This document shows positions 1-52,186 of a stretch of DNA of 52,186 nucleotides, piece by piece; positions within the stretch are counted from its first letter, which is position 1; each line of letters starts with the position of its first letter. The position numbers and the translations under genes were made by a program. Below the pieces are notes generated by a model. It saw nothing but the letters and a program-made list of their open reading frames with translations. It was not told where the DNA came from and made no database searches. This DNA comes from Bacteroidota bacterium (GTDB lineage Bacteria; Bacteroidota; Bacteroidia; SXHM01), in contig CANKAM010000005.1 of NCBI GenBank assembly GCA_947479755.1, positions 1-52,186 of the forward strand, read 5' to 3'.

Positions 1-782
1 ATTTTCTTCATCATATCCTCGTCAATCTTCACTTCCATGTCCTGATAAACAGTTTGTCCAAACATGTTTTTGCCCGGATATGGGGCCATTCCAATTGTAC
101 CTACACCAATTGTATAAACCCTGATTCCAAAAGTTTTTGCAATTTCAGCAGCAGTTAAAGGTGGAATAGAACCTCCTGTGTTTACACCGTCTGTAAGTAA
201 AATAATCACTTTACTTTTTGCTTCGCTGTCTTTCAATCTTTTTACCGCAGTTGCCAAGCCCATGCCAATTGCAGTTCCGTCTTCAATCAATCCGTTTTTT
301 ATTCCTCCAAAAATATTCAGCAACACCGAATGGTCAGTAGTAAGGGGACATTGGGTAAATGCTTCACCTGCAAAAACAACTAATCCCATGCGGTCAGTTG
401 GTCGACCTGAAATGAAATTCATAGCGACCTTTTTGGATGCTTCCAAACGGTTAGGCTTAAAATCTTCTGCCAGCATACTTCCTGAAATATCCATGGTGAT
501 GACAATGTCAATTCCTTCGGTTGTAACGTTCTGCCAACTGCTGCTGCTTTGCGGGCGGGCAAGTGCAGCAGAGAGAAAAGCAATGCACAACATACGCAGC
601 GCAAAAGGTAAGTGAACTAATTTCTGACGCAATGTTTTAGGCGAATTCCTGAAATTTTCAAGCGATGAGAAACGAATGTTAGCTCGCTGACTGTTATTTC
701 GTTTCCAATACCAGAAAGTCAGCAACGGAATAAGTGCCAGCAATAGAAACCAATAAGGATTTGCAAACTCAATTCCGTTCAT
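1..782 (-). CDS. batA: BatA-like VWA-domain membrane protein (3' end beyond window)
   Basis: The frame is open from ATG at 782 to the left edge, giving about 260 residues with no stop, so the gene is cut by the window. The N terminus (MNGIEFANPYWFLLLALIPL) is a membrane segment typical of BatA/BatB proteins. It is followed by a second hydrophobic stretch and a von Willebrand A domain with the metal-binding MIDAS motif DISGS near residue 93 and the later LLTDG motif. The start overlaps the stop of the upstream BatD-like gene by one base (TGATG), which implies translational coupling. Bat proteins are envelope-associated and are known from the Bacteroides aerotolerance operon; their molecular role is unsettled. 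The family assignment is firm. Confidence 0.92.
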   Translation of the reverse strand, partial: MNGIEFANPYWFLLLALIPLLTFWYWKRNNSQRANIRFSSLENFRNSPKTLRQKLVHLPFALRMLCIAFLSAALARPQSSSSWQNVTTEGIDIVITMDISGSMLAEDFKPNRLEASKKVAMNFISGRPTDRMGLVVFAGEAFTQCPLTTDHSVLLNIFGGIKNGLIEDGTAIGMGLATAVKRLKDSEAKSKVIILLTDGVNTGGSIPPLTAAEIAKTFGIRVYTIGVGTIGMAPYPGKNMFGQTVYQDMEVKIDEDMMKK

Positions 783-1774
783 CATTTTTTATCTTCCTTT
801 ACTTCGATTGGTTTTGTTGTGTTTACAAAATCAAAAGCATTATTCATGCTCAATTCGTTTTCATTAGACAAAGGTTCTGCCTTCGCAAATTTTACCATGT
901 CGGCTAACTGTAAGAGTTGCTTTAGTTTTGCAAACGTATTTTCATCCACTTTATCCTTCATGGCAGCAAGTGTTTCATCACTTACCTGTTCGGGTGAACT
1001 TACTCCAAAACGCTCATCAATATAGCTGCGCACAATATCCGTCAGTTCACTGTGATACAATTTAACCTGATTTGTTTCCCATAGTTTTTTCTTGCGCAAC
1101 TGCTCAAGTAAACCCAATGCTTTTTCATGGGCAGAAAGTGGTTTTGGTTGAAACAATTCGGTAATCTTCATTTTCTTTTTACGGAAAAAGAACCAGTAAA
1201 GAAGGAAAGCACTGAGAGGCGCAAGTATCAATAAAATTATGCCGATGATAATAAGAATTTCTTTGAGCGTTATGCCCATTGAAAGCGGCTCTTTGATGTC
1301 GTTCACATCTTTTTGCGGATCAAGTGCAACGCCCTTCACTTCAATCATCACAGGTTCGGTTTCAATGTATTTACTCGTGTCGTTATTCAGGTAAAACCTG
1401 ATTGGAGAAATAACCCAATAACCTGAATCAAAAGAAGTGATGGTATACGATTTCTCGAACTTGTAAAAGGTTGTTACTTTTTCGCTGAGTGTGTCAAGCT
1501 TGTGCTCTTCCACTATCTCAATGTGTGAAGCAATGCTGTCCTTAAACTGAGGAAATGCAATACTTACATCCTTAGTATGCTCAATGCGAAGACGAAGTTT
1601 TGTTTGTCCGCCCAGTTTAATGATGTTGGTATCTAATTCTGCAGAAACACTTGCGCCTTGGGAGAAAGTTAAAATTGGCAGAAAAAAGAAAACTATAACT
1701 AATAGCTTCTCTACTACGCTCGATCTGACAACACTTCCAACTTCAAACTTTGTACTTCTAACGTCCATTCTCAT
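782..1774 (-). CDS. BatD-like signal-anchored protein of the bat operon
   Basis: A 330-residue protein. It has a hydrophobic N-terminal segment ending TFSQG, about 150 residues of beta-rich sequence resembling the N-terminal part of BatD proteins, a second strong membrane helix near residues 173-196, a basic KKKMK stop-transfer and a helical cytoplasmic tail. It starts with ATGA overlapping the DUF58 stop and is coupled to batA downstream, the usual position of this uncharacterised protein in Bacteroidota moxR/bat operons. The first 25 codons look like dispersed-repeat DNA rather than an old signal peptide (see 1706-1764), so the ancestral start was probably near VEKLLVIV. The function is unknown; it probably assists the VWA proteins at the membrane. 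Confidence 0.8.
   Translation of the reverse strand: MRMDVRSTKFEVGSVVRSSVVEKLLVIVFFFLPILTFSQGASVSAELDTNIIKLGGQTKLRLRIEHTKDVSIAFPQFKDSIASHIEIVEEHKLDTLSEKVTTFYKFEKSYTITSFDSGYWVISPIRFYLNNDTSKYIETEPVMIEVKGVALDPQKDVNDIKEPLSMGITLKEILIIIGIILLILAPLSAFLLYWFFFRKKKMKITELFQPKPLSAHEKALGLLEQLRKKKLWETNQVKLYHSELTDIVRSYIDERFGVSSPEQVSDETLAAMKDKVDENTFAKLKQLLQLADMVKFAKAEPLSNENELSMNNAFDFVNTTKPIEVKEDKK
1706..1764. repeat. Dispersed repeat DNA inside the N-terminal coding region of the BatD-like gene
   Basis: Two motifs lie back to back. Bases 1706-1730 (containing CTACTACGCTCGATCTGACA) resemble the REP-like units at 20570-20594 and 44593-44619. Bases 1731-1764 carry the mixed AAGT/GAAGTT pattern (minus strand AGAAGTACAAAGTTTGAAGT) that, from memory, is common between genes in Bacteroidota. 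Here they are read as codons 4-25 of the protein. Confidence 0.6.
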
Positions 1775-2646
1775 CTTCTTCCTTCCCTTTTCTTAAACAA
1801 ATTCATTAATGGAGTAATGTATGATTCATGCGTGGCAATTGATGTAAAATCAACTCCGCTGCGGTTTAATATTTTTTTCAAATTATCATCAAATTGAAGT
1901 GCAGAAGCTTTATATGAAATTCGCACTTTATGGTTTGAAGTGTCTAACCAGCGTAACTCTCCGCTTTCAGCATCCTGAACTTTTATCAAACCAATATCGG
2001 GCAATTCATTCTCTCGTTTATCATAAATGCGAATTCCAACAACATCATGTTTACGGTTGGCAATTTTTAATGCATCTTCATAATTAGCATCTATGAAATC
2101 AGAAATAAGGAAAGCAATACTTCGCTTTTTAATGACATTATTCAGATACTTCAAAGCCTGACTGATATTGGTTTTCTTATGTTCAGAAGTAAACTCAATC
2201 AACTCACGGATGATACGCAGAATGTGGGACTTCCCTTTTTTAGGAGGAATAAATTTTTCAATCTGATCACTGAAAAATATCACACCAATTTTATCATTAT
2301 TCTGAATAGCGGAAAAAGATAGCACTGCACACAATTCTGTTATCAATTCGCGTTTCATCTTCTCTTTTGTCCCGAAATCTTTTGAGCCGCTCATATCCAC
2401 TATCAACATCACGGTCATCTCTCGCTCTTCTTCAAAAACCTTTACATAAGGACTGTTGAAACGAGCAGTTACGTTCCAATCAATTGTGCGGATATCATCA
2501 CCCGGCATATATTCACGAACTTCACTGAAAGCCATACCGCGCCCCTTAAAGGCCGTGTGGTATTCCCCTGAAAAAATCTGGTTTGAAAGACCACGCGTCT
2601 TTATCTCAATCTTACGTACTTTTTTTAATAGCTCTGTTGTTTCCAT
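1771..2646 (-). CDS. DUF58 domain protein (VWA-like)
   Basis: A 291-residue cytoplasmic protein of the DUF58 family. The family signature region YHTAFKGRGMAFSEVREY and GDDIRTIDWNVTARF lies at residues 28-65, followed by a VWA-like fold with MIDAS-type motif DMSGS near residue 84 and a later SDFID. DUF58 proteins are standard partners of MoxR ATPases, and here the gene follows moxR by 70 bp and overlaps the BatD-like gene by 4 bp. In the established model MoxR AAA+ proteins act as chaperones on VWA partners; the client here is unknown. Length is normal for the family. Confidence 0.93.
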   Translation of the reverse strand: METTELLKKVRKIEIKTRGLSNQIFSGEYHTAFKGRGMAFSEVREYMPGDDIRTIDWNVTARFNSPYVKVFEEEREMTVMLIVDMSGSKDFGTKEKMKRELITELCAVLSFSAIQNNDKIGVIFFSDQIEKFIPPKKGKSHILRIIRELIEFTSEHKKTNISQALKYLNNVIKKRSIAFLISDFIDANYEDALKIANRKHDVVGIRIYDKRENELPDIGLIKVQDAESGELRWLDTSNHKVRISYKASALQFDDNLKKILNRSGVDFTSIATHESYITPLMNLFKKREGRR

Positions 2647-2650
2647 TTTT

Positions 2651-2710
2651 TCTCACCACCAAGTAGACTAAGTTCACTGAGACTTAGTGACCTTGTACCC
2701 TTAGTGGTAA
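2651..2710. repeat. Degenerate inverted repeat between moxR and DUF58
   Basis: The 70-bp gap holds imperfect inverted arms, TCACCACCAAG at the left and CTTAGTGGTAAA at the right, with CTAAGTTCACTGAGACTTAG between them. It resembles a dispersed Bacteroidota element built on the words 'caccaagt' and 'actaag' that I know from memory. It sits inside an operon, so it would be transcribed as a hairpin between two cistrons and might act as an mRNA stability element. Confidence 0.55.
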
Positions 2711-2716
2711 AATTAT

Positions 2717-3700
2717 TTAAGGCACTTCAACTGCATTCAGAATTTCTGCAATAACATTTTCACTGGTAATATTCTCCGCTTCCGCTTCGTAGGTCAATCC
2801 TACTCTGTGACGCAACACATCGTTGCAAACGGCACGTACATCCTCAGGAATTACGTAACCTCTGCGTTTAATAAATGCATACGCTTTTGAAGCCAAAGCA
2901 AGACTAATACTTGCACGTGGAGAACCTCCATAGCTGATCAACGGAGCAATTTTATCCAACTTATAATCTTTAGGAGCACGGGTTGCAAAAACAATATCAA
3001 TAATGTAACGCTCAATTTTTTCGTCCATATAAACTTCGCGGACTACTTCTCTTGATTTCAGTATTTCTGCAGTAGTGAGGATTTTACTTGTTTTAGGAAA
3101 TACACCACCCGCATTCTGACGAATAATTTTACGCTCATCTTCTTTATTAGGGTAAGTAATTACCACTTTAAGCATAAAACGGTCAACCTGAGCTTCAGGA
3201 AGTGTGTAGGTTCCCTCCTGCTCTATTGGATTTTGAGTTGCAAGAACAAGAAAAGGTTCAGGCAATTTAAATGTCTGGTCACCAATAGTTACCTGCTTTT
3301 CCTGCATTGCTTCCAGCAAAGCACTTTGCACTTTTGCCGGGGCTCGGTTAATCTCATCTGCCAAAATAAAGTTAGAAAAAATAGGCCCTTTACGAACAGT
3401 GAACTCTTCCTTTTTCTGGTTATAAATCATGGTTCCGATCAAGTCGGCAGGTAAAAGGTCAGGAGTAAACTGTATGCGACTGAAACCTGCATCAATACAC
3501 GAAGCCAATGAATTAATCGCTAATGTCTTTGCCAATCCGGGAACACCTTCCAGCAAAATATGTCCGTTGGAAAGCAACCCGATAAGTAAACGTTCGGTCA
3601 TGTATTTCTGACCTACAATTACCTTATCCATTTCCATTTGAATAAGGTCAACAAAAGCACTTTCGCGCTGTATTTTTTCGTTTAGTTCTTTTATGTCCAT
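2717..3700 (-). CDS. MoxR-family AAA+ ATPase
   Basis: A 327-residue AAA+ ATPase. Walker A is GVPGLAKT near residue 54, Walker B ILADEINRAP near residue 113, and sensor 1 region LATQNPIEQEGTY near residue 151, followed by a C-terminal lid. Length and motifs match the MoxR family. It is the first gene of the moxR-DUF58-BatD-like-batA operon and has a good promoter 30 bp upstream. Its likely role is ATP-driven remodelling of the VWA proteins encoded behind it. A second MoxR (28296-29261) has the same motifs but lies in a different operon with foldases. Confidence 0.95.
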   Translation of the reverse strand: MDIKELNEKIQRESAFVDLIQMEMDKVIVGQKYMTERLLIGLLSNGHILLEGVPGLAKTLAINSLASCIDAGFSRIQFTPDLLPADLIGTMIYNQKKEEFTVRKGPIFSNFILADEINRAPAKVQSALLEAMQEKQVTIGDQTFKLPEPFLVLATQNPIEQEGTYTLPEAQVDRFMLKVVITYPNKEDERKIIRQNAGGVFPKTSKILTTAEILKSREVVREVYMDEKIERYIIDIVFATRAPKDYKLDKIAPLISYGGSPRASISLALASKAYAFIKRRGYVIPEDVRAVCNDVLRHRVGLTYEAEAENITSENVIAEILNAVEVP

Positions 3701-3727
3701 AAGTGATAGCTTTTAAAATTGCGGACG

Positions 3728-3761
3728 CAAATTTAACATCTCTGAAGTATGTTTAAGCAAA
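3728..3761 (-). promoter_or_regulatory. Promoter of the moxR operon
   Basis: On the minus strand the -7 element is TAAATTTG (3735-3728), an exact match to TAnnTTTG. A TTTG (3761-3758) lies 22 bases upstream as the -33 element, slightly wider than the usual spacing. The predicted transcript starts about 20 bases before the ATG at 3700. Confidence 0.6.
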
Positions 3762-3858
3762 TAAGATTGGTTAAAAATTGTTAACGAATTAATGTACCAT
3801 TACCGGTAATTAATCTGCACCGAAACAATTTGTAGTATTGCAGTATATATCCATCAAA

Positions 3859-4311
3859 GTGAAAGCTAAAAATCTACTACTACTTCTATTCCCTTTACTT
3901 ATCTTTTCGTGCACACAACCACCAAAAATAAACTTCACCTGGCTGGAAGGCAAATGGATTCAAACCAATGGTGATGCCAACTTTCACGAAGAGTGGACAA
4001 TAGTAAATGACTCGCTTTTTGAAGGCAGAGGTTATGTTGTAGATGGTATCGACACACTGTTCTCAGAAAAACTTAAAATTAAAAACGACAGGGAAAGGCT
4101 GTATTACTGTGTGGAAATGGCAACCGGTCGTGTTGCTGAATTTAAATTGATTTCAGAAGCGCCTGAAAAATTGATTTTTGAATTGCCTGAGAATGATTTT
4201 CCTTCTAAAATAATTTACACTAAAATGTCGGATAATGAAATGACAGTGGTATTGGAAGGCATTGACAACGGGACGGAAGTAAAGGATGAACTTATTTTCA
4301 GCCGGAAGTAA
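3859..4311 (+). CDS. Small lipoprotein, DUF6265-like or unassigned
   Basis: About 150 residues. I start it at GTG 3859 because this gives a compact lipoprotein signal (KAKNLLLLLFPLLIFSC) with lipobox IFSC. The frame also stays open back to TTG 3838, but a candidate -7 element (TAGTATTG, 3833-3840) overlaps that part. The mature part has FTWLEGKWIQ, followed by FHEEWTIVNDSLFEGRGYVV, and ends in an antiparallel beta pattern, suggestive of a small lipocalin-like barrel as in several Bacteroidota 'LEGKW' lipoproteins. The stop is 5 bases before the GNAT gene, so the two are probably co-transcribed. The function is unknown. Confidence 0.75.
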   Translation: MKAKNLLLLLFPLLIFSCTQPPKINFTWLEGKWIQTNGDANFHEEWTIVNDSLFEGRGYVVDGIDTLFSEKLKIKNDRERLYYCVEMATGRVAEFKLISEAPEKLIFELPENDFPSKIIYTKMSDNEMTVVLEGIDNGTEVKDELIFSRK

Positions 4312-4316
4312 GCAGT

Positions 4317-4832
4317 ATGCAGAATATTTCAAAAGCTACACTCAACGATGTAATAGCACTAAACTCACTTATTAATTCTGCTTATCGTGGAGAAAGTTCA
4401 AAAGCAGGATGGACCACTGAAGCTGATATATTAGGCGGACAGCGCACGGATGAAGAAGATTTAAGAACTATTATTTCCAAGCCCGACTGTACAATTCTAA
4501 AATACACCAACGCTGCCGATGAAATCATTAGCTGTGTGCGATTGGAAAAACATGGCACTAGAATGTATCTCGGCATGTTAACGGTTTCACCTGTTTTGCA
4601 AGGTGGTGGAATTGGTAAACAAATGATGGCTGCCTCAGAAAAACTGGCAAAAGAACAAAACTGCACTACCGTTTATATGCAGGTAATTGAAGGTAGAGAT
4701 GAATTAATTTTATGGTATGAACGCCAGGGCTATATTGATACAGGAGAAAGAAAACCTTTTCCTATGAGCGATCCGCGCTTTGGAATTCCTAGAAAAGAAC
4801 TGGAGTTTATTATAATGGAGAAAGCACTTTAA
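4317..4832 (+). CDS. GNAT-family N-acetyltransferase
   Basis: A 171-residue GCN5-related acetyltransferase. The acetyl-CoA pyrophosphate-binding motif A is seen as LTVSPVLQGGGIGKQMM at about residues 88-104, followed by the helix MAASEKLAKEQ and the late strand/helix YMQVIEGRDELILWYERQGY typical of the fold's C-terminal half. The substrate cannot be told from sequence. It follows the lipoprotein gene by 5 bases and converges with the DUF167 gene, the two stop ends overlapping by 4 bp. Confidence 0.9.
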   Translation: MQNISKATLNDVIALNSLINSAYRGESSKAGWTTEADILGGQRTDEEDLRTIISKPDCTILKYTNAADEIISCVRLEKHGTRMYLGMLTVSPVLQGGGIGKQMMAASEKLAKEQNCTTVYMQVIEGRDELILWYERQGYIDTGERKPFPMSDPRFGIPRKELEFIIMEKAL

Positions 4833-5092
4833 ACTCTGTAGGTTTCTATAATCTTTCTTCCTGCCTCCTCATCAATATCAATACTCACTTTTTTATGAGG
4901 ATTGTTTTCTCCCTTCAAAATTTCAATCTTTGATTTAGGCACTTCAAATATTTCTGAAAGATATTTAACAAGGTATTTATTTGCCTTACCTTCCAAAGGC
5001 TGCTCTTTGATTTTAACTTTAATACTACCGTCCTGCTCAACAATAAATTCGTCTTTTCTGCTACCGGGCTTAATGGTTAAATGAAGTATCAT
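4829..5092 (-). CDS. DUF167 (YggU/UPF0235) family protein
   Basis: An 87-residue protein with the complete DUF167 pattern: LTIKPGSRKDEF near the start, IKVKIKEQPLEGKANKYLVK in the middle, and FEVPKSKIEILKGENNPHKK toward the end. The fold is a small alpha/beta domain of unknown biochemical role, widespread in bacteria and eukaryotes. Its ATG overlaps the stop of the upstream peptide-binding lipoprotein gene by 4 bp, so the two are translationally coupled, although no functional link is obvious. Confidence 0.92.
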   Translation of the reverse strand: MILHLTIKPGSRKDEFIVEQDGSIKVKIKEQPLEGKANKYLVKYLSEIFEVPKSKIEILKGENNPHKKVSIDIDEEAGRKIIETYRV

Positions 5093-6732
5093 TTAGCAAC
5101 TGATTTCTTTACTTTTTTCAGCGTCAGTAAATTCATCGAATTGCTTCCTAAGCCTTGCACATCTTTATTTACAAAGCGCAGAACACGGTCATAATAAAGC
5201 GGAACAACCGGTGAATTATCAATGATGATGCTGTCCATTTCGCGATAGAGTATATAACGCAAACTGTCATTCACTTCATTCAAAGCAGTTTCATAAAGCT
5301 TGTCGTATTTATCATTTTTAAATAATGTATAGTTTGGTCCTTTAGGCGTAAAGTTTTTTGAATAATAAAGCGCAAGAAAATTTTCCGCATCGGCATAATC
5401 TGCAATCCATGACTTGCGCCAGAAAAGAGATTGAGCATTGGCCACCATTTCTCCATGTGTTCCGGGCGGGTTTACTTCGATCTTAATTTTCACACCTATC
5501 TCTGAAAGTTGGTGCTGAATATATTCACATAAATCAAGATACTGGCTCGTAGTATGCAGTGTAATTTCGGGCAATCCTTTTCCATTAGGATAGCCTGCCT
5601 GAGCAAGTAACTCACGCGCTTTTGCCGGGTTATAATCATAGCCTTTCAACTCCTTGCTGAACGAAGGTAATCCATCAGGAACAAAGCCATTCACAGCAGG
5701 TGCTCCGATATTATTACGGATATAACGCATCATTTTCACACGATCAATTCCGTAATTGATTGCTTGCCGAATTTCTTTTTTTCTGATCGGACTTTTCTTT
5801 ACTATTTCCAGACTATCATTCAGCAAAAAGCCAAGGTATTCTGTATTCAGGAAAGGTTGTGAAATCAAATTCACCTTATCTCTAAACTCTTCTTTCAATT
5901 CCCCCGAAGGAGTAATGATAGCATCTTTGTAACTCCCATCATCCAGACCCGAAAGCATATCAGTATTTCCTTTCACAAATTCAAGAAACGAACTTTGCGG
6001 ATCATTAATAAATGTGATGGAAACAGCATCTAAATAAGGCAGTTTATTTCCGTTATCTACTTCAAAATAATTTTCGTTTTTGTGAAGAACCAGTTTCACT
6101 CCTTCATACCACCATTTCATTTTAAAAGGACCTGTTCCAACCGGATTTCTACCAAAATCTTTTCCATAAAAATCAACTGCTTCTTCAGGAACTACGGAAC
6201 AATACTGCATTGTAAGCATTCCTATAAAAGGCGGAAAAGATGTTTTCAGATGAATAGCAAACGTTGAATCATTAGTTGCTTCAAAGCCTTTCCCATTTGT
6301 GAAATCCACATTATTAAAAATCCACCTTCCCGGTGAAAGAACCTTTTCATCAACAATGCGATTGAAACTATATACAAAATCAGAGGCAGTAATCTTTCTT
6401 CCTTTTTGATTTGTGAAAACCTCACTGTCATGAAAATAAACATCCTCACGCAAATGAAAAATGTAAACCAAACCCTCTTCCGAAATCTCCCAGTTCTTTG
6501 CTATACAAGGCTGAATGCGGGTCTCATCATCCATCTGTACTAAGCCATTAAACAGCTGATTTGCCGCCCAGATGTTTGCCATTGTGCGGGAAAACGCAGG
6601 ATCAAGAGAAGTAATTCCTTTGGGTTCGTTGTAACGGAAAACTGTTTTGCCTTCATGGCTATTCTTTTTCCCGGAACAGGAAAAAAGGAATACACTAATT
6701 AAAAAACACAAAATAATGTCTTTAAATTTCAT
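5089..6732 (-). CDS. ABC-type peptide substrate-binding lipoprotein (SBP_bac_5, DppA/OppA-like)
   Basis: A 547-residue lipoprotein. The signal peptide FLISVFLFSC has a clear lipobox cysteine at about residue 19. Family 5 features include ITSLDPAFSRTMANIWAANQ, ASDFVYSFNRIVD, GTGPFKMKWWYEGVKLVLHK and the domain II motif RKKEIRQAINYGIDR. The expected ligand is an oligopeptide. No permease or ATPase genes are adjacent, so any transporter must be encoded elsewhere. A weak -7 element (TATCTTCG on the minus strand, 6745-6738) ends only 5 bases before the ATG, so the transcript may be nearly leaderless. Confidence 0.93.
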   Translation of the reverse strand: MKFKDIILCFLISVFLFSCSGKKNSHEGKTVFRYNEPKGITSLDPAFSRTMANIWAANQLFNGLVQMDDETRIQPCIAKNWEISEEGLVYIFHLREDVYFHDSEVFTNQKGRKITASDFVYSFNRIVDEKVLSPGRWIFNNVDFTNGKGFEATNDSTFAIHLKTSFPPFIGMLTMQYCSVVPEEAVDFYGKDFGRNPVGTGPFKMKWWYEGVKLVLHKNENYFEVDNGNKLPYLDAVSITFINDPQSSFLEFVKGNTDMLSGLDDGSYKDAIITPSGELKEEFRDKVNLISQPFLNTEYLGFLLNDSLEIVKKSPIRKKEIRQAINYGIDRVKMMRYIRNNIGAPAVNGFVPDGLPSFSKELKGYDYNPAKARELLAQAGYPNGKGLPEITLHTTSQYLDLCEYIQHQLSEIGVKIKIEVNPPGTHGEMVANAQSLFWRKSWIADYADAENFLALYYSKNFTPKGPNYTLFKNDKYDKLYETALNEVNDSLRYILYREMDSIIIDNSPVVPLYYDRVLRFVNKDVQGLGSNSMNLLTLKKVKKSVAK

Positions 6733-6853
6733 GAGGGCGAAGATATACGTTTTGAAAAAGCCAATTCACTACTACTTTGTTTTTATCTGCTTTCAATTTA
6801 CTTTATTAATCGTTAACTTTACACTCCTTTAAAAACGGTGTCGAAAGAAGAAA

Positions 6854-9094
6854 ATGGAAACCACGATAGATTTAGAAGCAGAAAAGAAAGAGATACTTAA
6901 AGCCTACCGACACCTTTTGCGCAACACCAAACGCTATCAGGCTAAAGGTGATTTGCAACTCATTCGCAAAGCTTTTGACCTTGCCCTTGAAGCGCACAAA
7001 GACATGCGCAGAAAATCCGGTGAGCCGTACATTTATCATCCGCTTGCAGTTGCTGAAATTGTTACAGCCGAAATCGGCTTGGGTGCAAAGTCTATTGTTT
7101 GCGCACTTCTGCACGATGTTGTAGAAGATACGCACATTACATTAGAGGACATCCGCAGTATGTTTGGCGATAAGGTTGCCACCATTGTTGACGGACTGAC
7201 AAAAATCTCCGGAGTTTTTGACCATACATCAGCAACTACCTCCATACAGGCTGAAAATTTCCGCAAAATGCTGCTTACGCTCAGCAGCGATGTGCGCGTT
7301 ATTCTTATCAAACTTGCCGACCGTTTGCACAACATGCGTACGCTTGACAGCATGGCACGCGACAAGCAATTAAAAATTGCATCGGAAACATTGTATCTCT
7401 ACGCACCGCTTGCGCACCGTTTAGGTTTGTATGCGATTAAAACCGAGATGGAAGACTTGTCGCTGAAATACACCGAGCCCGAAGTGTATGAAAGCATCAG
7501 CAATAAATTGATAGAAACACAGCGTCAGCGCCAGCGTTTTATCAATAAATTCAGCTTTCCTATCATGAATTCGCTGAACGAGGCAGGACTTGATTTTGAT
7601 ATAAAAGGGCGCACAAAAAGCATTTATTCCATCTATAAAAAGATGAAAAAACAGGAAGTTCCTTTTGAGGAAGTGTATGACCTGTTTGCCATCCGCATTA
7701 TTTTAAATTCAACTCCCGAAAACGAAAAATCTGATTGCTGGCGCACCTACTCTATTGTTTCAGACCATTACGTTCCCAACACCGAACGTATGCGCGATTG
7801 GATTTCAACGCCAAAATCAAATGGGTACGAATCGCTGCACACAACAGTAATGAGCAGCACCGGCCAATGGGTTGAAGTGCAGATACGCACCAAACGCATG
7901 GATGATATTGCCGAAAAAGGTCTTGCTGCACACTGGAAATACAAAGAATCAAGCGGTGAGAATGTGCTGGAAGAATGGATATCTAAAATCCGGGAAGTAT
8001 TGGAGAATCCTGACCCGAATGCATTGGATTTTATTGATGACTTTAAACTCAATCTTTTTGCGGAAGAGATTTTTGTCTTCACTCCCAAAGGGGAACTAAA
8101 AACACTTCCTGTTGGCGCAACTTCGCTTGATTTTGCATTTGAAGTTCACTCCGAAGTGGGTATGAAATGTATTGGTGCAAAAATCAATAACAAACTGATG
8201 CCGCTTAGCTATAAGCTGAAAAGTGGCGACCAGATTGAAGTGCTTACTTCATCCAAGCAATATCCTAAGGAAGACTGGCTGGCATTTGTTGTTACCGGCA
8301 AAGCGAAATCTAAAATCAAACAAGCGCTGAAAGATGAAAAACGTCAGCTTGCCGAAGAAGGAAAAGAAATGCTGGAACGCAAATTCCGTAATCTGAAAGT
8401 AAAACCGGACAACAATACCATCAATCGTTTGGTGAAGTATTACAAGATGATGAGTCCGCTTGATTTTTATTTCCGCATTGCCAATAAAAACATTGACCTT
8501 CATGATTTAAAAGAGGCTTTGGAAGACCCGGAGAAAAAAGGGTTCCTCGGCTATCTGAAACGTTTTATTCCGGGCTCAAAAGAGAAAGAAGAAAAACCAA
8601 ATCAAATTGAAAATCTTGTTGCCGACCTGAACGGAAAACCTGCGCAGCTGTTGATTGGCGACAGCATGGAAAAATTAGATTACACGCTTTCAAAATGCTG
8701 CAATCCAATTCCGGGTGATGATGTTTTTGGCTTTATCACGATTAATGAAGGAATAAAAATTCACCGCGTAAGTTGTCCGAATGCAATACAGCTGATGGGT
8801 AAACATGCTTACCGAGTTATTAAAGCAAAATGGACAAGTAAAGAATCCATCGCTTTCCTTGCCGGTTTAAAAGTTACGGGAATTGATGAAGTGGGAATTG
8901 TGAATAACATCACTAAAATAATTTCAAACGAACTGCACGTAAACATGCGCTCCATCAGCTTTGAAGAGCATGACGGAACATTTGACGGAACCATTATGGT
9001 CTATGTTCACGATACACAACACCTTACCAGCCTTCTGAATAATCTAAAGAAAGTAAATGGCGTACACACGGTTACCAGAATGGATGCCAACTAA
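6854..9094 (+). CDS. Bifunctional (p)ppGpp synthetase/hydrolase, RelA/SpoT (Rsh) family
   Basis: A 746-residue Rsh enzyme that makes and degrades the stringent-response alarmone (p)ppGpp. The HD hydrolase domain shows YIYHPLAVAEIV and LLHDVVEDT (around residues 60-93). The synthetase domain shows RTKSIYSIYKKM (about 252) and STPKSNGYESLHTTV (about 317). The RMRD just before the latter is the basic RXKD-type variant linked to bifunctional enzymes rather than the EXDD of RelA. A TGS domain (IFVFTPKGELKTLP, about 404), a zinc-finger-like CCNPIPGD region and a C-terminal ACT domain follow. All hydrolase and synthetase motifs look intact. smpB follows without a gap. Confidence 0.96.
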   Translation: METTIDLEAEKKEILKAYRHLLRNTKRYQAKGDLQLIRKAFDLALEAHKDMRRKSGEPYIYHPLAVAEIVTAEIGLGAKSIVCALLHDVVEDTHITLEDIRSMFGDKVATIVDGLTKISGVFDHTSATTSIQAENFRKMLLTLSSDVRVILIKLADRLHNMRTLDSMARDKQLKIASETLYLYAPLAHRLGLYAIKTEMEDLSLKYTEPEVYESISNKLIETQRQRQRFINKFSFPIMNSLNEAGLDFDIKGRTKSIYSIYKKMKKQEVPFEEVYDLFAIRIILNSTPENEKSDCWRTYSIVSDHYVPNTERMRDWISTPKSNGYESLHTTVMSSTGQWVEVQIRTKRMDDIAEKGLAAHWKYKESSGENVLEEWISKIREVLENPDPNALDFIDDFKLNLFAEEIFVFTPKGELKTLPVGATSLDFAFEVHSEVGMKCIGAKINNKLMPLSYKLKSGDQIEVLTSSKQYPKEDWLAFVVTGKAKSKIKQALKDEKRQLAEEGKEMLERKFRNLKVKPDNNTINRLVKYYKMMSPLDFYFRIANKNIDLHDLKEALEDPEKKGFLGYLKRFIPGSKEKEEKPNQIENLVADLNGKPAQLLIGDSMEKLDYTLSKCCNPIPGDDVFGFITINEGIKIHRVSCPNAIQLMGKHAYRVIKAKWTSKESIAFLAGLKVTGIDEVGIVNNITKIISNELHVNMRSISFEEHDGTFDGTIMVYVHDTQHLTSLLNNLKKVNGVHTVTRMDAN

Positions 9095-9568
9095 ATGAAG
9101 CCAGCAGTTAAGCCCCAAGCCGAGAATATCAATAAAAACAGAAAAGCCTCTTTCGAGTATTCCTTTCTGGAAAAATATGTTGCAGGTATGCAACTGACAG
9201 GCCCCGAAATAAAATCCATTCGTGATAAACAAACCAACATTTCTGATGCCTATTGTTTTTTTATTGACGGTGAACTTTGGGTGAAAAATCTGCATATCTC
9301 TAATTACACCGAAGCATCTTACAATAACCTTGACCCGAAACGCGACCGCAAGTTATTACTCAACAAAAAAGAGTTAAACAAACTTTCTGAAAAGCTCAAA
9401 GACAAAGGACTTGCCATTGTTCCCACCAAACTGTTTATAAGCGAAAGCGGTTATGCCAAATTAGAAATTGCGCTTGCAAAAGGAAAAAAGATTTACGACA
9501 AGCGTGAAGACATCAAAGGCAAAGACGCAAAGCGGAATATGGACCGGGCGATGAAGAATAAGCGCTGA
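9095..9568 (+). CDS. smpB: SsrA-binding protein SmpB
   Basis: A 157-residue protein with the full SmpB pattern: NRKASFEYSFLEKYVAGMQL, TGPEIKSIRDKQTNISDAYC, LHISNY, RDRKLLLNKKEL and the basic C-terminal tail YDKREDIKGKDAKRNMDRAM. SmpB binds tmRNA and delivers it to stalled ribosomes for trans-translation. Its ATG directly abuts the TAA of the Rsh gene, so both ribosome-stress genes are probably on one transcript. It converges with the glycosyltransferase gene with no bases between the stops. Confidence 0.97.
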   Translation: MKPAVKPQAENINKNRKASFEYSFLEKYVAGMQLTGPEIKSIRDKQTNISDAYCFFIDGELWVKNLHISNYTEASYNNLDPKRDRKLLLNKKELNKLSEKLKDKGLAIVPTKLFISESGYAKLEIALAKGKKIYDKREDIKGKDAKRNMDRAMKNKR

Positions 9569-10594
9569 TTAAGCGGCTTTACCTATTTTTCTGAGACGAT
9601 AACCGGGCGCGTGGTTTCGGAATATTTCAGCAATTATTTCAGAAACATTATCAGGGTAATCAACCTTAACAATTTTATCTGAGTTCAGCCATTCGTGCAA
9701 AACAGAGCGATGCTTTTTCTTTAACGATTTCATAACGGCAACACCCATTTGCTTTAAAGCCTCAGCATTACACTGCTGTTCATATTGGCTTTTCATGGGA
9801 ATAACCATGAGTTTCTTTTTTAAATACAATGCTTCTGAAGGGGTTGCAAAACCGGCACCACACAATATTCCTGTGCAGGTGGTTAGGCTTTCCATGAAAT
9901 GCTTGCTCTCAATCGGACGGATAAGAACATTGTTTTTGATGTACGCCTTTTTAGTGTGCTTGGAGAAAACCTCCCAACGTACATCAGAAAAATAGTTAAG
10001 TCGATTAATTATTTTATTGTCGGAATAGGATGGTAAATAAACGGTGTAATGCCCGTCATCTTTGGTTTTAAGCTGACGAATCTCTTTACGTATAATAGGT
10101 GTGTAAATACTGTTATTGTAGCGCTGAAAATGAAAACCGTAAGCAGCGGTAACAGGTGCATAATAATTCAATACCAAACGCCCGAGCTTATCGTCATCTT
10201 CTGCGCGCGGTGAGTTGGGAGCAAGAACTGCCGCCTGATTACTTAATCCAATGCAGGTTTTTTCTGCAAGAAAACATGCCCAAGATGAAACAGGTTCAAA
10301 GTCGCTGATAACAAGGTCGTAATCATTTACAGGGAGCTTCTTCACCTCTTTGTAAAACCTGCGTACTCGGTTTTTACTCCATGTCTGAAAATAGTTGATG
10401 CCACCCTTTTGTCCGAAGACAAAACTCAAACCTTTGAACTTATATTTTACTTCAAAAGGCAATTCAATGTCAGACGAGAAGCCGCTGACAAGGATATCCA
10501 CCTCACCTCTCTTTTGCAATTCGGGGATTATTTCAATGGCTCTGCTGATGTGCCCGTTTCCTGTTCCCTGAATTGCGTAGAGGATTTTTGTCAT
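9569..10594 (-). CDS. MurG-like (GT-B fold) glycosyltransferase family protein
   Basis: A 341-residue protein. Its N terminus KILYAIQGTGNGHISRAIEI is the GT-B donor-fold glycine loop with GNGH, as in MurG/GT28-like enzymes. The C-terminal half carries CGAGFATPSEALYLKKKLMV and a downstream QQCNAEALKQMG, the usual nucleotide-sugar-binding region. It has no signal peptide and is probably cytoplasmic or peripheral. The gene directly follows the LpxH-like phosphoesterase, whose stop abuts this ATG, a pairing I recall from other Bacteroidota. The shared context suggests an envelope glycolipid substrate, but donor and acceptor are unknown. Confidence 0.85.
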   Translation of the reverse strand: MTKILYAIQGTGNGHISRAIEIIPELQKRGEVDILVSGFSSDIELPFEVKYKFKGLSFVFGQKGGINYFQTWSKNRVRRFYKEVKKLPVNDYDLVISDFEPVSSWACFLAEKTCIGLSNQAAVLAPNSPRAEDDDKLGRLVLNYYAPVTAAYGFHFQRYNNSIYTPIIRKEIRQLKTKDDGHYTVYLPSYSDNKIINRLNYFSDVRWEVFSKHTKKAYIKNNVLIRPIESKHFMESLTTCTGILCGAGFATPSEALYLKKKLMVIPMKSQYEQQCNAEALKQMGVAVMKSLKKKHRSVLHEWLNSDKIVKVDYPDNVSEIIAEIFRNHAPGYRLRKIGKAA

Positions 10595-11527
10595 TTAGAA
10601 TAGTCCGAAGAAAAGTTTTTTGCCCGGCTTACCGATTGGTTCGGGTGGTGATTTCTTATTTGCGTGGTAGTTGAGCGGAAGGAATTCCTGTAAGAGGTTT
10701 GCATAAAGTTCATTGGTAGTTAGTTCTTCTTTATGCTCGTCATCGTGTTTTGAATTTTGAGCAAGTTTATCAGCGCTGTAGTTATAGATGCTCCATTCAC
10801 CATTGTTATATTCAAGTCCGGTCAGGTTCTCAACCCAATCACCCGAATTGAGGTAAGTAATGGTTCCTTTATCTGTTTTTATGTCGCGTATTTCCGGTTT
10901 GTGGATGTGACCACACACTACAAAATTGTATTCGTTGGATATTCCTATTTCGGCAGCGGTCACTTCAAAGTTATTGGCGTGTTTTACTGCGCCTTTAACA
11001 CTGTCTTTTATTTTTTTGGAGAGCGATATTTTTTCTCTTCCTGTTTTTTCAAGAATACGATTAATAAAACGATTAAAGACAATGAGTAAATCGTATCCGT
11101 GTCCGCCCAGCTTGGCAATCCACTTGGTGTGTTTCATGGTTACATCAAACACATCACCGTGAAAAATCCATGCCCGTCCTGCTTCGAGGTTGAGCACAAT
11201 TTTGTTGACGATTTTGAATGAGCCCAGTTCAAAGCCTTCGAACTTGCGCATCATCTCGTCATGATTTCCGGTAACGTAATAAACCTTCACGCCTTTGGCT
11301 ATCATGCCGGTGATTTGCTTTATCACCTGCATGTGTTCTTTAGGGAAATAGCTTTTGCTGAACTGCCAGATATCAATGATATCGCCATTGAGCACCAGCG
11401 TTTCGGGCTTAATGCTTTTAAGGTATTTAACCAGTTCGGCTGCATGACAGCCATAGGTGCCGAGGTGAACATCGGAGATAACAGCTACTTCTACTTTGCG
11501 TTTTGGGAGCTTTTTATCTGTATCCAT
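10595..11527 (-). CDS. Calcineurin-like metallophosphoesterase, LpxH-like UDP-2,3-diacylglucosamine diphosphatase family
   Basis: A 310-residue metallophosphoesterase. All metal-site motifs are visible in order: DVHLG (residue 19), GDIID (about 48), GNHDE (about 81), FHGDVFD (about 119) and GHIHKP (about 207), followed by NSGDWVENLT. This set matches the LpxH-like branch annotated as UDP-2,3-diacylglucosamine pyrophosphatase. It is longer than E. coli LpxH because of a C-terminal extension. The true substrate is not proven by sequence. The gene lies between the LTD lipoprotein and the glycosyltransferase with 1-bp and 0-bp gaps, so it is in one operon. Confidence 0.88.
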   Translation of the reverse strand: MDTDKKLPKRKVEVAVISDVHLGTYGCHAAELVKYLKSIKPETLVLNGDIIDIWQFSKSYFPKEHMQVIKQITGMIAKGVKVYYVTGNHDEMMRKFEGFELGSFKIVNKIVLNLEAGRAWIFHGDVFDVTMKHTKWIAKLGGHGYDLLIVFNRFINRILEKTGREKISLSKKIKDSVKGAVKHANNFEVTAAEIGISNEYNFVVCGHIHKPEIRDIKTDKGTITYLNSGDWVENLTGLEYNNGEWSIYNYSADKLAQNSKHDDEHKEELTTNELYANLLQEFLPLNYHANKKSPPEPIGKPGKKLFFGLF

Positions 11528-11528
11528 T

Positions 11529-12008
11529 TTATTTTTTTATGCTGCAGTAGGAACAAACATCAATTGGCAAAAAGCTATTATCAGCTAAATAAAACAAACC
11601 TATTTTTTCACCCGAAGACGAAAGTTTGAAGTTGGCGTGAATGTCATTTGCAACCGTATTCAAATCATCGCACCAGATAATTAGTTTTCCGTAAGGCTCA
11701 ATGATTAGTTCAGGAAGCTCATATTTATCAGGATTGCTATCAGCATTATCAGTAAGAAACCATTTCCCTGATTCAAGTTTTAAACTGTTGCCGGTTGTGT
11801 TAAATAATTCAATCCAATCTTCGGCATAACCAAATTCATTTTGCTTCTGAGAACCTGCCGCAGAAAAATTATTAATGATGAGTACGCCTCCTATTCCTTC
11901 GGTGAAGGTTGCTGCTTCAGGTGTACCGGATTTAAGCGGAGAGAGTGTTGTTTCTTTTTTGCAACCAATGGCAAGAATAAACACAAGAAGAATAATTATA
12001 TTTTTCAC
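11529..12008 (-). CDS. Lamin-tail-domain (LTD) lipoprotein
   Basis: About 159 residues from GTG 12008; an in-frame GTG at 12026 is the alternative start. The segment KNIIILLVFILAIGC is a lipoprotein signal with lipobox AIGC. The rest matches a lamin tail domain: EDWIELFNTTGNSLKLESGK, WFLTDN, LPELIIEPYGKLIIWCDD and FKLSSSGEKIGLFY. LTD domains are extracytoplasmic beta-sandwiches often attached to secreted bacterial enzymes. A stand-alone LTD lipoprotein placed first in an operon with an LpxH-like phosphoesterase and a glycosyltransferase is unusual. No conventional ribosome-binding site decides the start. Confidence 0.78.
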   Translation of the reverse strand: MKNIIILLVFILAIGCKKETTLSPLKSGTPEAATFTEGIGGVLIINNFSAAGSQKQNEFGYAEDWIELFNTTGNSLKLESGKWFLTDNADSNPDKYELPELIIEPYGKLIIWCDDLNTVANDIHANFKLSSSGEKIGLFYLADNSFLPIDVCSYCSIKK

Positions 12009-12074
12009 GCTGCAAAAATCGGTCACTAATAAAAACTGAATACTAACTCGTTGTTAATTTTTGGTTAATTATAA

Positions 12075-12118
12075 AAATCAAAAGCCCTCTTACATTTCTG
12101 CAAGAGGGCTTTTGATTT
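12075..12118. terminator. Strong bidirectional hairpin terminator
   Basis: Arms 12075-12091 and 12102-12118 are perfect 17-bp complements (core AAAAGCCCTCTT / AAGAGGGCTTTT) around a 10-base loop, with A- and T-rich ends on both sides. It lies after the stop of the 1287-residue T9SS gene and before the LTD gene, both on the minus strand, so it probably ends the T9SS transcript. Confidence 0.85.
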
Positions 12119-12125
12119 GATTGTA

Positions 12126-12198
12126 GTCATGCTGTCCCGAAAGCTTTCGGGATTGTTTCAGCATCTCTAAATTAGACCCTGAAACAAGTTCAGGGTGA
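12126..12198. repeat. REP-like palindromic repeat pair
   Basis: Two units lie in opposite senses. 12126-12167 runs from GTCATGCTG to CAGCATCTC and contains the palindrome CCCGAAAGCTTTCGGG. 12175-12198 contains CCTGAAACAAGTTCAGGGTG. It is the same family as 49250-49308. The position is just downstream of the T9SS gene. Confidence 0.7.
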
Positions 12199-12204
12199 TG
12201 GTTT

Positions 12205-15200
12205 CTATCTAACCAACAGTTTTACTGTGCGGGTAGATTTATCAGTTACAATACGTGCAAAGTATAAACCTGCTGTTTGACCTGTAGCATCAAACTTAAG
12301 AGTGTGCACTCCATCCATTGCTTTACCGTTGAAAAGATTAGCCACCATTTTGCCTTCCATATTGAAGACAGTAACATTCATGTTGGTTTTCTCATTCAGG
12401 GTAACTGCAATTGTAGTCTCGGTAGTAAACGGATTTGGATAAGCCATCACGTTAGCTATTGCAGGGATATGATCTTCAATACCCACCGTAATATCTACGT
12501 TCTGGATAATGGTATCATTACCACATGGGCTGTATGCAATTAATGTAACCTCATACGTTCCGCTTGCGGTGTAAGTGTAAGTTGGGTTCTCGTCTGTTGA
12601 TACATCGTTATTGGTTCCTGTTACACCAAAATCCCAGAAGTAAGAGTCGCCATCAGTAGAAGCATTATCAAAAGTAGCTGCGAACTGATTAGATGAAGAT
12701 GAGAAATCAGCAGTTGCTCCTGCTAAGAAAATTGTTCCGGTGTAAACAGTGTTTTGCGGATCCCAGTTAGCCCAACAAAGTGTCCAGTCAGTAGCACCGA
12801 ATGCACCTTTGTAAGTAACGTCTTCAAAGAAGGCATCCTGCAGGTTAGCATTGGTAAAATCTGCACCGCTTAATAATGGTGAACCTGATTGTGGCAACAA
12901 CACAGGAGCTGTTAAATCGTTGGTAGGGTAATCAACCAACAGGTTGTTGTTGTCAGTAAGGGTAGTGTTATTGAAACCTGAAGTTGCATACCAACCGTCA
13001 ATATCCCAAATGCTTGACCCGGCAACAGCCAATGGATCAGTGTGTGCAGAAAGAACGTTGTTGCGGAATTGCAACAGGTTGTTGGTTGCATTACCTTCAG
13101 TAGTTGCAGCATCAATCAGCAAACCAACAGGGTAACCTGCAGTCAACGAATTATAAATGCAGGTCTGTGTGTTTCTGCGCAGGTGAGCCGAGCGTTTGTA
13201 GTTGCTATTGATAGTAGTGTTTGCATCTAACAACGGACCAAAAATGCTGAAGTTTGAGAAGATAGGGCGAGTAGCCGGTACAGCAGCTGTTCCTGTTGCA
13301 TCGTTATCGCTTTCAAAACCATTTGAACCGCTTTGGTCAGCTACAGAAGCATCACGTACAGAGATACCGAACTGTAATTTTCCGCTGAAACCGTTGTCGG
13401 TATCAAAATCATCATCCCAACCGCGGTGAGCAATAAGGTGTTTTGCATTTACACTTCCGCCAAACCACTCGTATGAGTCATCGCCTGAATAAGAAATCTG
13501 GATGTTTTCGATTGTTGTTCCGCTACCTACTCCACCCATTGTTAAACCATTAATCTCCTGGTTAGGCTGGAAAGGAATTCCCGGGAATTCAATACGCAGA
13601 TACGTTAAAGAACCTGAGTTGTCAGCATCGTCAGGGCTATTGCCACCACCGAATGTTGCTCCTGTTCCGCCTTCCACAACACCTTCGCCACCCGGCAGGT
13701 TGATAGTAGCTTTACCGCAAAGGATAATACCACCCCAATCTCCATAGGTACGTTGACCTGCAGCCTGGTTAGATGTGAAAACAATTGGCTGGTTCACTGT
13801 TCCGTTTGCAATCAGCTTACCACCTCTTTCAATAATCAAAGTTGCTTTAGTTGATTGCTCTCCGCGGATAAGTGTTCCCGGTTGAATAGTTAGTGTAGCA
13901 CCATCTTTTACGTAAACAAAACCGCTCAACAAATATGCGTTGGTATTGTACCATGTTGTGTTGGTAGTGATGTTTCCTGTAACGGTAATCGCTTCGCTGC
14001 TTAGGTTAACAGTTTGTGTTCTGCTGTTTGTTCCGCAGGTATTAGTAGCTGCTAAAACAACATCATAAGAACCATCGCTTGCATAGTTGTGGGTAGCATT
14101 AGTAGTAGTAACGTTTGCACTTCCATCATCAAAATTCCAATCGTAGGTATTTCCGTTTCCGGTTGAAGTATTGGTGAAGTTAACCAACAGAGCAAATGCC
14201 TGTGCTACAAAGTTTGCAACAGGTGCAGCATTTACAGTTACTGCAGTTTGTGTTGACGTTGCTGTGCAACCATTGCCATCCGTTACAGTAACACCGAAAA
14301 CTCCGGTAGCACTAACTGTGATAGCCTGTGTTGTTGCTGCGTTGCTCCACAGATAAGAAGAATTTGAAGCAGCAGTTAAGGTAACTGTGGTAGGTGAACA
14401 AACAGTTGTAGGTCCGCCAGCAGTTACTGTTGCATCCGGGGTGTTTACGGTTACAGTTGTTGGTGCTGAAGTAGCTGTGCAACCTCTTGCGCTCCACACC
14501 TGAACTGAATAATCATCTGAGGTAGTAACGTTAATTGATTGTGTTGTTGCTCCGTTACTCCAAAGAAAACTTGCTCCTGCGCTTGCAGTTAAAATTACTG
14601 AACCACCGTTGCAGAATGTTGTTGGTCCGTTTGCGTTAATAGCAATTACAGGTGTGTAATCAACTGCTCCGTTGTAAATTTCGTTTTGCGGATCCCATTC
14701 TGTCCAGCAAGCTGTCCAGTTCTGGTCGCCAAAAGCACCACGGAAAGTAGTAGGCTCAAAATAAGAATCCTGTAAATCGGTATTGGTAAAATCAGCACCG
14801 CTTAAAAGTGGTGAACCTGAAAGTGGTAAAAAGTCAGGGTCAGCTAAGTTGTAACCGTCAGCTACCATTAAATCAGTATTGTTAGCCAATACGGTGTTAT
14901 TAAAACCGGTTGTGTTAAACCATGCACCGATATCCCATGTGCTTGAAGCAATGGTATCCATTGGATTTGGGCAACCTGCTATAACGTTATTACGGAATTG
15001 AAGTAATCCGCTTATTGCATTTGTTTCGGTTGTTGTTGCATCAATTAATAATCCGATAGGGAAACCTGAAATCATTGAATTGAAAATATTGGTTGCAGTG
15101 TTTCTGCGCAGGTGAGCACCTCTTTTGAAGTTGCTGTTGATGCTTGTAGTTCCGTCAACTTTAGGACCGAATGTGCTGAAGTTAGAAAACACAGGGCGTG

Positions 15201-16068
15201 TTTGAGGAGTTGCAACAGTTCCGGTTGCATCGTTATCCGTTTCAAAACTGTTTGAACCGCTTTGGTCAGCAATGGCAGGATCGCGAAGCGAAACACCGTA
15301 TTGCAGTTTTCCTTTAAATCCGTTGTCGGTATCAAAATCATCGTCCCAGCCGCGGAAAGCAACAAGGCGTTTAGCGTTTACTGTTCCGCCAAACCACTCA
15401 TATGAGTCATCGCCTGAATAAGAAATCTGAATGTTTTCAAGTGTAGTTCCTGTTCCTACAGCACCCAATGTAAGACCATTGATCTCCTGGTTAGGCTGAA
15501 AAGGAATTCCGGGAAATTCTATACGAACATATTGAAGTGTACCTGAGTTATCGGCATCATTGGGTGTAAGGCCACCACCAAAGGTAGCACCTGTTCCACC
15601 TTCCACAACGGCAGTACCACCGGGATGATTGGTTGATGCATTACCGCAGATGATAATACCACCCCAGTCGCCATAGTTACGCGCTGTTGGATTTTGGTCT
15701 GAAGTAAATACGATGGGCTGGTTAGGAGTTCCGATAGCAACCAGTTTTGCTCCGCGCTCAATAATCAACGCGCCTTGTGTTATTTTTTCTCCTTTAATAA
15801 CTGTTCCTGCTTCAATAGTTAATACGGCAGGTGATTTTACATAGACCCAACCGCTTAATACATAAACGTTGTCGTTGGTCCAGTTTTGATCGGCAGTAAT
15901 ATCGCCCGTAATGACGGTTTGTGCAATACTACCTGCAATGTTGGCAACAATGAGTGCTGCCGCAAGTAATAGTTTTTTAGCCACGGAATTAATTGTTTTC
16001 AAGCGGAGTGGCTGAGCTCGCATGATACTGGTGTTGCTTTTAGCATCTTTTGTAGTTGCTCGGTTCAT
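12205..16068 (-). CDS. Large T9SS-secreted protein with a duplicated beta-helix-like module, Ig-like and PKD domains
   Basis: 1287 residues. A long N-terminal signal ends near GSIAQ (about residue 50); the second ATG at 16023 (MRAQPL) would give a more usual length. Two homologous modules of about 400 residues follow (roughly 52-470 and 690-1130), each with WTN/YNTNAY-LLSG-VYVK, LIIERGAKL, YGDWGGIIICG, VVEGGTGATFGGG, SGDDSYEWFGG, GWDDDFDTDNGF and AHLRRNT. Between them are Ig-like segments with ATTQSINVTTSD and AATTQAITVSAT and a PKD domain. A second PKD precedes a type A sorting domain (MAYPNPFTTETTI ... GLYFARIV). The protein should be exported by T9SS and anchored or released at the surface. 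The module is common in Bacteroidota by memory, but I know no biochemical function. Confidence 0.9.
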   Translation of the reverse strand: MNRATTKDAKSNTSIMRAQPLRLKTINSVAKKLLLAAALIVANIAGSIAQTVITGDITADQNWTNDNVYVLSGWVYVKSPAVLTIEAGTVIKGEKITQGALIIERGAKLVAIGTPNQPIVFTSDQNPTARNYGDWGGIIICGNASTNHPGGTAVVEGGTGATFGGGLTPNDADNSGTLQYVRIEFPGIPFQPNQEINGLTLGAVGTGTTLENIQISYSGDDSYEWFGGTVNAKRLVAFRGWDDDFDTDNGFKGKLQYGVSLRDPAIADQSGSNSFETDNDATGTVATPQTRPVFSNFSTFGPKVDGTTSINSNFKRGAHLRRNTATNIFNSMISGFPIGLLIDATTTETNAISGLLQFRNNVIAGCPNPMDTIASSTWDIGAWFNTTGFNNTVLANNTDLMVADGYNLADPDFLPLSGSPLLSGADFTNTDLQDSYFEPTTFRGAFGDQNWTACWTEWDPQNEIYNGAVDYTPVIAINANGPTTFCNGGSVILTASAGASFLWSNGATTQSINVTTSDDYSVQVWSARGCTATSAPTTVTVNTPDATVTAGGPTTVCSPTTVTLTAASNSSYLWSNAATTQAITVSATGVFGVTVTDGNGCTATSTQTAVTVNAAPVANFVAQAFALLVNFTNTSTGNGNTYDWNFDDGSANVTTTNATHNYASDGSYDVVLAATNTCGTNSRTQTVNLSSEAITVTGNITTNTTWYNTNAYLLSGFVYVKDGATLTIQPGTLIRGEQSTKATLIIERGGKLIANGTVNQPIVFTSNQAAGQRTYGDWGGIILCGKATINLPGGEGVVEGGTGATFGGGNSPDDADNSGSLTYLRIEFPGIPFQPNQEINGLTMGGVGSGTTIENIQISYSGDDSYEWFGGSVNAKHLIAHRGWDDDFDTDNGFSGKLQFGISVRDASVADQSGSNGFESDNDATGTAAVPATRPIFSNFSIFGPLLDANTTINSNYKRSAHLRRNTQTCIYNSLTAGYPVGLLIDAATTEGNATNNLLQFRNNVLSAHTDPLAVAGSSIWDIDGWYATSGFNNTTLTDNNNLLVDYPTNDLTAPVLLPQSGSPLLSGADFTNANLQDAFFEDVTYKGAFGATDWTLCWANWDPQNTVYTGTIFLAGATADFSSSSNQFAATFDNASTDGDSYFWDFGVTGTNNDVSTDENPTYTYTASGTYEVTLIAYSPCGNDTIIQNVDITVGIEDHIPAIANVMAYPNPFTTETTIAVTLNEKTNMNVTVFNMEGKMVANLFNGKAMDGVHTLKFDATGQTAGLYFARIVTDKSTRTVKLLVR

Positions 16069-16096
16069 GATGATATTTTTTAGTTTTTAGTTGGCG

Positions 16097-16104
16097 CAAA
16101 ACTA
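16097..16104 (-). promoter_or_regulatory. -7 promoter element of the 1287-residue T9SS gene
   Basis: The minus strand reads TAGTTTTG, an exact match to TAnnTTTG, 29 bases before the ATG at 16068. No convincing -33 TTTG was found at the usual distance. Confidence 0.5.
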
Positions 16105-16187
16105 TTCGCACAACATCACGGCAGAATAAATTTGAGGTTACATGATTCTTACCATTGCGTTAAGGGAATGTGAACAGGTTTATTAAA

Positions 16188-16220
16188 CAACAAAACCCCG
16201 CGAGAGGCGGGGTTTTGTTG
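16188..16220 (-). terminator. Hairpin terminator after the 404-residue gene
   Basis: A 14-bp perfect stem, CAACAAAACCCCGC (16188-16201) and GCGGGGTTTTGTTG (16207-16220), with a 5-base loop. A second short hairpin, GGCGCAA/TTGCGCC, lies at about 16229-16245 right behind the stop codon at 16249. Both serve the minus-strand gene ending there. Confidence 0.8.
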
Positions 16221-16248
16221 TTGGAGAGGGCGCAAGATTTTGCGCCCC

Positions 16249-17463
16249 CTACAGGATGGTGATTTCGTATGTTCCAGGATACGGACTTTGATTCTGTATA
16301 TTGAGAAAGGCTTTAAACTCGGCTGCTGTGAGGGTGTGGTTTTCTTCCTGACCGTTGGTTAATACTGAACCGTTGCTACCTGAATAACTTTCGGCTGCAG
16401 TGTTGGCGGCATAGAAAGCAATGGAGGTAGTATTGGAACCGGGGGTTGTGTTTTTTATTTTAATGGTTACACCAGGAATCCAAAAGGGTTGTGCATTATT
16501 TAAAATGTTTGCCTGCTGACCGGAATTAATAGTGCCAGTGAAGGGAGGGAGATGCAGGAGTGTAACGTTGCGTCTAATTTCTTTACCGGCTGAGATGTGG
16601 ACATTGGTTTCGGTTTTAGGCTGATAGAATGGATGCTCCCAATATAAATCGTAATCGTTTGGAAGGAGATTAGCGATACCAAATTTTCCACCGACAAGGG
16701 ATGTTGTTTCGTCTACTTTCTGGGACTGACCTGTTATGGTGAGGTAAAATTTTGCTCCAACGAGCGGAACTTCTTCTTCGTTTTTAATTGTGCCACGCAC
16801 TTTAGCAGATGTAGAACCGAGGTTTATTATTTCGCGGGCGAAGAAATAACCTTTAACAAAATTGGGATTTGCGGTGGTTAGTGTTCTCACCATTTTATCC
16901 ATTTGCTCGGCAAAGAGGTTATCAATGACATCGCGGATAATAGAGATGATATTTTCATTTGCCTGTTTTTTAGTAATGATTGCCTGACGGGGATTTTGCG
17001 AGGCTGTGCGGAAAAGACTTATTGCTGTATTCAAATCGGTTACATCAGTTGCAAGATATCCAAAAGGACCTGCAAGGGCGATATTGGTATTTGCCTCATC
17101 GTGTATGGTTTGGCAGATATCATCAATGTCTTCTTTTTTCTTTGCGCGGAGTTCTGAAAGTGTGTAGTTTACTTTTGCCTTGAGTGTATTGTTATTGACT
17201 GATGTTGCATAGGCGCTAACGGCATTGGCGCATTTATATGCAATCTGAATCATTGTTTCTTTTAAGGTTTTTGTATCGAGGGTTACGCCTGTTGTAGTGC
17301 CTCCGGCAACCTGATTGAGGGAGTCGATGAGGACTAATTTGTTGTCGGCACTGGTTTTTACGCCTGCGAAGGCGAGTATGATTGCGGTTGCTGCTACATT
17401 GTTGTTGCAATAGAGCAATGTTGCGCGGATCATGTTTACGAGGTTGGATTCACGGTTTCTCAT
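16249..17463 (-). CDS. Uncharacterised Bacteroidota protein: helical N domain plus carboxypeptidase-regulatory-like domain
   Basis: 404 residues with no signal peptide or convincing membrane helix. Residues 1-215 are helical and resemble, from memory, a large uncharacterised Bacteroidota family with the words NNTLKAKVNYTLSEL, IHDEANTNIA, and AEQMDKMVRTLTTANPNFVK at the end of the helical part. Residues 220-300 form a transthyretin-like carboxypeptidase-regulatory fold (VRGTIKNEEEVPLVGAKFYL ... GGKFGIANLLPNDYDLYWEH). The last 100 residues (FWIPGVTIKIKNTTPGSNTT ... PYPGTYEITI) are a small beta domain. It lies behind the heptad array. I can name no function. Confidence 0.75.
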   Translation of the reverse strand: MRNRESNLVNMIRATLLYCNNNVAATAIILAFAGVKTSADNKLVLIDSLNQVAGGTTTGVTLDTKTLKETMIQIAYKCANAVSAYATSVNNNTLKAKVNYTLSELRAKKKEDIDDICQTIHDEANTNIALAGPFGYLATDVTDLNTAISLFRTASQNPRQAIITKKQANENIISIIRDVIDNLFAEQMDKMVRTLTTANPNFVKGYFFAREIINLGSTSAKVRGTIKNEEEVPLVGAKFYLTITGQSQKVDETTSLVGGKFGIANLLPNDYDLYWEHPFYQPKTETNVHISAGKEIRRNVTLLHLPPFTGTINSGQQANILNNAQPFWIPGVTIKIKNTTPGSNTTSIAFYAANTAAESYSGSNGSVLTNGQEENHTLTAAEFKAFLNIQNQSPYPGTYEITIL

Positions 17464-17530
17464 GGTTTGATTTTTTTAATTAGTGATTTGTGATTTTTTG
17501 ATTGGATGATTGTTAAAGTGATTTTATTTA

Positions 17531-17803
17531 TTTGCCGGATTGATTTGGTTGTTTACCAAATGATTTTTTTTGCTTGCCAAGTGGATTAAGTTGCATACCG
17601 TATTAATTTATTTGTTTGCCAAGTGAGTTTGATTGTTTACCGTATTGATTTATTTGCTTACCAAGTTGATTTAGTTGTTTACCAAGCGAGTTTGATTGTT
17701 TACCAAAGAGTTTTATTTGTTTACCAAGTGAGTTTTGTTGTTTGCCAAGTGATTTTTGTTGCTTACCAAAGGAGTTTTTTTGTTTACCAAGTCGATTTTG
17801 CTG
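17531..17803. repeat. 13-unit tandem repeat of 21 bp
   Basis: Thirteen consecutive 21-base units without a single indel; the plus-strand consensus is TTTACCAAGTGA followed by a T-rich part ending TTG. On the minus strand each unit encodes Q-x-N-[SQ]-[LFY]-G-K. Differences between units fall at third codon positions in that frame: GGT/GGC, AAA/AAG, AAC/AAT and TCA/TCC/TCG. In plus-strand frames the same changes alter amino acids. This pattern favours a protein-coding history on the minus strand. Confidence 0.9.
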
Positions 17804-17845
17804 TTTACTGTTTTTGTAATTTGTTGGTTCTGTGTTTGTTACCAC
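17603..17845 (-). CDS. Heptad-repeat protein (LGKQxNS array), possibly truncated
   Basis: 80 residues from GTG 17845: an 18-residue leader (VTNTEPTNYKNSKQQNR) and then about nine heptads of the type LGKQxNS/FGKQxxS/YGKQxNQ. It ends at a TAA in the fourth-last unit, where the unit pattern predicts S or Q. The downstream units remain in the same frame (YGMQLNP-LGKQKKS-FGKQPNQ-SGK) to a second TAA, so the gene was probably longer and was shortened by a point mutation. It is very polar and basic, with one bulky hydrophobic residue every seven. The start is uncertain because the upstream bases are repeat DNA. Function unknown; expression unproven. Confidence 0.5.
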   Translation of the reverse strand: MVTNTEPTNYKNSKQQNRLGKQKNSFGKQQKSLGKQQNSLGKQIKLFGKQSNSLGKQLNQLGKQINQYGKQSNSLGKQIN

Positions 17846-17877
17846 CCCCTGCCCCCTCCTTGAAAAAAGGATGGGGT
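17841..17877. repeat. C-rich dispersed repeat with short palindrome
   Basis: The sequence ACCACCCCCTGCCCCCTCCT followed by TGAAAAAAGGATGGGG has inverted arms CCCCCTCCTT/AAGGATGGGG around GAAA. It resembles the 'CCCTCTCC-AAAG-GAGAGGG' element at 45974-45992 and, from memory, a very common Bacteroidota intergenic repeat. Confidence 0.6.
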
Positions 17878-17960
17878 GAAATAGCGGGACAAATGTTTAT
17901 TGGTCGAGGGGGAGTATGTCAAATTGTTGTCAAGTGAAGTTATTAACAGGGGTGGAATTT

Positions 17961-18308
17961 TCAGCGTGTGCTGATTGTTTCGATGCACTCGAGTAAACTG
18001 TGGAGGCCGAGGAGGTGTTTGTTTTCGCAGGAGTATGTTATCTCGATTATATTTTCAAGGGTTTCGCGATGGGTGGATGTGATGTTTTGGTTTTCTAACA
18101 GGGCTTTGCTGCGCTGATAAATTGTATGGCGAAATTCTATTTCCAGTTGTTGATAAGTCAATTTATCTACCAATGAAATTACGATGAGTGCTGCCGGAAA
18201 TGTTTCGTGAAGGGGTGCGTTTTGACAAAGCAATTGTATGAGCCGCTTAAGCTGGCTTTCCGCATAGTGGGCTGTGTGCAGAGGTTTTTTGCCTCGTTCG
18301 CTTTCCAT
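17961..18308 (-). CDS. Hypothetical helical protein
   Basis: 115 residues from ATG 18308 (MESERGKKPLHTAHYAESQL). Mostly alpha-helical by eye, with LKRLIQLLCQNAPLHETFPA near the start and the C-terminal YSCENKHLLGLHSLLECIET. No signal peptide, membrane helix or recognised motif. It lies upstream of the heptad array and the 404-residue gene on the same strand, so the three may form a unit. No homologue recognised; a real gene is likely but not certain. Confidence 0.55.
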   Translation of the reverse strand: MESERGKKPLHTAHYAESQLKRLIQLLCQNAPLHETFPAALIVISLVDKLTYQQLEIEFRHTIYQRSKALLENQNITSTHRETLENIIEITYSCENKHLLGLHSLLECIETISTR

Positions 18309-18549
18309 GAGAAAAATTCGTCAGGGGGGAGTATGGGGGTTCCCGTTTTAAGGTAATAACGGTGGAAATGAGGGGATATTGTGGAAGGACGGGAGGGACT
18401 TTTGGGACAAATGGGACAGGTGAAAATTTGGGGTTGGTGGAATTTTGTAGTTTAGGGGATTGAAAAAGAATTGGCGGGACAGCAAAAAATAAATGCAACG
18501 AGGCAGGGAACCTCGCTGCTTCAGGAGCAACTATTTAAATATTCGAAAT
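18309..18549. other. G-rich intergenic segment with G-quadruplex motif
   Basis: The plus strand from 18316 to about 18480 is strongly G-rich and C-poor, unlike all neighbours. Bases 18391-18415 fit a G-quadruplex rule exactly: four GGG runs separated by 1, 6 and 6 bases. Further runs (GGGGGG, GGGGG, GGGG) lie at 18318-18375. The segment separates a minus-strand hypothetical gene from a plus-strand membrane protein gene. A short inverted repeat (CGAGG/CCTCG) lies at about 18499-18515. No gene is supported here. Confidence 0.65.
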
Positions 18550-19248
18550 ATGAGAGGATTAAAAAAGCATCATCTAATTTTTACAAGTCTAATTTTGTGT
18601 TTAATTGCCTTTATTGTTCCGTTCTTTCTTCGTAATACTAATGAAACTTTATTTTCAGTTTTATCTTTATCATTAACAGCTGTTGGATCGATAGCTACAG
18701 TTGCAACGTTAATAATTGCAATTTTTCTTTATGATAGATTTGGTTTAGAAGCAAAATTTATTGAAAAACAGACTGATAAAGTCCTTGAGTTAGCAGATAA
18801 TTTAAAAGGAAAAACTTTTATAGCTCAAGCGTATGAATTTAAATATATGGTCCGACCCAGTAAAGTACAACTTACTCTCATACTAAATCACAAACTATAT
18901 GAAGGAGATTTGAAAAAGAAGGTTTTAATTTCCGAGAACTATTACCCATCATTGGATAATATAATGGCAATACGAAGGAGCTATTGGTTACCAAAGGAAA
19001 TAAAAGAAAAGATGACATTTCTTGAATTTGCAGCTACAATGAAAATGACTAATCCACCTGAAGAAAAGGAATACATTAAGATTGAATATAAAAATGATTC
19101 TGAGCAAGCTTGGGGTTTAGCTTTCCCTGAAATGACATTCGGGGAATTTCTTAACAATTTGTATAATTTAGTCGATGAGATTGAAAAATGGTTAAAAAAA
19201 CACTCCGATATTCAAATAGACTTAAAATTAGAAGAGAGAAATCAATAA
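18550..19248 (+). CDS. Hypothetical two-helix membrane protein
   Basis: 232 residues from ATG 18550; an upstream start at 18493 is possible but would run through an inverted repeat. Two N-terminal membrane helices (FTSLILCLIAFIVPFFL and SLSLTAVGSIATVATLIIAI, residues 11-63) are followed by a charged cytoplasmic domain of about 165 residues with KFIEKQTDKVLELADNLKGK and MTFLEFAATMKM. The base composition is clearly more AT-rich than the flanking operons, as in the next gene, which suggests horizontal acquisition. No family is recognised. It is followed 93 bp later by the cold-shock-like gene. Confidence 0.65.
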   Translation: MRGLKKHHLIFTSLILCLIAFIVPFFLRNTNETLFSVLSLSLTAVGSIATVATLIIAIFLYDRFGLEAKFIEKQTDKVLELADNLKGKTFIAQAYEFKYMVRPSKVQLTLILNHKLYEGDLKKKVLISENYYPSLDNIMAIRRSYWLPKEIKEKMTFLEFAATMKMTNPPEEKEYIKIEYKNDSEQAWGLAFPEMTFGEFLNNLYNLVDEIEKWLKKHSDIQIDLKLEERNQ

Positions 19249-19341
19249 TGGAATATAAGAAAGAGTTTATACTGAACTGGATATTATTATTTGAAAAATA
19301 ATAAAGTAACATTCAAATTCTTCCAAAATATAAATTAGAAC

Positions 19342-20145
19342 ATGAAGAAACAAATAGGATTAATAACATTTAAGGATTATACACATAAATTTGGTTATAT
19401 TCAAGGGTGGGAAAATAAATATTTCTTTCAATTTTCCAATTTGCCAGATATCCCAAATGAAAATGTTGTAATGTTCACAGTTGGAGAACGTGCAAGTACG
19501 TCAATACATAATAAGGATAAATATGAAGCATTTGATATTAGCGAAGTTAATACTTCTGAAATCAAAAAAAGTGATAAAGATTACTTTCTTGTAGCATTTA
19601 GCAATTATCAGGATTTGGAAATATATCTCAAGGAACCTATTTATGATTACTTAATAAAATTAGTTAACGCAAAAGAATATGTAGCTAACATAGAAATTGA
19701 GCAATACTTGAAAGATTATCAAATTATCCTAAGAGAAACAGATAAAATAGTAATTGGTGAAAATGTTCACGCATCTGTTTATTTTGAAACTAAAGAAAGT
19801 TACTCTCAAATTAAAGAAGACACCTATTTATTTAATCTTTTTTATTATAAAGAAATAATCTGGGAGACTAGTGAGTTTTTCTCATATCCATATAGCGAGT
19901 TGTTGAACAAATATAAATTAGATATAATAAATTGGAAAAAATTATTAGAGCGGTCCGAGTTATTAACTGAAGAAAAAAAACATCAAATAAGGAATAACTA
20001 TAATAAAGAGGAGCATATAAATTTTTATATAACTCAAGTAATTTCTTCTGCAATGAACGACCTTACAAAAAAGTTACGTTGGGATTTGAAACTATTAATG
20101 GCACGCTACTCTTTAACAACTTATTCCGATTGGAGAAGAAAATAA
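19342..20145 (+). CDS. Hypothetical protein with a divergent cold-shock-like N-terminal domain
   Basis: 267 residues, very AT-rich. Residues 4-66 follow the cold-shock (CSD) spacing: IGLITFKDYTHKFGYIQ corresponds to G-x-V-x-x-F with KGFGFI, KYFFQFSNL to DVFVHFS, and VVMFTVGERASTS to the last strand. RNP-like aromatic positions are partly kept (FGYI, YFFQF). The remaining 200 residues are helical, rich in Asn, Lys and Tyr, and unrecognised. The CSD reading is inference from pattern alone. If right, the protein could bind single-stranded nucleic acid. It lies in a small AT-rich group of orphan genes. Confidence 0.6.
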   Translation: MKKQIGLITFKDYTHKFGYIQGWENKYFFQFSNLPDIPNENVVMFTVGERASTSIHNKDKYEAFDISEVNTSEIKKSDKDYFLVAFSNYQDLEIYLKEPIYDYLIKLVNAKEYVANIEIEQYLKDYQIILRETDKIVIGENVHASVYFETKESYSQIKEDTYLFNLFYYKEIIWETSEFFSYPYSELLNKYKLDIINWKKLLERSELLTEEKKHQIRNNYNKEEHINFYITQVISSAMNDLTKKLRWDLKLLMARYSLTTYSDWRRK

Positions 20146-20206
20146 AATTGTCAAGGCGGGGTATTTTTATTTGATAATACTTACCGAGGTAAGAAAAGAA
20201 ATTGGC

Positions 20207-20545
20207 ATGACTGAAGAAGAAAGAAAAGAAAAGATTAAAAAATTGAAACATGCGGTTACGCTTAACTATTCTGATTATGTGAAGATGGGGTGGTTTTGGG
20301 GTTGGGATGCTGTTAACATCTGCAATACTGATGAGAATGTAATTAAGGAATTACCTGAAGAATTAATAAAGAGCAAGTTGTTTATTGCATGTCCTCAATG
20401 TAGTTGCGCACCTGAAAAATTACGTTGGATTAATTTTTCTACTTCCGGTAAATCATGGGAGAATCTTGCAGGCAGTGCGGGGTATCTTAGTATCTGCGAA
20501 AACTGCAAACGTCAGGTGGGTTATCTTGAGACGATGTATAATTGA
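20207..20545 (+). CDS. Small zinc-ribbon-like protein
   Basis: 112 residues from ATG 20207; the frame is open further upstream to TTG 20171, but the ATG gives a natural N terminus (MTEEERKEKIKKLKHAV). Two CxxC knuckles, ACPQCSC and CENCKR, separated by about 35 residues, form a likely zinc ribbon in the C-terminal half. The N-terminal half contains MGWFWGWDAVNICNTDE. No family recognised. It is the last of three plus-strand orphan genes and is followed by REP-like repeats. Confidence 0.65.
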   Translation: MTEEERKEKIKKLKHAVTLNYSDYVKMGWFWGWDAVNICNTDENVIKELPEELIKSKLFIACPQCSCAPEKLRWINFSTSGKSWENLAGSAGYLSICENCKRQVGYLETMYN

Positions 20546-20562
20546 TTTTTAAAGGAATAAGG

Positions 20563-20638
20563 TCCTTCGCAGTTCGACTACGCTCACTGTGACAATAGAG
20601 AGATGCTGAAACAACCCTTCGACAAGCTCAGGATGACA
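20563..20638. repeat. REP-like repeat pair
   Basis: CAGTTCGACTACGCTCACTG followed by TGACA (20570-20594), then GAGATGCTGAAACAA joined to CCCTTCGACAAGCTCAGG and ATGACA (20600-20638). The two units face each other between convergent genes. They share words with 44558-44619 and 49284-49308. Confidence 0.7.
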
Positions 20639-20655
20639 AAAACCAGTATGACGGT

Positions 20656-23478
20656 TTAAAATCTGTAATTCAACCCCAGCGTATAATAACTACCTCTGCG
20701 GTAGCTTTGCATTTGCTGATCGTTGTTACTGGTAATTTTCCCGTCTTCGTTAGCATCCTGCACCAGCAGATAAGGTTGGTTAAGAATATCCTGTATCCCG
20801 AATTTCACATCAAGGCGTTTCCACAAACGTTTGGTAATGGTAAGGTCAAGCGTATTGCGTGGCATCTCATACACATCAGGCGTACCGTACGAACCAACAA
20901 TCACAATACGCTCACCTATTACATTGTAAAGCAAATTCACCTGCAAGCCTATGCTGTCGTTCTGATAATAAATTCCGCTGTTGATGATGTAAGGCGATTG
21001 TCCCATCATCGGGCGGTTTTCGCTTTGGCCCTGCGCTTTGTCTCCCAGATTAATTTTGCTCCAGATATAACTTGCGTTCAATACCACCCCTAAGTTTCTT
21101 ACAAAAGGAGTTTTTAAGGTGTTGAATGTTTTACGCACTTCCAGTTCTATACCGGTGCTTGTTGCTGATTCAGCATTGCGGTAAGTATAGTTACGCGTTC
21201 CTCCCGAACCCGTGCCCGGAACAAAATACGTTTCAATAGGATTAATAAAATTTTTGTAAAACGCACCCACGCTGATTACTTCACCAAGTCCCGGATAATA
21301 TTCCCAACGTGCATCGTAGTTATAAATGCTTGGTGTCTGCAGTGAATCATTTCCGTAGTTCACGCTGTTGAAGTTGAAATCATAAAACGCATAAGGCGCC
21401 AACTCACGAAACTCAGGTCTGTTAAGCGTGATACCAAAACCACCGCGTATCAGCATCTTCTCGCTGATGTTGGCCGTTAAGTTTGCAGAAGGCAACAAAC
21501 GGATAATGTGATTATCCACATTCACAGGATTTCCTGTAACCGTGTGGCTTTCCAAACGCTGACGGTTATTCTCTACGCGTGCCCCTGTGTGCAGGTTCAG
21601 CCATTTTGCAAACGGAATATCCAACGCAAGATAATAAGCAATCAAATCATTTTGCGCTTTGTAAGTATCGCTTTTGCGGGTGTCTTCATCAATTTTAATA
21701 CCTGTGGTTGAGTTGATGTTGGTGTCATTGAAAAGCTCATCAAGAGACACCGCGCGCAGCGAATTATCAAACTGAAAAACATTAGCAGATGCATAACCCA
21801 GGTTACGTGCGCTGAACTGTCTCCACTTGCGCTCCAGGTAAAGTCCCGCAGTAACTTTCGGCTCAAACTTTCCGATGTGCAGTTTCTGTTCAATGTTAGC
21901 TGTTCCGGTCATCAACTCTTCGTAAAGGTCAAAGTACAACCTTCCCAGAAAGAAAGGAGTAGCACCAAAAGGAACATAGGTTTCATAAGGATCTTCAGGT
22001 GCTGCATTAATATCTTTTGCAGTCCGCACACGTCTCCAGTCCGGCTCTTCTTTCTTAGCCTTTGAATAAGCAAGCGTCCAGTCAATTTTGGTTTTGTCTT
22101 CAAACAGTTTATGCTCACCGCTTAACTGGCCGGTATAAATACTGCGGTTCATGTAGTAGTACGAATACTCTTTGCGCAACTCCCCTTCTTCAAAGTTTAT
22201 ACCGTCACGCAAGGTGCTTTGATTCATACCCGCCTGATTGAAAATATTTTTGAATTCAATTTTATGGTTCAGGAAGTTAAACGACCAGTTGTGCAACAGT
22301 CCAACACGCACATTATTCGAGTAACGACTATCGTTGTAATCAAAAATTGTATCGCTGTATTGTGTTTCAGGATTATAAGTATTGTAATCCGTTCTGCGCG
22401 AAACAAAATACTGATTGGTGTTACTGTAGTTCAAGGCGGTGATGTGTCCTACGTGAACTTTCTTAATATCAAACTTGCGTGCAAACGTAAAATTGAAACG
22501 TTGGTCGGGTGCAGCCATTGAATTAACAGTTCCCCAGTTATTGCTCAGTGAGCGTCCCAGAGTGGTCAGCTGTTCCATATCATTAGTATTGGAAACATCA
22601 CGCACGTTAGCAGGAAAACCATCAGGCAACGAGCGACTTTCGTCATCAAAACCCATCCAGTCTGTTTTGCTGCCCGGATTCATGTAAAAATCATTGAACG
22701 TTGTGCCTTGTCTGAAAGAAGCCGAGTAACCTGCCGAAACCATATTCTCGTCAGGAGTATTTTTTGTAAATACTTTAATAACACCACCTGCAAACTCGCC
22801 TGAAATTTCCGGTGCAGGACTTTTGTAAATCAAAATCCTGTCGATAAGCGAACTGGGAATCATATCAAATGAAAAGGCCTTTACATCCGATTCGGTGCTG
22901 GGCGTAGTTACATTATTCAGGTAAACAGAATTATAACGCTCACTCAAACCGCGCACCATTACAAAACGGTCGTTCATGATAGTAACACCCGGCACACGCT
23001 TAATAACTTCCGAAGCATCTCTGTCCTGCGATTTTGCAATCTGCTGCGAAGAGATACCGCTTACAACGGCAGTGCTGCGTTTCATTTCGGTAAGCACAGC
23101 GTTCTCGGTATGCGTTACTTTTTGCGCTGATACTTTTGTTTCTTTCAACTGCTGAACAGATGACTGAAGCGCAAAATCAAGGTTAGTGGTTTCACCTGCT
23201 CTGACTGTTATACCTGCTTTTGAAACAGGTTGGTAGCCCACAAAACTCGCCACTATTTCATAAACACCTTCGCTTACCGTGATTTTATAATTTCCGTCAA
23301 AATCGGTGGTTGCACCATTGGCTGTACCTTTAATACTTACGTTTGCAAATGGAACAGGGGTAGTTATTCCATCCACTACCTCTGTCACTTTCCCGATTAT
23401 GAAACCGGGCTTTTCATTGTTTGAAAATGCCGAAAAGGCAAGAAGAACTGCAGTAAAAAGTGTTACTATTTTTTTCAT
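20656..23478 (-). CDS. TonB-dependent receptor with carboxypeptidase-regulatory-like N-terminal domain
   Basis: About 940 residues from ATG 23478 (MKKIVTLFTAVLLAFSAF). GTG 23499 is also in frame but less likely. A signal peptide is followed by a CarboxypepD_reg-like domain (residues 25-110: VPFANVSIKGTANGATTDFD, GNYKITVSEGVYEIVASFVG), a plug domain (DASEVIKRVPGVTIMNDRFV, VRGLSERYNSVYLNNV) and a beta-barrel ending in the terminal aromatic NYRF. It imports an unknown ligand across the outer membrane with TonB energy. There is no SusD neighbour, so this is not a typical polysaccharide locus. A near-match -7 element (TTATTTTG, minus strand) lies about 32 bases before the ATG. A PhoB-like regulator is divergent. 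Confidence 0.94.
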   Translation of the reverse strand: MKKIVTLFTAVLLAFSAFSNNEKPGFIIGKVTEVVDGITTPVPFANVSIKGTANGATTDFDGNYKITVSEGVYEIVASFVGYQPVSKAGITVRAGETTNLDFALQSSVQQLKETKVSAQKVTHTENAVLTEMKRSTAVVSGISSQQIAKSQDRDASEVIKRVPGVTIMNDRFVMVRGLSERYNSVYLNNVTTPSTESDVKAFSFDMIPSSLIDRILIYKSPAPEISGEFAGGVIKVFTKNTPDENMVSAGYSASFRQGTTFNDFYMNPGSKTDWMGFDDESRSLPDGFPANVRDVSNTNDMEQLTTLGRSLSNNWGTVNSMAAPDQRFNFTFARKFDIKKVHVGHITALNYSNTNQYFVSRRTDYNTYNPETQYSDTIFDYNDSRYSNNVRVGLLHNWSFNFLNHKIEFKNIFNQAGMNQSTLRDGINFEEGELRKEYSYYYMNRSIYTGQLSGEHKLFEDKTKIDWTLAYSKAKKEEPDWRRVRTAKDINAAPEDPYETYVPFGATPFFLGRLYFDLYEELMTGTANIEQKLHIGKFEPKVTAGLYLERKWRQFSARNLGYASANVFQFDNSLRAVSLDELFNDTNINSTTGIKIDEDTRKSDTYKAQNDLIAYYLALDIPFAKWLNLHTGARVENNRQRLESHTVTGNPVNVDNHIIRLLPSANLTANISEKMLIRGGFGITLNRPEFRELAPYAFYDFNFNSVNYGNDSLQTPSIYNYDARWEYYPGLGEVISVGAFYKNFINPIETYFVPGTGSGGTRNYTYRNAESATSTGIELEVRKTFNTLKTPFVRNLGVVLNASYIWSKINLGDKAQGQSENRPMMGQSPYIINSGIYYQNDSIGLQVNLLYNVIGERIVIVGSYGTPDVYEMPRNTLDLTITKRLWKRLDVKFGIQDILNQPYLLVQDANEDGKITSNNDQQMQSYRRGSYYTLGLNYRF

Positions 23479-23696
23479 TACGTGTTGGTTTGTTTTCACG
23501 ATGCAAAATAAACCCGGCAGTGTAATTACATGATGAAGTTAAGGTTAAGGAAATGTTAAGTATTGATCTTAGAGATTACTAAAATCATTTTAAAATCAGC
23601 ACCATAAGTCATTGATTGATTTAAACTAGAATTAACACTGACGTAATACTGTAGAATCTTTGCAGATATAGTTTTGCTGCCTAATTTCTGTGGGCT

Positions 23697-24386
23697 ATGA
23701 GTGCAAAAAATACCAACCAACCTAAAATACTTCTTGTTGATGACGAACCGGATATTCTTGAGTTTCTGAAATACAATTTAGAAAAGGAAAGCTTTGTTGT
23801 TTACACAGCCAGTAACGGAAGAGAAGGAGTTGCACAAGCATTAAAGTACCTTCCCAACTTAATTTTATTAGACGTAATGATGCCCGGAATGGATGGCATT
23901 GAAACCTGTCAGGCTCTGCGCGACTCTGAAAAATTAAAAGATACAGTAATCGCATTTCTTACTGCAAGAAGTGAAGACTACTCGCAGATTGCAGGCTTTG
24001 ATGCCGGAGCTGATGATTACATCAGCAAGCCGATAAAACCAAAAGTTCTGGTCAGCAGAATCAAAGCTTTATTGCGGAGAAAAAATACTCAAAATGGTCA
24101 GCCTTTGCAAAATACAGCTGATATAACAATTGACCCTGATCGTTTTATTGTTACAAGAAAAGGAGAAGAATTAAATCTACCGCGCAAAGAATTTCAGTTA
24201 TTAAATCTGCTGATGTCAAAACCCGGAAATGTTTTTACGCGCGAAAATATTCTGGGTGATATCTGGGGGCATGAGATTGTAGTGGGCAACCGCACCATTG
24301 ATGTTCACATTCGCAAACTGCGCGAAAAACTGGGTGATGATTATATCCAAACTATTAAAGGTGTAGGATATAAATTCATGGGGTAA
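23697..24386 (+). CDS. OmpR/PhoB-family response regulator
   Basis: 229 residues. The receiver domain has the acidic pair DDEPD, the phosphoacceptor Asp in LLDVMMPGMDG (about residue 61) and the Lys in SKPIKPK. The winged-helix DNA-binding domain shows LPRKEFQLLNLLMSKPGN, FTRENILGDIW, NRTIDVHIRKLREKL and a YIQTIKGVGYKF ending. It is complete. No histidine kinase is adjacent, so the partner is elsewhere. It is divergent from the TonB-dependent receptor and converges with the anti-sigma/TonB gene; the two stop codons abut as TAATTA. Confidence 0.94.
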   Translation: MSAKNTNQPKILLVDDEPDILEFLKYNLEKESFVVYTASNGREGVAQALKYLPNLILLDVMMPGMDGIETCQALRDSEKLKDTVIAFLTARSEDYSQIAGFDAGADDYISKPIKPKVLVSRIKALLRRKNTQNGQPLQNTADITIDPDRFIVTRKGEELNLPRKEFQLLNLLMSKPGNVFTRENILGDIWGHEIVVGNRTIDVHIRKLREKLGDDYIQTIKGVGYKFMG

Positions 24387-25712
24387 TTACTCCAGACTGA
24401 ATTTTACAGGAATAGTCATCTGCACATCAACCTGCTTACCATCCTGTTTGCCGGGCGCAAAATCTTTGAGCGAAGAAACAACACGCACAGCCTCGTTGTC
24501 TAAATCCTTACTAACACTCTTCCATACCTTTACCTTAGTTACTTTACCGGCTGCACTTACTACGTAACTGATGTAAACGGTTCCTGAAACAGCCTGTTCT
24601 TTTGCCGGCTGCGGATAATTAACATTATCTCTGATGTGCTTTTTCAATGCCTCATTGCCTCCCGGATATTGAGGCATTTCATCCGCAAAAGCATAAACTT
24701 TAGTGTCTACGTTTTGCTGTTGTGCCTCTTGTTCAATATTCTTTCTTGCCTGATCAACTTCTGCTTTTTCTTCAGCAACTTTCAATTCATCATAAGCAAC
24801 AGCAGGTGCGTCCTGAACCGAAGCGATTCTTGAAACTGTTTCCTCTCTTGCTTTTTTCTCAGCTTCTTTCTGCGTTTTTTTATCTGCAGCTTTACTCTTT
24901 GAAGCAGCAGCAACCTCAACACTCATAAGATTTTTAGAGTTCTCATTATCGTATTTACCGGCAATTCCATCGCTCACATATTTTTCAGAATCAAACGAAA
25001 AAACAGTATCAGTATATCCCGATTGACTTGCACCTGTTTGCGGATTGTAATACATAGGAGCTGAATTGGAAGCCCCGCCTGTTGCTGTCATGGTTGAGAA
25101 ATCTGCAGGCAAATCATCTAACGTTACTGCTTCAGCTTTTCCTGTTCCGTTTGCAACTAATCCCTCGTTATTAGTTGCAAGCGGTGATTTAAACAAATCT
25201 TCCTCCACAGGCGCTTCCAACAAAGGAGCTGCATCAGGGGGCAGAACTTCTGCATCGCCTGCAATAATACTATCTGATAAAACATTCTCTGCATCTTTTA
25301 CTTCTGCCTTATTTTCTGCCAATACTTTTTCTTCTGCTTTATTCAGAGCAACATCATTTTTAAATGGTGGATTTAACGCAACATACAACACACCGCCGCC
25401 CAACACAAAGAAGAGAGCCACAGCAGCTGCTAACCGTAGAAAATTCATCTGAATTACCTTGCCTCCAGCGTGCTGAGGTTTTCCGTGATTGGCTATCTTT
25501 TCATTTAACTGAGCAATAGCTGCACGCGAAGATTCTTTGCTCTTCATCAATGAAATACCTTCCAGCACATCACGACAAAAATCACACTCGTTAATGTGTA
25601 TCTCCACCTGCTTCTTCAGATGAATACCCAGTTTGCCGTGCGCGTATTCTGTCAACGCTTCTTCTGAAAGACAGCCTGTTTCGTCAAATATTTTTATATT
25701 TTTTGAACTCAT
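24387..25712 (-). CDS. Anti-sigma zinc-finger / TonB fusion protein
   Basis: 441 residues joining two functions. The cytoplasmic N terminus has the anti-sigma zinc-binding motif HINECDFC (H39, C43, C46). A single membrane helix (LRLAAAVALFFVLGGGVLYV) follows at about 92-112, then a long low-complexity periplasmic linker rich in Ala, Glu, Lys and Asp. The C-terminal TonB domain is at about 350-441 (FADEMPQYPGGNEALKKHI, GTVYISYVVSAAGKVTKVKV). It starts 4 bp behind the ECF sigma gene. The expected role is to hold the sigma factor while the periplasmic TonB domain contacts an outer-membrane receptor, combining signal reception with energy transduction. The separate roles are established for each domain; the combined mechanism is inference. 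Confidence 0.88.
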   Translation of the reverse strand: MSSKNIKIFDETGCLSEEALTEYAHGKLGIHLKKQVEIHINECDFCRDVLEGISLMKSKESSRAAIAQLNEKIANHGKPQHAGGKVIQMNFLRLAAAVALFFVLGGGVLYVALNPPFKNDVALNKAEEKVLAENKAEVKDAENVLSDSIIAGDAEVLPPDAAPLLEAPVEEDLFKSPLATNNEGLVANGTGKAEAVTLDDLPADFSTMTATGGASNSAPMYYNPQTGASQSGYTDTVFSFDSEKYVSDGIAGKYDNENSKNLMSVEVAAASKSKAADKKTQKEAEKKAREETVSRIASVQDAPAVAYDELKVAEEKAEVDQARKNIEQEAQQQNVDTKVYAFADEMPQYPGGNEALKKHIRDNVNYPQPAKEQAVSGTVYISYVVSAAGKVTKVKVWKSVSKDLDNEAVRVVSSLKDFAPGKQDGKQVDVQMTIPVKFSLE

Positions 25713-25716
25713 TTCT

Positions 25717-26310
25717 TTAGGAACTTCTTCCTTTTTCAGTTAAAAATATCTTCAAATTTCGTTTGCCGTTCTGTATATAACTCTTCACCTGCATCATACT
25801 GTAGCCTGTTATTTCCGAAACTTCTTCGTAAGACTTACTCTGCATATAAAACAAATCAACACACACTTTTTGCTCTTCTTTTAAATGTTCAATTCCTTCA
25901 TACAAACTTTTATCCAGCATTTCCTGATCATCTCCACCTGAATGATGCAGATGTTCGTCAGTTTCCATAAGCGAAAGTGAATCTTTTCCAAATTCATCCA
26001 CATGGTTAGCCTGCGATTTATCTTTTCGCAGCTTCATCAGACAGTGGTTTTTACTCACGCTGTAAAGCCATGACTTGAAATTATCCACATCGTGTTTCTT
26101 CAAATCAATCAGCAGCTTTTCAAAGATTTCCATTACTGCATCTTTTGAGTGCTCTTCGTTTTTCAGGTATTTCATGCACACACCAAAAACCAGGTGCGTG
26201 TAACGCTGAAAAAGTTCGCCAACATACTCGGAATTATGGGAAAGGCGGAAACTGCTGACCAGTTCACTGTCAGTAGAATTTTTATCTCGTACCAGTTTGA
26301 TAAACGCCAT
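25717..26310 (-). CDS. ECF-type RNA polymerase sigma factor
   Basis: 197 residues. Region 2 is seen in LFQRYTHLVFGVCMKYLKNE, EEHSKDAVMEIFEKLL and FKSWLYSVSKNHCLMKLRKD. Region 4 is seen in LKEEQKVCVDLFYMQSKSYE and VSEITGYSMMQVKSYIQNGK. An acidic, His-rich linker (LMETDEHLHHSGGDDQEML) separates them. It is co-transcribed with its likely anti-sigma partner 4 bp downstream. Upstream, 31 bp separate it from endonuclease III on the same strand, so it may have its own promoter or share that transcript. Confidence 0.93.
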   Translation of the reverse strand: MAFIKLVRDKNSTDSELVSSFRLSHNSEYVGELFQRYTHLVFGVCMKYLKNEEHSKDAVMEIFEKLLIDLKKHDVDNFKSWLYSVSKNHCLMKLRKDKSQANHVDEFGKDSLSLMETDEHLHHSGGDDQEMLDKSLYEGIEHLKEEQKVCVDLFYMQSKSYEEVSEITGYSMMQVKSYIQNGKRNLKIFLTEKGRSS

Positions 26311-26341
26311 TAAACCCTAAAAGGAGGCTAATTTACGTAAT

Positions 26342-26983
26342 TTAGGTTTTTAGGTTTTCGTAATACTTACAAATAGCTCGAATACCACATTCTCCGCACT
26401 TTGGACTGCGGGCTGTGCAAACATAACGGCCGTGTAGAATAAGCCAGTGGTGGGCAATTGCAATCTTGTCCTCTGGAATGTATTTTATCAGTTGCCGCTC
26501 CGTTTCCAGTGGATTTTTGGAATTAACCGTTAACCCAATTCTTGCCGAAACTCGGAATACATGCGTATCCACAGCCATTTTGGGTTGGTTGTAAACCACA
26601 GAAGCAATTACATTGGCAGTTTTCCTCCCAACTCCCGGAAGTTCCTGAAGTTTATCAACGTCAGCAGGAACAACGTTATTAAATTTTTCAACGAGCATTC
26701 TTGCCATACCGGCCAGGTGTTTGGCTTTGTTATTTGGATAGCTAATACTGCGGATGTAAGGAAATATTTCATCCGATGAAGCGGCAGCCATTGTTTCTGC
26801 ATCGGGAAAACGCAATAGTAACGCTGGAGTAATCATATTCACACGCTTATCGGTGCATTGCGCAGAAAGAATTACCGCTACAAGAAGCGAGAACGGATTA
26901 TCATACACCAACTCCGTTTCAGCAACCGGCATGTTTATGCTGAAATACTCAATTGCTTTCTGAAAGCGTTGCTTAAGAGTCAT
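26342..26983 (-). CDS. nth: Endonuclease III (DNA glycosylase/AP lyase)
   Basis: 213 residues, normal length for Nth. The helix-hairpin-helix is LQELPGVGRKTANVIASVV, with the catalytic Lys in GRKTAN and the catalytic Asp in VDTHVFRVSARIGL about 18 residues later. The 4Fe-4S cluster has the exact C-x6-C-x2-C-x5-C spacing in the last 25 residues (CTARSPKCGECGIRAIC). It removes oxidised pyrimidines in base excision repair. It follows the peroxiredoxin gene by 3 bp, pairing repair of oxidative damage with peroxide removal. Confidence 0.97.
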   Translation of the reverse strand: MTLKQRFQKAIEYFSINMPVAETELVYDNPFSLLVAVILSAQCTDKRVNMITPALLLRFPDAETMAAASSDEIFPYIRSISYPNNKAKHLAGMARMLVEKFNNVVPADVDKLQELPGVGRKTANVIASVVYNQPKMAVDTHVFRVSARIGLTVNSKNPLETERQLIKYIPEDKIAIAHHWLILHGRYVCTARSPKCGECGIRAICKYYENLKT

Positions 26984-26986
26984 GCT

Positions 26987-27439
26987 TTATGCAGGGATAA
27001 GTGCAGCAAGAGCTTCACTACTGTGTCCGGTAAAATTCACCTGCGAGTCAAATACCTTAATAACTACTCCTTCTTTATTGATTACAAAGGTTACTCTGCC
27101 CGATAGAAGTCCGAAGAGATTGTCTTTTACACCAAAAAGCTCTTTCACTTTTCCGCCTTTGTCGCTTAACAGAATAAAGGGGAGTTTGTGCTCTCTTGCA
27201 AACTTGCGGTGTGATATAACATCGTCTGAACTTATTCCTATTACTTCTGCTCCTGCATCAGTAAAGTCTTCGTAGCTATCCCTGAAACTGCATGCTTCGG
27301 CTGTACAACCTCCTGTGAAATCTTTCGGATAAAAGAACAATACAACATTTTTCTTCCCTTTGAAATCAATCAATTTTACAATGTCGCCATTATTATCAGG
27401 CAATTCAAAATCGGGGGCTTGTTGTCCTGCTTTTATCAT
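26987..27439 (-). CDS. bcp: Thiol peroxidase, BCP/PrxQ-type peroxiredoxin
   Basis: 150 residues from ATG 27439 (MIKAGQQAPDFELPDNNG). A GTG at 27496 would add 19 unlikely residues. The peroxidatic Cys is in FYPKDFTGGCTAEACSFRD and a second Cys five residues later fits the atypical 2-Cys BCP/PrxQ mechanism. Further conserved parts are VIGISSDDVISHRKFAREHK, LPFILLSDKGGKVKELFGV and the strand GRVTFVINKEGVV. It reduces organic hydroperoxides using thioredoxin. First gene of the bcp-nth unit, divergent from the Smr gene. Confidence 0.96.
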   Translation of the reverse strand: MIKAGQQAPDFELPDNNGDIVKLIDFKGKKNVVLFFYPKDFTGGCTAEACSFRDSYEDFTDAGAEVIGISSDDVISHRKFAREHKLPFILLSDKGGKVKELFGVKDNLFGLLSGRVTFVINKEGVVIKVFDSQVNFTGHSSEALAALIPA

Positions 27440-27505
27440 TTTTCTACTATTTAGCTTATTGTTGATTATGTTTTTTCTAAGTGATAAACCTAACACTTAA
27501 GGCCT

Positions 27506-27513
27506 TAAATTTG
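27506..27513 (+). promoter_or_regulatory. -7 element directly before the Smr gene; possible leaderless start
   Basis: TAAATTTG matches TAnnTTTG exactly and ends 4 bases before the ATG at 27518. With the usual distance from -7 element to transcription start, the transcript would begin at or next to the start codon. No clear -33 TTTG was found. Confidence 0.4.
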
Positions 27514-27517
27514 TTCC

Positions 27518-27766
27518 ATGGCAAAACTAAAACTTGATCTGCACGAAATCTTTAACAAAGGTAAACAGATTGATGAGGCGCTGAATGATATTATTGACGA
27601 AGCGGTTGAACGCAGAGTTGATTTCGTTGAAATAATTCCTGGTAAAGGCAGTGGACAACTGAAGAAAAAAGTGCAACGCTTTCTGATGCAGAAGCACATT
27701 AAAGAAAAATACAAGCGTTTAGAAAACGACAGCAAAAACCACGGACGGATTTTTGTACACTTTTAA
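27518..27766 (+). CDS. Stand-alone Smr-domain protein
   Basis: 82 residues consisting of a single Smr (small MutS-related) domain. It has LDLHEI at the start, the helix IDEALNDIIDEAVERRVDFV, the loop EIIPGKGSGQLKKKVQRFL in place of the common HGxGxG, and the end GRIFVHF. Smr domains are nucleases or nucleic-acid binders in MutS2 and related proteins. The His of the LDLH motif is present, but the loop His is replaced by Pro (PGKGSG), so nuclease activity is uncertain. It is divergent from bcp. Confidence 0.9.
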   Translation: MAKLKLDLHEIFNKGKQIDEALNDIIDEAVERRVDFVEIIPGKGSGQLKKKVQRFLMQKHIKEKYKRLENDSKNHGRIFVHF

Positions 27767-27767
27767 A

Positions 27768-27902
27768 TCAGAATGGGAAGTGAAAGGCTTCAAATAAAAG
27801 CACTGTTAAAAAAATCACCAAGCCCCACAACAGTAGATTGGTTCTGCAATAGTCTATTGCCGATGCTATCTTATCGCCTAAAGTAATTTCGTTCTTTTTC
27901 AT
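27768..27902 (-). CDS. Small single-helix membrane protein (44 aa), copy 1
   Basis: ATG 27902 begins MKKNEITLGDKIASAIDYCR and continues into one membrane helix (LLLWGLVIFLTVLLFEAF), ending HFPF; an in-frame ATG at 27908 would add two residues. The N terminus is polar and basic, so an N-in orientation is expected. It is the same length as copy 2 (28073-28207) and ends in the same FHFxF pattern, which argues that both are real. It converges with the Smr gene, the stop lying 1 base beyond it. Function unknown. Confidence 0.65.
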   Translation of the reverse strand: MKKNEITLGDKIASAIDYCRTNLLLWGLVIFLTVLLFEAFHFPF

Positions 27903-27940
27903 ATGCATCAAGGGTTTAATAGTTATATTTTTATTTTCGT

Positions 27941-27965
27941 ATTGTTATGACAACAGCATAACAAT
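27941..27965. promoter_or_regulatory. Perfect dyad between the two small membrane genes
   Basis: ATTGTTATG and CATAACAAT are perfect 9-base inverted arms around ACAACAG. It lies 39 bases upstream of the ATG of copy 1 and has no poly-T tail on the minus strand, so an operator is more likely than a terminator. The rest of 27966-28072 is AT-rich and holds a short direct repeat GACTAAT; I see no gene in it. Confidence 0.5.
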
Positions 27966-28072
27966 TGCTTAACCCAAAACTAATAAACTGAAATACTGAA
28001 AAATAATTTTTAGACTAATGTGCATAATAAGTCGACTAATTTTGATTTTACTCTACCAAAACAATCAACTTA

Positions 28073-28207
28073 CTAAAAAGAAAAGTGAAACGAAGCCATT
28101 AGCATCAAGAAAATGAAACCCAGTAACAGAAAATAAATTGAGTAAGTAAAAAAACGCTCACCAAAAGAAATAATTGTATTCCAGAAATTATAAGTGGTTC
28201 TTTTCAT
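28073..28207 (-). CDS. Small single-helix membrane protein (44 aa), copy 2
   Basis: ATG 28207 begins MKRTTYNFWNTIISFGERFF, followed by one membrane helix (IYFLLLGFIFLMLMASF) and the end HFSF, then TAG. It has exactly the same length as copy 1 and shares the basic start, the helix placement in the second half and the terminal FHFxF, but little identity elsewhere. It begins 88 bp after the stop of the moxR gene on the same strand and may be read from that operon. Function unknown. Confidence 0.65.
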   Translation of the reverse strand: MKRTTYNFWNTIISFGERFFTYSIYFLLLGFIFLMLMASFHFSF

Positions 28208-28295
28208 TATGCTGGTTTCAACTTGCTAATCCTGTAAATAGTTTAGCGAAATCGATAAACGACACAATGAATGTATCAAAGGGAAAACTGAATAC

Positions 28296-29261
28296 TTACT
28301 TCAATAACTCCTTAATAATATCTTCAACAGATAATCCATCAGCCTCAGCTTTATAATTGCGAACAATACGATGGCGCAACACGGCAGGGGCTAGAGCCTT
28401 CACATCTTCTATGTCGGGCGAGTATTTTCCGTTGATGGCGGCATTGGTTTTAGCGCCAATCACTAAGTACTGCGATGCGCGGGGACCTGCTCCCCAACTC
28501 AGATAATTATTGATAGTATCATTGGCATATTTAGTTCCGGGGCGGGTACTGGTCGCTAATTTTACTGCATATTCCAATACGTTATCTGCAACTGGCAATT
28601 TGGTAAGCAACTGTTGAAAAAACAATATTTCTTCGGCACTTAATACTTTATTTGGTTTAATACCTACCGCACCGGTTGTTTGTTTAACAATGTTCAACTC
28701 TTCTGTAAAACTGGGATAATCCAGCCAGATATTAAACATAAAACGGTCAAGCTGAGCTTCTGGCAATGGATAAGTTCCCTCCTGCTCTATTGGGTTTTGT
28801 GTAGCCAGAACAAAGAACGGTTTATCTAATACATATCGTTTTCCTGCAGTGGTAACAGCACGCTCCTGCATCGCTTCCAGCAATGCCGATTGTGTTTTTG
28901 GCGGGGTTCTATTTATCTCATCTGCCAAAATAATATTAGCAAACAGAGGTCCTTTAATGAACTTGAATTGACGAGTATCATCCAATATCTCCGTACCGAT
29001 AATATCACTCGGCATAAGATCAGGAGTAAACTGAATGCGGTTGTAGCTTAATCCAAGTGCTTCGGAAATAGTATTTACCAATAATGTTTTCGCCAAACCG
29101 GGAACACCTACCAGCAAACAGTGTCCGTTACTGAAGATAGAAGTAAGTACGCTTTTTACCACCTCGTCCTGTCCGACAATTACTTTGGCTATTTCGCTGT
29201 TCAGTTTCTTATAAGAAACCACAAATGCATCTATTGCTTCTTTGTCTGATGTATAGTTCAT
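28296..29261 (-). CDS. MoxR-family AAA+ ATPase (second copy)
   Basis: 321 residues with Walker A GVPGLAKT, Walker B ILADEINRTPPKTQSALLEA, LATQNPIEQEGTYPLPEAQL and the arginine region PEAQLDRFMFNIWL. It belongs to the same family as 2717-3700 but is clearly diverged, and no DUF58 or VWA gene follows. Instead it ends a minus-strand series of periplasmic foldase genes, 7 bp behind the SurA-like gene. The client may therefore be an envelope-assembly factor; this is inference from context. Confidence 0.94.
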   Translation of the reverse strand: MNYTSDKEAIDAFVVSYKKLNSEIAKVIVGQDEVVKSVLTSIFSNGHCLLVGVPGLAKTLLVNTISEALGLSYNRIQFTPDLMPSDIIGTEILDDTRQFKFIKGPLFANIILADEINRTPPKTQSALLEAMQERAVTTAGKRYVLDKPFFVLATQNPIEQEGTYPLPEAQLDRFMFNIWLDYPSFTEELNIVKQTTGAVGIKPNKVLSAEEILFFQQLLTKLPVADNVLEYAVKLATSTRPGTKYANDTINNYLSWGAGPRASQYLVIGAKTNAAINGKYSPDIEDVKALAPAVLRHRIVRNYKAEADGLSVEDIIKELLK

Positions 29262-29268
29262 AAATTCT

Positions 29269-30615
29269 TTAGTTTGTCTTCTTTATCCAGGGATTATTAA
29301 AATCGCAATTTAAATATGCATCATCAATACGCACATACGTGGTCGCAATTTTCTTTTCTATCCATTCACGCACCAAGTTGCTTTCTTTCATGGTTGATGC
29401 TGCGCCCTGTATCTTTTGATAATCGTCACGCAAGTTTGCTTTATGCGGTTCGGTGCGTGACTTTAATAAGATAATGCTGTAAGCCTGTTTACCATCCGCA
29501 GCGCTGGTAATAATTGGTTTTGAAAACTCACCAACTTCCATTTTATCAATAGTAAGAAACAATGTTGGGTCAATGCTACTGAGTTGGTCCATCTCAAATT
29601 TGGTGCTTCCTGTTTGTGCATTTGTCACCATCCCTCCGTTCTTTTTGTCAGCTTCATCGTCTGAAAATTTTTCAGCAGCCTCCGCAAAAGTGAGCGAATC
29701 TGTCTTCAATAAATCATAGATACTATCGAGAAAAATTTTAGAACTTGTTAAATCGTTTTCTGATGTTTTTGGGGTAATTAAGATGTGACGCGCATTCACC
29801 TGTTCCCCTCTGCGTTCAATTACCTGCAAAAAGTGAAAACCATACTCGGTCTCGAATACTTCTGATATTTCTTTCCCTTGCAGACTAAACGCCAAAGCTT
29901 CAAATTCAGGAACCATGTTACCGCGTCCGAAAAAACCAAGTTCACCTCCTGCTGAAGCAGAGCCCGGATCTTCACTATACAGTTTTGCCATGGTCTCAAA
30001 CTTAGCTCCGTCAAGAATACGCTGACGCAATTCCTCTGCTCGCGCTTTTGCTTCATCTTTTTCTTTTTTGCTTATCATCGGCTTCTTAACAATGCGACCA
30101 ATCTCCAACTCCACATTAATATAAGGCAAACTATCAGCCGGTATTTTGCTGAAATAGTTGCGTACATCAGCAGGAGTAACTTTAATCTCCCCCGTGATTT
30201 TGTATTGCATATTCTGAGCAAGCAACTGGTCTTTAATCAACTCACGGAAATCATCTTTAATCTCCACAATTGATTTCTTGTAATACTCTTCCAGCTTTTC
30301 CTCTGAGCCTATTTGTCCTATAAAATAACGCAATCTGCGGTCCAATTCTTCTTCCACCTGATCATCACTCACCTCAACACTGTCTAATCGCGCCTGATTA
30401 ACCAGCAATTTCTGGAAAAGCAACTCTTCCAGCAAGTCGCATTTAATAGTAGGGTCTTCTGAATAACCTTGTGATAATATCTGAAGATATTGTGCTTCTA
30501 CCTCACTTAACATGATGATGTTGGAGCCCACAACTGCAACAATCTTATCTATTGGCTGCGCAAAAGAACTAAGAACAAAGAACCAAGAACCAAGAATTAT
30601 GATATATTTTCTCAC
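29269..30615 (-). CDS. SurA-like periplasmic peptidyl-prolyl isomerase/chaperone
   Basis: 448 residues. The signal peptide ends SSFAQ, followed by a SurA N-terminal chaperone region (PIDKIVAVVGSNIIMLSEVE, LLEELLFQKLLVNQARLDSV). The first parvulin domain is at about 172-270 (GGELGFFGRGNMVPEFEALA, YGFHFLQVIERR) and a second begins at VNARHILITPK. The order N-domain, parvulin, parvulin matches SurA, which escorts outer-membrane proteins. The hydrophobic core of the signal peptide is encoded by a dispersed simple repeat (30564-30598). It lies in the foldase-moxR operon. Confidence 0.9.
   Translation of the reverse strand: MRKYIIILGSWFFVLSSFAQPIDKIVAVVGSNIIMLSEVEAQYLQILSQGYSEDPTIKCDLLEELLFQKLLVNQARLDSVEVSDDQVEEELDRRLRYFIGQIGSEEKLEEYYKKSIVEIKDDFRELIKDQLLAQNMQYKITGEIKVTPADVRNYFSKIPADSLPYINVELEIGRIVKKPMISKKEKDEAKARAEELRQRILDGAKFETMAKLYSEDPGSASAGGELGFFGRGNMVPEFEALAFSLQGKEISEVFETEYGFHFLQVIERRGEQVNARHILITPKTSENDLTSSKIFLDSIYDLLKTDSLTFAEAAEKFSDDEADKKNGGMVTNAQTGSTKFEMDQLSSIDPTLFLTIDKMEVGEFSKPIITSAADGKQAYSIILLKSRTEPHKANLRDDYQKIQGAASTMKESNLVREWIEKKIATTYVRIDDAYLNCDFNNPWIKKTN
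30564..30598. repeat. AAGAAC-type repeat encoding the SurA-like signal peptide core
   Basis: The plus strand reads AGAACTAAGAACAAAGAACC and continues AAGAACCAAGAATT, about five degenerate copies of a 7-base unit. On the minus strand it encodes ILGSWFFVLSS. The same word pattern is known to me as intergenic repeat DNA in Bacteroidota. Confidence 0.55.
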
Positions 30616-30620
30616 TGTGT

Positions 30621-31511
30621 TTATTTTTTCTTCGCTGTGTAAATTTCAAAATTATTTTTGATTGCGCCTTCCTTCATCACATCTTTTTCCAATTGTTCAA
30701 TAAGTTGCATCTTACGCTTGTTCAATATAATGTTGCGGATATTTTTTACCTCAAATTCCAAAGGCGAAATATCGTCTTTTAATTGATACTCCAATGTTTT
30801 TACAATGTAATACCCCTCGTTTTGATCCATTTCATAGAAGTTTGAGTAGCGCGCCATTTGCTCAATTTTATTTTGGTCAATTCCTGTTTCTTCTGCAAGC
30901 TCATCGGTCTTAAACCATTTGTGCTCATCTAATGAAAATTTCAGTGCCTGTGTGCTGCAGTACTCTGTTAACTTATTCTTGCTATCCGCATCCTCATCTT
31001 TCATCCACTTCCTTATTTTATTCACCGACTTGTTTTGCTTGTCTAGCTTAACGTAAACCGTGCGTAAAATATTTTCTTTCAGTGCAAAGTTTTGTTTGTT
31101 CTCTTCATAATAGGACAAAAGTTCGTTCTGCTTTACAACTGTATCTAAGCGTTGTTTCACAAGTTCTTCCTGATAAAGATAGAGAATGAGTGAATTGCGG
31201 TATTGCTCTAACTGCAACTGAACATCTTTCTTTTCTTCCGGCAAGTTAAGTTCAGCTTTCTTTATCAGCAACTGCTGTTTAACCCAGTTGTTTATAAAGT
31301 TTGCAGCAAGTTGGGAACTATCTTCTGCGCTTATGCCTGAAGGTATGCCACCGTTCAGTTGTTCAACATAAAGATACTGGTCATACACACGAGCAAGAGG
31401 CTTCTCATCACTCTCTTTTCTGAAATACTTACAGGATGGAAACAGAAAAACCAAACACCCCAAAAGCAACAAGTGATGATGAAATGAAAACCGTGTTTCG
31501 CAATTCATCAT
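30621..31511 (-). CDS. PpiC/SurA-N-like periplasmic lipoprotein
   Basis: About 296 residues from ATGATG at 31511; TTG 31538 is an alternative start. A hydrophobic segment HHLLLLGCLVFLFPSC carries a lipobox (FPSC). The body contains a SurA-type N-terminal chaperone pattern (LAANFINNWVKQQLLIKKAE, LILYLYQEELVKQRLDTVVK) and a degenerate C-terminal part. No clear parvulin active site is seen, so it is probably a chaperone without isomerase activity. It sits between the other two foldases with gaps of 5 and about 31 bases. A strong hairpin covers the ATGATG start (see 31468-31519). Confidence 0.82.
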   Translation of the reverse strand: MMNCETRFSFHHHLLLLGCLVFLFPSCKYFRKESDEKPLARVYDQYLYVEQLNGGIPSGISAEDSSQLAANFINNWVKQQLLIKKAELNLPEEKKDVQLQLEQYRNSLILYLYQEELVKQRLDTVVKQNELLSYYEENKQNFALKENILRTVYVKLDKQNKSVNKIRKWMKDEDADSKNKLTEYCSTQALKFSLDEHKWFKTDELAEETGIDQNKIEQMARYSNFYEMDQNEGYYIVKTLEYQLKDDISPLEFEVKNIRNIILNKRKMQLIEQLEKDVMKEGAIKNNFEIYTAKKK

Positions 31512-31519
31512 CACTTGTT
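31468..31519 (-). promoter_or_regulatory. 16-bp inverted repeat covering a start codon
   Basis: AACAAGTGATGATGAA (31468-31483) and TTCATCATCACTTGTT (31504-31519) are perfect complements with a 20-base loop. On the transcript the first arm contains the ATGATG start codons (31511-31506) and the second arm encodes FHHHLL. The folded mRNA would bury the start site. TTG 31538 lies outside the hairpin. Confidence 0.7.
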
Positions 31520-31542
31520 TTTTAATTCCTATCAACAATTCT

Positions 31543-33495
31543 CTATGGAGTAGGGATAGTTGCCAATACCTCTTTATTCACTTCTACTTTGTATTTTCCG
31601 CGCAACTCTTTTATCCATTCTTTTTCAAGGTAATCCTGGTAAGCTGTGGTAAGAAGCCCTTTTGCTTCTTTCAGTGTTTTTGGTCCCGGGGCAAGTACGT
31701 CATTTACAATAACAATAATTGTCTGTCCGTCTTTTTTAACAGTTTGAATAGTGTTATTAGTCCATTTTACTTCATCCAGATAATCGTTCTCATCTTTGAT
31801 ATACTTTCCTGCTTCCACTTTCAGATTCAGTTTAGATGTCTTGTTCATATCTGCCAATATCTCGTCAGAAGTTTTACCGGCATCAATCATTTTTCTGGTT
31901 GCTGTTGCGACCGAATCGTTCTTGCAGATAAAGAGTTTAGCATCTAAACGCTCTTCCCACTGAAACTTATCTTTGCTGGTTTCATAATACTTCTGCAAAC
32001 CAACGGTGTCAATCTGCGCTTTCTTCCAAACTTTTTGCTCCATGTGATTGAAAAGAAGAATTCCATCGCGGTATTCATTCAGCAACATACGGTAGTCAGT
32101 ATATTTTGAAGCAAGTTTACTCTCTTCATATTTAATCAACTCTTCTTCAACAAACTGTTTATACATATTATCAACGTAAGTCTGTATCTCCGTTTTAGGT
32201 CGTTTTGCCTGATGTGAAGCAAGGTAATCTGCAAAACCTTTTTGAGTGAATTTCACACCACCAAGATTAAATAGTTCTTTTTCCAAGCCTTTAGCTTTAT
32301 CAGCAGTCCATTTTCCATTGAAAATGTTGGTATCAACCGCAGTATAAAATGCATTAAGTGCTTTTTTCTTTTCTTTGAATTTATACTCTGCTTTTATCTT
32401 ATTGATAACAGCGGTGCGGCTCATTTGCGATCGTGAATCTTTTGAAATCTTCTGTTTTAATTCGCCTTCCAATTCTTTAAATTCAGGCAAGCCTTTTTTA
32501 TCTAACAATTTAATGATGTGCCAACCGTAATCAGTTTTAACAGGTTTGCTGTAATCATCTCTATTTTTAAGCGCAAATGCAGCTGCTTCAAACTCAGGAA
32601 CCATCTGCCCTGAACCAAACCAATTCAATTCACCACCTTTTTTAGAATTTGATTTATCATCAGAAAACTGTTTACATAACTCACTAAAATCACCACCTGC
32701 TTGTAGTTTTGAATAAATCTCATTTGCTTTTGCTTCAGCAGCATCAGTTGCCTGTCTACCCGAATCTTTCAGCGCTTTAATCATGATGTGAGCTACCTTC
32801 ACTTCACCTTGAGAAGCACGTTTGTCAACCACTTTTATAATGTGGTAGCCGAATTTTGTTCTAACGGGTTGAGAAATTTCTCCAACAGGTGTATTGTAAG
32901 CACCATTTTCAAAAGGATAAATCATACGCATAGAAGTGAAGTAACCCAAATCACCGCTGTTATCTTTTGCAGATGGATCTTCTGATAGGTCTTTTGCCAG
33001 TTTACCAAAGTCTTCTCCTTTCAAAGCGCGTTTCCGTATTTCATTGATTTTGTTCCAGGCAGCCAATGTGTCTTTAGGCAATGCCTCAGCAGAAATTTTA
33101 ATAAGAATATGGCTGGCGCGCACATCTGTTTTCATGCGCTCATACGCTTCTTTAATGAGGTTTTCCGTAACTGCTTTATCGGTCAGGTAAGGTTGCGCTA
33201 ATTGTTTTTGGTATCCGCTGAACTCCTGCTTGAAAGCCTTTGCAGTATCCATTCCTGCATCAACAGCCTCTTTTACTTTCAATTTAAAATTGATGTAAAG
33301 CTCCATGTAATCAACAGGCGATTTTTTATCAATTGCCGCTCCGTTAGAGTTGTTCTTGTTGTAAACGTAAAGAAAGTCGGATTTGGTAACCGGTTCGCCT
33401 GCCACTATAAGAATTACAGGCTCACCTTTTTGTGCATAAGATGCAAAGGAAATTGCTGCGGAAATTGCTGTAAACACTAATTTTCTGGTCTTCAT
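31543..33495 (-). CDS. Multi-domain PpiC-type peptidyl-prolyl isomerase
   Basis: 650 residues with signal peptide MKTRKLVFTAISAAISFASY-AQ. Two consecutive parvulin domains are visible: DVRASHILIKIS ... GDLGYFTSMRMIYPFENGAY ... FGYHIIKVVDKR (about 123-220) and VKVAHIMIKALKDSG ... GGELNWFGSGQMVPEFEAAA ... YGWHIIKLLDKK (about 227-335). A long C-terminal part of about 310 residues with a partial third foldase-like region follows. It is periplasmic. It begins the three-foldase series, 90 bp behind guaB on the same strand. The likely role is folding and quality control of exported proteins. Confidence 0.9.
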   Translation of the reverse strand: MKTRKLVFTAISAAISFASYAQKGEPVILIVAGEPVTKSDFLYVYNKNNSNGAAIDKKSPVDYMELYINFKLKVKEAVDAGMDTAKAFKQEFSGYQKQLAQPYLTDKAVTENLIKEAYERMKTDVRASHILIKISAEALPKDTLAAWNKINEIRKRALKGEDFGKLAKDLSEDPSAKDNSGDLGYFTSMRMIYPFENGAYNTPVGEISQPVRTKFGYHIIKVVDKRASQGEVKVAHIMIKALKDSGRQATDAAEAKANEIYSKLQAGGDFSELCKQFSDDKSNSKKGGELNWFGSGQMVPEFEAAAFALKNRDDYSKPVKTDYGWHIIKLLDKKGLPEFKELEGELKQKISKDSRSQMSRTAVINKIKAEYKFKEKKKALNAFYTAVDTNIFNGKWTADKAKGLEKELFNLGGVKFTQKGFADYLASHQAKRPKTEIQTYVDNMYKQFVEEELIKYEESKLASKYTDYRMLLNEYRDGILLFNHMEQKVWKKAQIDTVGLQKYYETSKDKFQWEERLDAKLFICKNDSVATATRKMIDAGKTSDEILADMNKTSKLNLKVEAGKYIKDENDYLDEVKWTNNTIQTVKKDGQTIIVIVNDVLAPGPKTLKEAKGLLTTAYQDYLEKEWIKELRGKYKVEVNKEVLATIPTP

Positions 33496-33585
33496 ATTTT
33501 ATTTGTAACTTGTTTTGTTGTTATTGATAATTTTTCAGTTCGACTATTTATATTCGATTTTAGTATTCCGTATTTCTTTCTTGTT

Positions 33586-35121
<1,536 letters not shown>

Positions 35122-35183
35122 TTATCGCCTTCTCAAAATTATGCAAACGGGCAAAAAATGTGGTTGAAAGACAATGTTTTTCG

Positions 35184-35221
35184 GTTGAATGAAAAAATAA
35201 ATTTGCAGTTGAATGAAAAAA
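35184..35221 (+). promoter_or_regulatory. Promoter region of the universal stress gene with flanking direct repeats
   Basis: The -7 element TAAATTTG (35198-35205) is an exact TAnnTTTG match. It is bracketed by two copies of GTTGAATGAAAAAA (35184-35197 and 35208-35221) with a 24-base period. Such placement on both sides of the -7 element could be a binding site for a repressor or activator. A second, weaker -7-like TACCTTTT lies at about 35228. Confidence 0.45.
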
Positions 35222-35284
35222 AACCTTACCTTTTGAACAAATTTTAAAAGAGAATAACGTGTTTAACCCTGAAATTAAAAACGT

Positions 35285-36121
35285 ATGAAAAAGATAATTG
35301 TGCCCCTGGATTTTTCGGAAGATTCCGTTAATGCGCTTGACTTTGCTGTTAGTGTAGCAAAAAAATCAGATGCGGAAATCATGATGATTAATGTGATTAA
35401 AACCAGCCGGTTTGACTTTTTTAAAGGCGTAGAAAATGTTGCCACAAAAGGTGATTTTGAAACCCTGATTAGTAAATATGGTGATTTTAAAGATAAGATT
35501 CAATATAAAATAAGGAAAGGAAAAGTTTACCGTGAAATAGTTGAACAAGCCATTGAAGACAAGGCTTTTCTAATCATCATGGGTTCACATGGCGTTTCGG
35601 GATTTGAGGAAGTGTGGATTGGCAGCAATACTTTCCGTGTTGTGAGTGAAGCACCGTGCCCGGTAATTACACTGAGAAAAGAATTTCAAAAACGCAGCAT
35701 TGATAGAATTGTTCTACCGATTGATACCACTTTTGAATCGCGACAAAAAATTCCTATGACTGTTGAAATTGCCAAACTTTTTGATGCTGAAATTCATGTG
35801 CGTGGCGTTTGCGTTAATGAAGTGGAAAATGAACTGATAAAGGTCAAAAAATATGTTGCACAGACCAGAGAAGTTTTAGAAAAGCAGGGCATTTCTAAAA
35901 TTGTGGAAAGTGTTGCCGAAGGAAAAAACAAATCTAAAATGGCACTGGACTACGCTAAGGACATAAATGCTGATTTAGTGAGCATTATGACGGAACAGGA
36001 AGAAGATTTTTCACTAAATCTTATGGGAAGCTATGCTCAATACATGGTTCACCATTCAAGTATTCCAATTCTGGCTTGTCATCCTCGCGAAGATTTAGTG
36101 GTAAAGACTTTCCTAAGATAA
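35285..36121 (+). CDS. Tandem universal stress protein (UspA family)
   Basis: 278 residues comprising two Usp domains. The first shows KKIIVPLDFSEDSVNALDFA, IMMINVIK and the ATP-binding-type loop IIMGSHGVSGFEEVWIGSNT with PCPVITLRK. The second (from about 140) shows IDRIVLPIDTTFESRQKIPM and ends VSIMTEQEEDF with SIPILACHP, with a degenerate nucleotide loop. Proteins of this kind respond to starvation, oxygen or redox stress. It stands alone with its own promoter region and is followed 66 bp later by the GMC oxidoreductase gene. Confidence 0.92.
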   Translation: MKKIIVPLDFSEDSVNALDFAVSVAKKSDAEIMMINVIKTSRFDFFKGVENVATKGDFETLISKYGDFKDKIQYKIRKGKVYREIVEQAIEDKAFLIIMGSHGVSGFEEVWIGSNTFRVVSEAPCPVITLRKEFQKRSIDRIVLPIDTTFESRQKIPMTVEIAKLFDAEIHVRGVCVNEVENELIKVKKYVAQTREVLEKQGISKIVESVAEGKNKSKMALDYAKDINADLVSIMTEQEEDFSLNLMGSYAQYMVHHSSIPILACHPREDLVVKTFLR

Positions 36122-36187
36122 CTTTTGTTCAATCGTTATTCTTTACAAGAAAACTTTGCGTTCTTTGCAAAAGGAACATCATAATCT

Positions 36188-37795
36188 ATGAGCAAAGTTT
36201 ACGACTATATAGTTATTGGTTCAGGCTTTGGCGGAAGCGTTTCATCCATGCGCTTGTCTGAAAAAGGATACAGCGTTGCCATTCTTGAAAAAGGAAAAAA
36301 ATACGAAACGAAGGACTTTCCAAAAAACAACTGGAACATCAGCAAATACCTATGGATTCCTTTGCTGCGGTGCTTCGGCATTCAAAAACTTACGATTTTC
36401 AAAGAAGCATTTATCTTAAGCGGTGTTGGTGTTGGCGGAGGAAGTCTTGTTTATGCAAACACGCTGATGCAGCCCGATGATAAATTTTACAGCAATAAGG
36501 TATGGGCACATTTTAAAGACTGGAAAAACACACTTACTCCTTTCTATAATAAAGCCCGGTTTATGCTAGGTGTAGTTCGTAATCCTAAATTTTATGAGGC
36601 TGATAATGTGTTGCGTGAAATTGCCAGAGATATGGGCAAAGAAAGTTCATTTCAAGGCGTAAATGTGGGAGTTTATTATGGCGACACTAAAAAATTTACT
36701 GACCCTTACTTTAAAGAATTAGGACCTGAAAGGCTTGGCTGCATTGAATGTGCTGAGTGTATGGCAGGTTGTCGCCACCACGCAAAAAACACGCTTGACA
36801 AAAACTATTTGTGGTTCGCGCAAAAATTCGGAACTGAAATTTTTGCTGAGACATTAGTAGAAAAAGTTGAATTCATCAACGGTATTTATCACATTCACAC
36901 GGTGAATAGTACAGCATGGGTAAATTGGGGAAAAACAGTTTATCAATCAAAAGGTATTGTATTCAGTGGAGGTGTTTTGGGCACAATGGATTTACTTCTG
37001 AAACAGAAATATAAATACAAAACATTAGAAAAACTTTCAGATAAATTAGGATTTAACCTTCGCACCAACTCCGAGTCACTCTGCGGAATAAGTGATTCTG
37101 ACCGCAAACTAAATGAAGGTGTTGCCATTACTTCCATTTTCAATCCTGACGAGCACACGCATATTGAAGTTGTGAAATTCGGTGAAGGCTCTAACTCCAT
37201 GAAACTATTGGCAACACTCGCTACAGGAAAAGGAAACCCACTTGTAAGAACATTAAAAATGTTTGGCAACGTTTTAATAAGTCCTATAAAATATTTCAGA
37301 TTGTTATTTGGACCAAATTGGTCAACCAACACTGTAATATTATTGGTGATGCAAACACTTGATAACTCTATGCGAATGGCTTACAGCAGACTGCGCGGTG
37401 TGTATATGCAAAATGACGGACCCGAGAAAGTTCCGGCATATATTGAAAGTGGACAAAACGTAATGCACCGCTTTGCAAAAAAAGTAAACGGCACAGCAGG
37501 CAACGGAATTCTTGAAGTGATGTTTGATTTAACAACAACAGCTCACATTATGGGCGGCTGCCCAATGGGTGCAGATATTAATGAAGGTGTTGTTAATCCC
37601 GAGTTTAAAGCTTTTGGTTACCCCGAAATGTATATACTAGATGGTTCAATCATTCCCTGCAACTTAGGTGTAAATCCAAGTTTAACAATTACAACGCTGA
37701 GTGAATATGCCATGAGCAATATTCCTAAAAAACAAGGTATGGAAAGGGAAACGCTGGATGAAATGCTTTTATCAAAAAGCAAAATCAATAAGTGA
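36188..37795 (+). CDS. GMC-family FAD oxidoreductase, cholesterol-oxidase-like, with Cys cluster
   Basis: 535 residues. The FAD-binding Rossmann motif is YIVIGSGFGGSVSSMRLSEK (residues 7-26), followed by SGVGVGGGSLVYANTLMQP. The C-terminal GMC motif contains HIMGGCPMGADI and YILDGSIIPCNLGVNPSLTI. A C-x2-C-x2-C-x3-C cluster (CIECAECMAGC, about residue 186) resembles a 4Fe-4S ferredoxin motif and is followed by HHAKNTLDKNYL, as in one GMC clade known to me. There is no signal peptide. Substrate unknown; an alcohol, sterol or sugar is possible. The NfeD gene follows, with the likely ATG 26 bp after the stop. Confidence 0.9.
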   Translation: MSKVYDYIVIGSGFGGSVSSMRLSEKGYSVAILEKGKKYETKDFPKNNWNISKYLWIPLLRCFGIQKLTIFKEAFILSGVGVGGGSLVYANTLMQPDDKFYSNKVWAHFKDWKNTLTPFYNKARFMLGVVRNPKFYEADNVLREIARDMGKESSFQGVNVGVYYGDTKKFTDPYFKELGPERLGCIECAECMAGCRHHAKNTLDKNYLWFAQKFGTEIFAETLVEKVEFINGIYHIHTVNSTAWVNWGKTVYQSKGIVFSGGVLGTMDLLLKQKYKYKTLEKLSDKLGFNLRTNSESLCGISDSDRKLNEGVAITSIFNPDEHTHIEVVKFGEGSNSMKLLATLATGKGNPLVRTLKMFGNVLISPIKYFRLLFGPNWSTNTVILLVMQTLDNSMRMAYSRLRGVYMQNDGPEKVPAYIESGQNVMHRFAKKVNGTAGNGILEVMFDLTTTAHIMGGCPMGADINEGVVNPEFKAFGYPEMYILDGSIIPCNLGVNPSLTITTLSEYAMSNIPKKQGMERETLDEMLLSKSKINK

Positions 37796-37821
37796 ATACA
37801 TTCCACAACTATACAAAGTCA

Positions 37822-39207
37822 ATGAAAAAATCAATCCTGTTATTTCTTTTTTCGGCAATTACTATTCTTTCTGCTTTTGCAGATAGCCTAAGTATTTCAG
37901 CTGATTCAATTAAACCTAATCCTTTCGCCAATAAACAAGCTAATGTTTATGTCTTTGATATAAAAGAAGAAATAGGCCCTTCCATCTGGAGAAAAATGGA
38001 AAAGGCTTTTAATCAAGCGGAAGAACTAAAATCAGACTTAATTTTGCTGCACATGAATACATACGGAGGTGCAGTGGTACAGGCAGATTCCATGCGCACA
38101 AAAATTCTTCATTCCGAAATCCCCGTTTATGTTTTTATTGATAACAACGCAGCTTCGGCAGGTGCGTTAATTGCTATTTCGTGTGACAGCATTTACATGC
38201 GCTCGGGCGCAAACATTGGCGCAGCCAGCGTAGTTAATGAAAATGGTGAAGTCCTTCCCGATAAATATCAAAGTTACATGCGCAGCACCATGCGCTCAAC
38301 AGCTGAAGCCACAGGGCGCAATCCCAATATTGCAGAGGCAATGGTTGACCCCAGAATTTACCTTGAAGGAATTAATGACTCCGGAAAAGTATTGACATTT
38401 ACAGCCAAAGAAGCAATGGAGCATAATTTCTGCGAAGGAATGGGCGAAAATATTGATGACGTTCTGAAACTTGCTCAGATTAAGGATTACAAAATCACAC
38501 GATTTGAACCCACACGATTAGATAATATTATTGGATGGTTAATCAGCCCTGCTGTAAGCGGAATTTTAATTATGCTTATTATCGGTGGGATTTATTTTGA
38601 AATACAGGCTCCTGGAATTGGTTTAGCCGGATTAGCAGCTCTTGTAGGCGCGTTACTTTATTTTGCTCCGCTTTATTTAGAAGGCCTGGCAGCCAACTGG
38701 GAAATACTGGTATTCTTTATTGGACTTATTTTATTGGCAATTGAAATTTTTGCCTTACCCGGATTTGGAGTAGCCGGAATTTCAGGGATTATTCTGATGG
38801 TTTCATCACTGATGTTAAGTCTGGTTGGCAATGTAGGCTTTGACTTTGACCCTGTAAGTGCTTCACGCGCAACCGAGGCTGTACTTATTGTTTTCACTGC
38901 ACTTCTGATTGCAATTCCTCTTTCTGTTTTTCTTGGGTTCAAATTTCTGAACAGCAGTTTTTTCGGGCGACTTGCCTTAAATACTGTTCAGGAAAGTTCA
39001 AAAGGTTATACTTCTGTTGACGTTGTAGCCGGAAACAACCTTGTAGGAAAAACCGGAACAACATTTACTGTTTTGCGTCCTTCCGGAAAAATTTCAATTG
39101 ATGGAGAAATTTATGATGCAACAGCATTGACAAGCTATATTGAAAAAGGCGAAGCTATTAAGGTGGTAAAATTTGAAACCGCACAGGCAGTAGTAGTGAA
39201 AATATAA
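37822..39207 (+). CDS. NfeD-family membrane serine protease
   Basis: About 461 residues from ATG 37822 (MKKSILLFLFSAITILSAF); the frame is open from GTG 37792. A signal peptide is followed by a ClpP/crotonase-like protease domain with catalytic Ser in NNAASAGALIAISCDSIYMR (about residue 112). Four or five membrane helices follow (about 235-390), and the cytoplasmic or membrane-proximal NfeD OB-fold ends the protein (LVGKTGTTFTVLRPSGKISI ... GEAIKVVKFE). Such proteases cut membrane-associated substrates, for example stomatins. No stomatin gene is adjacent. It probably shares a transcript with the GMC gene. Confidence 0.92.
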   Translation: MKKSILLFLFSAITILSAFADSLSISADSIKPNPFANKQANVYVFDIKEEIGPSIWRKMEKAFNQAEELKSDLILLHMNTYGGAVVQADSMRTKILHSEIPVYVFIDNNAASAGALIAISCDSIYMRSGANIGAASVVNENGEVLPDKYQSYMRSTMRSTAEATGRNPNIAEAMVDPRIYLEGINDSGKVLTFTAKEAMEHNFCEGMGENIDDVLKLAQIKDYKITRFEPTRLDNIIGWLISPAVSGILIMLIIGGIYFEIQAPGIGLAGLAALVGALLYFAPLYLEGLAANWEILVFFIGLILLAIEIFALPGFGVAGISGIILMVSSLMLSLVGNVGFDFDPVSASRATEAVLIVFTALLIAIPLSVFLGFKFLNSSFFGRLALNTVQESSKGYTSVDVVAGNNLVGKTGTTFTVLRPSGKISIDGEIYDATALTSYIEKGEAIKVVKFETAQAVVVKI

Positions 39208-39230
39208 TCTGAATTATTTTTTCAGATTAT
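39204..39230. terminator. Bidirectional hairpin overlapping two stop codons
   Basis: ATAATCTGAA (39204-39213) and TTCAGATTAT (39221-39230) form a perfect 10-bp stem with a 7-base T-rich loop. The NfeD stop (39205-39207) is in the first arm and the histidine kinase stop (39214-39216) is in the loop. Confidence 0.65.
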
Positions 39231-41949
39231 CCAGTTCGCGTTTCAGCTCATTTTCAGAGCCTGCTACAAGTTGAGCAAGTCTTTCAAGTTTTGCGTTAAG
39301 TAAATCCTGATTACTGCTTTTTTCATCCGACAGTTCTATTTCATTCGCTATTTGAAGCGACTCGTTCATGCCCATCATCCCGAATGAAGATTTTATTTTG
39401 TGTGCAGTGCGTTTTAATTTTTCAAATTCAAGTTTCTTAAAACTCACTTTCATTTCCTTCAGCATCAGAGGCGTGTTTCGCAAATAAATCTCAATCATTT
39501 CAACCATAAACACATCATCGCCACCGGTAAGTTCTTTCAATGATTGCGTATTAACAAAAGAATCAGAATTATATACCTCACGCTCACTTCCGTTACTTTC
39601 ATTACCTGTCAGTGTTAGAATTTTATGCAACAACTCACCCTGCTTAAACGGTTTTGATAGATAATCGTTCATTCCTGCTTCAAAACACTTTTTGCGTTCT
39701 TCCACCAACGCATCTGCTGTCATTGCCATAATGGGAACCTGTGCTTTTAATTTATCACGGTAGTTTCTTATTCTACGTGTAGTTTCAAATCCATCCATTT
39801 CAGGCATCTGTACATCCATCAGGATAATACTGTAATCATTCTTCTTAAACAACTCAAATCCGGCTTTGCCATTTGGAGCTATATCAAGATCAGCATTCCA
39901 TTGTTTGCGAATAATTTTATCAACCAAACGTTGGTTCATTTCGTTGTCTTCGCACAACAGAATTTTCATTCCTTTAAGACTAACATCTTCAACCGGTGCA
40001 ATTGCTTTATTCATGAGCACAATATCTTCTTCACTTCCTTTTTCAAATTCAAGTGTAAAGCTGAATAATGTTCCTGTGCCTTCATTGCTTTTCAGAATAA
40101 GCGTCCCACCCATCAGTTTTACAAGTTGATCAACAATGGTAAGTCCCAGTCCGGTTCCACCGTATTTACGGGTTGTATCGCTGCTTGCCTGCGTAAAACT
40201 ATGAAACACCATATCCAATTTATCCTTAGGAATTCCAATGCCCGTATCTTCCACTTTAAACTGAATGACGCAGCGATTTTCTGCTATACTTTTCAATTCA
40301 GCACTTACCTCAATCCAGCCTTTTGAAGTAAATTTCATGGCATTGCTTACCAGATTAATAAGCACCTGATCTAATCGAACCGAATCACCAATCAACACTT
40401 CCGGAATTTTGTGGTCAATATTGAAGATGAGTTTTACGTTTTTCTGTTTCGCTTTCAGCGCAAATAAACTCTTTACCGTTTTAATCACTTCCGGAAAGCT
40501 AAAAAGAGTGTGTTCAATGTTTAGTTTTCCGGCTTCAATTTTTGAAAAATCAAGAATATCGTTTATGATAACGGTTAGATTATCTCCTGCCTGACGAATT
40601 GCATTAACGCTGTCTTGCTGGTCGCTGTTAAGTTTGCTGCGCATCAGCAACTCAGTAAAACCAATTATTGAATTCATTGGTGTACGAATTTCATGACTCA
40701 TATTTGCCAGAAATTGTTCCTTCACTTTTGCCGATTGTTCGGCCAAATTTTTTGCATGAACTAATCTAAACTCTGTTTTCTTTTTCTCGGTAATATCATT
40801 AACGATTTCAATATGCTTTCCTTTAAGTTCATTTTCTTCCTTAACGGGGGTATTGACAATTGATATCCAAAAAGGGTTTCCGTTTTTATGATAATTAAGT
40901 ATCTCTATATAGAATGGTTCTTTTGCTTCTTGTTTATTTAGGGCATAAGCAATCGTTTCCATATTAGAGTTAGGTCCTAAGAGCAGTGAACTCGGAGTTT
41001 TTCCTATAATTTCGTCTAATGTGTATCCGGTAATTCTTGTAAAGCCATCATTCACCCATTCCACAATGCCTTCTGAATTTGAAACAAGTACCCCGTTTTC
41101 TGTATTCTTTGCAACAAGTGAAAGCTTGTTAATTTCCTGATTTTTTCTTTTCTCGTCCGTGATATCGTGTGCTATACCAAGAAAGCCTGTAATTTCTTTA
41201 TTATCATTATAAAGTGATGTTATAGAAAGCAAAACCGGAAAGCATGAACCGTCTTTGCGGATATAAGTCCATTCAAGCTCATCAGGCAAACCAGTATGTT
41301 TTGTTTTTGCAACAAACGTTTCAAACCCAGGTTGAATATTCAACTTCAATTCACGATTCAACTCTTCTGTTCTTCTTACTACTTCATTCTTATCGTGAAA
41401 GGGCTGTGGTGTTGATTTACCAATCAATTCAGCCGCAGAATAACCTAATGATTCTTCAGCAGTTTTATTAAAGGTCATTATTATTCCATTTGGATCAGTA
41501 GAAATAATGGAAAAGTTAGCGCTGTCAAGAACCGCATTATTTAGAGTGTTGACTTTAATCAGATTGCTTTCCAGTTCTACCTGGTCTGTGAAATCTTTGG
41601 CAACGGCATATATCATTCCTGTTTCAGGGTCAGGTGCTGCAGTCCAGTCTAGAACCTTTATAGAACCATCTTTGCAATAATAACGGTTTCTGAAATTAAT
41701 AGTTGGTTTGCCTTCCGAGAGTTCGGCAACAATATTCAGCGTTACCTGCAAATCATCAGGATGAATAAATTCAAGAAAAGGTTTTGAAATAAGCTCGGCA
41801 TGGGTATAGCCTAATACTTTTTCAAATGCAGGATTTAGCTCTTTAAAATATCCATCTGTACCTGCAATGCAGAGCATATCAAATGAGAGCGAAAAAAATT
41901 TCTCGAACTCGGCAGAAAAATTGAGTTTGTTTTCTTTGGACTGAGGCAT
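39214..41949 (-). CDS. Hybrid PAS sensor histidine kinase with receiver and HPt domains
   Basis: 911 residues without a membrane helix, hence a cytoplasmic sensor. Three PAS domains with PAC-type linkers lie at about 10-130, 138-265 and 280-395 (ELNPAFEKVLGYTHAELISK, SIISTDPNGIIMTFNKTAEE, YTLDEIIGKTPSSLLLGPNS). The HisKA domain has FLANMSHEIRTPMNSIIGF (His about 419). The HATPase domain has NLVSNAMKFTS, DTGIGIP and GGTGLGLTI. The receiver domain has Asp in LMDVQMPEMDG (about 711) and the HPt domain His in TAHKIKSSFGMMGM (about 848). This is a complete phosphorelay in one protein. It follows the LytTR regulator by 30 bp. Confidence 0.95.
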   Translation of the reverse strand: MPQSKENKLNFSAEFEKFFSLSFDMLCIAGTDGYFKELNPAFEKVLGYTHAELISKPFLEFIHPDDLQVTLNIVAELSEGKPTINFRNRYYCKDGSIKVLDWTAAPDPETGMIYAVAKDFTDQVELESNLIKVNTLNNAVLDSANFSIISTDPNGIIMTFNKTAEESLGYSAAELIGKSTPQPFHDKNEVVRRTEELNRELKLNIQPGFETFVAKTKHTGLPDELEWTYIRKDGSCFPVLLSITSLYNDNKEITGFLGIAHDITDEKRKNQEINKLSLVAKNTENGVLVSNSEGIVEWVNDGFTRITGYTLDEIIGKTPSSLLLGPNSNMETIAYALNKQEAKEPFYIEILNYHKNGNPFWISIVNTPVKEENELKGKHIEIVNDITEKKKTEFRLVHAKNLAEQSAKVKEQFLANMSHEIRTPMNSIIGFTELLMRSKLNSDQQDSVNAIRQAGDNLTVIINDILDFSKIEAGKLNIEHTLFSFPEVIKTVKSLFALKAKQKNVKLIFNIDHKIPEVLIGDSVRLDQVLINLVSNAMKFTSKGWIEVSAELKSIAENRCVIQFKVEDTGIGIPKDKLDMVFHSFTQASSDTTRKYGGTGLGLTIVDQLVKLMGGTLILKSNEGTGTLFSFTLEFEKGSEEDIVLMNKAIAPVEDVSLKGMKILLCEDNEMNQRLVDKIIRKQWNADLDIAPNGKAGFELFKKNDYSIILMDVQMPEMDGFETTRRIRNYRDKLKAQVPIMAMTADALVEERKKCFEAGMNDYLSKPFKQGELLHKILTLTGNESNGSEREVYNSDSFVNTQSLKELTGGDDVFMVEMIEIYLRNTPLMLKEMKVSFKKLEFEKLKRTAHKIKSSFGMMGMNESLQIANEIELSDEKSSNQDLLNAKLERLAQLVAGSENELKRELDNLKK

Positions 41950-41979
41950 TCCTTTTTGCTGATTAACGCCCCTTCGGTT

Positions 41980-42660
41980 TTACAAAATATTTAATCGTCT
42001 TACCAAACCATCTTTGTTGGAGCGGCTTACAGGAATAAGTTTTTCGTTCAGCACAATTGTATTTTCTTCAATGGTGTTGATTTTATCAAGCCTTACAATA
42101 TAAGAACGGTGCACTCGCATAAAATCAGCAGACGGCAGTTTGCTTTCAATTGCTTTCATCGTTGAAAGCACAGTGTAGCGTGTTGTTTTGGTGTAAATAT
42201 TTACGTAATCCGAAAAAGCTTCTATGTAATAGATATTAGGCAAGTCAAGTTTCACTAATTTAGAATCCTGTTTAATCAGAAGTGAATTACTTCCCTCGCT
42301 TTTAACGTTCTCGTAAATCTGACGAGCCTTCTCAACCGCTTTCATGTAACGTGCAAACTGAACAGGCTTTAACAGGTAATCAGTTACGTTATATTCAAAT
42401 GCATCAACAGCATATTCCTTTTTAGAAGAAACAATAATAACCTGACAGGCGACTTCTACATTTTTTATAAATTCAATACCACTCATCTCCGGCATTTCAA
42501 CATCCAGAAACATCAGATCAATCTGGTTGTCATGGATTACTTTCTGCGCCTCAACAGCATCTTTGCATTCTGCAACAAGATTAAGGAAATCACTACGCTC
42601 AACACATTTTCTCAAGGCTGCTCTTGAAAGTTCATCGTCATCAACAATTATACAGTTCAT
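41980..42660 (-). CDS. LytTR-family response regulator
   Basis: 226 residues. The receiver domain shows IVDDDELSRAAL, the Asp in LMFLDVEMPEMSGIEF (about residue 55) and the Lys in DYLLKPVQF. The LytTR DNA-binding domain (about 125-226) shows IYYIEAFSDYVNIYTKTTRY, MRVHRSYIVRLDKI and the ending KLIPVSRSNKDGL. It is complete. It lies directly upstream of the hybrid kinase on the same strand. The kinase has its own receiver and HPt, which could hand phosphate to this regulator; that link is inference from context. Confidence 0.94.
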   Translation of the reverse strand: MNCIIVDDDELSRAALRKCVERSDFLNLVAECKDAVEAQKVIHDNQIDLMFLDVEMPEMSGIEFIKNVEVACQVIIVSSKKEYAVDAFEYNVTDYLLKPVQFARYMKAVEKARQIYENVKSEGSNSLLIKQDSKLVKLDLPNIYYIEAFSDYVNIYTKTTRYTVLSTMKAIESKLPSADFMRVHRSYIVRLDKINTIEENTIVLNEKLIPVSRSNKDGLVRRLNIL

Positions 42661-42685
42661 TTTGTGGTTATTTATTATTTAACAA

Positions 42686-42707
42686 AAATGCCGCTTCTGC
42701 GGCATTT
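42686..42707 (-). terminator. Hairpin terminator between the secreted orphan and LytTR genes
   Basis: AAATGCCGC (42686-42694) and GCGGCATTT (42699-42707) form a perfect 9-bp stem around TTCT. On the minus strand it is followed by T-rich sequence, as expected for the end of the secreted orphan transcript at 42714. Confidence 0.75.
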
Positions 42708-42713
42708 CAATGG

Positions 42714-43250
42714 TTATTTTCCTACTCCTTCAACATTTAACTCAATGCACCAGTGACCAGCTACCCGATTATTGTACATATACAATTCAAATTTTACTTT
42801 AGGTCCTTTTTTTGCTTCATAACCTACTAGCTTTCTGAAGTTGGTATCTTCAAGATAGAGATCATTGGTTTTATCTTTGTCCATCATTTTCCATTCCGGA
42901 CTTGCGGCAAAACATGCATTAATTTTTTCTTTATAGCTTTCAAACTCCTGAACCAGTTTAGCTTCCGGAACATCACCTTTTACAGCACTTGTTGCTATCA
43001 ACTCTTCATAAGCTGGATACTCCTGACTGTCGTTCAGATATCCTTTATCTTTTCCTAAATGTGCAGTTGACACAAAGAACGGACGTGCTTCTCCTGAAAT
43101 TTGTTTTGATGTTGCTTCGCCACGCAAACCGGTAAACTGTGTATTTCCTGCATCAACAATTTTCTTGAGGTTAGTACACAAATCGTCCTGCGCTAAAGCA
43201 AAGGTAAAAACCGTAAAAAATGAGAGTGTGGTTAAAACTGTTTTCTTCAT
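42714..43250 (-). CDS. Secreted hypothetical protein
   Basis: 178 residues with signal peptide MKKTVLTTLSFFTVFTFALA and mature start QDDLCTNLKKIVDAGNTQF. Three cysteines (in DLCTN, NACFA and HWCIE) leave one unpaired or lipid-free. The C-terminal part (KFELYMYNNRVAGHWCIELN) is beta-rich. I recognise no family. It has its own promoter and terminator, is monocistronic, and is divergent from the DegT aminotransferase gene. Confidence 0.75.
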   Translation of the reverse strand: MKKTVLTTLSFFTVFTFALAQDDLCTNLKKIVDAGNTQFTGLRGEATSKQISGEARPFFVSTAHLGKDKGYLNDSQEYPAYEELIATSAVKGDVPEAKLVQEFESYKEKINACFAASPEWKMMDKDKTNDLYLEDTNFRKLVGYEAKKGPKVKFELYMYNNRVAGHWCIELNVEGVGK

Positions 43251-43281
43251 ATCTTTTCAGAATGGTTCTGTTTAGGGTTCA

Positions 43282-43289
43282 CAAAAGTA
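43282..43289 (-). promoter_or_regulatory. -7 promoter element of the secreted orphan
   Basis: The minus strand reads TACTTTTG, an exact TAnnTTTG match, 31 bases before the ATG at 43250. No clear -33 TTTG was found upstream. Confidence 0.5.
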
Positions 43290-43346
43290 AGTGTTTTATT
43301 GAAATAGATGTAATTTTTCTTGAACGAAACAAATACAAAGCCATAA

Positions 43347-43376
43347 TTTGATACGCAGCCTATTTGTCTATATTTG
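43347..43376 (+). promoter_or_regulatory. Promoter of the DegT aminotransferase gene
   Basis: TTTG (43347-43350) and TATATTTG (43369-43376, exact TAnnTTTG) are separated by 18 bases, close to the established Bacteroidota spacing. It decides the gene start: the frame is open upstream from TTG 43348, but that codon lies in the -33 element, so the true start is ATG 43408 or 43420. Confidence 0.7.
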
Positions 43377-43407
43377 CAGCCGCTTAAAAAAAGTATTAAA
43401 AAAACGG

Positions 43408-44553
43408 ATGGAAACTACCATGAAGAAAATACAAATGGTTGACTTGAAAACCCAGTATGAGCATATTAAAACTGAGGTAGATGCAGCCATTCAAAATGTA
43501 ATTAATAACACAACATTTATTAATGGTCCGGAAGTAAAATCTTTTCAGGCTGAACTGGAGAAATACCTGGGCGTAAAACATGTTATTCCCTGCGCCAATG
43601 GAACAGATGCTTTGCAGATTGCCATGATGGCTCTAAATCTGCAACTGGGTGATGAGGTAATTACTGCCAACTTTACTTACGTAGCAACTGCGGAAGTTAT
43701 TGCGCTACTGAAATTAACTCCGGTATTGGTAGAAGTAAATCCCGATACCTTTACCATTGACCCTGCTGCAATTGAAAAGGCAATAACTCCTAAAACAAAA
43801 GCCATTGTTCCCGTTCACCTTTACGGACAGTGTGCCGACATGGAAACCATTATGAAAATTGCCCGCAAACACAACCTGTTTGTAATTGAAGATGTGGCGC
43901 AGGCAATAGGTGCTGACTATACGTTTGCTGATGGCAAAAAAGTAAAAGGGGGAACAATAGGAACTGTAGGCTGCACTTCTTTCTTCCCATCTAAGAATTT
44001 AGGTTGTTATGGTGATGGAGGTGCAATGTACACCAATGACGATAAACTTGCTGCACGTTTGCGCATTATTGCCAACCACGGACAATCTGTACAATATATT
44101 CATGATGATATTGGAGTAAACTCGCGCCTTGACAGTATACAGGCAGCAGTATTGAGAGTAAAACTGAAACACCTTGATGAATATGCTGCAGCCCGAAATA
44201 AAGTGGCTGACTATTATGATAAAGCATTTGCAAATAATCCTAAAATAAAAACACCAGCACGTGCTAAAAACTCAACCCATGTTTTTCATCAATACACATT
44301 GGTGTTAAATGGTGTTGACCGCACACAACTGAAAGAATTCTTAGCTAGCAAAGATATTCCTGCAATGATTTATTATCCAAAGCCATTGCATCATCAGAAG
44401 GCGTATGCAAATTCTGCATTTAAAGATTCAGATTTCCAAACAACTATTCACTTATGTAAAAACGTAATCTCATTACCAATGCATACAGAGATGGATAACG
44501 AAACACTTTCTTATATCACTGAAAACGTTTTGAAATTTGTAAATAAATCATAG
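43408..44553 (+). CDS. DegT/DnrJ/EryC1/StrS-family PLP aminotransferase
   Basis: About 381 residues from ATG 43408 (METTMKKIQMVDLKTQYEHI). Features of the sugar aminotransferase family are NGTDALQIAMMALNLQLGDE, ANFTYVATAEVIALLKLTPV, PVHLYGQCADMETI, EDVAQAIGADY and the PLP-binding Lys in FFPSKNLGCYGDGGAMYT (about residue 196). Later parts include RLDSIQAAVLRVKLKHL and MIYYPKPLHHQKAY. It transfers an amino group to a nucleotide keto-sugar, probably a UDP-sugar for surface glycans. The neighbouring ugd and UDP-xylose synthase genes fit that role. The exact sugar cannot be told. Confidence 0.93.
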   Translation: METTMKKIQMVDLKTQYEHIKTEVDAAIQNVINNTTFINGPEVKSFQAELEKYLGVKHVIPCANGTDALQIAMMALNLQLGDEVITANFTYVATAEVIALLKLTPVLVEVNPDTFTIDPAAIEKAITPKTKAIVPVHLYGQCADMETIMKIARKHNLFVIEDVAQAIGADYTFADGKKVKGGTIGTVGCTSFFPSKNLGCYGDGGAMYTNDDKLAARLRIIANHGQSVQYIHDDIGVNSRLDSIQAAVLRVKLKHLDEYAAARNKVADYYDKAFANNPKIKTPARAKNSTHVFHQYTLVLNGVDRTQLKEFLASKDIPAMIYYPKPLHHQKAYANSAFKDSDFQTTIHLCKNVISLPMHTEMDNETLSYITENVLKFVNKS

Positions 44554-44557
44554 AACT

Positions 44558-44619
44558 GTCACCCTGAGCGTAGTCGAAGGGCTATGATAATTGATGCTTC
44601 GACTTCGCTCAGTATGACA
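44558..44619. repeat. REP-like repeat pair between aminotransferase and ugd
   Basis: GTCACCCTGAGCGTAGTCGA plus AGGGC (44558-44582), and the facing unit GATGCTTCGACTTCGCTCAG plus TATGACA (44593-44619). The second unit matches 51968-51994 inside the last protease gene with 3 mismatches in 27 bases. Confidence 0.75.
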
Positions 44620-44653
44620 TACTCAAATTAAATCATTGACAAATTAATTAAAG

Positions 44654-46003
44654 ATGAACATAGCAGTTGTAGGAACAGGATACGTTGGATTGGTTACCGG
44701 AACTTGTTTTGCCGAAACGGGAAACAATGTTATCTGCGTAGACATTGATGTAGAGAAAGTACGCAAGATGCAGGACGGCATTGTGCCGATTTATGAACCG
44801 CACCTAGATGTGATTTTTGAGCGCAACATCAAACAAGGTCGTTTAGCTTTCACTACCAATCTTGCTGAAGCCATTGAAAATGCAAAAGTGATTTTCCTTG
44901 CGCTGCCAACACCTCCGGGCGAAGATGGCTCTGCCGACCTCTCTTATATTTTAGGTGTGGCGGATGATTTAGGCAAGCTCATTAAAGATTACAAAGTTAT
45001 TGTTGACAAGAGCACCGTACCCGTTGGAACTGCCGAGAAAGTTCGCGTGGCGATTGCAAAGAACGCTAAAGTTGAATTTGATGTGGTAAGCAATCCCGAA
45101 TTTTTGCGTGAGGGTTTTGCAGTAGATGATTTTATGAAACCCGACCGCGTTGTTATCGGAACAAGTTCAGAGAAAGCAAAACACATTATGGGTGATTTAT
45201 TCAAGCCGTATGTGCGCCAGGGAAATCCGGTGATATTTATGGACGAGAAAAGTGCGGAGCTTACTAAATACGCTGCCAACGCTTTTCTTGCAACAAAAAT
45301 TACCTTCATGAACGAGATTGCAAATCTTTGCGAACTGTTAGGCGCTGATGTAGATAAAGTGCGCATAGGCATTGGCTCTGACGACCGCATCGGAAAACGT
45401 TTTCTTTTTCCGGGCATTGGTTATGGCGGAAGCTGTTTCCCGAAAGATGTGCAGGCCATTGCAAAATCGGCAAGTGATGTGGGCTACAACTTTGCCCTGT
45501 TGCAAGCGGTGATGGAAGTAAACGAGAAACAGAAAACCATTATCGTTCCTAAAATTCTGGAATACTTTGGTGGTTCGTTAAAAGGAAAAAAGATTGCATT
45601 GTGGGGATTGGCCTTTAAGCCCGATACCGATGATATCCGCGAAGCACCTGCGCTTTATATTATTGAAGAATTGCTGAAAGCCGGTGCGGAAGTAACTGCC
45701 TTTGACCCCGAAGCAATGAACAACGTAAAGAAGCTGTTGGGAACAAAAATAAACTTCACCGAAAGCCATTACGATGCGCTTACTGATGCCGATGCGCTTG
45801 TTATAGCAACCGAGTGGCAGCTTTTCCGCAATCCTGACTTTGATAAAATTACTGCTGCATTAAAGAACAAAGTAATTTTTGACGGACGCAATTTATACGA
45901 CAATCAAAGCATGAAAGAACTTGGTTTCACCTATTACAGCATAGGACGCGAAGCCGTAAACAGCCTCACCCTTCCCTCTCCAAAGGAGAGGGTTAAATCC
46001 TAA
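44654..46003 (+). CDS. ugd: UDP-glucose 6-dehydrogenase
   Basis: 449 residues. The NAD-binding motif is AVVGTGYVGLVTGTCFAETG, and TPPGEDGSADLSYI is the Ugd signature. Later come VDKSTVPVGTAEKVR, SNPEFLREGFAVDDFMKPDR and the catalytic Cys in GIGYGGSCFPKD (about residue 260). The C-terminal domain has LWGLAFKPDTDDIREAPALY and ends IFDGRNLYDNQSMKELGFTY. It oxidises UDP-glucose to UDP-glucuronate. The normal end is near YYSIGREAVN; the last 13 residues (SLTLPSPKERVKS) come from a palindromic repeat (45965-46000). The next gene starts 3 bp after the stop. Confidence 0.96.
   Translation: MNIAVVGTGYVGLVTGTCFAETGNNVICVDIDVEKVRKMQDGIVPIYEPHLDVIFERNIKQGRLAFTTNLAEAIENAKVIFLALPTPPGEDGSADLSYILGVADDLGKLIKDYKVIVDKSTVPVGTAEKVRVAIAKNAKVEFDVVSNPEFLREGFAVDDFMKPDRVVIGTSSEKAKHIMGDLFKPYVRQGNPVIFMDEKSAELTKYAANAFLATKITFMNEIANLCELLGADVDKVRIGIGSDDRIGKRFLFPGIGYGGSCFPKDVQAIAKSASDVGYNFALLQAVMEVNEKQKTIIVPKILEYFGGSLKGKKIALWGLAFKPDTDDIREAPALYIIEELLKAGAEVTAFDPEAMNNVKKLLGTKINFTESHYDALTDADALVIATEWQLFRNPDFDKITAALKNKVIFDGRNLYDNQSMKELGFTYYSIGREAVNSLTLPSPKERVKS
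45965..46000. repeat. Palindromic repeat forming the 3' end of ugd
   Basis: CCCTCTCC (45974-45981) and GGAGAGGG (45985-45992) are perfect arms around AAA, preceded by CTCACCCTT and followed by TTAAATCC. From memory this is a very common intergenic element in Bacteroidota. Here it is translated. Confidence 0.65.
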
Positions 46004-46006
46004 GAT

Positions 46007-46957
46007 ATGTCTGAAAGAAAAAGAATATTAATTACCGGAGCTGCGGGCTTCCTTGGTTCACACCTGTGCGACCGGTTTATAAAAGAAGGGTATCATGTAA
46101 TTGGCATGGACAACCTGATTACAGGAAGCCTCAGCAACATTGAGCATCTGTTCAAGTTAGAGCAGTTTGAGTTCTATCATCATGATGTTTCTAAGTTTGT
46201 GTTTGTGCCGGGCAAGCTGGATTATATTCTGCACTTTGCTTCGCCTGCAAGCCCTATTGATTACTTGAAAATTCCCATCCAGACCTTGAAAGTAGGTTCG
46301 CTGGGAACACACAACCTGCTTGGTTTGGCCCGCGCCAAAAAAGCACGCATGTTAATCGCTTCTACTTCTGAAGTGTATGGCGACCCGAATGTGCATCCGC
46401 AAAACGAGGATTACTGGGGCAATGTAAACCCCATCGGTCCGCGCGGTGTGTATGATGAGGCTAAGCGTTTTCAGGAAGCTATTACCATGGCTTACCATAC
46501 CTATCACCAATTGGAAACACGCATTATCCGCATCTTTAATACGTATGGCCCACGCATGCGTTTAGATGATGGTCGCGCCCTGCCTGCCTTTATGGGTCAG
46601 GCTTTGCGCGGACAAGACATCACCGTTTTTGGTGATGGCAGTCAAACCCGCTCGTTCTGCTATGTAGATGATTTGGTGGAAGGTATTTGCCGACTGCTGC
46701 TGAGCGATTACGCTAACCCTGTAAACATAGGCAACCCTGATGAAATTACCATCAAACAATTTGCTGAAGAAATTATTGCTTTAACGGGAACCAAACAAAA
46801 GATAATCTATAACCCTCTGCCTACTGACGACCCTAAACAGCGCAGACCCGATATTACCCGCGCTCAACAAATCCTTGGCTGGGAACCTAAAGTTCAGCGC
46901 AAAGAGGGATTGAAAATCACGTACGATTACTTTAAGAATTTGCCGGAGTTCAAATAG
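46007..46957 (+). CDS. UDP-glucuronate decarboxylase (UDP-xylose synthase), extended SDR
   Basis: 316 residues. The Rossmann motif is [20 protein letters not shown], followed by [14 protein letters not shown] and [20 protein letters not shown], the last a hallmark of UXS. Active-site elements are [20 protein letters not shown] and [10 protein letters not shown] (Tyr and Lys), with [20 protein letters not shown] and [19 protein letters not shown]. It turns UDP-glucuronate, the product of the gene in front, into UDP-xylose. Together they give the route UDP-glucose to UDP-glucuronate to UDP-xylose. A strong hairpin terminator follows. Confidence 0.94.
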
Positions 46958-46976
46958 TAAGAACTGAAAATTATAA

Positions 46977-47006
46977 CTAAGAAAGGCGCTGTTGCGCCTT
47001 TCTTAG
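46977..47006 (+). terminator. Terminator of the ugd operon
   Basis: CTAAGAAAGGCGC (46977-46989) and GCGCCTTTCTTAG (46994-47006) form a perfect 13-bp stem around TGTT, followed by TTTAG. Confidence 0.85.
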
Positions 47007-47081
47007 TTTAGCTGTTATTTCATTTATATATCAACAGATAAACAAGGCTAATTGACGAAAATAATCGGTGGAAAACATTTA

Positions 47082-47112
47082 TTGTAAATCTGTGTTTTAT
47101 CATTTACGTTTG
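47082..47112 (+). promoter_or_regulatory. Promoter of the M43 protease gene
   Basis: TTG (47082-47084) and TACGTTTG (47105-47112, exact TAnnTTTG) lie 20 bases apart, as expected. The predicted transcript starts about 17 bases before the ATG at 47136. Confidence 0.65.
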
Positions 47113-47135
47113 CACGTACTATTTTAAAAACCACA

Positions 47136-49247
47136 ATGAAGAAACTTTACATCGCACTCCTCCTTCTCACCTTCTCACTCTCTAACATTCTCACCTCTTC
47201 AGCACAGCAAGCTACCTGCGCCACCGTTACGGTTAGTCAGGCACTGGAAGCAATTGATGCAACCTATGCCCGCGAACGCGAAGACATGATTACAGGCCGC
47301 GAACAACGTATTCAGAATTATTTAAACAACCGCGAAACGCAGGTGTTGAGAAAAATATCGGTGGTAGTGCACGTTGTTTACAATGGCAGTACAGAGAACG
47401 TTTCCGATGCATTGATTGCTGATATGATTCAAACGCTAAATGAAGACTTCCGCAGACAAAATGCAGATGCTTCTTCTACTCGTTCTATTTTTCAGTCGGT
47501 TGCCACCGATGCGCAGATTGAATTTTGTTTAGACCAAACCATACGCGTAGCTACCACAGAAGATTGCTACAGTACCTCCACCGAAACCAACAAAATGAAA
47601 TACACCAATCAGGGTGGATCCAATGCCGTTGACCCTGCCCATTTTCTCAACATCTGGATAGTGGACATTTGCGGAGGCACCAACTCCGGTACTGCGGGCT
47701 ATGCATATCTTCCTACATTCGGAATGGTAGGTTCAGCTAATGATGGTCTTGTGCTGGATTACAGTTTAGGAATGGGAAGCGGAAGCAGAACAGCAACCCA
47801 TGAAATAGGACACTACTTTAACCTCTGCCACACCTGGAGTTGTGATGATAGCCCCGGCTGTTCTAACGATGATGGATTTTCTGACACTCCACAATCATAT
47901 CAGGAAAACTACAACACCTTTTCTAATTGTTTTGATCCTAACGTAAATAGCTGCACCAGCGGAAATCCTGACCTTCCGGATCAAACCGAAAACTTTATGG
48001 ACTATGCTGCCTGCCCTAACATGTTTACTATACAACAGGCAGCTGAAATGAATTCAATATTGAGCAACGAGCGCGCTGACTTATTGGCTTCAACGGGTTG
48101 CAGTTCACAATCAGGCGGGGCACCCGTAACTGATTTTGTGGGCAACCCAACATCAGGCACACCGGGAACCAATGTTCAGTTCACCGACCTCAGCACCAAC
48201 GCACCTACCTCATGGGCATGGAATTTTGGCGACCCGGGAAGCGGTGGTTTAAACACCTCCACATCACAAAATCCGGCACACACTTACGCTAACGTTGGAT
48301 TGTACACTGTTACACTCACCGCCACCAACGGCACCGGAAGTGATGGCGAAACAAAAACCAATTACATCAACATCAGCACAGGCGGTGGAGGAACCGGTGC
48401 CTGCGATACCATCTGGAATCCTGCTGCCGACCCTAATACAACATGGACACTATATCCTGCACAGGGCGGTGGTTATATCAGCGGAAACAATGCCTACAGT
48501 GATGTTGCAAAGGCAGAATCCTACACTCCTGTAAACTCAACTTCCTACATCTCTGACATTATTGTTTACATCGGTGATATCATCAACACTTCTGGCGATC
48601 CTAACTCTGCTCTTGCATTTGTTATTTACAACATGGACGGAACCGGAACTTCAACTACAGGAACCGTTGCCGCACCTAACACCATACTCGGAGCTGGAAG
48701 TATTGCACTATCACAACTTACTTCTGCCAATCCTATATTAATAGGAATGCCAAGCACAGTTACCGTTACCGGACCTTATGCTGTTGGCGTTGATTTCAGT
48801 TTGTTAAGCGCAGGTGATTCTGTTGCTATTGTTACTACTACTGATGGCGATGGAGGTGGTTCTGAGCGCTCATGGGAACAATGGTCAGACGGCACATGGC
48901 ATACCATGCTTGAACCCAATTCATGGGAATTAGACCTTGACTTTGTGCTTATTCCTATTGAGTGCGACCAACTGCCCGTTGGCATTGAAACCAAAGTGGA
49001 AGCCAATGAGTTTTACATTTTCCCTAACCCTGCAAACAATGTGTTGAATGTGGTTTCGGGTTCTGATTTGAGTAACACTTCTGTTCTGTCTATCATTGAT
49101 ATTTCAGGGCAAGTGATATCACAAACAATACTCACCAATCGCCAGTCGGCAATTGATGTATCGCAACTGGCAGCAGGAATTTATTTCGCAAAACTATCGT
49201 CTGCTGTAACAACAAACACACTTAAATTCATTATCACAGAAAAATAA
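47136..49247 (+). CDS. T9SS-secreted M43 (pappalysin/cytophagalysin) metalloprotease with PKD domain
   Basis: 703 residues. Signal peptide MKKLYIALLLLTFSLSNIL ends near SSAQQ. The M43 catalytic domain has the zinc motif HEIGHYFNLCH (HExxHxxxxxH, about residue 222) followed by TW, disulfide-rich loops (CDDSPGCSNDDG) and NFMDYAACPNMFT with the Met-turn. A PKD domain lies at about 331-405 (AWNFGDPG ... HTYANVGLYTVTLTATN). Then comes a domain of about 190 residues (421-612) shared with the next protease, and a type A sorting domain (FYIFPNPANNVLNVVSGSDL ... GIYFAKLSS). It is a secreted protease delivered by T9SS. Confidence 0.93.
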   Translation: MKKLYIALLLLTFSLSNILTSSAQQATCATVTVSQALEAIDATYAREREDMITGREQRIQNYLNNRETQVLRKISVVVHVVYNGSTENVSDALIADMIQTLNEDFRRQNADASSTRSIFQSVATDAQIEFCLDQTIRVATTEDCYSTSTETNKMKYTNQGGSNAVDPAHFLNIWIVDICGGTNSGTAGYAYLPTFGMVGSANDGLVLDYSLGMGSGSRTATHEIGHYFNLCHTWSCDDSPGCSNDDGFSDTPQSYQENYNTFSNCFDPNVNSCTSGNPDLPDQTENFMDYAACPNMFTIQQAAEMNSILSNERADLLASTGCSSQSGGAPVTDFVGNPTSGTPGTNVQFTDLSTNAPTSWAWNFGDPGSGGLNTSTSQNPAHTYANVGLYTVTLTATNGTGSDGETKTNYINISTGGGGTGACDTIWNPAADPNTTWTLYPAQGGGYISGNNAYSDVAKAESYTPVNSTSYISDIIVYIGDIINTSGDPNSALAFVIYNMDGTGTSTTGTVAAPNTILGAGSIALSQLTSANPILIGMPSTVTVTGPYAVGVDFSLLSAGDSVAIVTTTDGDGGGSERSWEQWSDGTWHTMLEPNSWELDLDFVLIPIECDQLPVGIETKVEANEFYIFPNPANNVLNVVSGSDLSNTSVLSIIDISGQVISQTILTNRQSAIDVSQLAAGIYFAKLSSAVTTNTLKFIITEK

Positions 49248-49249
49248 AC

Positions 49250-49308
49250 GTCACACTGAACTTGTTTCAGTGTCCCATCAGGAGATGCCGAAACAAGTTC
49301 GGCATGAC
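49250..49308. repeat. REP-like repeat pair between the two proteases
   Basis: GTCACACTGAACTTGTTTCA plus GTGTC (49250-49274) and GATGCCGAAACAAGTTCGGC plus ATGAC (49284-49308). Each unit is itself a small hairpin and the two face each other. It probably also acts as a terminator or stabiliser for the M43 transcript. Confidence 0.75.
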
Positions 49309-49321
49309 TAAACAAAAAAAC

Positions 49322-52186
49322 ATGAACAAACATTCTAAATTCATTACAGCCCTTGCAGTTATCTGCGTAGGCTTTTTTTCTTCTTCGTTTGCACAAATCA
49401 GCACCGGAGGACAGCCACTGAGTTTCAATCCCATCTTTCAACTATCGGATAACGATATTCCCGAAGAAGTGATTGCCAGCCTTGACCGCAACCGACTCCG
49501 TGACGAGGATATAGAAAATGAAACCAAAGGAAAAGTTCCGCGCTTTGCAAAACTGGTTCCTGCCAATTTCAACCTCACGAACTCAGGTGTATGGACAAAC
49601 CTACCAAATGGCGACAAAGTATGGCGCTTAAAAATTATTGCAGATGAAGCCTTGGCAACAACTCTTTTTTACGATGATTTTTTTCTGCCGCCTGGAGCTG
49701 AATTGTATATCTGGAATGAAGGCCGCAAACAGGTAATTGGCGGCTACACTGATTTCAATAATCACGAGAGCCACACTTTTGCTACAGAGATTGTTTACGG
49801 CACAACCTGCTACCTTGAGTATGTAGAGCCCTCTTCACATGCCGGAGAAGGTAAAATAAACATCTCGCATGTAGGTTATGCTTACCGCTATATTTACGAC
49901 CCATCAAAAGATTTGCGAGGTGGCGATGCCTGCGAAGTGGATGTTAACTGCTCACCCGAAGGCAATAACTGGCAGGACGAAAAAAAAGGAGTGGTGCGTA
50001 TTCTTGTTGTGGAAGGCAGCGGCCAGGGCTATTGTTCAGGCTCGTTGGTTAACAATACCAGTCTTAATTGTGTGCCATACGTACTTACAGCATTGCACTG
50101 TGGGGCTTCTGCAACCGCAAATAATTTCAACCAGTGGGTATTCTATTTTAATATGGAGCGCAGTGGTTGCAATGTAAACGGAAGTTTTTCAACCTCAAGC
50201 ACTGTAACCGGTTGTGCTAAAAAAGCCGACAGCAACGATGGGGGAAACATTACTGGTTCAGATTTTCTATTGCTGCAACTTAATAACACTATTCCATCTG
50301 GTTACAACCCCTATTGGAACGGATGGAATGCAAACAACACTGCCAGCTCATCGGGTGTAGGAATTCACCATCCGGCTGGTGACCCTAAGAAAATCTCCAC
50401 TTATACTTCTGCACTTACTTCTGCTACCTATGCAGGAACAAATGCCAACACCCACTGGCAAGTAGTATGGGCAGGGACTACAAACGGACACGGTGTTACT
50501 GAAGGCGGCTCATCAGGCTCGCCTATCTTCAACAGCTCAGGATTAATAGTAGGGCATCTTTCAGGCGGAAGTTCTTATTGCAACGCACTTACTGCACCTG
50601 ACTTGTATGGCAAAATATCTTACGACTGGACACAAAACAGCAACACCACCGGCCAAAAATTAAAAGCATGGTTAGATCCCGGAAACACAGGCGCCCTAAC
50701 CCTTGCCGGAACGTATGCCCCCTGCACACCAACCATTGCGCTGGATGCAGGCATTTCAGCAATCGTTGCTCCTTCCGGCAGTTCATGCGCTACAAGCATC
50801 ACTCCTATTGTAACGCTTAAGAATTTTGGATCTACCACACTTACTGCTGTTACCATTACAACAACTGTGGATGGCGGTGCTTCTGTTAATTACTCCTGGA
50901 CAGGCTCCTTAGCTACCAATGCCACGGCAAACGTTACACTTCCTGTAAGAACAGTTACCGCAGGGGCTCATACGTTTAATGCAACTACTGCATCGCCTAA
51001 CGGTGGAGCGGATGCGAATAACACCAACAATTCATCCTCCTCTTCCTTCACGGTTACGGTAGCCAACAATAATGCTTACCTGATTCTGAATACCGACAAC
51101 AGCGGCAGCCAGACTACCTGGCAAATACGCGATGGAAGCAACACCGTAGTGGCGAGCGGTGGCTCTTACGGTAACAACCAGCAATATGTAAGTGAAATTT
51201 GTTTGAACACCGGCTGCTACACCTTCACCATTTATGATTCAGGTAGCAACGGTATTTGCTGCAACAACGGTACAGGTTCTTATTCATTAGGTGATGGCGA
51301 AGGCATTGACCTTATTACAGGCAGCAACTTTACCGCCAGCGAAAGCACAGCTTTTTGCCTGTATGCTGCCGGCACCTGCGATACCATTGTGCAAACCAAT
51401 TTTGCCAACGGAACTCCTGTTATTTATGGTGCTACTTCAGGCTACATAAGCGGCTCTAATAATTATGGCGACAAAGAAAAAGCACAGGTGTTTGATGTAA
51501 CCACACCCGTATATGTGCAAGATGTTATTGTTTGGTTTGGCGCCAAAGAATATGTTTCAGGTAATGCCAACAGCAAAGTAACGGTAAACCTGCGTCAGGC
51601 AAACGGTACAGGAACAGCTACAACCGGAACGGTGAACACCGCACCGGGCACGCTGCTTGCCACTAAAGATTTATTGATTACACGCATTGATACCTCAGGC
51701 TTTTTTAATAAAATTTCATTTACATCACCTGTGCTCATAAGCGCTGATTATGCAGTAGGCGTGAACTTTACCACACTCGGAACTAATGATCAGGTGGGTG
51801 TTGTTTCCAGCACCGATGGTGATGCAAACTTAACACAGCTTGCCTGGGAAATGTGGAGCGATAATACCTGGCACAGCATGCTCTCGGCATGGACAACAGC
51901 CATTAATGGTGATATTGATTTGGGTATTTTTCCAATTGAATGCCCTAACCTTGTTACGGGTGTTGAAGATGCTTCGACTACGCTCAGCACGACATTCTAT
52001 GTGTTTCCAAATCCGGCAACGGATAAGTTGACTGTTGTTTTTGAGTCCACAGTCAATAGTCCACAGTCCATGGTGAACATACTGAACACAACAGGGCAAT
52101 TGGTTTATCAGCAATCAATGAACAGTCAGCAATCAACTATTGATGTTTCCAACCTTGCAAGTGGTGTATATTTTGTGCAGGTTGTT
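49322..52186 (+). CDS. T9SS-secreted trypsin-like serine protease, lysyl-endopeptidase type (3' end beyond window)
   Basis: 955 codons from ATG 49322 to the right edge without a stop. Signal peptide ALAVICVGFFSSSFAQ. A prodomain-like beta region is followed by the chymotrypsin-fold catalytic domain with His in LTALHCGA (about 258), Asp in SDFLLLQL (about 314) and Ser in TEGGSSGSPIF (about 400). This order and the Cys-rich loops match Achromobacter-type lysyl endopeptidases. CARDB-like and CYTFTIYDSGSNGICC regions follow, then the domain shared with the M43 protease (about 683-880), then a type A sorting domain (FYVFPNPATDKLTVVFE ... GVYFVQVV). Repeat DNA is embedded near the sorting domain. 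Only a few C-terminal residues are likely missing. Confidence 0.9.
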   Translation, partial: MNKHSKFITALAVICVGFFSSSFAQISTGGQPLSFNPIFQLSDNDIPEEVIASLDRNRLRDEDIENETKGKVPRFAKLVPANFNLTNSGVWTNLPNGDKVWRLKIIADEALATTLFYDDFFLPPGAELYIWNEGRKQVIGGYTDFNNHESHTFATEIVYGTTCYLEYVEPSSHAGEGKINISHVGYAYRYIYDPSKDLRGGDACEVDVNCSPEGNNWQDEKKGVVRILVVEGSGQGYCSGSLVNNTSLNCVPYVLTALHCGASATANNFNQWVFYFNMERSGCNVNGSFSTSSTVTGCAKKADSNDGGNITGSDFLLLQLNNTIPSGYNPYWNGWNANNTASSSGVGIHHPAGDPKKISTYTSALTSATYAGTNANTHWQVVWAGTTNGHGVTEGGSSGSPIFNSSGLIVGHLSGGSSYCNALTAPDLYGKISYDWTQNSNTTGQKLKAWLDPGNTGALTLAGTYAPCTPTIALDAGISAIVAPSGSSCATSITPIVTLKNFGSTTLTAVTITTTVDGGASVNYSWTGSLATNATANVTLPVRTVTAGAHTFNATTASPNGGADANNTNNSSSSSFTVTVANNNAYLILNTDNSGSQTTWQIRDGSNTVVASGGSYGNNQQYVSEICLNTGCYTFTIYDSGSNGICCNNGTGSYSLGDGEGIDLITGSNFTASESTAFCLYAAGTCDTIVQTNFANGTPVIYGATSGYISGSNNYGDKEKAQVFDVTTPVYVQDVIVWFGAKEYVSGNANSKVTVNLRQANGTGTATTGTVNTAPGTLLATKDLLITRIDTSGFFNKISFTSPVLISADYAVGVNFTTLGTNDQVGVVSSTDGDANLTQLAWEMWSDNTWHSMLSAWTTAINGDIDLGIFPIECPNLVTGVEDASTTLSTTFYVFPNPATDKLTVVFESTVNSPQSMVNILNTTGQLVYQQSMNSQQSTIDVSNLASGVYFVQVV
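51968..51994. repeat. REP-like unit inside the serine protease gene
   Basis: GATGCTTCGACTACGCTCAG plus CACGACA differs from the intergenic unit 44593-44619 at 3 of 27 positions. It encodes DASTTLSTT between the shared domain and the sorting domain. Confidence 0.8.
52044..52073. repeat. AGTCCACAGTC-type repeat inside the sorting domain
   Basis: Two near-copies of AGTCCACAGTC (52044-52054 and 52058-52068) with spacer AAT, followed by CATGG. From memory this word series is frequent between genes in Bacteroidota. It encodes STVNSPQSM within the T9SS domain. Confidence 0.6.

What the first reader, a model, noticed from the sequence alone, without database searches (positions are those of the whole stretch)
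27768..28207. A pair of 44-codon single-helix membrane proteins with shared FHFxF end
Two unannotated minus-strand frames have exactly the same length (44 codons), a basic N terminus (MKKN and MKRT), one membrane helix in the second half and the ending AFHFPF or SFHFSF. They share little other identity, so the similarity is of structure and C terminus, not recent duplication. A perfect 9-bp dyad lies between them. Small paired membrane proteins with conserved C termini often act as regulators, toxins or complex subunits; which applies here is open.
Basis: partly seen in the sequence, partly recalled or inferred. Interest (0 to 1): 0.72.

Follow-up and report, generated by a model that had tools for sequence, protein, structure and literature searches.

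The report
Orphan pair of small membrane proteins
Two neighbouring 44-residue membrane proteins that no annotation library used here knows are real genes under strong selection, look like ancient copies of each other, and belong to a small family found so far only in one genus of uncultured Bacteroidota; what they do is not shown.

Summary
Window 27768-27902 (-) and 28073-28207 (-) each encode 44 residues forming one helix, with basic N termini and a perfect 9-bp dyad between them. Both are real genes. The tandem pair recurs in 6 of 7 genomes of the genus (the only genus held in its order), with dN/dS of 0.04-0.12 (ORF1, 27768) and 0.08-0.20 (ORF2, 28073) among the five moxR-linked loci. The shared FHFxF end is only partly real: kept in ORF1 (AFHFPF; AFDFPY in one genome), drifting in ORF2 (FHFSF, FDFSF, FGFSF, FHLSF, FNIVV). 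Their gapless similarity is position-specific (12/44 identities; permutation p 2e-4 to 1e-3), so they look like ancient paralogues. A third member (42 aa) lies behind uvrA in three genomes. One genome carries the whole pair behind uvrA instead of moxR; one lacks the family at both sites. Dedicated cis elements travel with the genes: a 21-bp motif 52-53 nt before every ORF2-type start (9 of 9 genomic occurrences), and a spaced repeat plus TAnnTTTG box before ORF1. No relative was found elsewhere. Best reading: regulated small accessory subunits or modulators of an inner-membrane complex. A type I-like toxin pair is the main rival.

The parts
27768..27902 (-). ORF1, 44 aa, amphipathic N-terminal half plus one membrane helix, end AFHFPF
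   Evidence: (conserved in 6 genomes, dN/dS 0.04-0.12)
28073..28207 (-). ORF2, 44 aa, single membrane helix, end SFHFSF (end not conserved)
   Evidence: (dN/dS 0.08-0.20)
28240..28260 (-). ORF2 leader motif GTTTATCGATTTCGCTAAACT, 53 nt before the start codon; in 7 genomes it occurs only in front of family genes
   Evidence: 9 occurrences, all at family genes, always 52-53 nt from the start; 0 in the genome without the genes
28218..28255 (-). Predicted 12-bp RNA hairpin in the ORF2 leader (7+5 bp with one bulged base)
   Evidence: 60 of 60 cells paired in five genomes; three variable pairs, all one-sided changes; no double-sided change
28009..28039 (-). Spaced direct repeat TTAGTCGAC-N12-TTAGTCTAAA upstream of ORF1, 21-bp period
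   Evidence: found only upstream of ORF1-type genes; 26 bp from the -7 box in both G000 and G005
27975..27982 (-). TAGTTTTG, candidate Bacteroidota -7 promoter box for ORF1
   Evidence: TAnnTTTG at the corresponding place in all six genomes
27941..27965 (-). Perfect 9-bp dyad, predicted hairpin in the ORF1 leader
   Evidence: 87% of cells paired in five genomes, one double-sided change

Best explanation
The two frames are real genes: an ancient tandem duplicate pair of small bitopic inner-membrane proteins, with the basic N-terminal half in the cytoplasm and only a few aromatic residues outside. Each has its own leader with conserved control elements, so they are probably switched on conditionally rather than only read through from moxR. 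The most likely job is as accessory or regulatory subunits: the two helices associate with each other or with a larger membrane protein, ORF1 making a specific contact through its nearly invariant juxtamembrane stretch IDYCRTNLxLWG. Shown: reality, purifying selection, pairing, paralogy (statistically), dedicated cis elements, restriction to the genus within the genomes searched; the single helix is a structure prediction. Inferred: membrane topology, conditional expression, partnership with each other or with a larger complex.
For: Pair with open frames in 6 of 7 same-genus genomes; strong purifying selection; pair kept together at two different loci, moxR-smr and uvrA-esterase, so the unit is the pair and not its neighbours; ORF1 keeps IDYCRTN, LWG and EAFxFP in the divergent copy at 66% identity, as expected of a protein contact; ORF1, ORF2 and the third member align over full length; one helix each; basic residues before the helix, no K or R after it; family-specific leader elements at fixed spacing.
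Against: No partner gene is constantly next to the pair; one 98%-complete genome (G002) lacks it at both known sites and by profile, so it is dispensable; narrow distribution is unusual for subunits of core complexes; no expression data; the related loci come from metagenome-assembled genomes.
Confidence: 0.45

Rival explanations
1. A type I toxin-like pair: small hydrophobic peptides that depolarise the cell's own membrane, held silent by structured leaders and perhaps by an undetected antisense or trans RNA, and kept as duplicated, lineage-restricted genes.
For: Size under 60 aa with one membrane helix, tandem and dispersed paralogues, presence/absence between species, predicted structured leaders, confinement to one genus.
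Against: No conserved promoter on the opposite strand (an antisense TAnnTTTG at one place is shared only by G000 and G004); no Rfam RNA; no cationic C terminus, a common feature of these toxins according to PMC8309996; ORF1 is kept at 89-95% identity across the five genomes that have it at moxR.
Confidence: 0.25
2. Structural subunits of a constitutive energy or transport complex, in the manner of CydX or KdpF.
For: Single-helix bitopic form, strong selection, conserved helix-flanking residues.
Against: No respiratory or pump genes next to it; absent from one near-complete sister genome and from the other Bacteroidota searched.
Confidence: 0.12
3. Small mobile or selfish cassette whose cargo happens to be short membrane peptides, moving between intergenic sites.
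For: Two alternative sites, empty sites in G002 and (at uvrA) G006, a different gene at the moxR-smr site in G005.
Against: No transposase or integrase seen at either site; leader elements and gene order are kept, and differential loss after an old duplication explains the pattern as well.
Confidence: 0.08
4. Chance open frames.
For: Short length, no annotation match.
Against: Codon-position pattern and dN/dS in two independent frames, conservation at a second locus.
Confidence: 0.01

Closest known systems
Membrane-associated type I toxins (Fst/Ldr, Ibs, TisB, AapA1)
   Same: Size, single membrane helix, paralogues, predicted structured leaders, narrow distribution
   Different: No antisense gene detected, no cationic C terminus, strongly conserved cytoplasmic half of ORF1, no toxicity known
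Small bitopic accessory subunits and regulators (CydX, KdpF, MgrB, AcrZ type; from general knowledge)
   Same: About 30-50 aa, one helix, short tails, purifying selection
   Different: No sequence relation (no family match), no linked partner operon, found as a tandem paralogue pair with separate leaders
Photosystem II protein L and light-harvesting alpha chain (best PDB sequence hits)
   Same: Only a hydrophobic helix of similar length
   Different: E about 0.4 on a 20-residue hydrophobic stretch; not a relative

Membership tests
Type I toxin-antitoxin module | Short hydrophobic protein with one membrane helix | tested here: met
Type I toxin-antitoxin module | Antisense or adjacent RNA antitoxin gene | tested here: not met
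   no conserved opposite-strand promoter, no Rfam match; a trans-encoded RNA cannot be excluded
Type I toxin-antitoxin module | Cationic residues near the C terminus (common, not universal; PMC8309996) | tested here: not met
   no K or R after the helix in any of five representatives
Type I toxin-antitoxin module | Toxicity on overexpression, neutralised by an RNA | not testable with these tools
   needs an expression assay
Small accessory subunits (CydX/KdpF type) | Sequence match to a known subunit family | tested here: not met
   Pfam, NCBIfam, PHROGs, PADLOC: no hit up to E 1-10
Small accessory subunits (CydX/KdpF type) | Physical association with a larger membrane complex | not testable with these tools
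   needs pull-down or structure of the complex
The family described here | 42-47 aa, M[KRS][KR] start, helix with membrane stretch from about residue 23, F31, L36 and F40 invariant | tested here: met
   alignment A6; profile A6 recovers all three copies in the window's genome at E below 2e-17 and nothing in 394 other genomes of the phylum at E 0.005
LytTR-type regulator site (for the ORF1 upstream repeat) | Two direct repeats about 21-22 bp apart just upstream of the promoter | tested here: inconclusive
   spacing and position fit (the 21-22 bp figure is from general knowledge), but the repeat was not tied to any regulator

The most novel reading that the evidence does not exclude
A genus-specific membrane switch made of two paralogous micro-proteins, each governed by its own dedicated leader (a 21-bp element at fixed distance from the start codon plus a hairpin for one, a spaced repeat and promoter for the other), that assemble as a heteromer on an inner-membrane target.
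Probability: 0.2. Interest if true: 0.6.

Novelty: new member of a known kind. Interest (0 to 1): 0.42.

Why it matters
Small membrane proteins are among the least annotated parts of bacterial genomes. Here comparative data show that two such frames are genuine, form a family with a third copy, and carry cis elements found nowhere else in the genus, so the family can be defined, searched and tested. The leader motif offers an unusually specific handle for finding the regulator.

Tried and rejected
Linkage to moxR as the functional clue: rejected, because the pair sits behind uvrA in G005 and G002 keeps moxR without it. The reading of the G005 locus as orthologous to the window's: rejected, it is the uvrA site, and the G005 moxR-smr site holds a lipoprotein-like gene. 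Distant relatives in the class: 395 genomes with A1 or A3 gave only weak hydrophobic matches in unrelated or interrupted frames. Phages and plasmids (ORF1 only) and viral contigs (both profiles): nothing. Remnant of the pair in the empty G002 site: no better than shuffled sequence. Conserved antisense promoter: none. Double-sided covariation for the ORF2 hairpin: none; changes are one-sided only, and its right arm is not kept in the uvrA-site copies, so the 21-bp motif may act as DNA rather than RNA. Paper searches for a described Bacteroidota family of this kind returned nothing that matches.

Full report
Observation. Both frames exist as described. ORF1 is 27768-27902 and ORF2 is 28073-28207, both on the minus strand, downstream of a MoxR-type ATPase (28296-29261) and facing a convergent small Smr-domain-like gene (27518-27766); those two names rest on my reading of the sequences. 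The dyad between the ORFs is at 27941-27965.

They are real genes. The window's order is represented by one genus, seven genomes. ORF1 is found at full length in six and ORF2 in six; the seventh, G002, 98% complete, has neither. Among the five moxR-linked loci the differences fall at codon positions 1/2/3 as 33/4/137 for ORF1 and 75/34/132 for ORF2, and dN/dS is 0.04-0.12 and 0.08-0.20, against 0.01-0.02 for moxR. The proteins are unknown to Pfam, NCBIfam, PHROGs and PADLOC.

The FHFxF end. ORF1 keeps AFHFPF in five genomes and has AFDFPY in G005. ORF2 has FHFSF (window), FDFSF (two genomes), FGFSF, FHLSF and, in G005, FNIVV; in G003 it runs three residues further. F40 is invariant in all members. 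The shared ending in the window is therefore a partly inherited, partly accidental likeness.

One family. Profile comparison aligns ORF1 and ORF2 without gaps over 44 columns (27% identity, probability 75). Shuffling columns within segments, so that composition and architecture stay the same, reaches the observed score in 0.02 to 0.1% of cases, so the likeness is position-specific. A third gene, 42 aa, was met behind uvrA in G000 (contig C4, 101403-101531), G003 and G004; it scores against both. Ancient tandem duplication is the simplest account.

Two loci. At moxR-smr, five genomes carry the pair, G002 is empty and G005 has a lipoprotein-like gene. At uvrA-esterase, G005 has the whole pair, G000, G003 and G004 have the single gene, and G006 and G002 are empty; G001's uvrA was not found (68% complete). 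By uvrA and moxR distances G005 is the most divergent, and G002 groups with G001, a pair carrier, in the moxR tree with weak support (72). Loss in G002 after presence in the common ancestor is likely but not proven.

Cis elements. GTTWATCGANTWNNNNAAACY occurs nine times in the seven genomes, each time 52-53 nt before an ORF2-type start (pair or single), and never in G002. The pattern was derived from these genes, so finding them is expected; the information lies in its finding nothing else and in the constant spacing although the sequence between motif and start has diverged. TTARTCGR-N10-14-TTRGTCTAAA occurs only before ORF1-type genes, and a TAnnTTTG box, the Bacteroidota -7 element (PMC6847099), is at the corresponding place in six of six. 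In the window the box reads TAGTTTTG; that paper reports G as virtually absent at the third position in F. johnsoniae, so the promoter may be weak. Hairpins are predicted in both leaders: the ORF2 one pairs in all 60 cells over five genomes with one-sided changes only, the ORF1 one in 87% with one double-sided change. Five sequences are too few for a covariation claim. In Bacteroidota, initiation is tuned by mRNA structure near the start codon (PMC6847099), so translational control is plausible.

Mechanism. AlphaFold2 predicts one long helix in each (mean pLDDT 83 and 88). Basic residues only before the membrane stretch imply an N-in topology by the positive-inside rule. ORF1's juxtamembrane IDYCRTN and LWG are unchanged in the most divergent copy, pointing to a specific contact on the cytoplasmic face. 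I take conditional accessory or regulatory subunits of a membrane complex as most likely (0.45), and a type I-like toxin pair as next (0.25); against the latter are the lack of a conserved antisense promoter and of a cationic C terminus.

Distribution. With the six-row ORF1 profile and the ORF2 profile, 395 genomes of the class gave strong matches only in the genus; the joint profile in 395 genomes of the phylum found only the window's own three copies at E 0.005. The genome-contig scan returned only the same five relatives, all metagenome-assembled genomes.

Limits. Everything rests on metagenome-assembled genomes, presence or absence cannot be judged fully in G001 and G005 (68% and 78% complete), a 44-residue hydrophobic protein can diverge beyond recognition so the genus restriction is a statement about detectable relatives, and function is inferred.

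Noticed in passing
L033 about 5160-5240 (G005, behind the ORF1 copy), and the G002 region between smr and the peroxiredoxin gene in L034: Inverted repeats of the kind CACTTCGAGCGTAGTCGAGAAG / CTTCTCGACTACGCTCGAAGTG, a REP-like palindrome, lie near these variable intergenic sites.
   Followed up: no
L089 about 1030-1460 (G005 moxR-smr site): A lipoprotein-like gene (MKKFNYFLFSALVVVVLTVSCRKEHDEAVTKVID...) occupies the site where other genomes carry the small pair, so this intergenic space holds variable cargo.
   Followed up: partly
G000 contig C4 101403-101531 (L024 1501-1629): Third family member, 42 aa, behind uvrA, with the same upstream motif at 52 nt; not annotated by any library used.
   Followed up: yes
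window 29269-33495 (-): Three consecutive genes with parvulin/SurA-like sequence upstream of moxR; the order is kept in L032.
   Followed up: no
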